DNA from: Oscillospiraceae bacterium
GTDB lineage: Bacteria > Bacillota > Clostridia > Oscillospirales > Oscillospiraceae
Reading direction: 5' to 3'
Assembly: GCA_017440925.1 (NCBI GenBank)
Contig: JAFSAP010000053.1
Coordinates: 1 to 48,564, forward strand
DNA: 48,564 nt
Position numbers and translations under genes: made by a program. The notes under the pieces are model-generated. The model ran no database searches. It worked only from the letters and a program-made list of their open reading frames with translations, and was not told where the DNA came from. Shown here one piece after another: positions 1-48,564 of the stretch (positions within the stretch are counted from its first letter, which is position 1; each line of letters opens with the position of its first letter).

Positions 1-1
1 C

Positions 2-127
2 GACATCACCAGAAAGAAGAAGCTGCTGGAAAAGCAGAAGGAAGGCAAGAAGCGGATGCGTACCTTCGGTACCGTTGCAGTTCCTTCCGAAGCCTTTATG
101 GCTGTCCTCAAACTGGACGAAGACTAA
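2..127 (+). CDS. lepA: Elongation factor 4 (LepA), C-terminal end only
   Basis: Partial gene cut by the window edge; 41 codons remain in frame 2 and end with TAA. The readable tail contains [18 protein letters not shown] and ends [15 protein letters not shown]. This is the lysine-rich C-terminal tail typical of LepA, the ribosome back-translocating GTPase, where it contacts the ribosome and tRNA. The GTPase domains lie outside the window. The next gene on the same strand is hemW, a gene order common in Firmicutes, which supports the call. Confidence 0.85.
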
Positions 128-130
128 ATT

Positions 131-243
131 TCAGTGTGGAGTGTGAAGTGTGGAGTTAAGATATAGCCTTCGGCTGTATTTTAATCCATCTGCGAAGCAG
201 ATACATTCACTCCTAACTCCACACTCCTAACTCCTCACTCTGA
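131..243. repeat. Palindrome built from 7-bp units (copy 1 of 3)
   Basis: The left arm reads as heptads CAGTGTG, GAGTGTG, AAGTGTG, GAGTTAA. The right arm carries complementary heptads such as AACTCCA, CACTCCT, AACTCCT and CACTCTG. A variable centre separates the arms and contains two small hairpins (AGCCTTCGGCT and ATCTGCGAAGCAGAT). Related palindromes lie at 35156-35219 and 36536-36650. It occupies the whole lepA-hemW gap and could form a long imperfect hairpin in RNA or DNA. Confidence 0.7.
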
Positions 244-261
244 GAAACCGGAGGTTTCTGA

Positions 262-1455
262 ATGCCTATCTTAACCAAACGTCAAAACAAGACCCCTCTG
301 GGGTTATATATCCATGTGCCCTTCTGCCGCAGCAAATGCCAGTACTGCGACTTCTACTCCCTGGCCTGCAAGGATGACAAGCTGATGGACGGCTATCTGG
401 ACGCTGTCTGCGCCCATGTCAAGGAAGCCGGTGCCCTGGCTCCCAATTACAAGGTGGACACCATCTACTTCGGCGGCGGCACCCCCAGCTTTTTCGGTGC
501 CGACGGCATTGCCACCATTCTGGCCACCATCCGCCGGAATTTCGATGTGGACAACGCCGCCGAGATCACCCTGGAATGCAATCCCGATTCCGTCAATGAC
601 CGGATGCTGCACCGGATGCGGGCCGAAGGTGTGAACCGCATTTCCCTGGGTATCCAGTCCGATGACGACGATCTGCTGAGCAAACTGGGCCGCCCCCACA
701 ACTATGCCCAGGCCGTTTCCGCCTACCAGCGGATCCGGAAGGCCGGCTTCAAGAACGTCTCCGTGGATCTGATGTACGGCCTGCCCGGCCAGACCCTGCG
801 CACCTGGCAGGAGACACTGGATCATGTGCTGCGGCTGCTGCCGGAGCATGTCAGCTGCTACGGCCTCAAGGTGGAAGAGGGCACACCTTTCCACGAATAC
901 AAGGAAATGCTCAATCTGCCCGATGACGATCTGCAGGCCGATATGTACCTGGCCGCTGTGGAAATGCTCCGCAGCCGGGGCTACCGCCACTATGAGATCT
1001 CCAACTTCGCCCGGAAGGGCCTGTACTCCCGCCACAACATGAAATACTGGACCGGCGGCGAATACCTGGGCTTCGGCCCCAGCGCCTCTTCCGACTTTGC
1101 AGGCAAGCGGTTCGTCCTGTCCCGGGATCTGCAGAGCTACATCACCGGCATCCGGGATGGCGGCGAAGTGATGGAAGATGTCCAGGAGATCCCCCTGCGG
1201 GAACGGGCCGGCGAATATCTGATGCTGCGGCTGCGCACCCACCACGGCATCGTAGCCGATGAATATGAGCGCAAATTCCTGCTGCCTTTTGCACCGCTGC
1301 AGGAGGTTCTGGGAAAATACTCCCAGCTGGGTTACACCGATGTGAATGACGAAGGCCGCTGGCATCTGACCGCCAAGGGATATCTGATTTCCAATACCAT
1401 CATCTCCGAACTGCTGATGGCCCAGGATGAATCCCAGCCCATGAGCCGGTTCTAA
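262..1455 (+). CDS. hemW: HemW, radical SAM heme chaperone (coproporphyrinogen oxidase-like)
   Basis: A 397-residue radical SAM protein. The N-terminus has YIHVPFCRSKCQYCDFYS, giving the CxxxCxxC [4Fe-4S] motif near residues 22-29. FGGGTPS follows near residue 71 and NPDSV near 107, both typical of the HemN/HemW family. The family inserts or delivers heme; HemW lacks the extra cysteine of true HemN coproporphyrinogen dehydrogenase, and the CxxxCxxC here is followed by DFYS rather than a further Cys. The length fits HemW (about 380-400). It follows lepA, as in many Firmicutes. The start is ATG at 262, with GGAGG in ACCGGAGGTTTCTGAATG upstream. Confidence 0.9.
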   Translation: MPILTKRQNKTPLGLYIHVPFCRSKCQYCDFYSLACKDDKLMDGYLDAVCAHVKEAGALAPNYKVDTIYFGGGTPSFFGADGIATILATIRRNFDVDNAAEITLECNPDSVNDRMLHRMRAEGVNRISLGIQSDDDDLLSKLGRPHNYAQAVSAYQRIRKAGFKNVSVDLMYGLPGQTLRTWQETLDHVLRLLPEHVSCYGLKVEEGTPFHEYKEMLNLPDDDLQADMYLAAVEMLRSRGYRHYEISNFARKGLYSRHNMKYWTGGEYLGFGPSASSDFAGKRFVLSRDLQSYITGIRDGGEVMEDVQEIPLRERAGEYLMLRLRTHHGIVADEYERKFLLPFAPLQEVLGKYSQLGYTDVNDEGRWHLTAKGYLISNTIISELLMAQDESQPMSRF

Positions 1456-1465
1456 TAAAATACCA

Positions 1466-1504
1466 AACCGCCCGGTGGAATCCCCACCGGGCGGCTCGTC
1501 TTTT
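1466..1504 (+). terminator. Intrinsic terminator after hemW
   Basis: Arms CCGCCCGGTGG and CCACCGGGCGG pair around a short loop, followed by CTCGTCTTTT. It lies 10 bases after the hemW stop. Confidence 0.85.
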
Positions 1505-1514
1505 CACAGATAAT

Positions 1515-1919
1515 GTTCCTTTCTTGTACCAGACAAGAAAGGAACCAAAGAAACTGGCATAGGAGAGGCGCTGAGTCGATTGCTCCCGCAATCGAAGACG
1601 CCCTCTCCTATGTACCTCTCCCGTCCCGCATCGCCACAACTACCCAGCAACTTAACGACCGAAAATTTCAGACGTATGGTCTTACCATTGGCGGCTGTTC
1701 CACGCCCGCCGCCCTGCCGAGATCGGAATCTCCGACTTTCCAGCAGAAAATCGGGACATTTTCTGCTGGAACAGGATCTAGGCTAAGGTGCTCCAGAGCC
1801 TGCGGCGATGCGGGACGGGGGTTTCCAAAGGGGGCGTCTTTGGCGCGCGGGAGCGCGACAACTCAGCGCCCCTTTGGCCTGTTCTTTTGGTACTTTTCTT
1901 GCAGGAGCAAGAAAAGTAC
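1515..1919. repeat. Large structured dispersed element, copy A
   Basis: A 405-bp element. Its left end is a hairpin (GTTCCTTTCTTGT / ACAAGAAAGGAAC) and its right end a related hairpin (GTACTTTTCTTGC / GCAAGAAAAGTAC), so the two ends are inverted repeats of each other. Inside are a G+C hairpin (GGAGAGGCGC / GCCCTCTCC), a long-range stem (CCCGTCCCGCATCGCC with GGCGATGCGGGACGGG), a central hairpin (CCAGCAGAAAAT / ATTTTCTGCTGG) followed by ACAGGATCTAGG, and a hairpin CCAAAGGGGGCG / CGCCCCTTTGG. Copies B, C and D share this plan with compensating changes. Open frames inside it do not resemble proteins I know. It lies between two convergent genes. Confidence 0.8.
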
Positions 1920-1928
1920 ATAACGTAC

Positions 1929-2708
1929 TCATTGAGAAGAAAACAATTCCTCCAATGTGCCGAAGCGGTAGCCCATGGCCTTCCACTTTGTCAAAAGCTC
2001 GTCCAGGATTTCCGCATTGGTGGATGATGTGGAGTGCAGCAGCACCACCGCACCGTTATGGGTCCGGGGCAGCAGCTTGGAAAAGGCCTGCTCCGCCGTT
2101 GGCTGGGCATCATTGTTCCAGTCCACGTAGGCAAGGCTCCAAAACACTGTTTTGTACCCCAGTTCCTTTGCCATTTTCAGGTTTTCCTCGCTGTAGATCC
2201 CCTGGGGCGGACGGTAAAACTTCGGCATGTCCAGTCCGGTGGTTTCCTTATACAGCGTTTCCAGATCCAGCAGTTCTTTGGAAAATGCCTCTTTGCCGGA
2301 CAGTCTGCTCATATCCGGATGGTGCATGGTATGGTTGGCAACGGTATGTCCCTCCGCTGCCATTCTTCTCACCAGGTCGGCATTTTTCTCAATGTAATTG
2401 CCTACCAGGAAAAAAGCAGCTTTCACCTCCTGCTTTTTCAGAGTATCCAGAATTTTCTCCGTGCAGCCATTTTCGTAGCCTGCATCGAAGGTCAGATACA
2501 GCACCTTGTCCTGCGTATCCCCGATATATGCCGCATCGTACTGCTTCAGCTGCTCCGGCCCGGCATTGCCCACAGGGGCTGTCCCCTCCTGCCGGAAGCT
2601 GAGGCCCCAGTTTCCCGTTTCCAGCGTGCTGCTTCGGAATACATGAAACCCCAGCACCGCAGCGCAGGCCAGCGCCGCTGCCGCAAGATACAGATCCCGT
2701 TTGCGCAT
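1929..2708 (-). CDS. PdaA-like polysaccharide (peptidoglycan) deacetylase
   Basis: 259 residues with an N-terminal membrane anchor or signal segment (about residues 6-24), so it acts outside the membrane. The carbohydrate esterase 4 fold shows as TFDAGYENG near residue 74, HTMHHPD (zinc histidines) near 127, YRPPQG near 165 and VLLHS near 224. TFDxGYENG is typical of PdaA-type enzymes, which deacetylate N-acetylmuramic acid and in Bacillus make the muramic delta-lactam of spore cortex. A sporulation role here is inference. The start at 2708 has GGGAGGGG at good spacing, but that site lies inside the terminator hairpin of the upstream gene. Confidence 0.85.
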   Translation of the reverse strand: MRKRDLYLAAAALACAAVLGFHVFRSSTLETGNWGLSFRQEGTAPVGNAGPEQLKQYDAAYIGDTQDKVLYLTFDAGYENGCTEKILDTLKKQEVKAAFFLVGNYIEKNADLVRRMAAEGHTVANHTMHHPDMSRLSGKEAFSKELLDLETLYKETTGLDMPKFYRPPQGIYSEENLKMAKELGYKTVFWSLAYVDWNNDAQPTAEQAFSKLLPRTHNGAVVLLHSTSSTNAEILDELLTKWKAMGYRFGTLEELFSSQ

Positions 2709-2755
2709 AAAAAATCCCCTCCCTTTGGCACATCCTATGCCAAACAGGAGGGGAA
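2708..2755 (-). terminator. Terminator of the glycohydrolase-like gene, overlapping the next ribosome site
   Basis: On the minus strand, CCCCTCCTGTTTGGCA pairs with TGCCAAAGGGAGGGGA, followed by TTTTTT that runs into the deacetylase start codon. The 3' arm contains the GGGAGGGG ribosome site of the downstream gene, so in a read-through transcript the site would be buried in the stem. Confidence 0.75.
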
Positions 2756-2762
2756 TATTTTC

Positions 2763-3857
2763 TTATCTTCCGCCGTGGAGGTATTTTCTGTCCCAGTCCA
2801 GGTCATATAGCTTGCTGCCCCGCTCCATGGTGCAGCCATGGAACAGGTCATCTGCCAGCTCCTTCAGGGTTTCCGCAGGCTCCAGGCATTCGATGTAAAA
2901 TTCGGGCAGGGCTTTTTCCCCCAGCTTGGCGCCCAGAATGGCACCGGTGAGGGCACCCACTGCGGCCGACCTTCCGGAATGGTTCACCGCCACGATCATG
3001 GCCCGGTCAAAATCGCCGTCACAGACCAGACTGGCATAGACCGCTCCCGCCAGCGCCTCGGCAGCATTGCCGCAGCGCAGCTTTTCCATGACCTCCACCG
3101 CTGACAGGTTCCGGGAGCCGGCATAGGTGATGGCGTTGCGCACCTGGTTGCAGATATCATAGGCCTGGCTGTACTGGTGGCCGAATTCCTCCCGGATATC
3201 CCGCATGGCGTGGGCATACACGGATTTTAAGGGTGCGTCCGGCTTGCGCAGGATGCAGGTGATGATATGGGCCACCATAGCGCCGGTGAGAAAAGCCGTG
3301 GGGCTTCCATGGGTCAGCGCAACGGCCTCCGCACCCAGGCGGTTGATCTCCGTCAGCTGGATCCGGTGCCGGTGGAAAAACAGGCCCACACCTACAGCGG
3401 AGGTCAGACTGCCGGGCTGGGAATAGGCGGTTTTGGGTTCTTCGGGAGAGCCCAGATTGTCCCGTTCCAGAATTTCCAGCATCCGGGTATCCATGCAGTG
3501 CCGGCGGCACAGTTCGCTTTGGCCCATCAGCCAGCAGTGGTACTGGGTAGGCCGTCCCCAGGAACGCTGGGACATGGCCCATTCCCGGCTGGAAAGGGCG
3601 ATGTACTTCACAAAAGGCGCCATCCGGCCCATCATCTGGCCCCGGGTCAGGCCCAGCAGCAGTCCGTTGCAGGTGAAAGCCGCCAGCTGGGTATAGGAGG
3701 TGACATCGGCATAGCCGTTGCAGAGGTCATAGCCCAGCAGACCGTTGGGGCCATAGTCTTCCTGGATCTCCGGCCAGCTGCGGCTGTCCACGGTGTAACC
3801 CATGGCATCGCCCACGGCCAGGCCCAAAAGACAACCCCGGTAGGATGCCTGCTTCAT
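2763..3857 (-). CDS. ADP-ribosylglycohydrolase family protein with altered metal-site motifs
   Basis: 364 residues of the DraG/ADP-ribosylglycohydrolase fold. The start RGCLLGLAVGDAMGY (residues 7-21) matches the family's N-terminal motif, and NHSGRSAAVGALTGAILGA near residue 292 matches its C-terminal helix. Active members have an Asp-Asp-Thr motif early and GDxD(S/T) late, which hold the Mg2+ ions. Here these positions read TSYT (residues 53-56) and SGRSAAV, so most metal-binding acidic residues are gone. It may bind ADP-ribose without cleaving it, or use another chemistry. The start has AAAGGAGG upstream and its own promoter at 3964-3992. Confidence 0.8.
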   Translation of the reverse strand: MKQASYRGCLLGLAVGDAMGYTVDSRSWPEIQEDYGPNGLLGYDLCNGYADVTSYTQLAAFTCNGLLLGLTRGQMMGRMAPFVKYIALSSREWAMSQRSWGRPTQYHCWLMGQSELCRRHCMDTRMLEILERDNLGSPEEPKTAYSQPGSLTSAVGVGLFFHRHRIQLTEINRLGAEAVALTHGSPTAFLTGAMVAHIITCILRKPDAPLKSVYAHAMRDIREEFGHQYSQAYDICNQVRNAITYAGSRNLSAVEVMEKLRCGNAAEALAGAVYASLVCDGDFDRAMIVAVNHSGRSAAVGALTGAILGAKLGEKALPEFYIECLEPAETLKELADDLFHGCTMERGSKLYDLDWDRKYLHGGR

Positions 3858-3963
3858 ATGTCGTCCTCCTTTTCTTAATTCTGATTGGATAAAGGATCAT
3901 TTGCTGCACCGGGGCCGCACCGCGCCAGTACCGCAAAGGATCCATTCCCTTCTATTGTTTTTT

Positions 3964-3992
3964 ATTATATCTGTCAGCCGGAAAAAAGGCAA
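3964..3992 (-). promoter_or_regulatory. Sigma-A-type promoter for the glycohydrolase-like gene
   Basis: On the minus strand, TTGCCT, a 17-base spacer, then a perfect TATAAT. It sits just past the stop of the MocR gene, about 110 bases before the start at 3857. Confidence 0.7.
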
Positions 3993-3998
3993 GCACAA

Positions 3999-5366
3999 TT
4001 ACAGCCATTCCGGCAGGCGGTGCAGGGCGGCTTCCAGCGCTGCCTCATCCAACACGGAGTAGTTTACCAGGAAACAGTGCCTGTCCTCCCCGGCGGGCAG
4101 GTGGTAGTATTCGCTCAAGGCCTTCACCCGGATGCCGGAGGCTGCCAGACGGGCCGTCAGCTCCCCATCGGAGAGGGGGGTATCCACCTTCACCAGAAAA
4201 TGCAGTCCCGCATCCTGCTCCAGAATGGTGATCTTATCCGCAAACGGGCTGTTCTCCAAAAGGCTGACCACCCGGTTGCGGCGGCTTTTATAGAATTTCC
4301 GCATCCGGTTGATGTGCTTTTCAAAATGTCCCCGGCTCAGAAACCTTGCCAGGGTAAACTGCTCAAAACTGGCCACGGTACAGCTGTAAAAGCCCAGGGT
4401 CTGCCGGAACTGCTGCATGAGGGCAGGGGGCAGCACCAGATAGCTGATACGGATGGAGGGCGCCAGGGTTTTGGAAAAAGAATTCATGTAAATGACCCGC
4501 TGGCTGTCCAGGCTCTGCATAGCGGGCATGGGGTGAGCGTCGAACCGGAATTCGGAATCGTAGTCATCCTCAATGATCCAGCCGTTTTGCTGCTTGGCCC
4601 AGTTCAGCAGCTCCAGCCGCCGCTGCACCGGGGTCACCAGGCCCGTGGGGAAGTGATGGGAGGGAGAAAAATGGAGCACCTGGGCGTTCTTCAACCCATC
4701 CGGCCGGACACCCCGGCTGTCCATGGGGGCCGAAATACAGCGGACACCGCCGGCAGCATAGATCTTGCGGATCTTGCCGTAGCCCGGTTCTTCCACAGCG
4801 TAGGTCTTGTCCCGGCCCAGCAGCTGGATCAGCAGATTGTAAAGAAAATCGGTGCCTGCACCGATGAGAATATTGTCCGGATCTGTTTCCATGCCCCGGA
4901 AAGCCGCCAGATGGTCGGCAATGGCCTGCCGCAGCTCCGGAATGCCCTGGTGGGGCAGGGGTTGCAGCAGCTTCTCTCCGTAGTCCAGCATGACCTCCCG
5001 CTGGAGGCGGCTCCAGACAGAAAAGGGGAAATGCTCTGTACCGGTTCGGGTCAGATCCAGCAGCGGTTTGGGCAGTTCCTCCCGTTTTTCCGGGGATGCT
5101 GCCGTTTCCCGGGGAACGGGCCGCTCCACTGCCTCCACAAAGTAGCCCACCTTTTCCCGGGAACAGATGTAGCCCTCCGCCAGAAGCTGGTTATAGGCCG
5201 CTTCCACGGTGATTTTACTGACCTCCAGATGGGAAGAAAGGGCCCGCTTGGAGGGCAGCTTTTCCCCGGGCTTCAATGCCCCGGACAGAATATCGCCCCG
5301 GATACAGCGGTAAAGCGCCTCATAAAGGGGCACCCCCGGGGATTTTTTCAGTTCATAGGTTAACAT
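3999..5366 (-). CDS. MocR-type regulator (GntR HTH fused to aminotransferase-like domain)
   Basis: 455 residues. The N-terminal winged helix (about 10-78) has SKRALSSHLEVSKITVEAAYNQL, the GntR DNA-reading motif. Residues 110-455 resemble class I aminotransferases: GAGTDFLYNLLIQLLG near 168, IIEDDYDSEFRF near 270, and SFSKTLAPSIRISYLV near 305, whose Lys is the expected PLP-binding residue. MocR proteins use the aminotransferase fold as a PLP sensor; PdxR, which activates PLP synthesis genes, is the best-known case. No pdx gene is adjacent here, so the target is unknown. Copy B of the structured element lies just upstream of the start. Confidence 0.87.
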   Translation of the reverse strand: MLTYELKKSPGVPLYEALYRCIRGDILSGALKPGEKLPSKRALSSHLEVSKITVEAAYNQLLAEGYICSREKVGYFVEAVERPVPRETAASPEKREELPKPLLDLTRTGTEHFPFSVWSRLQREVMLDYGEKLLQPLPHQGIPELRQAIADHLAAFRGMETDPDNILIGAGTDFLYNLLIQLLGRDKTYAVEEPGYGKIRKIYAAGGVRCISAPMDSRGVRPDGLKNAQVLHFSPSHHFPTGLVTPVQRRLELLNWAKQQNGWIIEDDYDSEFRFDAHPMPAMQSLDSQRVIYMNSFSKTLAPSIRISYLVLPPALMQQFRQTLGFYSCTVASFEQFTLARFLSRGHFEKHINRMRKFYKSRRNRVVSLLENSPFADKITILEQDAGLHFLVKVDTPLSDGELTARLAASGIRVKALSEYYHLPAGEDRHCFLVNYSVLDEAALEAALHRLPEWL

Positions 5367-5407
5367 AACATCACCATCTAAAATACTTTATATGGTAACA
5401 CGGCAAT

Positions 5408-5805
5408 GTTACTTTCTTGTCTCTGAACAAGAAAGTAACCAAAGAACTCAGCTTAAGGGGGCGCTACGGGGTAAATGCGCCCCCCTTAAGAATCCCCCCG
5501 CCGCATCGCCAATACATTGCGCAGATTCGTAGGCAGTAATTTTCAAGCAGAAAATCGGAACATTTTCTGCTTGAACAGGATCTAGGTTAAGGTGCTCCAG
5601 GGCCTATGGCGATGCGTGCCGAGGGTTTCCAAAGGGTGGTGCTCCGCGCAGCGAATCAAAATAACTATGATTGCCGGGGGCAATCATACCATAACTTATG
5701 GCTTTGCTTGCGGTGTGCGAAGCCATGCCTTGTGCTGAGCAAGCAACTCAGCATCCCTTTGGTCTGCTTCTTTTGGTACTTTTCTTGCAGAAGCAAGAAA
5801 AGTAC
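5408..5805. repeat. Large structured dispersed element, copy B
   Basis: 398 bp with the same plan as copy A. The left-end hairpin is GTTACTTTCTTGT / ACAAGAAAGTAAC and the right-end hairpin GTACTTTTCTTGC / GCAAGAAAAGTAC. The first inner hairpin is CTTAAGGGGGCGC / GCGCCCCCTTAAG, quite different in sequence from copy A yet fully paired. The central hairpin is CAAGCAGAAAAT / ATTTTCTGCTTG. The right inner stem is CCAAAGGGTG / CATCCCTTTGG and contains an extra inserted arm (5650-5745). It ends 1 bp before the stop codon of the next gene. Confidence 0.8.
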
Positions 5806-5806
5806 A

Positions 5807-6442
5807 TTACACCACTCGCCTTGGTAAGCCATCTTTACGCTCCCAGAGGATCAGCAGGCTGCCGTTTTTTACGGCAATCTCTGCTTCCTCCCTGGTGAAA
5901 TGATTGCTGACCCCCAAGGGAAAACCCGCTGTCAGCGTTCCGTTTTCCAGGGGATAGTATAATCCCCGCAGGGTCACCCCATGGGCATCGGCACCCATGC
6001 AGAACACGGAAACCGTGCCGCTGCAGCCTGCCGGGAAGGAAAGGCTGCCGTTTTTCACCACCGCCGCCAGGGTGTTTATCCCTGCCAGAATGCCGAAAGC
6101 GCCTCTGTCCGCCAGAAACTGAAGGGTTTGAAAATTGGCAACGGTATGGTCAAGCCGGGGGCCATCCAGACTGCCGTACAGCAGAAATTCCCGGAATCCC
6201 AGGGAAAGTCCCCGGCGCACCGCCAGCATGGCATCGGTATCATCCTTTTCCACCGGAAATACATTGGCCCCTGCCGGGGTATAGCCCAGGGAATCGAAAT
6301 CTCCCAGGATCTCATCCGGCACAATGCCCAGTTTTTCCGTATGCCGCACTCCGCCATCGGCGGCAATGACATGATCCGCCCTCCGGATGGGCTGCAAAAG
6401 TGCGTCGAATTCCGCCGCACAGAATATGATACAAGTTCCCAT
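5807..6442 (-). CDS. thiN: Thiamine pyrophosphokinase
   Basis: 211 residues from the ATG at 6442. I chose this start because AAAGGGGAAA precedes it; a frame open 26 codons upstream runs back towards the terminator of the previous gene. The motifs are those of thiamine pyrophosphokinase, which makes thiamine diphosphate from thiamine and ATP in the cytosol: ADGGVRH, ILGDFDSLG, KDDTDAMLA, YGSLDGPRLDH and GVSNHF. It appears to be a single-gene unit after the DUF2207-like gene's terminator. No TPP riboswitch was recognised upstream. Confidence 0.9.
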   Translation of the reverse strand: MGTCIIFCAAEFDALLQPIRRADHVIAADGGVRHTEKLGIVPDEILGDFDSLGYTPAGANVFPVEKDDTDAMLAVRRGLSLGFREFLLYGSLDGPRLDHTVANFQTLQFLADRGAFGILAGINTLAAVVKNGSLSFPAGCSGTVSVFCMGADAHGVTLRGLYYPLENGTLTAGFPLGVSNHFTREEAEIAVKNGSLLILWERKDGLPRRVV

Positions 6443-6470
6443 ATGGTTTCCCCTTTTCGTAATTGCCCCC

Positions 6471-6479
6471 ATTTTACCA
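6471..6479 (-). promoter_or_regulatory. Possible extended -10 promoter for thiamine pyrophosphokinase
   Basis: On the minus strand TGGTAAAAT is an extended -10 (TGn plus TAAAAT), 29 bases before the chosen start. The -35 region is poor (TTTTTC). Confidence 0.4.
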
Positions 6480-6508
6480 CAACCGCCGGGAAAGAAAAAG
6501 CCGGAATG

Positions 6509-6541
6509 CAAAAAATCCACGGGATTTTCCCGTGGATCTTT
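6509..6541 (-). terminator. Intrinsic terminator after the DUF2207-like gene
   Basis: Arms ATCCACGGGA and TCCCGTGGAT form a perfect 10-bp stem with a 3-base loop, followed on the minus strand by TTTTT. It begins right after the stop of the upstream gene. Confidence 0.88.
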
Positions 6542-8257
6542 TTACCGGCGCAGCCTGGGGGCTGTCCATTTTTCAATTTCCATCCGGCGGTACCGGGAGT
6601 CGATGATATCTGCCGTGTTGGCGATCATCTCTGCCCATTCCTCCGCGGTGTGCCGTCCCTGGACACGGGAGATCAGATAGGGGCACTGCTCCAGCTTTAT
6701 GCTGCCGAATTTTTTGGCGAAGGGATGGATGACGCCCAGCGCCAGCGCAAAGGGCACCATGTTGAAGAAGTAATCCGGATCGGTCTTCATCAGCCGGTGG
6801 ATATCCTCCTTGGAAATGTTCTTCAGATAGTGCCGCAGGCCCAGGATGTGACCGGCATCCAGCCGTCCCACATCGCTGCGGCGGCCGCCGTAGGCAGCAA
6901 AATAGCCGAAAGCCAGCTGGCCCAGAGCAGAGCACAGCGGGATGATCCACTGGCCGCAGAGGATACCCAGAAGGATCCACAGCAGGATGCACACCAGGCC
7001 GATATACACCCGGGTCTTGCCCCGCAGGTGGGTACGGTAGGCGATCTCGTGGATCTGCCAGGCAGAAACGGCACCCACCACCACCAGGATGATGGACAGA
7101 ACCGTCTGCAGGAAGCCTACCGTGGTCATATTCATGGCGATGCAGACACCGCAGATCATATGAACACCGCAGCCCAGGGCCCGGAAAATTTTGGTATTGC
7201 CGGAATTGGGCCGAACCAGGTTCCGCTCACCGGGGATCATGGCAAAGACCTTCCGGCTGAGCTTGGCATACTGGTAGCTGGTGGCATCCACAGAACGGCG
7301 GTTCGCAAAGAGCATTTTATAGCACTTGACCTCAAAGGGACTGCGCTCGTTGCCCATGTCCATCCGCTTGTGGACCATGACCCGGGCACCCTCCCGGTGG
7401 ATCAGGACATAGCCCAGCTGGGCCCAGTTGAAGATCATCATGGTCAGATCGCCGCCGGCCAGGGTCAGATGGGCGCCCAGCTCACCGGCGGTGACACCCT
7501 CGGGCGGGGTAACGCTGCGGCGGCGGATCAGCGGCCAGGTGCGCAGGAACAGCAGCCAGTACAGCAGGGCCACACCGGCGCACACCAGCATGGGCACCAC
7601 CTCCGGGTTGCCTTCCCGGATGTAGGTGCTGACCGTGGGGAACATTTCCTGGGGAACCACCATGGTCATAAGAATGGCTTCGTGGTCATTCAGGGGCTGG
7701 TTGCTGGAACCGGTGAGCATATTCTTGTCCACCCGGGAATCCAGTGCGGCATCGATGCCGGTCTGCTGGTAGATGCTGGTGAAGGTGGGATAGTATTTGA
7801 TGTTGTCCGGCATGGTGATAATGAAGCTGAAGTTACTTACCGGAAGCTGAAAACTGTTCAGCAGGGGCAGTTCCAGCTGCAGGTACAGCTCTCCCTTTTC
7901 CCCCTTCACTGCCCGGACAGCACCGGGGATATTATAGGTGACGGCAAAGGTGGTATCGCCGGCGATATCGCCGATGACACGGCTCACATCGATCTCAATG
8001 GCACTATCTGTCTTGTTGGTGCGGGCCATACTGCCGTTCAGGGCAACATCCGTGGCATTGGCAGGTACCGGGTAGGACAGGCTGTCCATGGGAGAATCCA
8101 GATGCAGCTGTACCGTGGTGGACACGATGCAGTCGCCATCGTTGGTGACGGTAATGATGCTGTCCACCTTGGAGGCGACGCTTTCTGCGGAAACCGGCAG
8201 CACAAGACTGCCTGCCAGCAAAGCGATGCAAAGCAGCAGCATCCACACTTTTCGCAT
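6542..8257 (-). CDS. DUF2207-like predicted membrane protein
   Basis: 571 residues from the ATG at 8257, chosen because AAAGGGAGTGA precedes it. It has a signal peptide (about residues 4-24, ending PVSAES). A beta-rich extracytoplasmic region with repeated TVTND and YNIPGAVRA-type strands follows to about residue 225. A membrane helix (VPMLVCAGVALLYWLLFL) comes next, then a cytosolic stretch and several hydrophobic segments around residues 350-450. The architecture fits DUF2207 membrane proteins, whose function is unknown. The C-terminal region carries GGRRSDVGRLDAGHILGLR. I cannot assign a biochemical role. Confidence 0.65.
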   Translation of the reverse strand: MRKVWMLLLCIALLAGSLVLPVSAESVASKVDSIITVTNDGDCIVSTTVQLHLDSPMDSLSYPVPANATDVALNGSMARTNKTDSAIEIDVSRVIGDIAGDTTFAVTYNIPGAVRAVKGEKGELYLQLELPLLNSFQLPVSNFSFIITMPDNIKYYPTFTSIYQQTGIDAALDSRVDKNMLTGSSNQPLNDHEAILMTMVVPQEMFPTVSTYIREGNPEVVPMLVCAGVALLYWLLFLRTWPLIRRRSVTPPEGVTAGELGAHLTLAGGDLTMMIFNWAQLGYVLIHREGARVMVHKRMDMGNERSPFEVKCYKMLFANRRSVDATSYQYAKLSRKVFAMIPGERNLVRPNSGNTKIFRALGCGVHMICGVCIAMNMTTVGFLQTVLSIILVVVGAVSAWQIHEIAYRTHLRGKTRVYIGLVCILLWILLGILCGQWIIPLCSALGQLAFGYFAAYGGRRSDVGRLDAGHILGLRHYLKNISKEDIHRLMKTDPDYFFNMVPFALALGVIHPFAKKFGSIKLEQCPYLISRVQGRHTAEEWAEMIANTADIIDSRYRRMEIEKWTAPRLRR

Positions 8258-8299
8258 CCGGTCACTCCCTTTCTGTAAAAATAGGTAATTCATCTGGTT

Positions 8300-8328
8300 A
8301 TTTTACCATAACCACGGTGTAATTGCAA
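8300..8328 (-). promoter_or_regulatory. Promoter for the DUF2207-like gene
   Basis: On the minus strand TTGCAA, a 17-base spacer, then TAAAAT preceded by TGG. It lies about 43 bases before the start at 8257. Confidence 0.65.
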
Positions 8329-8377
8329 GGAAAAAGCATTGAATGATTGTTTTTATGAACACAATCATCGGGGCTGC

Positions 8378-8451
8378 CACCTCTCCTGTGTAGTAAGTGT
8401 CCGTATACTGCTTTGCAGTAACGGTCACTAAGCCTTTACACAAGGGAGGCT
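8378..8451. repeat. Imperfect inverted repeat between converging transcripts and gene start
   Basis: Left arm CCTCTCCTGTGTA and right arm TACACAAGGGAGG match at 11 of 13 pairs, with an inner pair GTCCGT / ACGGTC and a central ACTGCTTTGCAGT hairpin. A separate perfect 8-bp hairpin (ATGATTGT / ACAATCAT) lies at 8343-8368. It resembles the CTTCTCC...GATGAGG families elsewhere in the window, but only loosely. Confidence 0.5.
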
Positions 8452-8475
8452 TTGATGCAGTGCAGACAGGATGTC

Positions 8476-9627
8476 TTATTTCTTCTTTCTGGCATCCTTC
8501 AGCCGGGTACGGGTGGTGGGACGCTGCACCTTGTTGGGCAGAAAGCGGTCATTGATCCTGCCCATCAGCGCCCGGATGTTGAGGCTCTGGGGGCAGACAT
8601 GGCTGCACATATCGCAGCCGACACAGCGGTCAGCGCCCCGCTCCAGGGCGCGGTAAGCTTCCTCCGCGCCTTCCTTGCCCTCCAGAACATCATTATAGGC
8701 AGAAAAGACTTTGGGAATATCGATTTTGCCGTAGCAGCCGTCCACGCAGTACCGGCAGCCGGTGCAGGGGATCCGGGTCTGGGCCTGGTAAATGGAGCGG
8801 ACACGCTCAATGGTCTGCTCTTCTTCATAGCTGAGTTTTTGGAAATCCCGCATAAAGGATACATTGTCCTGCATCTGCTCCATGCTGCTCATGCCGGACA
8901 GAACCATGCAGACTTCCGGAAGGCTGGCGGCATAGCGGATGGCATAGCTGGCAGGGCTGCCGGCAGTCATCTCCTTTAACGCTGCCTCCGGCAGATTCAC
9001 CAGCGTGCCGCCCTTGACAGGCTCCATAACCATGACGGGCTTGCCGTGCTTTTTGCAGACCTCGTAGCACTTCCGGGACTGAACCTTGGGGTCATTCCAG
9101 TCCACATAATTGATCTGCAGCTGTACAAATTCCAGTTCCGGCACTTCCGTCAGGATCTTGTCCAGGACCCGCGCACTGTCGTGGAAGGACATGCCCATGT
9201 GGCGGATCTTTCCTTCCGCCTTCAGCTGTTTGACGATATCGTAGGCATGCAGTTCCTTGAACCGCTCATGGCGAAGGCCGGAATTGGCATGGATCAGGTA
9301 GAAGTCGAAATAGTCCACGCCGCAGCGTTCCAGCTGGCTTTCAAAGAGGGGCAGGATCTCCTCCTCTTTTTCAAACTGGGTGATGGACAGCTTATCCGCC
9401 AGCACATAGCGCTCCCGGGGATAGCGGCTGGTGAGGCAGGTCTTAAGGGCCGCTTCGCTGTTGCCGCTGTGGTAGGGCCGGGCAGTGTCAAAATAGTTGA
9501 AGCCGGCCCCCAGAAAGCAGTCCACCATTTCTGTCACCTGGGCAAGGTCGATCTGGTCATCCATGGTGGGAAACCGCATGCAGCCGAAGCCGAAATTCTT
9601 TTGGATCTCCGGAAAAAAGGGATTCAT
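8476..9627 (-). CDS. Aldo/keto reductase with C-terminal 4Fe-4S ferredoxin-type region
   Basis: 383 residues. The TIM-barrel reductase part carries the usual tetrad: Asp and Tyr in YFDTARPYHSG near residues 45-55, Lys in LADKLS near 78 and His in YLIHANS near 113. The C-terminus has CTGCRYCVDGC near residue 290 and CVGCDMCSHVCPQ near 340, two clusters of cysteines for iron-sulfur centres. This fused form is common in anaerobic Clostridia and probably uses ferredoxin-linked electrons; the substrate is unknown. It ends with a basic tail (RLKDARKKK). It stands alone, with GGGAGGTAACCT upstream of the start at 9627. Confidence 0.87.
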   Translation of the reverse strand: MNPFFPEIQKNFGFGCMRFPTMDDQIDLAQVTEMVDCFLGAGFNYFDTARPYHSGNSEAALKTCLTSRYPRERYVLADKLSITQFEKEEEILPLFESQLERCGVDYFDFYLIHANSGLRHERFKELHAYDIVKQLKAEGKIRHMGMSFHDSARVLDKILTEVPELEFVQLQINYVDWNDPKVQSRKCYEVCKKHGKPVMVMEPVKGGTLVNLPEAALKEMTAGSPASYAIRYAASLPEVCMVLSGMSSMEQMQDNVSFMRDFQKLSYEEEQTIERVRSIYQAQTRIPCTGCRYCVDGCYGKIDIPKVFSAYNDVLEGKEGAEEAYRALERGADRCVGCDMCSHVCPQSLNIRALMGRINDRFLPNKVQRPTTRTRLKDARKKK

Positions 9628-9711
9628 AGGTTACCTCCCGTTTTCTTTTTATCATAACGGAAAAGAGACCGAAAGTAAAGCGGAAACCCTGACCGTTCCT
9701 TATAAATCAGG

Positions 9712-9743
9712 CTGTAGGGGAGGGTCTTGACCCTCCCCTACAG
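9712..9743. repeat. GTAGGGG palindrome, copy 1
   Basis: A perfect inverted repeat: CTGTAGGGGAGGGTC, TT, GACCCTCCCCTACAG. Related sequences lie at 12440, 22079, 32712, 42627 and 43265. It may serve as a terminator-like hairpin but has no T tract. Confidence 0.75.
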
Positions 9744-9772
9744 AGCATATCCCCAAAAAGTTTCCCTTTATA

Positions 9773-9800
9773 TTGACATTCTTTCTCATTTTTGTATAAT
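9773..9800 (+). promoter_or_regulatory. Consensus promoter of the nitrogenase-like/Hyd operon
   Basis: Perfect TTGACA (9773-9778), a 16-base spacer and perfect TATAAT (9795-9800). It is the only clear promoter upstream of the nine-gene operon and would start RNA near 9807, leaving a leader of about 300 bases. Confidence 0.8.
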
Positions 9801-9905
9801 AAAACTATATTGATCTGACACCGAAATTACGGATTGAGGCGGAAGATACAGTTCCAACGAAATAACCTTACCCGCTTTATGCAATGGCACCACATTAAAA
9901 ATCGT

Positions 9906-10020
9906 TGTCATTCCGAGCCAGTGCGCACACTGGCGTGGGAATCCCCATCTTAAGAAGGAGATTGCACCTAAAGGTATTCCCTTTGGTCCCACGTCGGCCT
10001 GCGGCCTCCTCGCAATGACA
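9906..10020. repeat. TGTCATTGCGAG-type dispersed element, copy 1
   Basis: It begins TGTCATTCCGAG and ends CTCGCAATGACA, giving inverted ends. Inside are GCGTGGGAATC and GGTCCCACGTC arms. Copies lie at 25768-25859 and 43374-43498. Similar elements are widespread in unrelated bacteria. This copy sits inside the operon leader. Confidence 0.75.
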
Positions 10021-10052
10021 TGCTATTGCGGGTGTTTTGGCATACCTTCTGG

Positions 10053-10088
10053 AAGCTGCATCGTTTCGCCGGTGCAGCTTTATTTTTT
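10053..10088 (+). terminator. Terminator-like hairpin just before the operon's first gene
   Basis: AAGCTGCATC pairs with GGTGCAGCTT (10 bp with one G-U pair) around an 8-base loop, followed by TATTTTTT. The ribosome site GGAGGAG follows within 12 bases, leaving no room for another promoter, so the genes depend on read-through. Confidence 0.7.
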
Positions 10089-10106
10089 ACCTTTGGAGGA
10101 GATCAA

Positions 10107-10349
10107 ATGGAAACAAGAGTGGCCGTCATCAGTATCATCATCGAAGATCCGGAAGCCGTGCAGGCCGTCAATGACCTGCTGCACCAGTTCAGCGAATTCA
10201 TCATCGGACGGATGGGTATCCCCTACCGGGCCAAGGGCATCAGCATCATTTCCATCGCCATAGATGCGCCCCAGGACAAGATCAGCGCCCTTTCCGGCAA
10301 GATCGGCAGACTTCCCGGCGTTACCGCCAAGGCTGCCTACTCCAAGTGA
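10107..10349 (+). CDS. TM1266-like small regulator ([FeFe]-hydrogenase system type)
   Basis: 80 residues, probably a single ACT/NikR-C-like domain of the TM1266 family, which is often encoded beside hydrogenase maturation genes and is annotated as a putative iron-only hydrogenase system regulator. Visible features are VAVISIIIEDPEAVQAVN at the N-terminus, IGRMGIPYR near residues 33-41, and GRLPGV near 67. It has no DNA-binding domain, so it may sense a ligand or act through partners. The same domain recurs at the C-terminus of the ABC ATPase two genes later. The start is ATG at 10107 behind GGAGGAGATCAA. Confidence 0.8.
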   Translation: METRVAVISIIIEDPEAVQAVNDLLHQFSEFIIGRMGIPYRAKGISIISIAIDAPQDKISALSGKIGRLPGVTAKAAYSK

Positions 10350-10355
10350 CCGCCT

Positions 10356-11366
10356 ATGAAAACAGGACATTTCAGCGCCAGATGGTGCATCCTTCTGTGG
10401 ATCCTCCCGGTGGCAGTTGGCCTGCTGGCCCTGGGCATCGGACGGGTATCCATTCCGGCGGCACAGGTTTTCGCCGCCATTGCCGATGTTTTCACCGGCA
10501 GTCAGACCGTCCCCCAGCTGACCCGGATGACCCTGTGGAACCTGCGGCTGCCCCGGATTTTACTGGCAGCCCTGGCAGGAGCGGGCCTGTCCGTTGCCGG
10601 CTGTGCGTTTCAGAGTTTATTTGCCAATCCTCTTGCCACGCCGGATACCCTGGGTGTCGCCAGCGGTGCCAGCTTCGGCGCGGCATTGGGTCTGCTTCTG
10701 GGCTTTGACCTGGCAGGCGTACAGCTGACGGCCCTTGCCATGGGCGCAGCAGCGGTGGGCCTTACCTGGCTGGCTGGCTCCGGCAAGCGCAAGGGCCTTT
10801 CCTCCATCGTTCTGGCGGGTATTATGATGGGCTCTTTGTTCAATGCCCTGGTATCCCTGGTGAAATTCATGGCGGACGAAGAATCCCAGCTGCCTGCCAT
10901 CACCTACTGGCTCATGGGCGGGCTGAACAACGCCGACTACAAAACTCTGCTGCTGGGAGCGCCTCCCATTCTGGCGGGTATCGCCCTGCTGTTTCTGCTG
11001 CGGTGGCGGATGAACCTGCTGCCCCTCAGCGAGGATGAGGCCCGGGCCTCCGGTGTCAACATCGGTGTCCTGCGGGGCATTACGGTGATCTCGGCCACCA
11101 TGATCACCGCCTCCTGCGTTTCCATGTGCGGCCAGGTGGGCTGGGTGGGCCTGCTGATCCCCCACATGTGCCGGATGAAATTCGGCAGCAACCACCTGTC
11201 TTTGCTGCCTGCCTCCATCAGCTTCGGCGCAGCCTTCCTGATCATCGTGGATACGGTGGCCAGAAGCGCCTCTGCCCAGGAGATCCCCATTTCCATCCTC
11301 ACCGCCATCATCGGCGCGCCGTTCTTTATTGCGCTGATGCGAAAGACCGGGGGGTGGAGCCTGTGA
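10356..11366 (+). CDS. FecCD-type ABC transporter permease
   Basis: 336 residues, highly hydrophobic, with about ten membrane helices expected. ANPLATPDTLGVASGASFGAALG near residues 88-110 is the FecCD/BtuC signature. QVGWVGLLIPHMCR near 253 matches the family's GLIxPHxxR segment that touches the ATPase. Family members import iron-siderophores, heme or cobalamin using a periplasmic-type binding protein, and one is encoded later in this operon at 16800. It starts 6 bases after the regulator's stop, and its stop overlaps the next gene's GTG. Confidence 0.9.
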   Translation: MKTGHFSARWCILLWILPVAVGLLALGIGRVSIPAAQVFAAIADVFTGSQTVPQLTRMTLWNLRLPRILLAALAGAGLSVAGCAFQSLFANPLATPDTLGVASGASFGAALGLLLGFDLAGVQLTALAMGAAAVGLTWLAGSGKRKGLSSIVLAGIMMGSLFNALVSLVKFMADEESQLPAITYWLMGGLNNADYKTLLLGAPPILAGIALLFLLRWRMNLLPLSEDEARASGVNIGVLRGITVISATMITASCVSMCGQVGWVGLLIPHMCRMKFGSNHLSLLPASISFGAAFLIIVDTVARSASAQEIPISILTAIIGAPFFIALMRKTGGWSL

Positions 11367-12424
11367 ACATAACCGTAAGAAACGGCAGCTTCTTCTACCA
11401 GAAGGACACGCCCATTTTTAAAGACATCTGCTTTTCCGCCGGTGCCGGGGAGATCGTGGCCATTCTGGGCCCCAACGGCGCGGGAAAGACCACATTGCTT
11501 CGCTGCATCACCGGCATGCTGAAATGGCGCAGCGGCGAGAGCCTGCTGGACGGAAAATCCATCCACACCATGTCCTCCAAGGAGCTTTGGAGCAGGATCG
11601 CCTATGTGCCCCAGGCCAAGAGTGCATCCTCGGCCTACACCGCCTTTGAAACGGTACTCCTGGGCCGCAGCAGCCATCTGAATGCTTTTTCCGCCCCCAA
11701 ACAGGCCGATCTGGAAAAGGCGAAGGAAGTGATGGAGCTGCTGGGCATCTTCCATCTGGCAGATAAAAAATGCAACGCCATCAGCGGCGGCGAGCTGCAG
11801 ATGGTGCTCATCGCCAAGGCCCTGGCCTCCGACCCCAGGGTGCTGATCCTGGACGAGCCGGAATCCAACCTGGACTTCAAAAATCAGCTCATCGTGCTGG
11901 ACACCATGACCCGTCTGGCTGAAAGCGGCATGACCTGCATTTTCAACACCCATTATCCTGCCCACGCCCTGCAGCGCTCCCACAAGGCCCTGCTCCTGTC
12001 CCGGGGCGGCGACTATGTTTTCGGCGCCACATCTGCCGTGGTAACCAGGGAGAATATCCGCAAAGCCTTCGGCGTGGAGGCGGTCATCGGGGAAATCGAG
12101 ACCCCCGGCAACATTCTGCAAAATGTGATCCCGCTGCAGATCAGCGAATCCATGCCGGAGGCACCGGAAGAGGATGTCCGCAGCATTGCCACCATCACCA
12201 TCATTGCCGGTTCCAACCACATGTCTGATAGGATCAACGGTCTTTTGCACGAATACAACCACCTGATGATCGGCCGCATGGGTATGCCCTACCGGGAATG
12301 CGGACTGTATCTCATCACCGTCACCCTGGACGGCAAGCGTTCCGCCATACAGGAGCTGTCCCACCGGCTGACCATCCTGCCCGACGTAAGTGTGAAAACC
12401 ACCTTCGCCAAGGGGCAGTTCTGA
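11363..12424 (+). CDS. ABC transporter ATPase fused to a C-terminal TM1266-like domain
   Basis: 353 residues from GTG 11363, which overlaps the permease stop in GTGA; an upstream open frame lies inside the permease. ATPase features are Walker A GPNGAGKTT (36-44), Q-loop YVPQAK (81-86), signature ISGGELQ (140-146), Walker B LILDEPESNLD (161-171) and the switch His in NTHYP (195-199). This is the FecE/BtuD type. Residues 273-353 are a second TM1266-like domain (IATITIIAG..., IGRMGMPYREC near 303-313, VKTTFAK), clearly related to the separate regulator at 10107. ABC importers such as MetN and ModC carry C-terminal sensor domains that switch transport off; a similar role here is inference. Confidence 0.88.
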   Translation: MNITVRNGSFFYQKDTPIFKDICFSAGAGEIVAILGPNGAGKTTLLRCITGMLKWRSGESLLDGKSIHTMSSKELWSRIAYVPQAKSASSAYTAFETVLLGRSSHLNAFSAPKQADLEKAKEVMELLGIFHLADKKCNAISGGELQMVLIAKALASDPRVLILDEPESNLDFKNQLIVLDTMTRLAESGMTCIFNTHYPAHALQRSHKALLLSRGGDYVFGATSAVVTRENIRKAFGVEAVIGEIETPGNILQNVIPLQISESMPEAPEEDVRSIATITIIAGSNHMSDRINGLLHEYNHLMIGRMGMPYRECGLYLITVTLDGKRSAIQELSHRLTILPDVSVKTTFAKGQF

Positions 12425-12439
12425 GAACATACCTGTGCA

Positions 12440-12488
12440 AGGACGGCCATCCTGGCCGCTCGCGGGCGGGTTGAAAACCCGCCCCTAC
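12440..12488. repeat. GTAGGGG palindrome family, copy 2
   Basis: GCGGGCGGGTT / AACCCGCCCC with a GAA loop, ending CCCCTACC, and a preceding GGCCATCCTGGCC hairpin. It lies inside the operon, between the ATPase and HydE genes. Confidence 0.65.
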
Positions 12489-12517
12489 CATGAAACGAAA
12501 ACGAAGGGAGAACCAAC

Positions 12518-13573
12518 ATGACCAACCTTCAGCGCATTGACCTGCTGCACGCACAGCACCATCTGGAAAAATCCCAGTGGGTGCAGCTGTTTTCCACCTG
12601 GACAAAAGAAGATCTGAACTATGCCATGGAACTGGCAAGGGAGATCACTGTGAACCGGTTTGGAAAGAAGATCTACTTCCGCGGCATTGTGGAATTTTCC
12701 AACATCTGCAAAAATGACTGCTACTACTGCGGTATCCGCTGCGGCAATAAAAAGGTATCCCGGTACCGGCTAACAGAGGAGGATATCCTCTGCTGCTGCG
12801 CCGAGGGCTACGAGGCCGGTTTCCGCACCTTCGTATTGCAGGGCGGCGAGGATGGCTGGTTTACCGATGAGCGGATGTGCCGGATCATCCGCGCCATCAA
12901 GGAAAAATACCCCGACTGCGCTGTGACCCTTTCCCTGGGAGAACGGAGCCGGGAAAGCTATGAAACCATGTTCCACGCCGGCGCCGACCGGTATTTGCTG
13001 CGGCACGAAACCGCCGACGATGCCCATTACCGCATCCTGCATCCCGAAAGCCTGTCCCTTGCCAACCGGATGCAGTGCCTGAAGGATCTGAAAGAGATCG
13101 GCTACCAGACCGGCTGCGGCATTATGGTGGGGTCCCCCGGTCAGACACCCCAGACCCTTGCCAAGGATTTCCTGTTTATGCAGGAATTCGATCCCCAGAT
13201 GGTGGGCATCGGCCCCTTCCTGCCCCATAAGGACACCCCCTTCAAGGACGAAACCGCAGGAAGCGTGGATCTGACACTGTTCTGTCTTGCTTTAAGCCGC
13301 ATTCTGCTGCCCCAGGTGCTGATGCCCTCCACCACCGCCCTGGGGACGGTGGAAGACGAGGGACGGAAAAAGGGCGTTCTGGCAGGCTGCAATGTCATCA
13401 TGCCGAACCTCTCTCCCCTGGAAGTGCGGAAAAAATACATGCTCTATGACAACAAGGCCGGTACCGGCCTCACCGCCGCAGAAGGCATCGCCATATTGCG
13501 GCGGCAAATGGAAGAGATCGGCTACGAAGTGGTCGTCGGAAGAGGCGACTTCAGAAAGGAGTGCGAAAAATGA
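12518..13573 (+). CDS. hydE: HydE, radical SAM maturase of the [FeFe]-hydrogenase H-cluster
   Basis: 351 residues. The radical SAM motif CKNDCYYC (CxxxCxxC) lies near residues 66-73 after [10 protein letters not shown]. Then come [16 protein letters not shown] near 108, SLGERS near 142, MVGSPGQT near 205 and [18 protein letters not shown] near 269, which fit HydE rather than biotin synthase or PylB. HydE acts on the HydG-made iron-CO-CN complex during H-cluster assembly. No hydG and no hydrogenase is in this window. Its place beside nifHDK-like genes is unusual. The start has AAGGGAGAACCAAC; the stop overlaps the next start as ATGA. Confidence 0.88.
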
Positions 13574-14334
13574 TCAAGTTGGCTGTTTACGGAAAGGGCG
13601 GCATCGGCAAATCCACCACCGTTTCCAACCTGTCCGCCGCCCTGGCGGATATGGGCTATAAAGTGATGCAGATCGGCTGCGACCCCAAGGCAGATTCCAC
13701 CGTCAGCCTCCATGGTAAGGAAAAAGTGGATACCGTTCTGGACTTAGTCCGCACCCGGAAGAACGACTTCACGCTGGAGGATATGGTCACCGAGGGCTAC
13801 GGCGGTGTTATCTGCGTGGAGGCCGGCGGCCCCACGCCGGGTCTGGGCTGCGCCGGACGGGGCATCATTGCCGCCCTGGAAAAACTGGCGGAAAAGGGCG
13901 CTTACGAAACCTACAAGCCCGATGTGGTCATTTATGACGTTCTGGGCGACGTGGTCTGCGGCGGCTTCTCCATGCCCATGCGGGGCGGCTATGCCGACAA
14001 GGTATTTGTTATCACCTCCGGCGAGAACATGGCCATCCATGCCGCCGCCAACATCGCCATGGCTGTGGAAGGCTTCAAAGGAAGAGGCTATGCCCAGCTG
14101 GGCGGCATCATCCTCAACCGCCGCAATGTGAAAAACGAGGAAGAAAAGGTGGCTGAACTGGCAGAGGATATCCATTCCAGTGTGATTGCCACCCTCAGCC
14201 GCAGCGATACGGTGCAGGAGGCAGAGGACTTACGCAAGACCGTTGTGGAAGCTTTCCCGGAAAGCGAAATGGCCGCCGAATACCGGGCTCTGGCCAGAAC
14301 GCTGCTGAACATCTGCGGGGTGGAAGTATGCTGA
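13570..14334 (+). CDS. NifH-like nitrogenase reductase homologue (Fe protein)
   Basis: 254 residues from ATG 13570, which overlaps the HydE stop. It has the P-loop [11 protein letters not shown] (7-17) and CDPKADST (37-44). Both [4Fe-4S] ligand cysteines of the Fe-protein family are present: GLGCAGRG (C94) and GDVVCGGF (C130). NifH/BchL/CfbC proteins are homodimers that pass electrons to a partner complex with ATP hydrolysis. The partner here is presumably the NifD/NifK-like pair that follows. Sequence conservation is strong and the reductase looks active. It is slightly short of NifH (about 290 residues), lacking part of the C-terminal extension. Confidence 0.9.
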
Positions 14335-15659
14335 AGCGTGTGACTGCCCCCAAAGAAGTAAAGAGTGTGGGCATTCCCATCGGGAACGCCGCTTTCCCCA
14401 GTCCCTTTTCTTCCGGACTGGAATACGCCTCCCCTGCCCGGGGCACCTGGAACATCGTCCACACCGGTATGCTGATCCCGGAGGCCCATGAGATCTTCGT
14501 CTGCGCCGCCGGCTGTCTCCGGGGCGTGGTGCTCACCGCCGCAGAGCTGAATCTTTCCCACCGGTTCTCCACCGTGGAAGTGAAGGAAAATAACCTTTTG
14601 GACGGCGACATGGAAGAACTGGTCATCGAGGGTGTTTCCGACATTCTGGAAAAACTGCCCAAGAAGCCGCCTGTGGTGCTGGTCTATACCAGCTGCGTCC
14701 ACCATTTTGCCGGCTGTGACCTGGATATGATCTATGGGGAACTGCGGCTGCGGTACCCCGGCATTGACTTCGTGGACTGCTACATGAACCCCATCATGCG
14801 CAAAAGCGGTCTGACGCCCGATCAGCTGATGCGGTCCCGGCTGTATATGCCGCTGAAAGCGCGCCCCATTCAGAAAGGCAGCGTTGCCATCATTGGCAGC
14901 GACCTGCCTACGGATCCCGACAGCGACCTGGTGCAGCTGCTACGGAAAAACAACCTCAGAATTCATGAAATCACTTCCTGCAAATCTTACGAAGAATACC
15001 AGGAAATGGCGGAAAGCGAATGCTACATCTCCTGCTATCCCGCTGCAAAACCCGGCGGCGATATGCTGGCGCAGCGGCTGGGCAGCAAACACATCTACGT
15101 TCCCTTCAGCTTCGACTATGCCGAAATCGAGGAAGGTTTCACCCATCTGGCCGAAACCTTGGGGGTGGCTGCCCCGGACTTTGCAGGAAAGCGGGAAGCT
15201 GCTCAAACTGCGCTGAAAGAAACTCTGGCCGTGGTGGGTTCTGCCCCCATTGCCATCGACTATACCTATTGTCCCCGTCCCCTGGGACTGGCAAAACTGC
15301 TGCTGGATGCCGGATTCAGCGTCAAACGGGTGTACCTGGATGTTGTCACCGGCGAGGAAAAGCAGGCATTTACGTATTTAAAAGAGAATTACCCCCATCT
15401 GGAACTCTATCCCACCGTGCATGCCAGCATGCGTTTCCTGGCAGAAAAGGAACCCACAAACTTCCTTGCCATCGGCCAGAAGGCCGCCCACTTCTTAAAT
15501 ACCACCCACTTCGTCAATGTGGTGGAGGGCGGCGGTATGTTGGGTTACCAGGCCATTTTCAAAACCCTGGAACTGATGCAGGAGGCGCACCGTGAGGAAA
15601 AGGATATGCGGAACCTCATCCAGATCAAGGGTATGGGCTGCGGAGGATGCTGCGGATGA
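14328..15659 (+). CDS. NifD-like nitrogenase component 1 homologue with a CGGCC tail
   Basis: 443 residues; starts 7 bases before the NifH-like stop. Candidate cluster ligands are C59 and C63 (FVCAAGC) and C123 ([11 protein letters not shown]), where NifD holds its P-cluster. C236 in [12 protein letters not shown] lies where NifD Cys275 (LVHCYRS) binds the FeMo cofactor, but no matching His442 is seen in the C-terminal [12 protein letters not shown] region. The protein ends MGCGGCCG, three cysteines that could form another metal site. It belongs to an uncharacterised nitrogenase-like branch. It is not a nitrogen-fixing NifD: nifB, nifE and nifN are absent from the window. Substrate unknown. 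Confidence 0.78.
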
Positions 15660-16798
15660 AACAGACATCAAGAATCATTTCCACCCATTCTGCCGATGTA
15701 TTCGGCGTATGCTCTGCCCTCTTTGAGCTGGGGGGTATGACCATCATGCACGATGCCTCCGGCTGCAACTCCACCTACACCACCCATGACGAACCCCGGT
15801 GGTACGATATGGAGAGCATGGTTTACATTTCCGGTCTTTCCGAAATGGAGGCCATCATGGGCGACGATGAAAAGCTCATCGGCGATATCGTGGCAGCGGC
15901 AGAGGACTTAAAACCCAAATTCATTGCCGTGGCCGGAACCCCCATTCCCACCATGACCGGCTTTGACTTTGGTGCCGTTGCGGAGCTGATTGAACAGCGC
16001 ACCGGCATCCCTGCCTTCGGCTTTTCCACCACCGGCATGAACACCTATGTCCATGGAGCCTCCCTGGCGCTGGAGGCAATTGCCCGCCGGTTTGCAGACC
16101 GGGATGCTGTGAAAACCCGGATGCCTTCTGCCAACATCTTAGGTCTGACCCCCCTGGATTTCACCGTCAACGGAAGTGACAGCGCCATTGCGCAGTTTCT
16201 GGAGGAGGCAGGATTCACAGTACTGTCCCGGTGGGCCATGGGAAGCACACTGGAAGATTTGGCACAGGCCGGCAGCGCCCATGTGAATCTGGTGGTTTCC
16301 GCCACGGGACTGGCTGCTGCCAAGGCACTGCAGGAAACCTTCGGCACACCTTATGTGGTGGGCGTGCCTATGGGGGCAGACTATTCCGCTCTGGTACGCA
16401 GCGCGCTGAAAACCGCTGCCGCCACCGGTGAAAACCAGTTTCCCGTCTGTAGCCTTACCGGCGGCGATACCGTCATCATCGGCGAGGGTGTGACCTCCCT
16501 GTCCCTGGCCTCCGCCCTGGAACTGTCCTGCGGAAAACCCGTCCGGGTGATCTGTCCTACGGAATGTGACTCCGGAATCCTGCGTACAAAAGATATCCCC
16601 GTCACCTGCGAAGAGGAAATTGACGAGGCAATCAAAGGTGCAGCCTGCATCATCGCTGACCCCCTGTTCAAACCCATCTGTCCCGAGGGCGCAAAGTTTG
16701 TACGGCTGCCTGCGGAAAACTTCTCCGGCCGGATCTGGCGGGAGGAAATTCCCAATCTGATCACTCACTTTGAAGACTTTGCAAAAGAGGTGCTGTAA
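15656..16798 (+). CDS. NifK-like nitrogenase component 1 homologue, second subunit
   Basis: 380 residues from ATG 15656, which overlaps the previous stop (ATGA); GGAGGA ends 9 bases upstream, which favours this over the ATG at 15647. N-terminal C19 (FGVCSAL) and C37 (DASGCNS) match two of the three P-cluster cysteines of NifK. The third position reads AGTPIPTMTGFDF without Cys. GFSTTGMNTYVHG near 120-132 and LTGGDTVIIGEG near 265 are typical of this fold. It probably pairs with the NifD-like protein. The missing ligand implies a cluster other than the [8Fe-7S] P-cluster, perhaps [4Fe-4S]. Confidence 0.76.
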   Translation: MKQTSRIISTHSADVFGVCSALFELGGMTIMHDASGCNSTYTTHDEPRWYDMESMVYISGLSEMEAIMGDDEKLIGDIVAAAEDLKPKFIAVAGTPIPTMTGFDFGAVAELIEQRTGIPAFGFSTTGMNTYVHGASLALEAIARRFADRDAVKTRMPSANILGLTPLDFTVNGSDSAIAQFLEEAGFTVLSRWAMGSTLEDLAQAGSAHVNLVVSATGLAAAKALQETFGTPYVVGVPMGADYSALVRSALKTAAATGENQFPVCSLTGGDTVIIGEGVTSLSLASALELSCGKPVRVICPTECDSGILRTKDIPVTCEEEIDEAIKGAACIIADPLFKPICPEGAKFVRLPAENFSGRIWREEIPNLITHFEDFAKEVL

Positions 16799-16799
16799 T

Positions 16800-17894
16800 A
16801 TGAAAAAGTTTTTTTCCTTGCTTCTGGTCTTTGCTCTGCTGCTGTCCGGCTGCAGCGCTGCCGCCCCGGCTGCGGAAACAAGAACCATCACCGACCAGGA
16901 CGGTTTTGAGGTAGTGCTTCCAAAAGAAATCAACCGAATCGTGGTCTGTGACATTCTGCCTCTGCCCAGTGTGCTGGCAGTGTTCTTCGATTCTGCAGAA
17001 AAGATCGTGGGCATGTCCGGCACCAGTATGAACGCCGCCGAAAACAGCCTGCTGGGTCAGCTGTATCCGGAAATTCTGGAAGCGGAAACCGGCTTCATCA
17101 ACGGTACCACTGTCAATGCCGAAGAACTGATGAAGCTGCAGCCCGATGTGGTATTTTACAACGCCTCCCGGAAGGAGCTGGGAGAGAACCTGCGCAAGGC
17201 CGGTTTCCCGGCAGTGGCCATTTCCGTCAACAAATGGGAGTATGACTGCATCGAAACACTGAACCAGTGGATCGGCCTTCTCAGCCAGATGTTCCCGGAC
17301 AACGACAAGACGGAACTGGTCAAAACCCACTCAGATGCCATGTACGCCCTGGTACAGGAGCGGATTGCCGCCATCCCCGAAGGTGAAAAAGAGGATGTGT
17401 TCTTCCTGTACCAGTACAGCGACACCAACATCCAGACCTCCGGCGGCAAATTCTTCGGACAGTGGTGGGCAGATGCCATCGGCGCAAGAAATGTGGCCGG
17501 AGAGCTGTCCACCGACAATTCCGTGGCTGTGAACTTAGAGCAGATCTACGCCTGGGATCCCTCGCTGATCTTCATTACCAATTTCACCACCGCAGGCCCG
17601 GAGGACCTGTATAACGGCACTGTGGGCAATGACGACTGGAGCGCGGTATCCGCTGTGCAGAACCGAACCGTCTACAAAATGCCCCTTGGCATGTACCGCA
17701 GCTACACCCCCGGTGTGGATACGCCCGTCACCCTGCTGTGGCTGGCAAAAACCGCCTATCCGGAACACTTTGCGGATATCGACGTGATCGCAGAAACCAA
17801 AACCTACTACAAGGAAGTTTTTGGCATTGATCTGACAGATGACCAGGCCGCATCCATCTTCGCCCCGGCAAAAGACGCCGGCACCGGCTTCTAA
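16800..17894 (+). CDS. ABC transporter substrate-binding lipoprotein (FepB/BtuF class)
   Basis: 364 residues from ATG 16800, one base after the NifK-like stop. The signal peptide ends in the lipobox LLSGC with Cys18 as the lipid anchor. The mature protein has the two-lobe, helix-linked pattern of siderophore/heme/B12 binding proteins: ITDQDGFEVVLPKEINRIVV, MKLQPDVVFYNAS and WDPSLIFITNFT. It should deliver a metal complex to the FecCD permease and ATPase at the start of the operon. The ligand is unknown. Its place between the nitrogenase-like subunits and HydF ties import to the same pathway. Confidence 0.87.
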   Translation: MKKFFSLLLVFALLLSGCSAAAPAAETRTITDQDGFEVVLPKEINRIVVCDILPLPSVLAVFFDSAEKIVGMSGTSMNAAENSLLGQLYPEILEAETGFINGTTVNAEELMKLQPDVVFYNASRKELGENLRKAGFPAVAISVNKWEYDCIETLNQWIGLLSQMFPDNDKTELVKTHSDAMYALVQERIAAIPEGEKEDVFFLYQYSDTNIQTSGGKFFGQWWADAIGARNVAGELSTDNSVAVNLEQIYAWDPSLIFITNFTTAGPEDLYNGTVGNDDWSAVSAVQNRTVYKMPLGMYRSYTPGVDTPVTLLWLAKTAYPEHFADIDVIAETKTYYKEVFGIDLTDDQAASIFAPAKDAGTGF

Positions 17895-17907
17895 AGGAGG
17901 AACGCCT

Positions 17908-19098
17908 ATGAGTATGAACAACACCCCCTCCGGCGAACGCACCCACATCGGCTTCTTCGGCCGCCGGAACGCCGGAAAGTCCAGCGTGGTCAACGCCGTC
18001 ACCGGACAGGATCTGGCAGTGGTCTCGGATGTGAAGGGCACCACCACCGACCCGGTCAGTAAGGCCATGGAGCTGCTGCCCCTGGGCCCTGTCATGATCA
18101 TCGACACCCCCGGCTTCGATGACGAGGGCATGCTGGGCGAGCTTCGTGTCAAAAAGACCCGGCAGGTGCTGAACAAGACGGACATCGCCATTCTGGTGGT
18201 GGATGCTTCCGAAGGGATGAAAGACTGCGACCGGCAGCTCATTCAGCTCTTCCAGGATAAGGAGATCCCCTACATCATCGTATACAACAAAGCCGATCTA
18301 CTGGCGGAAATTCCCGCAGCAGAAGAAAACAGCCTCTATGTCAGCGCTCTCCGGGGGACAGGCATTTTCGAACTGAAAGAGCGGATGGCCCGGCTGAAGC
18401 AGACCGGCACCGAGCGCAAGCTCATTTCCGACAAACTGCATCCCGGTGATTTTGTGGTGCTGGTGGTTCCCATCGACAAGGCCGCTCCCAAGGGCCGCCT
18501 GATCCTGCCCCAGCAGCAGACCATCCGGGACATTCTGGATGCCGGAGCCGTGTCCATCGTGGTGAAGGAAACGGAACTGGCCCAAACTCTGGAAACGCTG
18601 GGCACAAAGCCCGCCATGGTCATCACCGACAGCCAGGTATTTTCCTCCGTGTCCAAAATCGTGCCGCCGGACATTCCGCTGACCTCCTTCTCCATTCTCA
18701 TGGCCCGGTACAAGGGGCTGCTGGAGGAAGCCGTCAAAGGGGCTGCGGCTGTGGAAACCCTGAAAGATGGGGACACCGTCCTCATTGCCGAAGGCTGCAC
18801 CCACCACCGGCAGTGTGACGATATCGGCACTGTAAAGATCCCGAACTGGCTGAGAAAGTATACCGGCAAGGACATCACCATCAGAACCTGCTCCGGCACG
18901 GAGTTTCCCGACGATCTTTCCCCCTATGCCCTGGTGATCCACTGCGGCGGCTGCATGCTGAACGAGCGGGAAGTCCGCTACCGCACCAAATGCGCTGCTG
19001 ACCAGAAGGTGCCCATCACCAACTACGGCACTCTGATCGCTTATCTGAACGGGATCCTGAAGCCGAGTGTGGCCATTTTTCCCGGTCTGCTGCCATAA
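17908..19098 (+). CDS. hydF: HydF, GTPase scaffold for [FeFe]-hydrogenase maturation
   Basis: 396 residues from ATG 17908, chosen for the preceding TAAAGGAGGAACGCCT. The GTPase domain has GRRNAGKSS near 18-26, GTTTDPV near 45, DTPGFDDEG near 65 and NKAD near 130. The C-terminal cluster domain has CTHH near 307 and HCGGC near 350, the CxH...HCxxC pattern that holds the [4Fe-4S] cluster. HydF carries the di-iron precursor and loads apo-hydrogenase. HydE is in the same operon; HydG is not. It is the last gene before the terminator. Confidence 0.92.
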   Translation: MSMNNTPSGERTHIGFFGRRNAGKSSVVNAVTGQDLAVVSDVKGTTTDPVSKAMELLPLGPVMIIDTPGFDDEGMLGELRVKKTRQVLNKTDIAILVVDASEGMKDCDRQLIQLFQDKEIPYIIVYNKADLLAEIPAAEENSLYVSALRGTGIFELKERMARLKQTGTERKLISDKLHPGDFVVLVVPIDKAAPKGRLILPQQQTIRDILDAGAVSIVVKETELAQTLETLGTKPAMVITDSQVFSSVSKIVPPDIPLTSFSILMARYKGLLEEAVKGAAAVETLKDGDTVLIAEGCTHHRQCDDIGTVKIPNWLRKYTGKDITIRTCSGTEFPDDLSPYALVIHCGGCMLNEREVRYRTKCAADQKVPITNYGTLIAYLNGILKPSVAIFPGLLP

Positions 19099-19270
19099 GC
19101 GAAATGTATATCAAAAAAGCTGATAATTGCACAGGCGTTCATCTGAAAACCGTATTTCACATTTGTACTGCTTTGTGGTATCCTATGGTCAGCTTGGATC
19201 GGCGCAGATTTGCCAGCATCTGCTCCGGTTCGTAACTCTGTAATTTACATGTCGCCTTCATCCTTTTTCT

Positions 19271-19300
19271 AAAAAAACCGCCCGTAAGGGCGGTTTTTTT
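19271..19300. terminator. Bidirectional terminator between hydF and the AEC transporter
   Basis: AAAAAAACCGCCC, a TAA loop, GGGCGGTTTTTTT. It ends both the plus-strand operon and the minus-strand transporter gene. The 170 bases between hydF and this site hold no gene that I can see. Confidence 0.92.
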
Positions 19301-19321
19301 CATGCAGCAGGGGCCTTTCCG

Positions 19322-20347
19322 TTATGGGATCGCCAGCAGTCCCAGCTGCATCAGCAGACACACCTGGGCAAAAATGGTCAGCACCGACAGCAGACTGCTC
19401 CACACCACGATCTGGGTGGCCAGCTGCTCGTCGCCGCCCATCTGTCCCGCCATGATGGCGCTGGACACTGCTGCCGGAGAACCAAACAGGGCGATCAGTG
19501 TGGGATATTCATTGACACCGCAGGCCAGCACCCCTGCCTGGGTCAGCAGCCAGGCGCCGCCGATGCCCAGCACCGGCGCCAGAACGATCCGCCAGAGGGT
19601 TCCTGTGAGGATCTCCCGGAACAGTCCCCGGACTGCTGAGAATGCAAACTGTCCGCCCAGGATCAGCAGGGCCAGGGGCGTTGTGACGGATTTCAGATTC
19701 TGCAGGGCCTTATAAACAAAGGGTGCCTGGGTTTTCAGAGAAAAGACCACTTCTCCAAAAACCATCCGCTGCCCCTCCCGGCAGGCAACGCAGGCCATGC
19801 CCAGCACTGCACCCAGGATCAGGGGATTTTGAGCGATATTTTTCAGCACCCGGCTCAGGCTGTGGGCTTGCCGGGAATGGGGATCTGCAAACACACTGAG
19901 GGACACCACCCCCAGCACATTGAACACCGGGATCACAAAGGAGGAGGTCACTGCCACCAGTGCGGATGCCTCCGTGCCTCCCAAAGCCTCTGCCAAGGCG
20001 ATCCCCAGAATGGCAAAATTGCTGCGGAAGGTGCTCTGCCAGATCACGCCCCGGCGCCGGGACTCTGGTGTGACGGCCACCGCTGTGACGAGACCCAGCA
20101 CAAAGATCAGCAGCACCACCGCAACGCAGTAGAGGACCATCTCCCAGGGGATATCGGAAAACGTCTCGATATCATACACATTGAGAAACAGCATCACCGG
20201 CAGGCACACATGAAACACCAGCCAGTTTCCGTTTTTCAGAAAAGCCGCCGACAGAAAGCCCCGGCATTTCAGCCAGTAGCCCAGTAAGATCAGCAGCACC
20301 ACCGGTGCCACGGCGTTCACCGCCGCCCCCAATACCGAAATACCCAT
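19322..20347 (-). CDS. AEC (auxin efflux carrier) family transporter
   Basis: 341 residues from ATG 20347; this start has GGGAGGC upstream, while a longer frame has no such site. It is very hydrophobic, with about ten membrane helices in two halves of five, each half starting with a broken helix: APVVLLILLGYWLKCRGFL near residue 11 and NPLILGAVLGMAC near 170. FRSNFAILGIALAEALGG near 108 and FGSPAAVSSAIMAGQMGGDEQLA near 290 are typical of the family. AEC proteins move small carboxylates such as malate or malonate; the substrate is unknown. A single gene, divergent from malQ. Confidence 0.87.
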   Translation of the reverse strand: MGISVLGAAVNAVAPVVLLILLGYWLKCRGFLSAAFLKNGNWLVFHVCLPVMLFLNVYDIETFSDIPWEMVLYCVAVVLLIFVLGLVTAVAVTPESRRRGVIWQSTFRSNFAILGIALAEALGGTEASALVAVTSSFVIPVFNVLGVVSLSVFADPHSRQAHSLSRVLKNIAQNPLILGAVLGMACVACREGQRMVFGEVVFSLKTQAPFVYKALQNLKSVTTPLALLILGGQFAFSAVRGLFREILTGTLWRIVLAPVLGIGGAWLLTQAGVLACGVNEYPTLIALFGSPAAVSSAIMAGQMGGDEQLATQIVVWSSLLSVLTIFAQVCLLMQLGLLAIP

Positions 20348-20440
20348 CGTTTCTGCCTCCCTGTTTTTTTGCCTATCATAATCCATTTTTCCGGAAAGGT
20401 AAAGTCCCTTTCCCGGCTGGTTTATTTTCCCCTCTGTCCC

Positions 20441-20469
20441 TTGCGTTAAGGGAACGGTTGTGATATGAT
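20441..20469 (+). promoter_or_regulatory. Promoter of malQ
   Basis: TTGCGT, a 17-base spacer, TATGAT, about 37 bases before the start codon. Confidence 0.65.
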
Positions 20470-20505
20470 ATCGAAAGACTGATTACACAAAAGGAGTGTT
20501 CCCTT

Positions 20506-22032
20506 ATGAGCAGAAGTTCCGGCGTGCTGCTGAGCGTCACCAGCCTGCCCTCCAAATACGGTATCGGCTGTTTTTCTCAGGAAGCCTATGATTTTGTGGA
20601 CTGGCTGGCAAAGGCCGGTCAGACCTGGTGGCAGATCCTGCCTCTGGGCCCCACCTGCTACGGCCCCTCTGACGATTCCCCCTACCAGTCCTATTCCGCC
20701 TTCGCAGGCAACCCCTACATGATCTGCCTGGATACCCTGGTGAAGGAGGGCGTGCTGTCCCGCAAGGAATGCGACAGCCTGGACTTTGGCGACAATGCCG
20801 CCAAGGTGGACTACGACAAGCTCCACGAGCACCGCTACACCCTGCTGCGGAAAGCCTATGAGCGCAGCAACATTGCACAGGATGCCGAATACCAGGATTT
20901 CCTCCGGGAAAACAACTGGTGGCTTTCTGACTACGCCCTCTTCATGGCACTGAAGAATTTCTTCGGTGATGTTTCCTGGACTGCCTGGCCCCAGGATATC
21001 CGCCTGCGCTGGGGCTATTCCCTGGACTACTACCGGGAAAAGCTGTATTTCGACATTGAATTCCAGCAGTACCTGCAGTTCAAGTTCTTCCAGCAGTGGC
21101 TGAAGCTGAAAAAGTATGCCAACGACAAGGGCATCCAGATCATTGGCGATATGCCCATCTACGTTTCCCTGGATTCCTCCGATGTCTGGGCACACCCCGA
21201 GCTGTTCCAGCTGGACGAGAGCAACACCCCCACTGCCATCGCAGGCTGCCCCCCGGATGCCTTTGCCGAGGATGGCCAGGTCTGGGGCAATCCTCTGTAC
21301 CGCTGGGACTACCACGAGCAGACCGGCTTCGACTGGTGGGTCTCCCGTCTGTATCAGAGCTTCCGGCTCTATGACAGCGTCCGTATCGACCACTTCCGTG
21401 GCATGGACGAGTATTTCTCCATTCCCTATGGTGCCGCCACCGCCAAGGACGGCCACTGGGAGCCCGGCCCCGGCATGAAGCTGTTCAACATGGTGGAAAA
21501 GCGGCTCGGCAAAAAGCAGCTCATTGCAGAGGATCTGGGCCTCATGACCGACACCGTCCGCCAGCTGGTGAAGGATTCCGGCTTCCCCAACATGAAGGTC
21601 ATCCAGTTCGGCTTCGACATCGGGGATCTGGGCAAGACCAACGACTATCTGCCCCACAACTATGACCGCAACTGCGTGGTCTATACCGGCACCCATGACA
21701 ACGAGACCATTGCCGGCTGGTTCAAGGGGCTGAAAAAGAAGGAAAAGCAGCTGCTGCGGGACTACATGGACGACAACCACACCGCCGACAGTGAATTCTA
21801 CCGCGCCATCAACCGGATGGCCATGGCCTCCACCGCCAACATCTGCATCCTGCCGCTGCAGGATGTGCTGGGTCTGGGCAACGAAGCCCGGATGAACCAG
21901 CCCTCCACCGTCAAGACCAACTGGCGCTGGAGAATGGATGGCGATATGCTGACCAAGGAAGCCCAGAAGGAACTGCTGGAAGTGACCAAACGTTACGGCC
22001 GCTTCAACTGGCTGACCAAGAAGGAAAAGTAA
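20506..22032 (+). CDS. malQ: 4-alpha-glucanotransferase (amylomaltase)
   Basis: 508 residues, full length for glycoside hydrolase family 77. It transfers alpha-1,4-glucan chains in maltodextrin and glycogen use. SSGVLLSVTSLPSKYGIG opens the protein. WWQILPLGPT near 44, SPYQSYSAFAGNP near 62, RIDHFRG near 292 (catalytic Asp), AEDLG near 340 (acid/base Glu) and GTHDNET near 392 are the family's conserved regions. AAAGGAGTG precedes the start. No other maltose gene adjoins it. Confidence 0.95.
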   Translation: MSRSSGVLLSVTSLPSKYGIGCFSQEAYDFVDWLAKAGQTWWQILPLGPTCYGPSDDSPYQSYSAFAGNPYMICLDTLVKEGVLSRKECDSLDFGDNAAKVDYDKLHEHRYTLLRKAYERSNIAQDAEYQDFLRENNWWLSDYALFMALKNFFGDVSWTAWPQDIRLRWGYSLDYYREKLYFDIEFQQYLQFKFFQQWLKLKKYANDKGIQIIGDMPIYVSLDSSDVWAHPELFQLDESNTPTAIAGCPPDAFAEDGQVWGNPLYRWDYHEQTGFDWWVSRLYQSFRLYDSVRIDHFRGMDEYFSIPYGAATAKDGHWEPGPGMKLFNMVEKRLGKKQLIAEDLGLMTDTVRQLVKDSGFPNMKVIQFGFDIGDLGKTNDYLPHNYDRNCVVYTGTHDNETIAGWFKGLKKKEKQLLRDYMDDNHTADSEFYRAINRMAMASTANICILPLQDVLGLGNEARMNQPSTVKTNWRWRMDGDMLTKEAQKELLEVTKRYGRFNWLTKKEK

Positions 22033-22039
22033 AGAAATA

Positions 22040-22070
22040 GGGCTGTTGCATAATAATGCAACAGCCCTTT
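22040..22070 (+). terminator. Terminator of malQ
   Basis: GGGCTGTTGCAT pairs with ATGCAACAGCCC around AATA, followed by TTT. Confidence 0.85.
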
Positions 22071-22078
22071 CCGTATAT

Positions 22079-22135
22079 GTAGGGGAGGGTTTTCAACCCT
22101 CCCGCAATACGGGCGGGCAAAATGCCCGCCCCTAC
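22079..22135. repeat. GTAGGGG palindrome family, copy 3
   Basis: Outer GTAGGGG / CCCCTAC arms enclose two hairpins, GGGAGGGTT / AACCCTCCC and GGGCGGGCA / TGCCCGCCC. It is convergently placed between malQ and upp. Confidence 0.75.
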
Positions 22136-22145
22136 AATACTATGA

Positions 22146-22775
22146 TCATTTAGTTCCGAAGATACGGTCGCCGGCATCGCCCAGACCGGGGATGATATAG
22201 GCGTGGTCATTCAGCTTTTCATCCAGGGCCGCAATGAACATATCCACATCGGGATGGGCCTCCCGGACGGCCTTGACGCCCTCGGGGCAGCCGATGATGT
22301 TCATCATGGTGATCTTCTTACATCCCCGGGCCTTCAGAAAATCAATGGCCGCCACGGCGCTGCCGCCGGTAGCCAGCATGGGATCCACCACGAAAACCTC
22401 CCGGTTTTCGATATCCTCCGGCAGCTTGCAGTAGTATTCCACAGGCTTGTGGGTTTCGGGATCCCGGTACAGGCCGATGTGGCCGATCTTGGCAGAGGGG
22501 ATCAGATCCACCATGGCATCCACCATGCCAAGACCTGCCCGGAGGATGGGCACGATGGCCATCTTCTTGCCTGCCAGCATCCGGCACTTGGCGGTGGCAA
22601 CAGGCGTCTCCACTTCCACTTCCACAGTGGGCAGGTTCCGGGTGGCTTCGTAGCACATGAGGCCGGAGATTTCCCGGACCAGTTCCCGGAATTCCTTGAC
22701 GGAGGTTTCCTTGTTCCGCAGGACAGCCAGCTTATGCTGGATCAGAGGATGATTGAGGACATATACATTTGCCAT
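22146..22775 (-). CDS. upp: Uracil phosphoribosyltransferase
   Basis: 209 residues, the usual length. It makes UMP from uracil and PRPP in pyrimidine salvage. The PRPP-binding loop is [10 protein letters not shown] near residue 130, with [13 protein letters not shown] near 77 and the C-terminal [14 protein letters not shown] typical of Upp. [16 protein letters not shown] opens it. AAGGAGAGAG precedes the start. Confidence 0.95.
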
Positions 22776-22816
22776 GGTATCTCTCTCCTTTATTCAAACT
22801 TTTGTATTTTTTATGC

Positions 22817-22928
22817 TTCCTTGCCTCCCCCTGTGGGGGAGGTGGCCGAGCGTCAGCAAGGCCGGAGAGGGCATATCCCCTCTCAGTCACACCTTACGGT
22901 GTGCCAGCTCTCCCAAAAGAAGAGCCAA
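22817..22928. repeat. CTTCTCC...-type dispersed repeat (CCTCCCC variant)
   Basis: GCCTCCCCCTGTGGGGGAGGTGGCCGAG starts one hairpin-bearing unit and a second inverted unit ends at CAGCTCTCCC. CACACCTTACGGTGTG is an inner hairpin. It fills the gap between tsaB and the upp start. Confidence 0.6.
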
Positions 22929-22930
22929 GC

Positions 22931-23641
22931 TTACGAATTCTTACTCTGCATTTTTTCCATGCGTTCCCGTTCTGCCTGGGAAAGCCGCAGGTAGTTGGGG
23001 GTCAGTGCTGCGCCGTCGCCGGGCTCCCCGGCGGCGATTTTTGCTGCCGCGGCCAGGGCAACGCCGGAGGCCCGCTGGTGCATCCGGTGCTCCGGGGGCA
23101 GAACCAGATTGGGGATGCTTTCTTTCAAGGTATTGTAGGTCAGATTGCTGCCGTCGCCCACCAGGAAAATGGGCTCTTCTGCAGTTTTCAGTTCTTCTGC
23201 CAAGTCAGACAGGGCAATGGCCCGGTCATCACATCGGCGTTCCAGTTTTCCTCGGTTTACATAAAACAGCGCATTGTAGACCTGGCTCCGCCGGGCATCC
23301 ATGACGGGGCAGACCCAGCCCTGGTATGCGCCCAGGCTTAAGGCCATGGCTTCCAGAGTGGACACGCCGTAGCAGGGAAGCTGACCGCCCCAGCTGAGGC
23401 CCTTGGCTGCCGCCACACCGATCCGGACACCGGTAAAGGAACCGGGGCCCTCTGCAACCGCCACCGCGCCTACATCTGCCATGGTTTTCCCGGCTGCCTT
23501 CAGCATGTCCTCCGCCATGACCATCAGGGTCTGGCTGTGGGTCAGGCCCGTATTCTGATAACTTTCCGCCAGCAGCTTTCCGTCCTCCACCAGGGCAACA
23601 GAGCCTGCCTTGGCGGTTGTCTCAAAGGCTAAGATCAGCAA
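22931..23641 (-). CDS. tsaB: TsaB, partner in tRNA t6A37 synthesis
   Basis: 236 residues from a TTG codon at 23641; GGAGGGG lies just before it and the reading frame becomes family-like at LLILAFETTAKAGSVALV. EGPGSFTGVRIGVAAAKGLSW near 68-88 is the TsaB hallmark. TsaB is an ATPase-fold scaffold that works with TsaD and TsaE to add threonylcarbamoyl to A37 of tRNA. It overlaps the end of tsaE by 20 bases, so the two are translated together. tsaD is not in the window. Confidence 0.87.
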   Translation of the reverse strand: MLILAFETTAKAGSVALVEDGKLLAESYQNTGLTHSQTLMVMAEDMLKAAGKTMADVGAVAVAEGPGSFTGVRIGVAAAKGLSWGGQLPCYGVSTLEAMALSLGAYQGWVCPVMDARRSQVYNALFYVNRGKLERRCDDRAIALSDLAEELKTAEEPIFLVGDGSNLTYNTLKESIPNLVLPPEHRMHQRASGVALAAAAKIAAGEPGDGAALTPNYLRLSQAERERMEKMQSKNS

Positions 23642-24059
23642 GGATTTCCCCTCCTTCCAGGCGTATCTGCCGGGTTTCATCTCCCAGCTTTTCGATGGTG
23701 ATAAAAATGGGATCTTCCAGGGCATCGGCAACGTTCTCGCTCCACTCCACGGCGCAGACGCCGCCCCGCTCCAGATAGTCCTCCCAGCCGATGTCCCACA
23801 GGTCATCAGAGGAATGGAGCCGGTACATATCGAAATGGAACAGCGGGATCCGGCCTCCCAGGTATTCGTTGACAATGGTATAGGTGGGGCTTGTCACCAG
23901 CTCAGCGCTGCCAAGACCCCTGGCAAGTCCCCGGGTGAAAGCGGTCTTGCCCGCTCCCAGGTCACCCCGGTAGGCGATGACCGTGCCGGGTTTGATTGTT
24001 TTTCCCAGAGCCGCACCGATTTTCTCTGTCTCCTCCGGGGAGTTGGTAATAAATTGCAT
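23622..24059 (-). CDS. tsaE: TsaE, ATPase of tRNA t6A37 synthesis
   Basis: 145 residues, full length. The P-loop RGDLGAGKTAF is near 31-41, SPTYTIVNEY near 57, HFDMYRL near 74 and VEWSENV near 103. TsaE is the ATPase that resets the TsaB-TsaD complex. It precedes and overlaps tsaB. Confidence 0.92.
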   Translation of the reverse strand: MQFITNSPEETEKIGAALGKTIKPGTVIAYRGDLGAGKTAFTRGLARGLGSAELVTSPTYTIVNEYLGGRIPLFHFDMYRLHSSDDLWDIGWEDYLERGGVCAVEWSENVADALEDPIFITIEKLGDETRQIRLEGGEILADLSL

Positions 24060-24093
24060 AAAGCTTTTTCCTCTATTCTATAGGCTGCACCAC

Positions 24094-24140
24094 GGCTTCT
24101 CCTTGAGGAGAAGCTGTCGCCGCAGGCGACTGATGAGGTG
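24094..24140 (+). repeat. CTTCTCC...GATGAGG element beside the DUF559 gene
   Basis: GGCTTCTCCTTGAGGAGAAGC hairpin, then GTCGCCGCAGGCGAC hairpin, then TGATGAGGTG. Its last base touches the stop codon of the DUF559 gene. The same unit, in the same orientation, begins at 24544 on the other side of that gene. Confidence 0.75.
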
Positions 24141-24512
24141 TCAATCCAAAAAATCTACATGATCTTCCTTCAAATGATTCCAAATATCCTGACATACCTC
24201 TGCAAATCGACAATTCACATCTGCATTGGAATAACGTAATACTTTGCATCCAATACTATCCAGATATTGATCTCTCAGTACATCTTTCTGTCGGTGTATT
24301 TCTTCATAATGCTGAGAACCATCCAGCTCGATAACCAGTTTTCTGGAAGCAATGTAGAAATCTACGATATATTGCCCCAATACTTTCTGACGGTGAACTG
24401 TAAGCGGAAGCTGTTTCAAGCAATCATACCACAGATGCCGCTCTTCCTTAGTCATCGTCTTGCGAAGCCTCTTTGCGTTGCCAGTCAACTTACTATTGTA
24501 GCTTGTATTCAT
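24141..24512 (-). CDS. DUF559 protein (PD-(D/E)XK/Vsr-like nuclease fold)
   Basis: 123 residues. LRKTMTKEERHLWYDCLKQ near 16-34 starts the domain. YIVDFYIASRKLVIELDGSQHYEE near 48-71 carries the D...E-x-D residues typical of the DUF559/Vsr fold, and RYSNADVN near 93 its end. Such proteins are thought to be nucleases, but the role is unproven. The gene is exactly framed by copies of the CTTCTCC...GATGAGG repeat and no partner gene is adjacent. Confidence 0.82.
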   Translation of the reverse strand: MNTSYNSKLTGNAKRLRKTMTKEERHLWYDCLKQLPLTVHRQKVLGQYIVDFYIASRKLVIELDGSQHYEEIHRQKDVLRDQYLDSIGCKVLRYSNADVNCRFAEVCQDIWNHLKEDHVDFLD

Positions 24513-24543
24513 CTCATCTCTCCAGATTTATGCTGCACCCAAA

Positions 24544-24688
24544 ACCTTCTCATCGAGGAGAAGGTGGCACGGCAAAGCCGTGACGGATGAGGCGTTCCAT
24601 TACGCCGAGAGACTGCAACGAAATGCAGCTGCTTACTGCACACCTCATCAGTCAGCTTCGCTGACAGCTTCTCCTCAAGGAGAAGCCT
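24544..24688. repeat. Paired inverted CTTCTCC...GATGAGG elements
   Basis: A plus-oriented unit (CCTTCTCATCGAGGAGAAGG, then CACGGCAAAGCCGTG, then GATGAGGCG) and a minus-oriented unit (GGCTTCTCCTTGAGGAGAAGC, GTCAGCGAAGCTGAC, TGATGAGGTG) flank a 46-bp spacer with a GCAGCTGC palindrome. It ends at the prfA stop codon. Confidence 0.75.
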
Positions 24689-25747
24689 TTATTGTGCATT
24701 CTTCAGCTTCTCGGCCTGGTCGGCGGTGGCAAGGGCATTGATGATCTCATCGATATCGCCGTTCATGATGGAATCGATGCGGTACAGTGTCAGACCCACC
24801 CGGTGGTCGGTGACACGGCCCTGGGGGAAGTTGTAGGTACGGATTCGCTCGTTGCGCATGCCGGTGCCCACCTGGCTGCGGCGCATGCCGCCATGCTCGG
24901 ACTCGATCCGCTCCTGCTCGATCTCGTAGAGCTTGGAGGCCAGCATACGCATGCATTTTTCCCGGTTCTGCACCTGGCTCCGCTCCTCCTGGCAGGCTAC
25001 CACAATGCCGCTGGGCTTGTGGATCAGACGGACGGCGGAGGAAGTTTTGTTGACGTGCTGGCCGCCGGCGCCGGAGGCACGGTAGACCTGCATCTCGATA
25101 TCGGCAGGATTGATCTGCACATCCACTTCCTCCATTTCGGGAAGCACAGCCACAGTGGCCGTGGAGGTGTGGACCCGGCCGCCGGATTCGGTTTCGGGAA
25201 CCCGCTGGACCCGGTGGACACCGGACTCATATTTCATCCGGGAGTAGGCGCCCCGGCCATTGATGACAAAGTCCGCCTCCTTCACGCCGCCCAGTTCCGT
25301 TTCGTTGTAGTTCATCAGTTCGATGCTCCAGCCCTTACTGGCAGCATACATGGAGTACATCCGGAACAAACTGTGGGCAAACAGGGCGCTTTCCTCGCCG
25401 CCCACACCGCCGCGAATTTCCACGATGACGCTCTTTTCATCGTTGGGATCCTTGGGCAGCAGCAGGATCTGCAGCTTTTCGTAAAGCTGCTCCTTCTGCT
25501 CCTTGGCAGATGCATAGGTTTCCTGGCAAAGCTCCTTCATTTCGGGGTCCGACATCAGTTCTTCCGCGTCCACCATATCCTGCTCCGCCTGCCGATAAGC
25601 CTGGAACGCCTCCACGATGGGTTCCAGGTCATTTTTTTCCCGCAAAAGCTTTGCTGCCTTCTTGGGGTCATTGTAAAAATCCGCCTGTTCGGATTTAAAG
25701 CACAGTTCTTCGTATTTATTCACAACAGCCTGTAATTTATTCAGCAT
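24689..25747 (-). CDS. prfA: Peptide chain release factor 1
   Basis: 352 residues from ATG 25747, chosen for GGAGAT upstream; a longer frame runs into a repeat. GAGGQHVNKTSSAVR near 228-242 holds the GGQ that triggers peptide release at UAA/UAG. RGGVGGEES near 111 and the C-terminal GRVTDHRVGLTLY are typical. A housekeeping gene, alone between repeats. Confidence 0.96.
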   Translation of the reverse strand: MLNKLQAVVNKYEELCFKSEQADFYNDPKKAAKLLREKNDLEPIVEAFQAYRQAEQDMVDAEELMSDPEMKELCQETYASAKEQKEQLYEKLQILLLPKDPNDEKSVIVEIRGGVGGEESALFAHSLFRMYSMYAASKGWSIELMNYNETELGGVKEADFVINGRGAYSRMKYESGVHRVQRVPETESGGRVHTSTATVAVLPEMEEVDVQINPADIEMQVYRASGAGGQHVNKTSSAVRLIHKPSGIVVACQEERSQVQNREKCMRMLASKLYEIEQERIESEHGGMRRSQVGTGMRNERIRTYNFPQGRVTDHRVGLTLYRIDSIMNGDIDEIINALATADQAEKLKNAQ

Positions 25748-25767
25748 AGACAATCTCCATAAATGAT

Positions 25768-25859
25768 TGTCATTGCGAGGAGGGGCATCGCCCCGACGTG
25801 GCAATCTCCAAAGGAACCGGGGATCGCCACACCAGCTTGCGAGCTGGTTCGCGATGACA
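25768..25859. repeat. TGTCATTGCGAG-type dispersed element, copy 2
   Basis: Begins TGTCATTGCGAGG, contains GACGTGGCAATC and GGGGATCGCCAC, and ends CGCGATGACA. It lies just upstream of the prfA start. Confidence 0.75.
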
Positions 25860-25916
25860 GATTATAATCGGTTTTCGACAATTTTCCAGACATACATCCT
25901 GTTTGCACAGGGCAAG

Positions 25917-26717
25917 TTAAACCCGGCGGAACACATTCAGCACGCAGCTGGCCGTATCCGAAAGGGTTTTGGTTTTGGCAAGGCGCTCTGCACCGCTTTT
26001 GCCGATGCGGAACACATGGGGCGTCATGGAAAACAGGTTCTGAACCTGCTCCCCTTCCACCTGGAATGCAAACCGGATGGGAATGGATTCCAGCCGTTCA
26101 AAACCGGGTATTTCCGGCACGGTGTCCTTTTCCTTGTGGTGCAATTCGTCATAGATGATGGATTTGAGGCCCAGCAGATGATCCTCCGCCGCCAGCACCT
26201 GAAAATAGAGGCCATCGGGGGCAAGCACCCGGTGAAATTCCTCCGGGAGCGTCAGGGCAAAAAGACTGGTCAGAAGTCCCGCGGAAGCATCCGCCACCGG
26301 GATATGGGCGGCGGTGGCGCAGAACCATTGGGCATCCTTATATTTGGCGGCGGCACAGCGGACAGCTTCCTTGGAAATGTCCAGTCCCGTCAGAGGCAGC
26401 CCCAGCGCTTCTGCCAGCCGGGAGGAATAGTATCCCTCGCCGCAGCCGATATCCAGAATTTCTCCTGTAACGCCATACTTTTTGGCCGTGTCGATCAGCA
26501 TTTGGGCAATGGGTGCATAGAAGCCTGCCTCCAGAAAGGCCCGGCGGGACAGCACCTGCTCCCGGGTGTCGCCGGGGGCCAGGGAATGCTTCTGCTGCAC
26601 GGTCAGCAGATTCACATAGCCCTGCCGGGCAATGTCAAAGCTGTGCTTATTGGGACAGGCAAAGCTTCTTTCCTGCCTTGTCAAGTTTTCTCCGCAGACC
26701 GGACACACAAGCTGCAT
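25917..26717 (-). CDS. RlmA-like 23S rRNA guanine-N1 methyltransferase
   Basis: 266 residues from ATG 26717; AAGGGGGTG precedes it at better spacing than for the GTG at 26726. A zinc-finger start (CPVCGENL ... FACPNKHSFD) leads to GYVNLL near 37, then the SAM site ILDIGCGEGYYSSRLAEALG near 88. Region VADASAGLLTSLFAL follows. This matches RlmA(I)/RlmA(II), which methylate G745 or G748 of 23S rRNA; which base cannot be told. The start region lies in a repeat-rich gap. Confidence 0.87.
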   Translation of the reverse strand: MQLVCPVCGENLTRQERSFACPNKHSFDIARQGYVNLLTVQQKHSLAPGDTREQVLSRRAFLEAGFYAPIAQMLIDTAKKYGVTGEILDIGCGEGYYSSRLAEALGLPLTGLDISKEAVRCAAAKYKDAQWFCATAAHIPVADASAGLLTSLFALTLPEEFHRVLAPDGLYFQVLAAEDHLLGLKSIIYDELHHKEKDTVPEIPGFERLESIPIRFAFQVEGEQVQNLFSMTPHVFRIGKSGAERLAKTKTLSDTASCVLNVFRRV

Positions 26718-26818
26718 TTGCCGCACCCCCTTTTTTCTCAGAATATATCATACCCCATTTTCCCCGTTTCGTCAAATGAAAGAAACAATGATTTCTATGT
26801 ACCGATGCAGCAGCACCC

Positions 26819-26887
26819 AAGGCTTCCCCCGGGGGGAAGCTGTCGCAACAGGCGGCTCTTCGGAACCGGCTGTTGTGACTGATGAGG
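26819..26887 (+). repeat. CTTCCCC...GATGAGG element
   Basis: AAGGCTTCCCCCGGGGGGAAGC hairpin start, GTCGCAACAGGCGGC and ACCGGCTGTTGTGAC arms, then TGATGAGG. Confidence 0.65.
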
Positions 26888-26954
26888 ATTGCGGGCAGGA
26901 ATCTTAGAATTTGCAAAATTTTTCAGACCTGCTAATCTGCAAGTTTCTGTTTTA

Positions 26955-27005
26955 CCCTCATCCGTCACGGCTACGCCGTGCCACCTTCCCCAAAGGGGAA
27001 GGCTT
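26955..27005 (-). repeat. CTTCCCC...GATGAGG element, inverted
   Basis: Read on the minus strand: CCTTCCCCTTTGGGGAAGG, GCACGGCGTAGCCGTG, CGGATGAGG. It faces the copy at 26819 across about 67 bases. The rest of the 26718-27040 gap shows no gene. Confidence 0.65.
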
Positions 27006-27040
27006 TCTCTCAAACCTATGATTAAAAAGGAAGTGATTTC

Positions 27041-27733
27041 ATGCGTCGGTTTTTTGCCTGCATTGCGCTGCTGGGGCTCATGGCCCTGCCCGTCCGGGCG
27101 GCAGACACAAAATATGTGGCGCTGACCTTTGATGACGGCCCTTCGGGTAAGTATACCCGGACACTGCTGGATGGTCTGGCACTGCGGGGCGTGAAGGCCA
27201 CCTTTCTGCTCTGCGGATACCGCATGGAGCAGTATCCGGATATCACCCAGCGGATCTTTGACGAGGGCCATGAGATCGGCTACCACGGTTTTTCCCACAG
27301 ATCCATGCAGGATATGAGCCGGCGCAGCATCGGCCAGGAGCTGATCGATTCCCGGGCCCTGCTGCCCCAGGGGTGTGAGCCGGTATTCCTGCGGCCTCCC
27401 GGCGGTATCGTCACCGATGGTGTCCGGCAAGTGGCTGAGGCCCGGCAACTGGCCATCCTCAGCTGGTCAGTGGATCCCAAGGACTGGGCCACCGACAGTG
27501 TGGGCAGCATCGAATCCGCTGTGCTGAAATCGGTGAAGGATGGGGATATCATATTGCTGCACGATATGTCCGTCAGCTCTGTTCAGGCTGCTCTGGACAT
27601 TGTGGATGTGCTGCAGCAGCAGGGGGTGCAGTTCGTCACCGTTTCAGAGCTGGCAAAGCTCCGGAAAACCCCCATCCGCCCCGGCAGGATGTATGCACAG
27701 TTCCCACCCAAAACGGAGGAAACTGTTAAATAG
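27041..27733 (+). CDS. Secreted polysaccharide deacetylase (carbohydrate esterase 4)
   Basis: 230 residues with a signal peptide (residues 1-20, ending VRAAD). TFDDGPS (about 29-35), YHGFSHRSM near 80 (metal His pair), RPPGG near 113 and IILLHDM near 167 are the five CE4 motifs, so the enzyme looks active. It removes acetyl groups from peptidoglycan or other GlcNAc polymers outside the cell. It differs from the PdaA-like protein at 1929 by TFDDGP in place of TFDAGYENG. AAGGAAGTGATTTC precedes the start. The end is basic and proline-rich. Confidence 0.87.
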   Translation: MRRFFACIALLGLMALPVRAADTKYVALTFDDGPSGKYTRTLLDGLALRGVKATFLLCGYRMEQYPDITQRIFDEGHEIGYHGFSHRSMQDMSRRSIGQELIDSRALLPQGCEPVFLRPPGGIVTDGVRQVAEARQLAILSWSVDPKDWATDSVGSIESAVLKSVKDGDIILLHDMSVSSVQAALDIVDVLQQQGVQFVTVSELAKLRKTPIRPGRMYAQFPPKTEETVK

Positions 27734-27742
27734 AGAATGTAT

Positions 27743-27774
27743 CGTACTTTTCTTACTCCTGTAAGAAAAGTACG
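27743..27774. repeat. Solo end-hairpin of the structured element family
   Basis: CGTACTTTTCTTAC / GTAAGAAAAGTACG with a TCCT loop is nearly identical to the right end hairpin of copies A and B. AACAAGAAAG, a left-end fragment, follows at 27785. This may be a collapsed copy. Confidence 0.6.
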
Positions 27775-27790
27775 TAACCACGCTAAACAA

Positions 27791-27826
27791 GAAAGCCCCG
27801 ATGGGAGAACCATCGGGGCATCTTTC
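27791..27826. terminator. Bidirectional terminator between the deacetylase and lgt
   Basis: GCCCCGATGG / CCATCGGGGC with a GAGAA loop. On the minus strand CTTTCTTGTTT follows; on the plus strand ATCTTTCTT follows. Confidence 0.8.
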
Positions 27827-28702
27827 TTATTCGGTGGCAGAATTCTCCTTGGCTTCTGCCGTTCTGGCAGCTACCTGGTTGACGAAGAGCTTTGCCGGAT
27901 CATGGGGCCGGAAGCTTTGCCAGACCAGCACCGCCACAGCGGCGATGCAGCTGACGCCTGCCAGCACCTGGCTGACCCGGAAGGGGCCCCACCAGAGGCT
28001 GTCCACCCGCAGGCCCTCGATGATGCAGCGGCCCAGGCCATACCAGGCAGCATAGCCCAGAGCGATCTGACCGTCGAAGGTGCGCTTTTTGGACAGGAAG
28101 TGCAGCAGCAGGAAGCCGCACAGATTCCACAGGGATTCATACAGGAAGGTGGGGTGGTAGTATTCCACCGCATTGGTTCTGGTGTTGAACAGGCCCATTT
28201 TAAAGAAACTGTCGGTTGCAGCGCCGAAGGCCTCCCGGTTCATGAAGTTGCCCCAGCGGCCGATGGACTGGCCGATGAGAAAGCCCAGCAGGATCAGGTC
28301 CAGCACAGCAGTCAGCTTCACTTTCTTTACCCGGCTGATCACGGCCATGCCCAGAATGGCACCCAGAACACCGCCGTAGATGGCAATGCCGCCATTCCAG
28401 ATGTACAGCACGGAAATGGGGTCAGCGGCGTACTCCTCCCAGCTGAAAACGCAGTAATAAATACGGGCGCACACAATGGCAAAGGGCGTGATCCAGAGAA
28501 CACCATCCAGGATGTCATCCTCTTTCAGACCGAATTCCTTACCGCGGCGGCAGCAGTACATCACCGCCAGCACCAGTCCCACAGCAATGATGAGGCCATA
28601 GTAATGGATGGTCAGCGGCCCGATCTCCAGTGTCCGGGGGGGATTTACTTCCAGTCCCCCCAGAAAGGGGAAGGAAATAACGGAATAATTTGCAGGATTC
28701 AT
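27827..28702 (-). CDS. lgt: Prolipoprotein diacylglyceryl transferase
   Basis: 291 residues from ATG 28702, with AAGGAGGA upstream. An inner-membrane enzyme that adds diacylglycerol to the lipobox Cys of lipoproteins, such as the two in this window. IHYYGLIIAVGLVLA near 31, GRWGNFMNREAFG near 142 (Lgt signature), HPTFLYESLWN near 178 and YGLGRCIIEGLR near 217 are the conserved segments. The start overlaps the stop of the M16 peptidase by ATGA. Confidence 0.94.
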   Translation of the reverse strand: MNPANYSVISFPFLGGLEVNPPRTLEIGPLTIHYYGLIIAVGLVLAVMYCCRRGKEFGLKEDDILDGVLWITPFAIVCARIYYCVFSWEEYAADPISVLYIWNGGIAIYGGVLGAILGMAVISRVKKVKLTAVLDLILLGFLIGQSIGRWGNFMNREAFGAATDSFFKMGLFNTRTNAVEYYHPTFLYESLWNLCGFLLLHFLSKKRTFDGQIALGYAAWYGLGRCIIEGLRVDSLWWGPFRVSQVLAGVSCIAAVAVLVWQSFRPHDPAKLFVNQVAARTAEAKENSATE

Positions 28703-29988
28703 GAAACTTCCTCCTTGGAAATGGGTGCGATCACAGACAGGCTGCACCGCTCCTCTGTCACGATGCGGTCAAGGAACGCAACGATCTCTTCTTTTTGGAT
28801 ATCGCGGTAAACCTCCGGGAACCGGAAATAGTCAAAGCCGGAGAAATGGTAGGCGCAGACCCGGAAAACCGTGGCATCAAAACTGTCCAGGGACCGGATC
28901 CGGCGGCCCAGGGCGCTGCGCTTCATCCTCTGGAACGCGGCTTCGTCGATGCCTTCCGTGCGGATGGTGTCCATCTGTGCCAGAATGGCATCCCGGACAG
29001 CAGCAGGATCGTCGCTGTCGCCGGAGCACATCAGCATGGCGCAGCCGTCAATGGTCTCAAAGCCGCCGCCGAAGGAGGAATCGATCAGTCCCTCCTCATA
29101 CAGCCGCAGATACAGCTCTGAGGATTCACCGAACAGAGTCTCCGCAGCCAGGTCAGCGATCATTTCCTGGCGGATGGCTTCCTCCCCCTGGCCCAGAGGC
29201 TCGCACTTGAAGGCCAGGTTGAACATGGGCATGGCCACCTCCATGACCCGGGTGACCTCCTTCCGGGGGCAGGTCATGGGCTCTTCCCGGAGGGGCGCTT
29301 TGATGCCCACCGCCTTCTGTTCGCTGCCCAGCACCTGCCGGGCAAGGGCGGCAACTTCCTCCGGGTCTACGTCACCAATGACGCACAGCAGCATATTTCC
29401 CGGGGTATAAAAGGCCCGGTGGCAGGTATGCAGCACCTCCGGGGTGATCTGCCGGATGGTTTCGGAATCCCCCAGGATGGGCACCCGGATGGGATGGTTT
29501 TCATACAGGGAAACCATGAGATTTTCAAAAATCACACTGTCGGGAGCATCCTGGTTCATGCCGATCTCCTGGTCGATGATGCCCCGCTCCTTTTCCACGC
29601 TTTCCTCCGTGAAATAGGGGGTGGATACAAATTCCAGCAGTAGCTTCAGGCAGTCCCGGAAATTCTCCGTGCAGGAGAAGTAGTAGGCGGTCATATCGTA
29701 GCTGGTGAAGGCGTTGGTCATGGCGCCCAGGGAAGCAAATTCCGCAGACACATCCCGGCCTTCCGGCATGTCAAAAAGCTTGTGCTCCAGATAGTGGGCA
29801 ACACCGGCAGGGGCCTGGTACTGCTTTCCTTCCAGGGTAAACTCCGTGTGGATGGCACCGTAATCCGTGACGAAGTAGGCAAGCTTTTTGGTAAAGCCGG
29901 ATTTTTTTACCACAGCTACCGTCAGACCATTCTCCAGTACTTCCCGGTAACAGGTCTCATCCAGTTCGGGATAATGGATCTTGTTCAT
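28699..29988 (-). CDS. M16 zinc peptidase, catalytic subunit (YmfH type)
   Basis: 429 residues. HYLEH (H65-H69) and ERGIIDQEIGM near 134 give the HxxEH...E zinc site of M16 peptidases, so this partner looks active. It resembles the YmfH protein, which databases connect with elongation factor P modification in Bacillus; that role is weakly based here. It overlaps the inactive partner (29985) and lgt by 4 bases each, so the three are probably one transcript. Confidence 0.87.
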   Translation of the reverse strand: MNKIHYPELDETCYREVLENGLTVAVVKKSGFTKKLAYFVTDYGAIHTEFTLEGKQYQAPAGVAHYLEHKLFDMPEGRDVSAEFASLGAMTNAFTSYDMTAYYFSCTENFRDCLKLLLEFVSTPYFTEESVEKERGIIDQEIGMNQDAPDSVIFENLMVSLYENHPIRVPILGDSETIRQITPEVLHTCHRAFYTPGNMLLCVIGDVDPEEVAALARQVLGSEQKAVGIKAPLREEPMTCPRKEVTRVMEVAMPMFNLAFKCEPLGQGEEAIRQEMIADLAAETLFGESSELYLRLYEEGLIDSSFGGGFETIDGCAMLMCSGDSDDPAAVRDAILAQMDTIRTEGIDEAAFQRMKRSALGRRIRSLDSFDATVFRVCAYHFSGFDYFRFPEVYRDIQKEEIVAFLDRIVTEERCSLSVIAPISKEEVS

Positions 29989-31250
29989 TGGCTGCCTCCT
30001 TTCAGGAAATAGGTGGTATGGAGCCGCAGGCTGTTGGCCGCCGCCACAACCTGGGCTTTGGTCACCGCTTCCACAGCGGCCATATATTCCGCGGGGGCCA
30101 GGCCCATACCGCTTAAGGCAGCCGTGGCATAATAGCCCTCGATACCGCTGGGGGAATCGTGGACTGCGCGGAGGCTGGATAGGATGGCCTGCCGGGCGGC
30201 AGTGAGCTCTTCTTCGGAAATATCCCCCTCCTGGCAGGCCTGCAGCTGCCGCAGGACGGCTTCCCGGGTCACTTCTTCCTTGTCAAAATCGATACCGGCG
30301 GACACAGTGACGATGCCCTTGGTGCCGTAGTACCCGGAGCCGATGGAATAGCAGAGGCTCATCTTCTCCCGGATATTGAGGAACAGCTTGCTGGTCATGC
30401 CGGAGCCGAAAATGGTGTTAAGCACCTGCATGGCAGGGAATTCCTTCATCCGGTTGGTGATGGGGCTGGTAAAGCCCATGCACAGCTTGCCCTGGGATAC
30501 CTCCATAGTCTCCACCGTATCGACGCCCTGGCAGGGCCGGAACGGGGTCTGGGGGGCCAGGGGCACAAAGCTGCGCTCCAGCCGCTGCAGCAGGGGCTGC
30601 AGCAGTTCCGCCACTGTCCGGTCCTCCGCGCTGCCCACATAAAAGATCTGGATCTGGCTTTCCCGGAGAATCTTCCGGTAGTGGGTATAAAGCTGCACCG
30701 GGTCAATGGCTGCCACCTGAGCCGTCTCACCCAGCCGGGGCAGGCCGAAGGCATCCTCCCGGCACATGGTGCGCAGCAGCTTTCCCATGGCATAGGCCCG
30801 CTTGTCATTGAGCTCCGATTCGATGGTGGCAATGAGATTCTTCTTCTCACTTTCCACAAAAGCAGGCAGAAATCCCCCGTCTTCCAGCGGGGAATCCAGC
30901 AGCAGCTCTGTTAAAAATGCCAGCATGGGCTCCAGAACAGCATCGCCGGGCAGGGCAAACCGGTCATCCATGAAGCTGCAGTACAAGCCTGTGGTCTGGT
31001 AATCACCCACCCGGCGGACGATGGTGCTGACAGCCGCACCGTAGAGCTCATCCAGACGGCCGGTGATGGCCCGCAGGTCGCCATATCGTCTGGTGCCCCG
31101 CAGGAGAATGGAAGGCACCAGGGCATTCATGGCATTTTCGTCCGCGAGCATGGGACGGACGATCTGGAAACTGAGGCAGCCCTGCTTGAAGCGGCTGTCC
31201 CGGCAGCAGCGCAGCTCAATACCGGGGGAGAGTTCAATTGTTTTAATCAT
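29985..31250 (-). CDS. M16 peptidase-like protein without zinc site (YmfF type)
   Basis: 421 residues from ATG 31250; AAGGAG lies 6 bases upstream, unlike the longer frame that reaches into element copy C. It has the M16 fold (LSPGIELRCCRDSRFKQGCL, TNRMKEFPAMQVLNTIFGSGMTSKLFLNIREK near 270) but the HxxEH position reads LVPSILLRGT, so it cannot bind zinc. M16 pairs of one active and one inactive chain are common; its partner follows at once. First gene of the three-gene unit with lgt. Confidence 0.85.
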   Translation of the reverse strand: MIKTIELSPGIELRCCRDSRFKQGCLSFQIVRPMLADENAMNALVPSILLRGTRRYGDLRAITGRLDELYGAAVSTIVRRVGDYQTTGLYCSFMDDRFALPGDAVLEPMLAFLTELLLDSPLEDGGFLPAFVESEKKNLIATIESELNDKRAYAMGKLLRTMCREDAFGLPRLGETAQVAAIDPVQLYTHYRKILRESQIQIFYVGSAEDRTVAELLQPLLQRLERSFVPLAPQTPFRPCQGVDTVETMEVSQGKLCMGFTSPITNRMKEFPAMQVLNTIFGSGMTSKLFLNIREKMSLCYSIGSGYYGTKGIVTVSAGIDFDKEEVTREAVLRQLQACQEGDISEEELTAARQAILSSLRAVHDSPSGIEGYYATAALSGMGLAPAEYMAAVEAVTKAQVVAAANSLRLHTTYFLKGGSQ

Positions 31251-31293
31251 AGATACTCCTTGTATCAGCACTTGCTCCTTCCATACGAAAGGT

Positions 31294-31535
31294 GTCACTT
31301 TCTTGTGCCAGACAAGAAAGTGACCAAAGAAACTGGCACAGGGGAGGCGCTACGAGCAAAAGCGCCCTCCCCTGTGTACCCCTCCCGCCGCATCAATGGA
31401 ACAAATCCAAAACCTGTCATGTTTTGACAGCAGTATCGGTAGTGCGGCGGGGGATTGCAAAGGGGGCGCATTTGTACGAAGCGCCCCTTTGCTCGGCTTC
31501 TTTTCGCCCTTTTCTTGCCGAAACAAGAAAAGGGC
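31294..31535. repeat. Large structured dispersed element, copy C (short)
   Basis: 242 bp. Ends: GTCACTTTCTTGT / ACAAGAAAGTGAC and GCCCTTTTCTTG / CAAGAAAAGGGC. Inner hairpins are CACAGGGGAGGCGC / GCGCCCTCCCCTGTG and CAAAGGGGGCGC / GCGCCCCTTTG, with a CCCGCCGC / GCGGCGGG stem between them. The central AAGCAGAAAAT hairpin is replaced by TGTCATGTTTTGACA. It lies between two divergent genes. Confidence 0.78.
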
Positions 31536-31653
31536 AGCATTCTCCTTCGCAGGAAGCGCAGGGCCATTCTTACAAATAAAATCATGTAACCGTTATTATA
31601 TACCATTTCTTCCAAAATAGAAAGTGGTACACAAAAAATTCAGACTTTTTCCG

Positions 31654-31682
31654 TTGCCATTTTTCCTTTTCTGCGGTAGAAT
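31654..31682 (+). promoter_or_regulatory. Promoter of prmA
   Basis: TTGCCA, a 17-base spacer, TAGAAT, 35 bases before the start codon. Confidence 0.65.
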
Positions 31683-31717
31683 ATAAGCTGGATCCGGATG
31701 CACAGGAGGAATACACT

Positions 31718-32653
31718 ATGGCATGGCTGGAAATCACCATCGACACCACATCGGAAAAAATCAATACGGTGGTCACCCACCTCACTGCCAGAGGCTTTTC
31801 TGACCTGGTCATTGAGGACCAGGAGGAATTTGAAACCTTCCTGGAGGACAACCGGGCCTACTGGGACTATATCGACGAGAGCCTTCAGGAAAAGCTCCAG
31901 GGGCTTTCCCACATCAAACTGTACCTGGAAGATACCGACGAGGCTTCCCTCCGGCGGCTGGAGGCTGCCGCAGAGGAGCTGGGCCTTTCCATGGCCGTCA
32001 GCACCCTGGCGGAAACCAACTGGGAGGAAAGCTGGAAGGACAACTATCCGCCCCAGGAGATCGGCAGCAAAATCGTGATCCTGCCCTACTGGCTGGCTGG
32101 CCAGGAAGGGGACAGGCTGCCTGTGATCCTGGATCCCGGCCTCACCTTCGGCACCGGCGCCCATCCCACCACCCAGATGGTGGTGGAAACCATGGAAGAC
32201 CTGATCCGGCCCGGCCATCATTGCCTGGACCTGGGCAGCGGCAGCGGCATTTTGTCCCTGTGCGCCCTGCGGCTGGGAGCGGAAAGCGCCGTGGGCATCG
32301 ACATTGACCCCAAGGCAGAGGACATTGCCCGGGAAAATGCCGCCTACAACGGCTTCGGCGCCCCGGAATTCACCGCCCTCACCGGCAACGTCACCGAGGA
32401 TACCGCCCTGATGGAATCTCTTGCCGCCAGGGAATATGACATCGTTCTGGTGAACATCGTTGCAGACGTGATCATCGGCCTTTCCCCGGTGCTGCCCAAT
32501 TTCCTCAGCTCAAAAAGCACCCTCATCTGCTCCGGCATTCTGGACGTCAGACTTGCCGATGTGCTGGCGGCTCTGGCTTCCGCCGGCCTGACGGTGACCG
32601 AAATAAAAGAAAAAGAGGACTGGCGCTGTGTCACCGCCGTCCGCAGATTTTAA
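31718..32653 (+). CDS. prmA: Ribosomal protein L11 methyltransferase
   Basis: 311 residues, full length. An N-terminal L11-binding domain leads to a SAM domain with ILDPGLTFGTGAHPTTQ near 140, DLGSGSGILSLCALRLGA near 173, GIDIDPKAEDIARENAAYNG near 193, and NIVADVI near 245 (family NPPY-like loop). It methylates Lys and the N-terminus of L11. CAGGAGGAATACACT precedes the start. It stands alone. Confidence 0.94.
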   Translation: MAWLEITIDTTSEKINTVVTHLTARGFSDLVIEDQEEFETFLEDNRAYWDYIDESLQEKLQGLSHIKLYLEDTDEASLRRLEAAAEELGLSMAVSTLAETNWEESWKDNYPPQEIGSKIVILPYWLAGQEGDRLPVILDPGLTFGTGAHPTTQMVVETMEDLIRPGHHCLDLGSGSGILSLCALRLGAESAVGIDIDPKAEDIARENAAYNGFGAPEFTALTGNVTEDTALMESLAAREYDIVLVNIVADVIIGLSPVLPNFLSSKSTLICSGILDVRLADVLAALASAGLTVTEIKEKEDWRCVTAVRRF

Positions 32654-32711
32654 TCAACAGACAACAGTATTCACAGAATACGGAATTTTTTGCAGATGCT
32701 GCCGGCATGGC

Positions 32712-32818
32712 AGTAGGGGCGATCAATGGTCGCCCGTGCGGTATATACCTGGCGTCCAACGGAATCCGATGCGAATCCGCTGCCGGTTACTGCCGGGCGG
32801 GCACTGCCCGCCCCTACA
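32712..32818. repeat. GTAGGGG palindrome family, copy 4 (extended)
   Basis: Starts GTAGGGGCGA with a GCGATCAATGGTCGC hairpin and ends CGGGCGGGCACTGCCCGCCCCTAC. An internal arm GGATTCGCATCGG is also present. Confidence 0.65.
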
Positions 32819-32872
32819 TCCACAGTCTGACTGCCGGGAAAATCTGTCATTTCCCCAAATAAGGAGTACCCT

Positions 32873-33985
32873 ATGAGATTATCCTACCGCACCAAGCGCC
32901 GCATCCGCAGTCTGGCCATTGTGGCAGCCATTGCACTGATGCTGTTCATCATCGCCTGGTTCTGCAGCGTTGTATTTCTGGAACGTTATGTGGTTTATAC
33001 CCGTGACGGTGCCATGCTGGACCTGTCCATTTCTGCCAACGAGATCATCGGTGAAAAGGTGACACCCCCCTCCGCCGGAACCAACATCTCCATCTACTAT
33101 AATGAAGGCGACGATGCCATCAATATGTCCGACGAGCTGCAGAAGGTGGACGGCTACTATATTGATATCAATGCCCTGAAAACCGATATTGCCGGCTGCT
33201 GGGATCTGATGGAGCCCCTCAATGCCAACACCCCCATCCTCATCGATCTGAAGGGCGGCTACGGCTCTGCCTACTACAGCTCCACATTGCCCGGCATCAT
33301 CACCTCCTCCGAAGTCAGCGTGGCCTCTGTGGATGAGCTGATCGGCTACATGAATGAGAAGAATTTCTACACCATCGCCCGGATCTCCGCTTTCCGGGAC
33401 TATAACTATGGCCTCAACCATGTGCCTGCCGGCCTGATGCATGTCAACGGCAAGGGCCTGTGGCCCGATGAAGGCCACTGCTACTGGCTGGATCCCACCA
33501 AGGAGCTGACCCTGGAATGGATCGCCAGCATCATTACGGAAATCAAGAATATGGGCTTTGACGAAGTGGTGCTGACGGATTTCTGCTTCCCCAACACGGA
33601 TATGATCCGGTTTGACGGTGACAAGGACGCCGCTCTGGTCAGCGCCGCCGACTGGTTGATCCAGAAATGCGGCACCAGCAAGTTCACTGTTTCCTTCAGC
33701 GTCACCAACCATGAGTTTGCCCTGCCCCAGGGCCGCACCAGAATGTATCTGGAAAAGGTGCCTGCCACCAATGTAGGCGCTGTGGCCAACAAGGTATCCG
33801 AAACCGTTACGGAGGCTCCCATTCGGCTGGTATTCATGGCGGATACCAATGACACCCGCTTCAACAGCTATGGCGTTCTGCGTCCCCTGTCGGCTGCGCC
33901 TGCCATCGAAGCCCAGAAAGCCGCTGCTGCCACCGCTCCCACAGAAGCAACGGAGCCCACCGCCCCCAACGGCCGCTACGGTTAA
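32873..33985 (+). CDS. Membrane-anchored glycosidase-like TIM-barrel protein
   Basis: 370 residues: an N-terminal membrane anchor (residues 13-36), then an extracytoplasmic domain. VDGYYIDINALKTDIAG near 90, TPILIDLKGG near 118, IARISAFRD near 165, GLWPDEGHCYWLDPTKE near 190 and GFDEVVLTDFCFPN near 230 are the order and style of putative glycosidase (DUF4015-like) TIM barrels. An exact family assignment needs a profile search. The last 30 residues are Ala/Thr/Pro-rich. AAGGAGTACCCT precedes the start. Substrate unknown. Confidence 0.6.
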   Translation: MRLSYRTKRRIRSLAIVAAIALMLFIIAWFCSVVFLERYVVYTRDGAMLDLSISANEIIGEKVTPPSAGTNISIYYNEGDDAINMSDELQKVDGYYIDINALKTDIAGCWDLMEPLNANTPILIDLKGGYGSAYYSSTLPGIITSSEVSVASVDELIGYMNEKNFYTIARISAFRDYNYGLNHVPAGLMHVNGKGLWPDEGHCYWLDPTKELTLEWIASIITEIKNMGFDEVVLTDFCFPNTDMIRFDGDKDAALVSAADWLIQKCGTSKFTVSFSVTNHEFALPQGRTRMYLEKVPATNVGAVANKVSETVTEAPIRLVFMADTNDTRFNSYGVLRPLSAAPAIEAQKAAAATAPTEATEPTAPNGRYG

Positions 33986-33994
33986 GCACAACGT

Positions 33995-34026
33995 AAAAAA
34001 ATCCGTTCTGCAGAACGGATTTTTTT
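33995..34026 (+). terminator. Terminator after the glycosidase-like gene
   Basis: AAAAAAATCCGTTC, TGCA, GAACGGATTTTTTT: a strong intrinsic hairpin with T tract, also able to act on the minus strand. Confidence 0.9.
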
Positions 34027-34148
34027 ATACCTATGTTCCACGAAAACCTTTATTCGCAGAAGGGAAGTTCTGGATGCGGGAATCTTATGGGGCAGGCGCA
34101 TCCTTTCTGCAGGAGGTTTGCTACCAGTATCGCACAGGCGGGAACATA

Positions 34149-34269
34149 AAAAAAGAGAGGAAAGAAAAAAATTATTACACATAAAATTGGTTTACATAAA
34201 TTATACTGTAAATTGTTGTTACCGTTTACATAATTCGAGTTATCCACATTGTCCACAGCTTTGTCCACA
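34149..34269. promoter_or_regulatory. AT-rich stretch followed by three tandem DnaA-box-like sites
   Basis: TTATCCACA (34240-34248), TTGTCCACA (34249-34257) and TTGTCCACA (34261-34269) lie head to tail. The first is the consensus DnaA box and the others differ by one base. The 90 bases to the left are very A+T-rich (TTTACATAAATTATACTG and similar). The layout resembles an origin or a DnaA-titrating cluster. No dnaA, dnaN or rpmH is in the window and gene orientation does not switch here. The rest of 34029-34398 holds no gene that I can see. Confidence 0.5.
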
Positions 34270-34317
34270 GGATATGGGTGGAAAACCCCTGTCAGATCAA
34301 GGCGAATTCTGTCTTTA

Positions 34318-34359
34318 TCAAAAAATCTCCACAGGTTTGCACAAACCTGTGGAGATTTC
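34318..34359 (-). terminator. Terminator of the thioesterase gene
   Basis: AAATCTCCACAGGTTT and AAACCTGTGGAGATTT form a perfect stem. On the minus strand it is followed by TTT and GATAAAG. Confidence 0.8.
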
Positions 34360-34398
34360 AAAAGTTAACATAAAACAAATAGTTACAGAAGTTGCAGA

Positions 34399-35130
34399 CT
34401 AGAAAAGGAACCGGGCAGAGAAGATCCGCTCAGCGGTTTCCCCGGAATTTCTGTGGCCGTCCACCTGCAATACTCCTTCCTCCAGGAAGTCCCAGTGAAT
34501 GTCCAGGGTCTGGCCCTCCCGGGCCTCCGAAAGATAGCAGACGGTGAATTCCCTGGGGGTATGCTGCTCATGGAAGAGGCTGGGCAGCAGGTCATCGATC
34601 CAGTCCATGTATTTGGTGTTGTTCATATGGCCGTTGCGGTCCAGGTCGGTAAAGCAGACCTGGCGGCTGCGGTGGTTTTGCAGGGGCTTTGCCACCAGAC
34701 CGCCGGGGGTGTCCAGTTCGGTGCCCCGCAGGGTGCCAATGACACTGATGCCGCTCTTGCCCGGCAGGATCATGCTCCGCTTGTCCAGGTCCATCAGCAC
34801 CCACAGGCTGACGGAGCGGAAGCATTCCTTACCCGCAGCATCGTAGGCCACAACGCTTCTGGGATAGGCAACCCGGGTGGTGGGCATGGGCCATGTTTCA
34901 ATACGGATGGTCTCGCCCCGGACAGGCAGCCGGGTGATCTGCACCCGGTGCCGGGTCACTGCCCAGAACATCCGTTTTGCGGCCAGGGTGTCATAATCCA
35001 CGGACAGGGAAACGCAGTGCCGTCCGGCCACTTCCTGGGCCAGAAACAGGATCATGCTGGTCTTCATCCGGCCATAGCAGTCCACGGCAATGTCTGTGAC
35101 TTCATAATCTTGGGTATATAAGGGTTCCAT
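34399..35130 (-). CDS. Acyl-ACP thioesterase
   Basis: 243 residues from ATG 35130; GAGG lies at good spacing, and a TTG 12 bases upstream is less likely. Two hot-dog halves are visible: DCYGRMKTSMILFLAQEVAGRH near 17 and FTDLDRNGHMNNTKYMDWI near 150, with RIETWP near 78. This is the PF01643-type fold that frees fatty acids from acyl carrier protein. In Firmicutes it may supply free fatty acids to membrane lipid synthesis. It is the only fatty-acid gene here. Confidence 0.88.
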   Translation of the reverse strand: MEPLYTQDYEVTDIAVDCYGRMKTSMILFLAQEVAGRHCVSLSVDYDTLAAKRMFWAVTRHRVQITRLPVRGETIRIETWPMPTTRVAYPRSVVAYDAAGKECFRSVSLWVLMDLDKRSMILPGKSGISVIGTLRGTELDTPGGLVAKPLQNHRSRQVCFTDLDRNGHMNNTKYMDWIDDLLPSLFHEQHTPREFTVCYLSEAREGQTLDIHWDFLEEGVLQVDGHRNSGETAERIFSARFLF

Positions 35131-35155
35131 AATATTCCTCAATCTTTGATTTTCA

Positions 35156-35219
35156 CAGAGTGGAGATTGAAGAGTGAAGAGTGGAGTTTCAATAACTCTC
35201 CACTCTCAACTCTCCACTT
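35156..35219. repeat. Palindrome built from 7-bp units (copy 2 of 3)
   Basis: Left arm GAGTGGAGATTGAAGAGTGA with AGAGTGGAG following; right arm AACTCTCCACTCTCAACTCT followed by CCACTTTG. Units GAGTGGA / TCCACTC repeat with a period near 7. A short central TTTCAATA loop. Confidence 0.7.
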
Positions 35220-35223
35220 TGAA

Positions 35224-36516
35224 TTATCCTTTATTTTCGGTAAGAATCAGCTCCACGCTGGCCTGCTGGCCGCCCCGGTAGATGGTGGCAACCACCGCAT
35301 CTCCCACTGCATGGCTGTAAAGAACTGCATTCAGATCATCCATGGTGATGATCCGGGCATTGTCAACGGCCAGCAGAATGTCGCCGGGTTCAATACCAAC
35401 ATTTGCAGCATGACTGCCATTCTCCACGGCGGTGATATACAGTCCTGCCGGCAGCCGGTAATAATGCTGGTAGAAAGTGGAAAGGGTCTCGCCGGTGATC
35501 CCCAGGGTAGGCCGTCCGGAGACATAGCCCTGGTCGATGAGCTGATCCACCACATCCTTGACAGTGGCGCTGGGAATGGCAAAGCCCAGGCCCTCCACAC
35601 CGGCACTGTCGGTAAAAGCGCCGATCTTCATGGTGTTGATACCGATGACCTGGCCGTAGCTGTTGATCAGCGGGCCGCCGGAATTGCCGGAATTCAGGGC
35701 GGCGTTGGTCTGGATCAGGCTCATAGTACGGCCGTCGATGGCCACATCCCGGTTGATGGCGGAGATGATGCCGTCAGTGAAGCTGCCCCGGAATTCCACG
35801 CCCAGGGGATCACCGATGGCAGTGACGGTGTCGCCCACCCGCAGCTGTGCGGAATCGCCGAATTCGGCGGGGACCAGATCCTCCGCCTCAATGAACAGCA
35901 CTGCCAGGTCGGAAATTTCGTCTGCACCGATAAGGCTGGCCTGGAAGATCCGTTCATCCGTCAGCTGAATGGAAACAGACTGGGCATCCTCCACCACATG
36001 GGCATTGGTGACGATATAGCCCTTTTCCGACAGCACCACGCCGGTGCCGGTGCTGTTGCCGTTGCGGCCCTGGCTGGTGATGGAAACCACCGAGGGGATA
36101 TTCTTCTGGTAGATCTCCTGCAGGGGGATGCCCTGTTCTTCCGGAACATTGGCAGGAGAGGTGGGAGATTCCTGAATGCACAGGGAAATATCCTCTTCAT
36201 CGCAGGGAAGGGTGGTCTGTGCGGTGGGCTCCGTTTCCTGGGACTGAAGCAGGGGCTCCGTCTCCGGCGCTGTTTCCTCCGGGGTGAAGCGAATGGAGGT
36301 GCTGACCTCCTCCTTTACCTGCAGCTGGTTGAACAGCTTCACATTCAGAATGCCCAGCACCGTAATGATACCGCACAGGAAGATGATCAGAATCAGCATC
36401 AGCGCCATGATGCCGCCCTTGTCCTTGGGGGGCTCTGTGGAGCCGGTCTGCCAGGAATCCGTATCCCAGGGTTCCTCCTCCCGGGAAAATCTTGGATTGT
36501 AATTTTTTTCGCGCAT
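35224..36516 (-). CDS. HtrA/DegP-type membrane-anchored serine protease with PDZ domain
   Basis: 430 residues from ATG 36516, after GCGAGG. A short cytosolic start with PRFSREEEPWDTD precedes a membrane helix (about 36-58). A Glu/Thr/Pro-rich linker leads to the trypsin-like domain. The triad is His in TNAHVV near 171, Asp in SDLAVLF near 202 and Ser in GNSGGPL near 277. A PDZ domain (GLYITAVENGSHAANVGIEPGDILLAVDN) follows near 360-400. It acts on misfolded surface proteins. It is upstream of an HtrA-like stress context: a two-component system lies next on the same strand. Confidence 0.9.
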   Translation of the reverse strand: MREKNYNPRFSREEEPWDTDSWQTGSTEPPKDKGGIMALMLILIIFLCGIITVLGILNVKLFNQLQVKEEVSTSIRFTPEETAPETEPLLQSQETEPTAQTTLPCDEEDISLCIQESPTSPANVPEEQGIPLQEIYQKNIPSVVSITSQGRNGNSTGTGVVLSEKGYIVTNAHVVEDAQSVSIQLTDERIFQASLIGADEISDLAVLFIEAEDLVPAEFGDSAQLRVGDTVTAIGDPLGVEFRGSFTDGIISAINRDVAIDGRTMSLIQTNAALNSGNSGGPLINSYGQVIGINTMKIGAFTDSAGVEGLGFAIPSATVKDVVDQLIDQGYVSGRPTLGITGETLSTFYQHYYRLPAGLYITAVENGSHAANVGIEPGDILLAVDNARIITMDDLNAVLYSHAVGDAVVATIYRGGQQASVELILTENKG

Positions 36517-36535
36517 ACGCAAAACCTCGCGTTGT

Positions 36536-36650
36536 CAGAGTGGAGTGTGAAGAGTGGAGAGTGAAGAGAATATATCCGGCTTACGGATGATTTTTTATCA
36601 TCGGCGGAGCCGACACAACAACTCCACTCTTAACTCTCAACTCTTAACTC
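36536..36650. repeat. Palindrome built from 7-bp units (copy 3 of 3)
   Basis: Left arm GAGTGGAGTGTGAAGAGTGG and AGAGTGAAGAG; right arm ACTCCACTCTTAACTCTC followed by AACTCTTAACTCTCAG. The centre holds CCGGCTTACGG and a separate TCGGCGGAGCCGA hairpin. It ends at the stop codon of the histidine kinase. Confidence 0.7.
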
Positions 36651-38072
36651 TCAGTTAACTAATGGCATGGTGAAGGTGAATTCCGTCTTTCCCTCCCGGC
36701 TGGTAACGGAGATATTTTCTCCGTGGCTGCATACGATGGTCTTGACGATGTACAGGCCCAGACCCCAGCCGTCCCGGTTTTGGGAGCGGGATTTATCCAG
36801 CTTATGGAACCGGTCGAAAACCAGAGGCAGTTCCTCCGGCGGGATGGTATCGCCCTCGTTGGAGACGGAGATATAGGCTTTGTTGCCGCCCTCCCGGATC
36901 CGGATCCCCAGCTTTTTGCCCTCGGGACAGAACTTTACCGCATTGTCCAGCAGGTTGTAGATCACCTGGGTGATATAGTCCCGGCCGGCGATGGTGTATA
37001 CCGGGTGCTCCGGCATGTCCACATCCACATCCAGATGCTTGTCGTTGATCTTTTTTTCAAAGGTGATGAGCACCTGGCCCACAGCTTCTTCCAGATCGAA
37101 GTGCATTTTCTTTTCTTCGGGAATGTCCTGGTTCTGGAGCTGGGAGATATCCAGCATACTGCGCACCAGGCGGCTGAGCCGCTTTGTCTCATCGGAGACG
37201 ATCTGCAGGTAATGATCCCGCCGTGTCTCCGGGATGGTGCCGTCCAGAATGCCGTCGATGTAGCCGGAAATGGTGGTCATGGGGGTTTTCAGCTCATGGG
37301 AGACGTTGGCAACGAACTCCTGGCGCTGGTATTCGCTTTTCTGCAGGGAGGATGCCATGTTGTTGAAGGCCAGAGCCAGCTCCTGCATTTCTTCGCTGGT
37401 GGTTTCATCCACCCGGGCCCGGGCATCCAGGTTGCCGTGGCCAAAGGCATTGGCAACCTTGGCCATATCCCGCAGGGGACGGCTTTCCCGCCGGGTGAAG
37501 AAGCTGGCCACCAGAATGGCAATGAGAATGACAAAGACACTGGTGGTCAGAAACAGGTTGGAGATCCGGTTCAGGGTCTGGGTAGTGCCGGTGATGGGGG
37601 TGGAAACAATGACGATGCCGCCGCCGGAATTGCTGCTGACGATGGGGGTGCAGACCACATACCGGGAATCATTGTAAAGTCCCTTGATGATGCCGGTGGC
37701 CGTGTCGCCCCCTTTTTCAATGACCCGGGCCATGTATGCTTCATCGATCCGCCAGCCCAGATGCTCGCAGACCATGGGACTGCAGGAGCAGATGACGATC
37801 TCTCCCCTGGGATCACAGATCACCGCATCAAAACTGGAGACCTGGGTGGCAACGTCCAGATTCAGCAGAAATTCCCGGCTGCCGGCACTGCCGTCCACCA
37901 GATAGGCTGCCGCCAAATCCGCAATGATCTGGGAATCCTGCTTCAGAGCTTCAACGGCGTTGTCCGTCAGATATTCCTTTATCAGCATCTGAAAGGAAGT
38001 ACCCAGGGTGATCAATGACAGCAGCAATATGGTGGCAACCGTGGAAAAACTGCGGCCAAAGGAACTTTTCAT
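36651..38072 (-). CDS. Sensor histidine kinase (HAMP, HisKA, HATPase)
   Basis: 473 residues. Membrane helix about 10-30, an extracytoplasmic sensor region (32-168), helix 172-192, HAMP near 193-245, HisKA with VSHELKTP (phospho-His H259) and an ATPase region with NLLDNAVKF near 378, ISVSNEGDTIPPEELPLVFDRF near 410 and GWGLGLYIVKT near 440. It lies 2 bases after the response regulator gene and is transcribed with it. The signal is unknown; the sensor region has several cysteines (ICSCSPMVC). Confidence 0.92.
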   Translation of the reverse strand: MKSSFGRSFSTVATILLLSLITLGTSFQMLIKEYLTDNAVEALKQDSQIIADLAAAYLVDGSAGSREFLLNLDVATQVSSFDAVICDPRGEIVICSCSPMVCEHLGWRIDEAYMARVIEKGGDTATGIIKGLYNDSRYVVCTPIVSSNSGGGIVIVSTPITGTTQTLNRISNLFLTTSVFVILIAILVASFFTRRESRPLRDMAKVANAFGHGNLDARARVDETTSEEMQELALAFNNMASSLQKSEYQRQEFVANVSHELKTPMTTISGYIDGILDGTIPETRRDHYLQIVSDETKRLSRLVRSMLDISQLQNQDIPEEKKMHFDLEEAVGQVLITFEKKINDKHLDVDVDMPEHPVYTIAGRDYITQVIYNLLDNAVKFCPEGKKLGIRIREGGNKAYISVSNEGDTIPPEELPLVFDRFHKLDKSRSQNRDGWGLGLYIVKTIVCSHGENISVTSREGKTEFTFTMPLVN

Positions 38073-38074
38073 CC

Positions 38075-38761
38075 TTAGATTACCTCAAACTTATAGCCCA
38101 CGCCCCAGACAGTCTTCAGGCTCCAGCCTTCGCTGACACCCTCCAGCTTTTCACGCAGGCGCTTCACATGGACGTCCACGGTACGGCTGTCACCGAAGTA
38201 GTCAAAGCCCCATACCTCGTCCAGCAGCTGGTTGCGGGTGTAGACCCGGTTGGGAGAGGAAGCCAGGTAATACAGCAGCTCCATCTCTTTGGGGGGCGTG
38301 TCCACCTTTTTGCCGTCCACGGACAGCTCAAAAGCGTCCATATCAATGACCAGCTTGTCGAAAACCAGCCGTCTGGCCTTCTTCTCGGCGGCAACGCCGG
38401 AGGTACGGCGCAGCACAGCTTCGATCCGGGCCAGCACTTCCTTCATTTCAAAGGGCTTGGTGATATAGTCGTCCGCGCCGGTTTTCAGGCCAGTGACTTT
38501 GTCATCGGTCTCGCCCTTGGCGGTGAGCATGATGATGGGGGTCTGGGATTCGGCCCGGATGGCCTTGCAGACGGCCCAGCCGTCCATGACAGGCATCATC
38601 ACATCCAGCAGCACCAGGTCGGGCTTGATGGCCCGGTATTTGGCAAGACCCTGGCCGCCGTCATTGGCAACCGTCACGGCGTAGCCTTCCTTTTCCAGAT
38701 ACATCTGCAGCAGTTCCGCAATATTGCGGTCATCTTCCACGATCAGAACAGATACAGCCAT
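38075..38761 (-). CDS. OmpR/PhoB-family response regulator
   Basis: 228 residues. Receiver with acidic pocket ED10-D11, phospho-acceptor D53 in LVLLDVMMPVMDG, Thr in IIMLTAKG and Lys in YITKPF. C-terminal winged helix (about 128-228) with LLYYLASSPNRVYTRNQLLDEVWGF and SRTVDVHVKRLREKL. The kinase gene follows at once. The upstream region has direct repeats 22 bp apart, suggesting self-control. Confidence 0.94.
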   Translation of the reverse strand: MAVSVLIVEDDRNIAELLQMYLEKEGYAVTVANDGGQGLAKYRAIKPDLVLLDVMMPVMDGWAVCKAIRAESQTPIIMLTAKGETDDKVTGLKTGADDYITKPFEMKEVLARIEAVLRRTSGVAAEKKARRLVFDKLVIDMDAFELSVDGKKVDTPPKEMELLYYLASSPNRVYTRNQLLDEVWGFDYFGDSRTVDVHVKRLREKLEGVSEGWSLKTVWGVGYKFEVI

Positions 38762-38801
38762 AGCAAATCCTCCTAAATTCTATTTCTTTTCATTTTTCCT
38801 T

Positions 38802-38862
38802 ATTATACCGCAAAATCCCAAACTAGCGTGAACAATTTGTAAAGACTACGGCCCCAATTTGT
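38802..38862 (-). promoter_or_regulatory. Two-component promoter with paired CAATTTGT repeats
   Basis: Minus-strand -10 TATAAT (38802-38807) has no good -35. ACAAATTG occurs at 38833-38840 and 38855-38862, in the same direction and 22 bases apart, two times the 11-bp step typical of OmpR/PhoB boxes. This suits activation by the encoded regulator. Confidence 0.5.
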
Positions 38863-38878
38863 GAACAAGTAAGTTTCT

Positions 38879-38902
38879 CTTGCAAATGGGAGCATTTGCA
38901 AG
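38879..38902. repeat. Perfect 10-bp palindrome upstream of the two-component genes
   Basis: Arms CTTGCAAATG and CATTTGCAAG flank a GGAG spacer. It lies in the divergent gap with uppP and could be a regulator site or hairpin. Confidence 0.55.
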
Positions 38903-38927
38903 TATGATAATAGGAGAAATGATATGT

Positions 38928-39246
38928 GTTACTTTCTTGTGCCAGACAAGAAAGTAACCAAAGAAGCTGGCACAGGGGAGGCGCTTCGTACAAATGCGCC
39001 CTCCCCTGTGAACCCCTCCCGCCGCAACGCCAGAACATTGTGCAGACTTGTAACGCAGCAAATTTCAAGCAGAAAATCGGGACATTTTCTGCTTGAACAG
39101 GATCTAGGTTAAGTTGCTCCAGCGCTACCGGCGGTGCGGGCCGGGGATTTCTGAAAGGGGCGGCTTTGGCGCGCGGGAGCGCGACAACACAGCGCCCTTT
39201 CAGTCGGCTTCTTTTCGTACTTTTCTTGCCGAAACAAGAAAAGTAC
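38928..39246. repeat. Large structured dispersed element, copy D
   Basis: 319 bp. Ends GTTACTTTCTTGT / ACAAGAAAGTAAC and GTACTTTTCTTG / CAAGAAAAGTAC. Inner hairpins CACAGGGGAGGCGC / GCGCCCTCCCCTGTG and TGAAAGGG / CCCTTTCA, stem CCGCCGCAACGCC / GGCGGTGCGG, central CAAGCAGAAAAT / ATTTTCTGCTTG and ACAGGATCTAGG. The TGAAAGGG / CCCTTTCA stem replaces CCAAAGGG / CCCTTTGG of copies A and B. Confidence 0.8.
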
Positions 39247-39274
39247 AAGAAAAAGGTATGGTAAGGAGTATGTT

Positions 39275-40105
39275 ATGATTGAATTATTAAAAGCCGTTCT
39301 GTTCGGCATTGTAGAAGGCGTGACGGAATGGCTTCCCATTTCCTCCACCGGACACCTGATTCTGCTCAATGAATTCATCACTTTGAATGTCTCTGAGGAA
39401 TTCGGCAGCATGTTCGATGTGGTGATCCAGCTGGGTGCCATCTTAGCCGTCATCGTGCTGTTTTTCCATAAGCTGAATCCCTTTGCTCCCAGCAAGACCG
39501 CTGCCGAAAAGAAGCAGACCTGGAGCCTCTGGTTCAAGGTGGTGGCAGCCATCATTCCTTCCGGCATCGTGGGTGTTCTCTTTGACGACTGGATGGATGC
39601 CCACCTGCACAACGGCATCGTGGTTTCCATCGCCCTGATCGTCTACGGCATTGCCTTCCTTCTGGTGGAGCGGCGGAACCAGGGCAAGCATCTGCGCAGA
39701 ATCGACGATGTCCATGATATTAGCTATCAGACGGCGCTGATGATCGGCCTTTTCCAGTGCCTCAGCCTGGTGCCCGGCACTTCCCGCTCCGGCTCCACCA
39801 TCTTAGGTGCCATTCTCATTGGTGTGGGCCGCAGCGCCGGCGCGGAGTTCTCCTTCTTCATGGCGATCCCCACCATGCTGGGCGCTTCCGCCATCAAGGC
39901 CCTCAAGTTCCTGCTCTCCGGGGTGGAGGCCACCGGCACCGAGATCGGTGTGCTGATCGTGGGCTGCATCGTGTCCTTCCTGGTGTCCCTGGCGGTCATC
40001 AAGGGTCTGATGGAATACGTCCGCCGTCATTCCTTCTCCGCCTTCGGCGTGTACCGCATCATCCTTGGCGCGGTGGTGCTGGCCTATTTCGCAATTCTGG
40101 CGTAA
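39275..40105 (+). CDS. uppP: Undecaprenyl-diphosphate phosphatase
   Basis: 276 residues, polytopic (about eight helices). EGVTEWLPISSTGHLIL near 15-31 and VPGTSRSGSTILGAI near 166-180 are the two signature loops that hold the active site. It recycles the lipid carrier for peptidoglycan and gives bacitracin resistance when abundant. GTAAGGAGTATGTT precedes the start. It begins 28 bases after element copy D. Confidence 0.95.
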   Translation: MIELLKAVLFGIVEGVTEWLPISSTGHLILLNEFITLNVSEEFGSMFDVVIQLGAILAVIVLFFHKLNPFAPSKTAAEKKQTWSLWFKVVAAIIPSGIVGVLFDDWMDAHLHNGIVVSIALIVYGIAFLLVERRNQGKHLRRIDDVHDISYQTALMIGLFQCLSLVPGTSRSGSTILGAILIGVGRSAGAEFSFFMAIPTMLGASAIKALKFLLSGVEATGTEIGVLIVGCIVSFLVSLAVIKGLMEYVRRHSFSAFGVYRIILGAVVLAYFAILA

Positions 40106-40152
40106 TAAATCATTTCTGTTGAAAAATAAATAGAAAAGGAAGCGGTAATCCC

Positions 40153-41637
40153 ATGTTTAAAGAAAGAAAAATGTTACTAGGAAAAAACGGCAGGAAAATG
40201 ATGCTGTGCCTGCTTGCATCCCTGCTCTTGGTTACTCTCTGCGCTTGCGCAGCACAGGAGGATGGTAACAAGGAAGAAAGTGTTTATCATGATACTTCCA
40301 ATGTGGAACAAACCCTTCCGGAAGAGCATACCGAGGCAGAGGATCCCAGTGAGGAACCGGAAGAAGTCAAGAATGAGGCATCTCAGCCCAAAAAGGATGT
40401 CTTTGAAGATGGCCCTCTTGCCGGTATGCAGAAAAACTCTATTGATGTTGCAGAAAAAGCACTGAAAAATGCAAAAGATAGCAAGAAAGAAGAAGCTGTC
40501 AGGAAAGCGGTGGAGGAGGATTTCATCTGGCCCGACGGCAGTGTGTATTCAGGCGATATGGTAAATGGAAAAGCCGAAGGCAAGGGTAAGATTACCTGGC
40601 CGGACGGTGGCACCTATGAGGGCGAATGGAAGAACAACAAACGCCATGGTATGGGCAAAGAAACTTACGCCGACGGCAGCAGCTACAATGGCGAATGGAA
40701 ATACAACATGCGCGACGGTCAGGGCAAAATGACCTGGGTGTATGATGGCAAGTACATAGAGACTTACGAAGGCGAATGGAAAAACGATGAATTCCATGGC
40801 CAGGGTAAGCATGTCTGGCCGGATGGTAGCTCCTATGAGGGCGAATTGAAGAATGGTAATCCTGACGGTTATGGCAAAGAGACGATTCCCGGCAGTTATA
40901 CCTACGAAGGCCAGTGGGTAGATGGTCAATATAATGGCCAGGGAAAACTGACAGAAGCCGATGGCACCTGCTATGAAGGTGAATTTGAAGATGGTGGCTG
41001 CATCGGCCAGGGTAAGATAACCTGGGCGAATGGCAAAGTATATGAAGGTGAATGGAAGAACGCCAGTCAGAACGGTCAGGGCAAAATGACCTGGCCGGAT
41101 GGAAAAGTCCATGAGGGTCAGTGGAAGGATGGCAAGCGCGAAGGATACGGAAAAACGACTTTGGCAGATGGTACCATCTTTGAAGGCCAGTGGAAAAACG
41201 ATACCATCGATGGTCAGGGAAAACTGACGACCTCAAATGGCATGGTCTATGAAGGCCAGTGGAAAAATGGTGTCAGAGAAGGCCAGGGTAAAATGAAGGA
41301 AGCCGACGGTAGTATTTATGAAGGCCAGTGGAAGAATGGCACCAGGGAAGGTCAGGGAACCATGACCTGGCCCAGTGGTGAAAAATATGAAGGCGAATGG
41401 AAGAAAGATCAGCGAAACGGAATCGGAAAAAATACCTGGGCAGATGGGACAGTTTACGAAGGTGAATGGCTCGCAGATAAAATAGAAGGCCAGGGAACCA
41501 TGATCTGGCCTGACGGCAGGGTCTATGAAGGCCAGTGGAAGAACGATAATATCAATGGCCAGGGAAAACTGACAGATACGGACGGCACCGTGTATGAAGG
41601 CGACTGGGTCGACGGCGGGTTGGTGAAGCAGAAATAA
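40153..41637 (+). CDS. MORN-repeat lipoprotein
   Basis: 494 residues. Signal peptide with lipobox LVTLCAC (anchor Cys near 32-34), an acidic Glu-rich stretch (about 35-80), a Lys/Ala-rich helix (85-120), then 15 full and one partial MORN repeats (about 118-494) with a 23-residue period: PDGxxYEGEWKNGxxxGxGKxTW. MORN repeats form stacked beta-hairpins and bind partners or lipids. GGAAGCGGTAATCCC precedes the start. It is less GC-rich than its neighbours. Function unknown; surface scaffold is a guess. Confidence 0.88.
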   Translation: MFKERKMLLGKNGRKMMLCLLASLLLVTLCACAAQEDGNKEESVYHDTSNVEQTLPEEHTEAEDPSEEPEEVKNEASQPKKDVFEDGPLAGMQKNSIDVAEKALKNAKDSKKEEAVRKAVEEDFIWPDGSVYSGDMVNGKAEGKGKITWPDGGTYEGEWKNNKRHGMGKETYADGSSYNGEWKYNMRDGQGKMTWVYDGKYIETYEGEWKNDEFHGQGKHVWPDGSSYEGELKNGNPDGYGKETIPGSYTYEGQWVDGQYNGQGKLTEADGTCYEGEFEDGGCIGQGKITWANGKVYEGEWKNASQNGQGKMTWPDGKVHEGQWKDGKREGYGKTTLADGTIFEGQWKNDTIDGQGKLTTSNGMVYEGQWKNGVREGQGKMKEADGSIYEGQWKNGTREGQGTMTWPSGEKYEGEWKKDQRNGIGKNTWADGTVYEGEWLADKIEGQGTMIWPDGRVYEGQWKNDNINGQGKLTDTDGTVYEGDWVDGGLVKQK

Positions 41638-41736
41638 TCGCATTTTTCCGCGGTTGTCCAATAAAAAGAGTATCAGAAAGAAAAAAGACATGCATACGAA
41701 AATGCATGCCGTGATGAAAACCGGGAGGAAAGAGAA

Positions 41737-42621
41737 ATGTCCAAAGAGTACACCATTGAAAACGAGTACGTAAAGCTCACGGTCACCACCTGGGGTGCCC
41801 AGGTCAAGAGCGTCGTTCGCAAGTGCGACGGCGTGGAGCACATCTGGCAGGCCGACAAGGAGGTCTGGGGCTACCATGCGCCCATCCTGTTCCCCCACTG
41901 CGGCAAGGTGGTGGACGGCGTGATCGAGGCCAAGGGCCAGACCTATGAATCCGGCCAGCACGGCTTTGCCCGTCTGATGGAGCATGACTTTGTGGATCAG
42001 ACCCGGGATACCATCGTTCTGGAGCTGTGTTCCAATGAAGAAACACTTAACAAGTTCCCCTATGAATTCCGCCTGGTGTCCACCTTCACCCTGGAGGGCG
42101 ATACTGTTCACCATACCCTGACGGTGGAAAATCTGGACAGTGAGGCGCTGCCCTTCGGCATCGGCTACCACCCCGCTTTCACCATTCCCTTTGATGATAA
42201 GCACGTGGCCACCGACTATGAGCTGCGGTTCTCCGAGGTGGAATCCCCCATCTGTCTGAACTGCCTGCCCCATGGTCTGCTCCATGGCAATCTGTATCTG
42301 ATGCCCGCCAATATCAAGCGGATTCCCATTGATGAGTACCTCTTTGCCAATGACAGCCACTGCATGGTAAATCTGAAGTCCGAAAAGCTGGGTGTTTATG
42401 AAAAGGGCACCGGCCGCGGCGTGGTCTGCAACATTTCGGAGTTCCCCTATACCCTGCTTTGGAGTAAGCCCGGCGAGCCCAAGTTTATCTGCATCGAGCC
42501 CTGGCACAGCCTGCCTTCCCCCGAGGGCGGCAGCAAGAAATGGGAGGAAAAGGCCGCTGCGACTGTCCTGCAGCCCGGCGAAGCCTGGAGCTGCACATTG
42601 TCCACTTCCTTTGTACGTTAA
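41737..42621 (+). CDS. Aldose 1-epimerase family protein (LacX-like)
   Basis: 294 residues of the galactose mutarotase fold. TIENEYVKLTVTTWGAQVKSV opens it. HAPILFPHCGKV near 47, GQHGFAR near 74, FGIGYHPAF near 142 (His-Pro-Ala-Phe of the active site) and CIEPWHSLPSPEG near 251 fit LacX-type epimerases. It probably interconverts sugar anomers; the sugar is unknown. GGGAGGAAAGAGAA precedes the start. A small GCATGCAT-like hairpin lies at 41690-41712. Confidence 0.84.
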   Translation: MSKEYTIENEYVKLTVTTWGAQVKSVVRKCDGVEHIWQADKEVWGYHAPILFPHCGKVVDGVIEAKGQTYESGQHGFARLMEHDFVDQTRDTIVLELCSNEETLNKFPYEFRLVSTFTLEGDTVHHTLTVENLDSEALPFGIGYHPAFTIPFDDKHVATDYELRFSEVESPICLNCLPHGLLHGNLYLMPANIKRIPIDEYLFANDSHCMVNLKSEKLGVYEKGTGRGVVCNISEFPYTLLWSKPGEPKFICIEPWHSLPSPEGGSKKWEEKAAATVLQPGEAWSCTLSTSFVR

Positions 42622-42626
42622 TGAAA

Positions 42627-42656
42627 TATAAGGGGAGGGTCAAGACCCTCCCCTAT
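42627..42656. repeat. GTAGGGG palindrome family, copy 5
   Basis: GGGGAGGGTC, AA, GACCCTCCCC with TATA/TATA outer bases. It lies after the epimerase gene and may help end its transcript. Confidence 0.7.
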
Positions 42657-42664
42657 AGAAGAAA

Positions 42665-42690
42665 ACGCCCACTCGGATGAGTGGGCGTTA
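42665..42690 (-). terminator. Terminator of the minus-strand XRE gene
   Basis: ACGCCCACTC / GAGTGGGCGT around GGAT; the minus strand then runs into TTTTC. Confidence 0.75.
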
Positions 42691-42692
42691 TG

Positions 42693-42899
42693 CTATTGCA
42701 TTTCCTCTTTCAGTCCCAGCAGCCAGTCGGCAGAAATGCCGTAGAATTTGCATAATACCACAACATAGCGAACAGGAATCTCAAATTTACCATTTTCGTA
42801 TCGGGAATATTGCTGCTGAGGAATCCCCAAAACCTCAGCGATTTGTTTTTGAGATAGCTTCCGAATTTTTCGTGCTTCGGATAAACGTTCTTCAATCAT
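42693..42899 (-). CDS. Small XRE-family DNA-binding regulator
   Basis: 68 residues from ATG 42899; GAGGAA lies upstream and a longer frame would cross the operator region. The helix-turn-helix is LSEARKIRKLSQKQIAEVLGIPQQQYSRYENGKFEIP with the usual QKxIAxxLGIxQxxxSRYE pattern. KFYGISADWLLG ends the fold. It stands divergent to another small XRE gene and shares a region with three palindromic sites, so it may control both. Confidence 0.86.
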   Translation of the reverse strand: MIEERLSEARKIRKLSQKQIAEVLGIPQQQYSRYENGKFEIPVRYVVVLCKFYGISADWLLGLKEEMQ

Positions 42900-42933
42900 A
42901 ATAGGTTCCTCAAGAAAACAGTTTTTTATAGCG

Positions 42934-43006
42934 TACAACAAAATAGATGTATTGACAAACATCAATAGTGTTGTTAAACTGTATGTTATACATCAAATTT
43001 GTTGTA
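42934..43006. promoter_or_regulatory. Divergent regulatory region with three palindromic operators
   Basis: Sites TACAACAAAATAGATGTA (42934-42951), AACATCAATAGTGTTGTT (42958-42975) and TACATCAAATTTGTTGTA (42989-43006) share a palindromic pattern TACAWCAAA...TTGWTGTA. A plus-strand promoter TTGACA (42952-42957), 17 bases, TAAACT (42975-42980) runs through the middle. Site 2 fills the spacer and site 3 lies over the start region, so bound protein should block it. Confidence 0.65.
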
Positions 43007-43022
43007 TAAAGGAGGAAAAATT

Positions 43023-43268
43023 ATGGAGGATTGGAGAATCAATTTCTGTCAGAATCTGCGGCATCTGCGGCAGGTGTACGGCCTGACCCAGAGGGAAATG
43101 GCCGGGATTGTGGGGGTCAGCCTGGGTACCTATGGAAAAATGGAGCGGTGCGATCCCAGGGTGCGGATCCATAGCGGCCGTGTCTGCCGCATCTGCGACC
43201 ATTTCAACGTCCGCACAGACGATATGCTGTACCAAAACTGGCCGCAAATGCTGGAAACCAAATCGTAG
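43023..43268 (+). CDS. Small XRE-like DNA-binding regulator
   Basis: 81 residues from ATG 43023 behind AAAGGAGGAAAAATT. The helix-turn-helix is NLRHLRQVYGLTQREMAGIVGVSLGTYGKMERCD. Its recognition helix (SLGTYGKMER) differs from that of its divergent neighbour (PQQQYSRYEN), and ICDHFNVRTDDMLY ends the fold. Two small divergent XRE genes with shared operators recall phage-type switches, but no phage genes are near. Confidence 0.84.
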   Translation: MEDWRINFCQNLRHLRQVYGLTQREMAGIVGVSLGTYGKMERCDPRVRIHSGRVCRICDHFNVRTDDMLYQNWPQMLETKS

Positions 43269-43308
43269 GGCGGGGTTTGTGACCGAAGGAAATAGGGGCT
43301 CCCCCTAC
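43265..43308. repeat. GTAGGGG palindrome family, copy 6 (degenerate)
   Basis: GTAGGGCGGGGTTTGTGACC, then AGGGGCTCCCCCTAC; arms only partly pair. A terminator-like GCCCCACC / GGTGAGG followed by TTTTTG lies at 43318-43342. Confidence 0.5.
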
Positions 43309-43373
43309 AGAAGAAAAGCCCCACCAATCGGTGAGGTTTTTGTCATGGTGATGGGAAAAGTATCAGATTTCCG

Positions 43374-43498
43374 TGTCATTGCGAGCCATTCCGCAGAATG
43401 GCGTGGCAATCTCCTGGCAGGATGAAGGATTTTGCAGTGCAGACTGGTGGATGGTACCGGGAGATTGCCACGGTCGCTGACGCTCCCTCGCAATGACA
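43374..43498. repeat. TGTCATTGCGAG-type dispersed element, copy 3
   Basis: Starts TGTCATTGCGAGCC and GCGTGGCAATCTCC, ends GGAGATTGCCACGG and CTCGCAATGACA: inverted ends of about 30 bases, with a CATTCCGCAGAATG hairpin. No gene lies in 43269-43729. Confidence 0.8.
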
Positions 43499-43596
43499 TG
43501 CAAATTACGATACGGCTTATAAAATAAGAATCCCCTGCCTTCAGGCAGAGCGTAGTCCTTAACCACCGTTTAACGTTTGTTCTTAAAATATGCATA

Positions 43597-43620
43597 ATCC
43601 CCTGCCCGAAGGCAGGGGAT
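43597..43620. terminator. Hairpin ATCCCCTGCC / GGCAGGGGAT
   Basis: Perfect 10-bp stem with a CGAA loop. A weaker relative CCCCTGCCTTCAGGCAG lies at 43530. It is followed by CTATTAACC, as is the oadB terminator. Confidence 0.55.
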
Positions 43621-43626
43621 TGGCTA

Positions 43627-43686
43627 TTAACCAAGCGGCTTCAGCAGGAAACCTGCTTCGCATGTTTCCCGCTGACATTGGTTCTT
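43627..43686. other. Structured segment that resembles the end of oadB
   Basis: On the minus strand it reads AGFLLKPLG then stop, close to the oadB end [10 protein letters not shown]. The match is limited to about nine codons. The same bases form an imperfect hairpin: ACCAA...TCAGC...GGAAAC and GTTTCC...GCTGA...TTGGT. Confidence 0.4.
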
Positions 43687-43697
43687 TTAAAGTGCAT

Positions 43698-43723
43698 AAA
43701 ACCCCACCTTGCGGTGGGGTTTT
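43698..43723 (-). terminator. Terminator of the decarboxylase operon
   Basis: AAAACCCCACC / GGTGGGGTTTT around TTGC, right after the oadB stop on the minus strand. Confidence 0.9.
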
Positions 43724-43729
43724 GTGCTA

Positions 43730-44962
43730 TTAACCGAAGACGCTCAGCAGGAAACCTGCGGCGATGGCGGAGCCGATGACACCGGCCACGTTGGGACCCA
43801 TGGCGTGCATCAGCAGGAAGTTGGAGGGGTTGTTCTTCTGGCCCACGGTGTTGGCAACACGGGCAGCCATGGGAACAGCGGAAACACCGGCGGAGCCGAT
43901 CAGAGGATTGACCTTACCCTTGGTAGCCTTCCACATCACCAGGCCGCCGATCAGACCACCAGCGGTGGACATACCGAAAGCGATAACACCCAGCACCACG
44001 ATGGACAGGGTCTGCACGGTCAGGAAGTTGGAGCCCACCATGGTGGCGCCCACGGAGGTAGACAGCAGAATGGTGACGATGTTCATCAGAGCATTCTGAA
44101 CGGTGTCAGACAGGCGGTCGGTGACGCCGGTCTCCTTGAACAGGTTGCCCAGCATCAGGCAGCCGATCAGAGGAGCGGTGTCGGGCAGCAGCAGAGCCAC
44201 GAAGATAACGACCACGATGGGGAAGATGATCTTCTCGGTCTTGGAGACCTGGCGGGTCTGGACCATCTTGATCTTACGCTGCTCGGGAGTGGTCAGCGCA
44301 TTCATGATGGGGGGCTGGATCAGAGGGATCAGCGCCATGTAGGAATAGGCTGCCACAGCGATGGCGCCCAGCAGGTGGGGAGCCAGCTTGGAGGTCAGGA
44401 AGATGGCGGTGGGGCCGTCAGCGCCGCCGATGATGCCGATGGAGGCAGCCTCGGGGCCGGTAAAGCCCAGCTCGGGGCTGATGAGGTTCATGGCAACAGC
44501 GCCGAAGAAGGCGGCGAACACGCCCAGCTGGGCAGCAGCGCCCAGCAGCAGGGACTTGGGATTGCTCAGAAGGGGGCCAAAGTCGGTCATAGCGCCGACA
44601 CCCATGAAGATCAGGCAGGGATACAGGCTGGTCTTAACGCCGATATAGAAGATATCCAGCAGACCGCCATGGCGCATGATCTCACCATAGGAATGATAGA
44701 AGGGGCTGGCTTCGTCCATGAAAGCAGTCCACAGCTCCTGGTGATACAATCCACCCATAGGCAGGTTGCTAAGCAGGCAGCCGAAGGCAATGCCGCACAG
44801 CAGCAGGGGCTCGAACTTCTTGACGATGGCCAGGTACAGCAGCACGCAGGAGATGACCAGCATCACCAGGTTCTGCCAGCCGCCGTCACCGAAGCCGGCG
44901 GACAGGGCTGCGAAACCGGAGGAGTTCCACAGATTTAAGAGTACTTCACCAATATTGATCAT
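43730..44962 (-). CDS. oadB: Na+-translocating decarboxylase, beta subunit
   Basis: 410 residues, very hydrophobic. This is the membrane channel of the oxaloacetate/methylmalonyl/glutaconyl-CoA decarboxylase family, which drives Na+ out when carboxybiotin is decarboxylated. [29 protein letters not shown] near 119 and [14 protein letters not shown] near 196 are the family's hallmark loops with the Asp that binds Na+. ASTSVGATM-like and [13 protein letters not shown] near the end are also typical. Last gene of the operon. Paralogues for other substrates look alike, so the substrate rests on OadA. Confidence 0.92.
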
Positions 44963-44973
44963 GGCGATCCTCC

Positions 44974-45675
44974 TTAGCCCAGGACGACCATGGTATCACC
45001 GGTGTTAACAGTGGAACCCTTCTGAACCAGAACCTGGGCAACGGTGCCGGCCTTGGGAGCCATGATCTCGTTTTCCATCTTCATAGCTTCCAGAACCAGC
45101 AGAACTTCGCCTTCCTTGACGGCCTGGCCTGCGGTGACGTTGACCTTCAGAATGTTGCCGGGCATGGGAGCCTTCACAGCCTCACCGGCCACGGGGGCAG
45201 CGGCGGGAGCAGGAGCGGCAGCAGGAGCAGGTGCAGCAACGGGTGCAGCAGCCACAGGTGCGGGAGCGGCAGCGGGAGCAGCGGCAACGGTGCCGCCGAT
45301 GGCTACCAGCAGGTCACCGGTGTTGACGGTGCTGCCCTTGGCAACGGGAACGGCGGAGATGACACCTGCGCAGGGAGCGTAGATCTCGTTCTCCATCTTC
45401 ATGGCTTCCAGAACGCACAGCAGCTGGCCTTCCTTCACAGTTTCACCCACGGAAACGGCAACCTTCAGGATGTTGCCGGGCATGGGAGCCTTGACGGATT
45501 CGCCGCCGGTGACGGTCATGCCGCCTGCAGCAGGTGCAGCAGCGGGAGCGGCCACAGCAGCAGCCACGGGAGCAGCGGCAGGGGCCAGAGCCTCATATTC
45601 GGCAACACACATTGCCTTGTCTGCGACCACTTCAACCTCATAGGTGCGGCCGTTCAGAGTAACCTTATATTTCAT
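44974..45675 (-). CDS. Biotin carrier protein with two biotinyl domains
   Basis: 233 residues. N-terminal [17 protein letters not shown], Ala/Pro-rich linker, biotinyl domain 1 (about 59-127, EAMKMEN with Lys93), a second Ala/Pro linker (130-164), and biotinyl domain 2 (165-233, EAMKMEN with Lys199). The domains are close copies ([12 protein letters not shown] in each). Each Lys should carry biotin and shuttle CO2 from OadA to OadB. Decarboxylase carriers usually have one biotin domain. It lies 3 bases after oadG. Confidence 0.92.
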
Positions 45676-45678
45676 GTT

Positions 45679-46074
45679 TTACTTGACCTCCTTGATGGAA
45701 ATGAAGCGCAGCTCGTTCAGGGGCTTGCCCATCTTGTTGGCTACGATTGCCATGATCATGGCAGCGGTCTTGGGTTCCACATCATACAGCTTCAGCTGGC
45801 CGGCAGTGCCGGGGGCAGGCTGAGCCTGGGTGGGCAGGACGATCTCACCCTTGGTATGGGGTGCCACGGGAACGGCATCGATGCCGACCTTGGCTGCGGC
45901 AGCCTTCTCGGCGGCCTTCTTGTCCTTTGCAATGAAGATCTTGCCCATGGCCATGACCACCAGCATCAGCAGGATCAGGCCAAAGAACACCACGGCGTAG
46001 CCCAGCACAGCAACGATGGCGGCATTGGGCATGCTGATGTTCACAAGATCGGGAGCGGTGGAAGTTAACATCAT
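45679..46074 (-). CDS. oadG: Decarboxylase gamma-type membrane subunit
   Basis: 131 residues from ATG 46074, with AAAGGAGGTAACACA upstream. A short periplasmic start, one membrane helix (about 20-45, VAVLGYAVVFFGLILLMLVVMAMG), a Lys/Ala-rich cytosolic part (AKDKKAAEKAAAA) and a C-terminal region (AAMIMAIVANKMGKPLNELRFISIKEV). OadG ties OadA to the membrane; the length suits the family. It is placed between oadA and the biotin carrier. Confidence 0.82.
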   Translation of the reverse strand: MMLTSTAPDLVNISMPNAAIVAVLGYAVVFFGLILLMLVVMAMGKIFIAKDKKAAEKAAAAKVGIDAVPVAPHTKGEIVLPTQAQPAPGTAGQLKLYDVEPKTAAMIMAIVANKMGKPLNELRFISIKEVK

Positions 46075-46088
46075 TGTGTTACCTCCTT

Positions 46089-47474
46089 TTAGCACTCGAC
46101 GATAGAGTAAGTGCAGACATTCTCTTCCTTGGCCTTCCGGTTCTCCAGATACTTTTCAGCCAGGTTGGGGAATGCGATATAGCTCAGAACATCCTCATCG
46201 GTCTTGGCCAGGTCGCCCAGCTTTTCCCGGGTCTTTTCCACAACGGGCTCCAGGGTGTCGGCGTAGCGGCCCTCCAGGGGCTTCTCGTCGCCCAGGATGT
46301 GAGCGCGGATCTCCTCGTTGATGGGAGCGGGGGTGGTGCCGTACTCACCGCGGCAGTAAGCCTTGATCTCCTTGGAGACGGACTTGTAGCGCTCGCCGTC
46401 CAGAACATTGCGGACAGCCTGGACGCCGACCATCTGGGAAGTGGGGGTGACCAGGGGAGGATAGCCCATGTCGGCACGGACCTTGGGAGTCTCCAGCAGA
46501 GCCTCGTCCAGACGGTCCAGAGCGTTCATCTGCTTCAGCTGGCTCAGCAGGTTGGAGAGCATGCCGCCGGGGATCTGGTAGGTCAGGCACTGGGTATCGG
46601 TGGCCATGGACTTGGGCATCAGGGTGCCGTCCTTGATGAATTCGTCGCGGATGCCCTTGAAGTAGTCAGCCATGGTCTTGGTGGCAACATCGTCGATGTC
46701 CACTTCGTAGCCCAGCTGGCGCAGAGCGTAGGCCAGGGTCTCGGTAGCGGGCTGGGAAGTACCGCCGGAGAAGGGAGAGATGGCGGTGTCGATGATGTCA
46801 CAGCCAGCCTCAACAGCCTTCAGGTAGGTCATGAAGGCCAGACCGGTGGTGGAGTGGGTGTGCAGGTCGATGGGCATGCCGGGAACAGCGTCCTTGATGG
46901 CGGAAACCAGATCGTAAGCTTCCTGGGGGCCCATGATGCCGGCCATATCCTTAATGCAGATGGTGGAAGCGCCCATTTCCTTCAGTTCCTTCACGGTCTG
47001 CACGTACTTGGCGTGGGTGTGAACGGGAGAGGTGGTGTAGGAAATGCAGCCGGAAGCGATGGCGCCGGCATTGACAGCAGCATCCATAGCGACCTTCAGA
47101 TTGTTGACGTCGTTCAGAGCGTCAAAGATGCGGATCACATCGATGCCGTTCTCAACAGCCTTCTTGACGAAGAGCTTGACAAAGTCATCGGGATAGTGGG
47201 AGTAGCCCAGAACGTTCTGGCCGCGCAGCAGCATCTGCAGCTTGGTGTTCTTCACCTGTGCGCGGATCTTGCGCAGACGCTCCCAGGGATCTTCGTTCAG
47301 ATAACGCAGGCAGACGTCGAAGGTGGCACCGCCCCAGCACTCGATGGCGTAGTAGCCGACCTTGTCGATGGTCTCCAGCATGGGAGCGAACTTCTCGAAG
47401 GGCAGGCGGGTTGCGATCAGAGACTGGTTTGCGTCACGCAGAACGGTCTCCACAAACTGAACTTTTTGTGCCAT
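46089..47474 (-). CDS. oadA: Oxaloacetate decarboxylase alpha subunit (carboxyltransferase)
   Basis: 461 residues from ATG 47474 (GGAGGTTACATACACA upstream). The TIM barrel shows VETVLRDANQSL near 8, ECWGGATFDV near 46, LRGQNVLGY near 83, RIFDALND near 115, CIKDMAGI near 172 and DLHTHSTTG near 203, the metal-binding His pair. The conserved carboxyltransferase tail PGGMLSNL near 300 follows. It lacks a biotin domain, which is supplied by the separate carrier. With pckA beside it, it probably acts on oxaloacetate; pyruvate carboxylase or methylmalonyl relatives cannot be excluded. Confidence 0.92.
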   Translation of the reverse strand: MAQKVQFVETVLRDANQSLIATRLPFEKFAPMLETIDKVGYYAIECWGGATFDVCLRYLNEDPWERLRKIRAQVKNTKLQMLLRGQNVLGYSHYPDDFVKLFVKKAVENGIDVIRIFDALNDVNNLKVAMDAAVNAGAIASGCISYTTSPVHTHAKYVQTVKELKEMGASTICIKDMAGIMGPQEAYDLVSAIKDAVPGMPIDLHTHSTTGLAFMTYLKAVEAGCDIIDTAISPFSGGTSQPATETLAYALRQLGYEVDIDDVATKTMADYFKGIRDEFIKDGTLMPKSMATDTQCLTYQIPGGMLSNLLSQLKQMNALDRLDEALLETPKVRADMGYPPLVTPTSQMVGVQAVRNVLDGERYKSVSKEIKAYCRGEYGTTPAPINEEIRAHILGDEKPLEGRYADTLEPVVEKTREKLGDLAKTDEDVLSYIAFPNLAEKYLENRKAKEENVCTYSIVEC

Positions 47475-48025
47475 TGTGTATGTAACCTCCGTAGATAGGA
47501 TTTGAAATGGATGTATCAAAAACACTTATCAAAAAGCCATTTTGGTAAAGGCGAATGATAACTGAATGGAGACATCCTGTTATTTTAAACCAACGTACCA
47601 GCAGGGGTGAAAGGCAGTTGGTGAAAAACAATAAATTTGGAAAAGGTGGACACTTCTGATTTGTAACAGTCTACAAATTGGCTTTTTTGGGGTTTTTCGG
47701 GGTTTTTCCCAATCTCCACCAAATACATCCTATCATAAATCCAGATAAATGTAAACACATTTTTTCGGCAAATCCGTATTTCTTTATCGTTTCTTTGGCC
47801 TGCGGACAGGTGCTCCGGATTTGTTTTCCGCAACGGAAAATAAAAATTTTCACTTCGTCGAAATGCAGTCAAAAAAATTGCTTTTGGAAAAAACTTTCAA
47901 AGTTTCTATTGATTTTTGATTATCGATAGTGTATGATAAAATCACGAAATCTGGGATACCGATACGGAAAGCAAATAAGTGATCCGCACCGGTGTTACTA
48001 TTTAATATGAAAGAGGTTACCTATT
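47475..48025. promoter_or_regulatory. 550-bp divergent region between oadA and pckA
   Basis: No gene is visible. It is A+T-rich (for example near 47680-47790 and 47840-47940), in contrast to the coding DNA around it. TTTTTGGGG / TTTTTCGGGG repeats occur near 47684-47705. The pckA promoter lies at 47909-47937. The oadA promoter could not be placed with confidence. Confidence 0.6.
47909..47937 (+). promoter_or_regulatory. Promoter of pckA with a palindrome in the spacer
   Basis: TTGATT, a 17-base spacer, TATGAT. TATCGATA lies in the spacer (47921-47928) and CTATTGAT / ATCGATAG form an inverted repeat over the -35, so a repressor or activator may bind here. Confidence 0.65.
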
Positions 48026-48564
48026 ATGGCACAGATCGATCTGAGCAAGTATGGCATCCACAATGCCGAGATCATCCGCAATCCTTCTTACGAAGAACTG
48101 TTCGAAGCCGAAATGGATCCCACCCTGGAAGGCTTTGAAAAGGGCCAGCTGACCGAGCTGGGTGCTGTCAATGTTATGACCGGCATCTACACCGGCCGCT
48201 CCCCCAAAGACAAGTTCATCGTCATGGACGAGACCTCCAAGGACACCGTGTGGTGGACCTCCGACGAGTTCAAGAACGACAACAAGCCCGCTTCCATCGA
48301 AGCATGGAACGAGTGCAAGCGCCTGGCTGTTGAGGAGCTGAGCAACAAGAAGCTGTACGTCATGGACGTTTTCTGCGGCACCAACGCCGACACCCGTATG
48401 GCTATCCGCTTCATCATGGAAGTGGCATGGCAGGCTCACTTCGTCAAGAACATGTTCATCGCTCCCACCGAGGAAGAGCTGGCTAACTTCGAGCCCGACT
48501 TCATCTCCTACAACGCTTCCAAGGCTAAGGTCACCAACTTCAAGGAGCTGGGCCTGAACTCCGA
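48026..48564 (+). CDS. pckA: Phosphoenolpyruvate carboxykinase (ATP), N-terminal part
   Basis: The first 179 residues; the window ends in the gene. [22 protein letters not shown] opens it, then [23 protein letters not shown] near 45-67 (the family's conserved Arg of the PEP/OAA site), and [28 protein letters not shown] near 113. It makes PEP or oxaloacetate with ATP. The oad genes next door use oxaloacetate. AAGAGGTTACCTATT precedes the start. Confidence 0.94.

Follow-up and report, generated by a model that had tools for sequence, protein, structure and literature searches.

Why should the genes for two [FeFe]-hydrogenase maturases, HydE and HydF, lie in one operon with an importer and three nitrogenase-like proteins? 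This question is raised by the stretch of DNA analysed here (the window, 48,564 nucleotides in full), which belongs to a metagenome assembly that is 68% complete. The features of the locus are as follows.

9773..9800, + strand: promoter-like site TTGACA-16-TATAAT, 12/12 consensus matches (a consensus match only)
9813..9857, + strand: conserved structured leader RNA, a hairpin of three short helices with two tandem G-A internal loops between them
10052..10081, + strand: terminator-like hairpin, immediately upstream of the first gene's ribosome-binding site
10107..10349, + strand: TM1266-family small protein, putative iron-only hydrogenase system regulator (TIGR03959, 118 bits, cut-off 60.8)
10356..11366, + strand: FecCD-type importer permease (PF01032, 267 bits)
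11363..12424, + strand: ABC importer ATPase with a fused C-terminal TM1266 domain (PF00005, 114 bits; PF21699, 60 bits), starting with GTG at 11363
12518..13573, + strand: HydE radical-SAM H-cluster maturase (TIGR03956, 553 bits, cut-off 254.6)
13561..14334, + strand: NifH-like ATP-dependent reductase (PF00142, 297 bits; 13570 is a possible alternative start)
14328..15659, + strand: NifD-like subunit (PF00148, 58 bits)
15647..16798, + strand: NifK-like subunit (PF00148, 110 bits)
16800..17894, + strand: importer substrate-binding protein, probably a lipoprotein (PF01497, 58 bits)
17908..19098, + strand: HydF H-cluster scaffold GTPase (TIGR03918, 569 bits, cut-off 325.6); 17908 is a more likely start than the ORF start at 17839

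All nine genes of the operon (10107-19098, +) were found, with gaps of at most 93 bases or short overlaps between them, and the genes on either side (8476-9627 and 19322-20386) lie on the opposite strand. Family profiles confirmed the nine genes listed in the initial annotation, and their arrangement is kept across relatives. The permease matched 16 NCBIfam families, scoring below the cut-off for every one. Four promoter-like sites were found in 9600-19400 against 3.8 expected in shuffled sequence, and the site at 9773..9800 was the only one with 12/12 matches.

Conservation of the cluster was investigated by scanning public genomes for relatives of the D subunit, which gave 335 stretches, of which the best 80 were kept; 57 of the kept loci had more than 5 kb of upstream and 3.5 kb of downstream sequence. 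Permease, ATPase and binding protein were all present in 50 of these 57 well-flanked loci, and a TM1266-like domain was present in 55. hydE lay inside the operon in 19 of the 57 and hydF in 17, so that one or the other was outside it in most. The placement of the NifHDK-like genes (the trio) and the binding protein gene between hydE and hydF, as in the window, was also seen in 11 of 85 loci. Judging by their titles, the majority of the trio genomes were assembled from metagenomes, and the incompleteness of the window genome could suggest that the genes are neighbours by chance or by an assembly artefact. Chance adjacency had been named in the initial annotation as an outcome that would undo its proposal. 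Both explanations are extremely improbable, because the core arrangement recurs in 50 of the 57 well-flanked loci, which come from numerous assemblies, and in Clostridium carboxidivorans P7, whose chromosome is complete, trios lie beside hypFCDE. An apparent TM1266-HydE fusion in locus L253 was rejected, since the two reading frames differ.

Co-occurrence with hydA and hydG, proposed as a check in the initial annotation, was examined in 52 hand-chosen genomes out of 84 trio genomes, the loci being 46 hand-picked from 80, and in 26 controls hand-picked from the 141 trio-less genomes of the window genome's order. A HydA domain and HydE were each found in 52/52 trio genomes, and HydF was found in 50/52 (missing from G152 and G171). 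HydG scored above its cut-off in only three trio genomes (G150, G163 and G175), versus 19/26 controls; it was found neither in the 68% complete window genome nor in 49 of the 52 trio genomes overall. HydE, HydF and HydG were all present in 19/26 controls, and hydE, hydG and hydF adjoined one another in 15 of the 19 HydG-bearing controls. Seven controls had a HydA domain with none of HydE, HydF and HydG above cut-off.

A survey of 147 genomes of the order gave a similar picture. Among 73 HydE-bearing genomes, nine lacked HydG, and six of the nine were all six trio genomes, while the trio occurred in 0/64 HydG-bearing genomes (Fisher p 4.9e-7, uncorrected for kinship). G111, from the window genome's genus, has HydE, HydF and HydG and no trio. 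Three genomes had HydE with neither HydG nor trio: G088, whose contig runs out just past hydE where the assembled sequence ends; the low-quality genome G033 (76% complete); and G104 (99% complete), which carries TM1266-hydE-hydF lacking hydG and remains an unexplained exception. A HydE fragment in G051 scored below the cut-off. From the loss of HydG alongside retained HydA and HydE, we infer that the trio very probably acts in H-cluster assembly in HydG's place. The locus resembles the classical HydE-HydF-HydG pathway in that HydE and HydF score far above cut-off, a HydA domain is present and a TM1266 gene comes first (TM1266 lies upstream of hydE in 24/28 HydG-bearing regions), but HydG is replaced in the operon by the NifHDK-like trio and the importer.

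A further likeness to some classical operons is the leader RNA. In the hairpin at 9813..9857, nine of 11 pairs covary; 87.3% of the alignment cells were paired versus 74.1% in shuffled alignments, with 45 double changes versus 16.8. The leader RNA model R1 gave 52.6 bits on the window, which was in its training set. A terminator-like hairpin was present in 28/29 leaders versus a mean of 0.2 in shuffles, and base pairing is possible between the leader RNA's 3' end and the 5' arm of the hairpin at 10052..10081. Searches of the window against Rfam 15 found nothing that reached the gathering score, nor anything at E<=5 for 9760-10130, and no known riboswitch was found there. Model R2 matched (E<0.01) upstream of TM1266-hydE in 8/28 HydG-bearing regions, of hydG in G175 (L256), of a lone hydF (L222) and of a lone hydE (L152). 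The leader RNA was found before two of the 33 stand-alone hydE or hydF genes tested in trio genomes; searches of 20 HydA regions (~3 kb each) and of Mogibacterium-type and Clostridium loci did not detect it. In 53 other loci (0.92 Mb), the best R2 match had an E value of 0.1. With its covarying structure, one functional gene set downstream and an expression platform, the leader is a candidate cis-regulatory RNA.

In the initial annotation's proposal, the importer brings in a metal complex whose reduction or assembly serves either a hydrogenase or a new cofactor. The second option, in which a cofactor for an enzyme other than HydA would be made with borrowed HydE and HydF, fits the unusual cofactors made by nitrogenase-like proteins and the frequent location of hydE outside the operon. 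To examine HydE, 46 proteins from trio genomes (including L017 and L061, whose genomes also bear HydG) were compared with 20 others (19 from HydG-bearing genomes and that of G104, which lacks HydG). The two sets shared 81 invariant positions, none of them discriminating; eight positions conserved in the comparison set varied in trio genomes, and one position showed the reverse. No sign of an altered HydE substrate was seen, as no position separates the sets. Of the HydA regions from trio genomes, 15/16 showed the second cysteine motif and 12/16 the third, versus 2/2 and 2/2 in HydG-bearing controls. These misses include a wrongly picked ORF at L184, and the third pattern missed L172, L176 and L177 from trio genomes as well as L190 (from G019, which lacks HydE, HydF and HydG); the first pattern missed most proteins in every set. 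The presence of HydA and HydE in every trio genome examined, the undifferentiated HydE, the second and third HydA motifs found in most trio regions and a leader shared with some classical hydE-hydG operons make a new cofactor very unlikely. The hydrogenase half of the earlier proposal is strongly supported by the retained HydA, HydE and HydF, the missing HydG and the shared leader, and it is plausible that an imported metal complex serves maturation.

The trio itself was set apart from the Nif, Bch and Cfb groups by curated family cut-offs. Nitrogenase cut-offs were not reached (nifH 323 versus 394 bits; K subunit at most 66 versus 505), nor were those of CfbCD (CfbC 318 versus 402; methan_mark_13 24 versus 268 for the K subunit) or DPOR/COR (BchL 204 versus 345, BchX 166 versus 331, BchB 53 versus 490), and the D subunit had no NCBIfam match at 1e-3. 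C97 and C133 of the NifH-like protein are invariant in 79 aligned sequences, C40 of the NifK-like protein is invariant in 77, and C59, C63, C123, C151, C218 and a C-terminal CxxC of the NifD-like protein are at least 95% conserved in 80. The AlphaFold model of the NifD-like subunit shows a nitrogenase/NifEN fold, and the closest PDB sequences to the NifK-like subunit are NifE first and BchB second. The trio thus shares its fold and an ATP-driven NifH-type reductase with NifEN, nitrogenase, DPOR, CfbCD and methylthio-alkane reductase, but it falls below the tested curated cut-offs and differs from them in gene context; methylthio-alkane reductase is recognised by its own clade in trees and a sulfur-metabolism context, and the trio lies among hydrogenase maturation genes.

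A related published description is that of a NifHEN-like 'red clade' from Coprococcus catus and Dorea longicatena, with two closely linked copies; in that 2012 account, a single sentence suggests an association of the C. catus copies with hydrogenase maturation proteins (PMC3464626). The trio shares this setting, and the clade's trait of two P-cluster-type cysteines in D and one in K may correspond to the conserved C63, C123 and C40, the numbering having been matched by reading rather than by alignment. The paired copies perhaps equal the trio B/hyp/trio A arrangement of C. carboxidivorans. HydG loss, importer/Hyp exchange and a leader RNA do not appear in the part of that account consulted.

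We investigated what supplies the trio by comparing genomes with and without the importer. Some trio genomes carry HypFCDE and a second trio in place of the importer. Two trios flank hypFCDE in four Clostridium genomes, and in Mogibacterium-type cassettes a second trio of their own adjoins hypFCDE. HypD was found in 8/8 importer-less versus 2/74 importer-bearing trio genomes (p 1.3e-9, uncorrected for kinship), the exceptions being L052 and L055; a tree-aware test on 5 pairs gave p 0.06-0.25. Distinct trio genomes for this test numbered 84 (52 + 34 - 2, L069 and L070 being contigs of G039 and G017), and the importer state of L051 was judged on a 5.2-kb contig. HypF, HypC, HypD and HypE scored above curated cut-offs (one protein each), and the motifs PRIC, MC and GCPVC were found in 12 loci, as in the HypCDEF system that assembles Fe(CN)2CO for [NiFe]-hydrogenases. 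Unlike that system, the [NiFe]-hydrogenase large subunit (PF00374, E<=1e-10) was not found in eight Hyp-bearing non-Clostridium genomes (G169, G176, G179, G181, G204, G208, G209 and G212; it was found in G188 and G192), and hypA and hypB had no match in cassette loci L110-L113 and L124-L127. The exchange and the gene counts suggest that a cyanide-bearing iron unit is supplied to the nitrogenase-like enzyme, and we lean slightly towards the importer and the Hyp module feeding one common step. Support for the importer's role is indirect, because HypFCDE and a second trio take its place in some genomes.

The binding protein has C18 in 95% of 66 sequences. Its closest PDB entry is 4ovk, whose listing gives no ligand, followed by HI_1472, described as molybdate-binding, and by homology molybdate or iron chelates are indicated as readily as a cyanide complex; the fold of the protein singled out no ligand. 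Iron chelates, haem, nickel or molybdate are the cargo of FecCD/PF01497 importers and of the binding proteins closest to this one, which would also suit a salvage role, in which the trio reductively breaks an inert imported complex and releases iron or ligand for hydrogenase maturation, HydG having been lost for another reason; the ATPase-fused TM1266 domain could then tie uptake to demand. Salvage appears unlikely, as it leaves unexplained both the absence of HydG alongside the trio and the substitution of HypFCDE for the importer. A more substantial alternative, possible though not favoured, is that the trio makes CO alone, for example by ATP-driven reduction of CO2 at an Fe-S centre, with cyanide coming from HypEF or import and HydE and HydF assembling the rest. 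Nitrogenases can reduce CO2 to CO, and the hypFCDE set flanked by two trios in four Clostridium genomes is a cyanide maker that has no known anaerobic CO source. However, importer-bearing genomes would still need a cyanide source, none of which was found here, and the second trio beside hypFCDE in Mogibacterium-type cassettes would leave two trios with the same job.

Taken as a whole, the evidence is probably best explained by a trio route, often RNA-controlled, that is fed by the importer or by Hyp proteins and replaces HydG; the chemistry that follows is speculative. The FecCD-type importer would supply an iron unit already bearing cyanide, perhaps with CO too, and in other genomes HypFCDE and the second trio would supply it. 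At the expense of ATP, the NifH-like protein would feed low-potential electrons to the NifD/K-like pair. This pair would convert the iron unit to an equivalent of HydG's Fe(CO)2(CN) synthon, probably through the addition of a carbonyl produced by reduction. This product would be the substrate of HydE; from there on HydE and HydF would act as they do in the HydG-dependent pathway, with HydF loading HydA. In many of the bacteria concerned, the route may be controlled by the leader RNA and terminator.

A wider reading, which we put forward as speculation, is that a nitrogenase-like class makes an Fe(CO)2(CN)-type synthon, a reaction not known for the nitrogenase superfamily, from a precursor made by HypFCDE and a second trio in producers and taken up by FecCD-type importers in others. 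A new riboswitch class would sense the supply of H-cluster precursor and control both HydG and HydG-free pathways. Since the cyano-iron precursor would be made by some bacteria and imported by others, an iron cyanide/carbonyl complex would be a shared gut nutrient.

These results bear on hydG-less acetogens. A 2022 study, consulted in part, reported HydE and HydF and, by motif, no hydG in C. carboxidivorans, ljungdahlii, ragsdalei, coskatii and AWRP (PMC9431212). Its authors offer no settled explanation. For C. carboxidivorans they point to a putative HydG-like gene (radical SAM, ~450 residues, cysteine motif atypical) and alternatively to a supply of free CO and cyanide, and they state that a second HypC/D/E set in this species 'deserves further investigation' (PMC9431212). 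In C. carboxidivorans, the one of the five compared here, a hypFCDE set sits between two trios. The sole match to the HydG model (E<=1e-30) in this species scored 198 bits against a cut-off of 312 and lies behind thiG-like genes; it was rejected as HydG and read as ThiH. Our literature search found no paper tying the trio cluster to HydG loss.

A nitrogenase-like machine, rather than HydG, appears to build the iron-carbonyl-cyanide core in many bacteria of the gut and in some clostridia that live free. The trio route could explain how HydG-less bacteria manage, and it offers a testable answer to the acetogen puzzle, at least for C. carboxidivorans (PMC9431212). The nitrogenase superfamily may thereby gain a new reaction, HypFCDE is indicated to be able to serve something besides [NiFe]-hydrogenase, and hydrogenase maturation gains a candidate riboswitch. 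The route also bears on the anaerobic source of CO for hydrogenase cofactors (PMC12134894); if it is as proposed, its chemistry could also account for the CO ligand of [NiFe]-hydrogenase in anaerobes, and HydG would be unsafe as the sole marker for predicting [FeFe]-hydrogenase maturation in gut bacteria.

The nine genes that the initial annotation had named at positions 10107-19098 are present, and profile searches confirmed their families. Its reading of them as an operon was also borne out, and neighbouring genes on the opposite strand bound the unit. The gene order is as follows.

10107-19098, + strand: TM1266, importer, hydE, NifHDK, binding protein, hydF

HydE (553 bits; NCBI cut-off, 254.6) and HydF (569 bits; NCBI cut-off, 325.6) passed widely. 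The NifH, NifD and NifK relatives (the trio) are superfamily members, none of which reached any curated NCBIfam family cut-off; the NifH-like protein scored 323 against 394 for nifH, 318 against 402 for CfbC and 204 against 345 for BchL, and the NifD-like subunit (D) had no NCBIfam match at 1e-3.

D was present in six of 147 genomes sampled from the order Oscillospirales. A scan of public genomes found 335 stretches encoding a D relative, the best 80 of which were kept as loci L012-L091; by title, these came from Oscillospiraceae, Lachnospiraceae, Mogibacterium, Clostridium and other assemblies. In 57 well-flanked loci, the sequence extended over 5 kb before and over 3.5 kb beyond the D gene, and the recurrence of the core gene set in 50 of them upheld the view that the adjacency is not due to chance. 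The permease, ATPase and binding protein occurred together in 50/57, a TM1266-like domain in 55/57, HydE in 19/57 and HydF in 17/57. All three importer genes were absent from seven of the 57 (L033, L040, L045, L056, L078, L082 and L089), and L051, a 5.2-kb contig on which NifH directly follows TM1266, is an eighth importer-less locus. In the HydG-bearing controls, hydE, hydG and hydF were adjacent in that order in 15 of 19 genomes, and TM1266 lay upstream of hydE within the fetched stretch in 24 of 28 HydG-bearing regions. The window operon has the same frame as this classical operon, with hydG exchanged. The full layout, with hydE before the trio and hydF after it, is found in a minority of loci (11/85); at the others, hydE and/or hydF lie outside the operon, or the contig ends.

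The initial annotation had proposed co-occurrence with hydA and hydG as a check. We compared 52 of the 84 distinct trio genomes with 26 trio-less genomes of the same order, both sets being hand-picked. Co-occurrence with hydA was found, a HydA domain being present in 52/52 trio genomes and 25/26 controls; co-occurrence with hydG was rare, HydG exceeding its cut-off in only 3/52 trio genomes (G150, G163 and G175) versus 19/26 controls. HydE was detected in 52/52 versus 19/26, those 19 being the HydG-bearing controls, and HydF in 50/52 versus 19/26. In the order sample (n = 147), HydE exceeded its cut-off in 73 genomes and HydG in 64, all 64 of which also had HydE. Nine genomes had HydE without HydG, and six of them are exactly the six trio genomes (Fisher p = 4.9e-7, kinship ignored). 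The other three are G088, in which the contig ends directly after hydE; G033, a genome at 76% completeness; and G104, searches of which gave no HydG and no NifHDK-like trio. G104 (99% complete) carries TM1266, HydE and HydF in a row with no HydG between them (L150, 7903-11200), an unexplained exception. In the genus of the window genome, G111 has HydE, HydF and HydG and lacks the trio.

A HydA-type domain (330-346 bits) was also observed in G003, G006, G014, G015, G019, G021 and G036, all at least 93% complete, with no HydE, HydF or HydG over cut-off; in G003, HydA cysteine motifs two and three are retained. C. carboxidivorans, whose chromosome is complete, encodes HydA domains, HydE and HydF, and its sole match to the HydG model at E ≤ 1e-30 comes after thiG-like genes and reads as ThiH. 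Another HydG-like candidate, of atypical kind, is named for this species in PMC9431212.

A conserved RNA element was found in the operon leader.

9813-9857: conserved 45-base RNA element, downstream of a perfect promoter-like site and upstream of the first gene

The element folds as a hairpin containing two tandem G-A loops. Across 30 sequences, 87.3% of cells were paired (shuffled controls, 74.1%; slid controls, 27-49%), and double changes numbered 45 versus 16.8 in shuffles; RNAalifold independently recovered eight of the same pairs. For 45 distinct sequences, in an alignment fitted to the model, the values were 87.6 versus 75.0% paired and 67 versus 26.3 double changes. Model R1, trained on 30 sequences including the window, detected the element at E < 0.01 in 43 of 82 distinct operon loci searched (the 30 of the training set and 13 new), some of the 82 being cut off before the leader; the Mogibacterium-type and Clostridium loci among them had none. 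The window sequence (9760-10130) had no Rfam match. A terminator-like hairpin lies downstream in 28 of 29 leaders tested versus a mean of 0.2 in shuffles, and the pairing of its 5' arm is stronger with the 3' end of its own element (mean, -9.5 kcal/mol) than with those of other leaders (-7.5 kcal/mol); none of 1000 shuffles was as low as the observed mean for the 29 leaders. Judged from sequence, the element and terminator have the layout of a candidate transcriptional riboswitch.

Outside the operon, the element (E < 0.01) precedes TM1266-hydE in eight of 28 HydG-bearing regions, with hydG following hydE in those eight genomes; one of the eight, L227, was first found with R1 and was already in the model when scored. 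In trio genomes it precedes two stand-alone genes, hydE in L152 and hydF in L222, out of 33 such regions, and in G175 (L256) it precedes hydG itself. A search of 20 HydA regions did not reveal it, and the best match in the 53 other loci scanned (0.92 Mb) reached only E = 0.1. We interpret the RNA-marked genes as a single regulon for H-cluster maturation.

At two loci, a second copy of the element occupies the TM1266-permease gap (L076, 5976-6020; L081, 5979-6024). In the window, 292 bases separate the element from the start codon, versus 141-146 bases in L013, L014, L019 and L020, and the window leader contains a repeat-like stretch with near-inverted ends (9905-10020; TTGTCATTCCGAG ... CTCGCAATGACA); the longer leader looks as though something had been inserted. 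Separately, a short element containing (A/G)CCC(G/T)CCCCTAC occurs in intergenic copies, partly as inverted pairs, at 9714-9741, 12477-12488, 22079-22135 and 32806-32817; the motif has 10 matches in the window at up to two mismatches versus 4.6 expected.

Ten of the 84 distinct trio genomes carry HypD: 8/8 importer-less, 2/74 importer-bearing (the exceptions L052 and L055) and 0/2 whose importer could not be assigned (L050 and L064) (p = 1.3e-9, kinship ignored). After the first six HypD matches had proved importer-less, HypD was predicted for L045 and L051, and both were positive. On the D tree, importer absence requires six changes, at least five of them forced by well-supported branches. 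Over five independent pairs, HypD changed in the same direction in a mean of 4.4 and never in the opposite one, which was not significant (p = 0.06-0.25) because the pairs are too few. The hyp genes form a cassette.

L110, L111, L113, L124 and L126 (complete): second NifHDK-like trio, hypF, hypC, hypD, hypE
L112, L125 and L127: the same cassette, cut by contig ends

In four Clostridium genomes, the operon-type trio directly follows this cassette. We predict that hypCDEF is likewise flanked by trios in C. ljungdahlii. HypF, HypC, HypD and HypE exceed their cut-offs (one protein of each scored), and 12 loci retain the PRIC, MC and GCPVC motifs. No [NiFe]-hydrogenase large subunit was found at E ≤ 1e-10 in the eight Hyp-bearing non-Clostridium genomes, and HypFCDE therefore seems to have no [NiFe] client there. 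The importer and the hyp cassette look like two ways of supplying one thing. The simplest candidate is a cyanide-bearing iron unit, HypEF being the source of cyanide and HypCD the carrier of Fe(CN)2CO (PMC12130793; PMC12134894). The nearest solved relatives of the binding protein are 4ovk, the molybdate-binding HI_1472, and then iron and nickel proteins, a mixture that indicates no single ligand.

A tandem pair of HypB-like GTPase genes, 37-41% identical to C. carboxidivorans HypB, was observed a few kilobases upstream of TM1266 in 14 Mogibacterium-type loci; HypD is absent from most of those genomes.

L023, L030, L032, L035, L036, L039-L043, L052-L054 and L078: tandem HypB-like genes, at importer-bearing and importer-less loci

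PMC9431212 notes a second hypCDE set in C. carboxidivorans. In addition to the trio cassette, this species has a hypC, hypD and hypE set that lies with hypA, hypB and the [NiFe]-hydrogenase (L114, 1472500-1492400). The two sets may share the cassette's hypF, because L114 had no hypF match and PMC9431212 lists a single HypF.

Alignment of the trio proteins revealed conserved C97 and C133 in the NifH-like protein, which by analogy with the family would be the cluster cysteines; C59, C63, C123, C151, C218, a C-terminal CxxC and histidines 45, 54, 125 and 126 in D; and C40 in the NifK-like protein. The predicted model of D has a nitrogenase/NifEN fold (mean pLDDT, 84). HydE of trio genomes and of the comparison set share 81 invariant positions; eight positions are conserved in the comparison set only and one in trio genomes only. 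HydE of trio genomes probably receives the same substrate as its counterpart, because no position is conserved differently between the two sets.

PMC9431212 reports five acetogens without a hydG meeting its motifs, and proposes for them either an atypical HydG-like gene or free CO and free cyanide as a source; PMC12134894 calls the anaerobic source of CO the most pressing open question. In the literature covered, mainly open journal papers, we found none joining these topics with NifHEN-like proteins associated with hydrogenase maturation proteins (PMC3464626), as far as the accessible texts go. In the classical pathway, tyrosine is the source of all five H-cluster ligands (PMC3105041), and the trio route would be expected to differ in this respect. 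On the best reading, the trio would deliver an Fe(CO)2(CN)-like unit; we infer both its starting material and its gain of CO. The operon is very likely a HydG-free route to the H-cluster.
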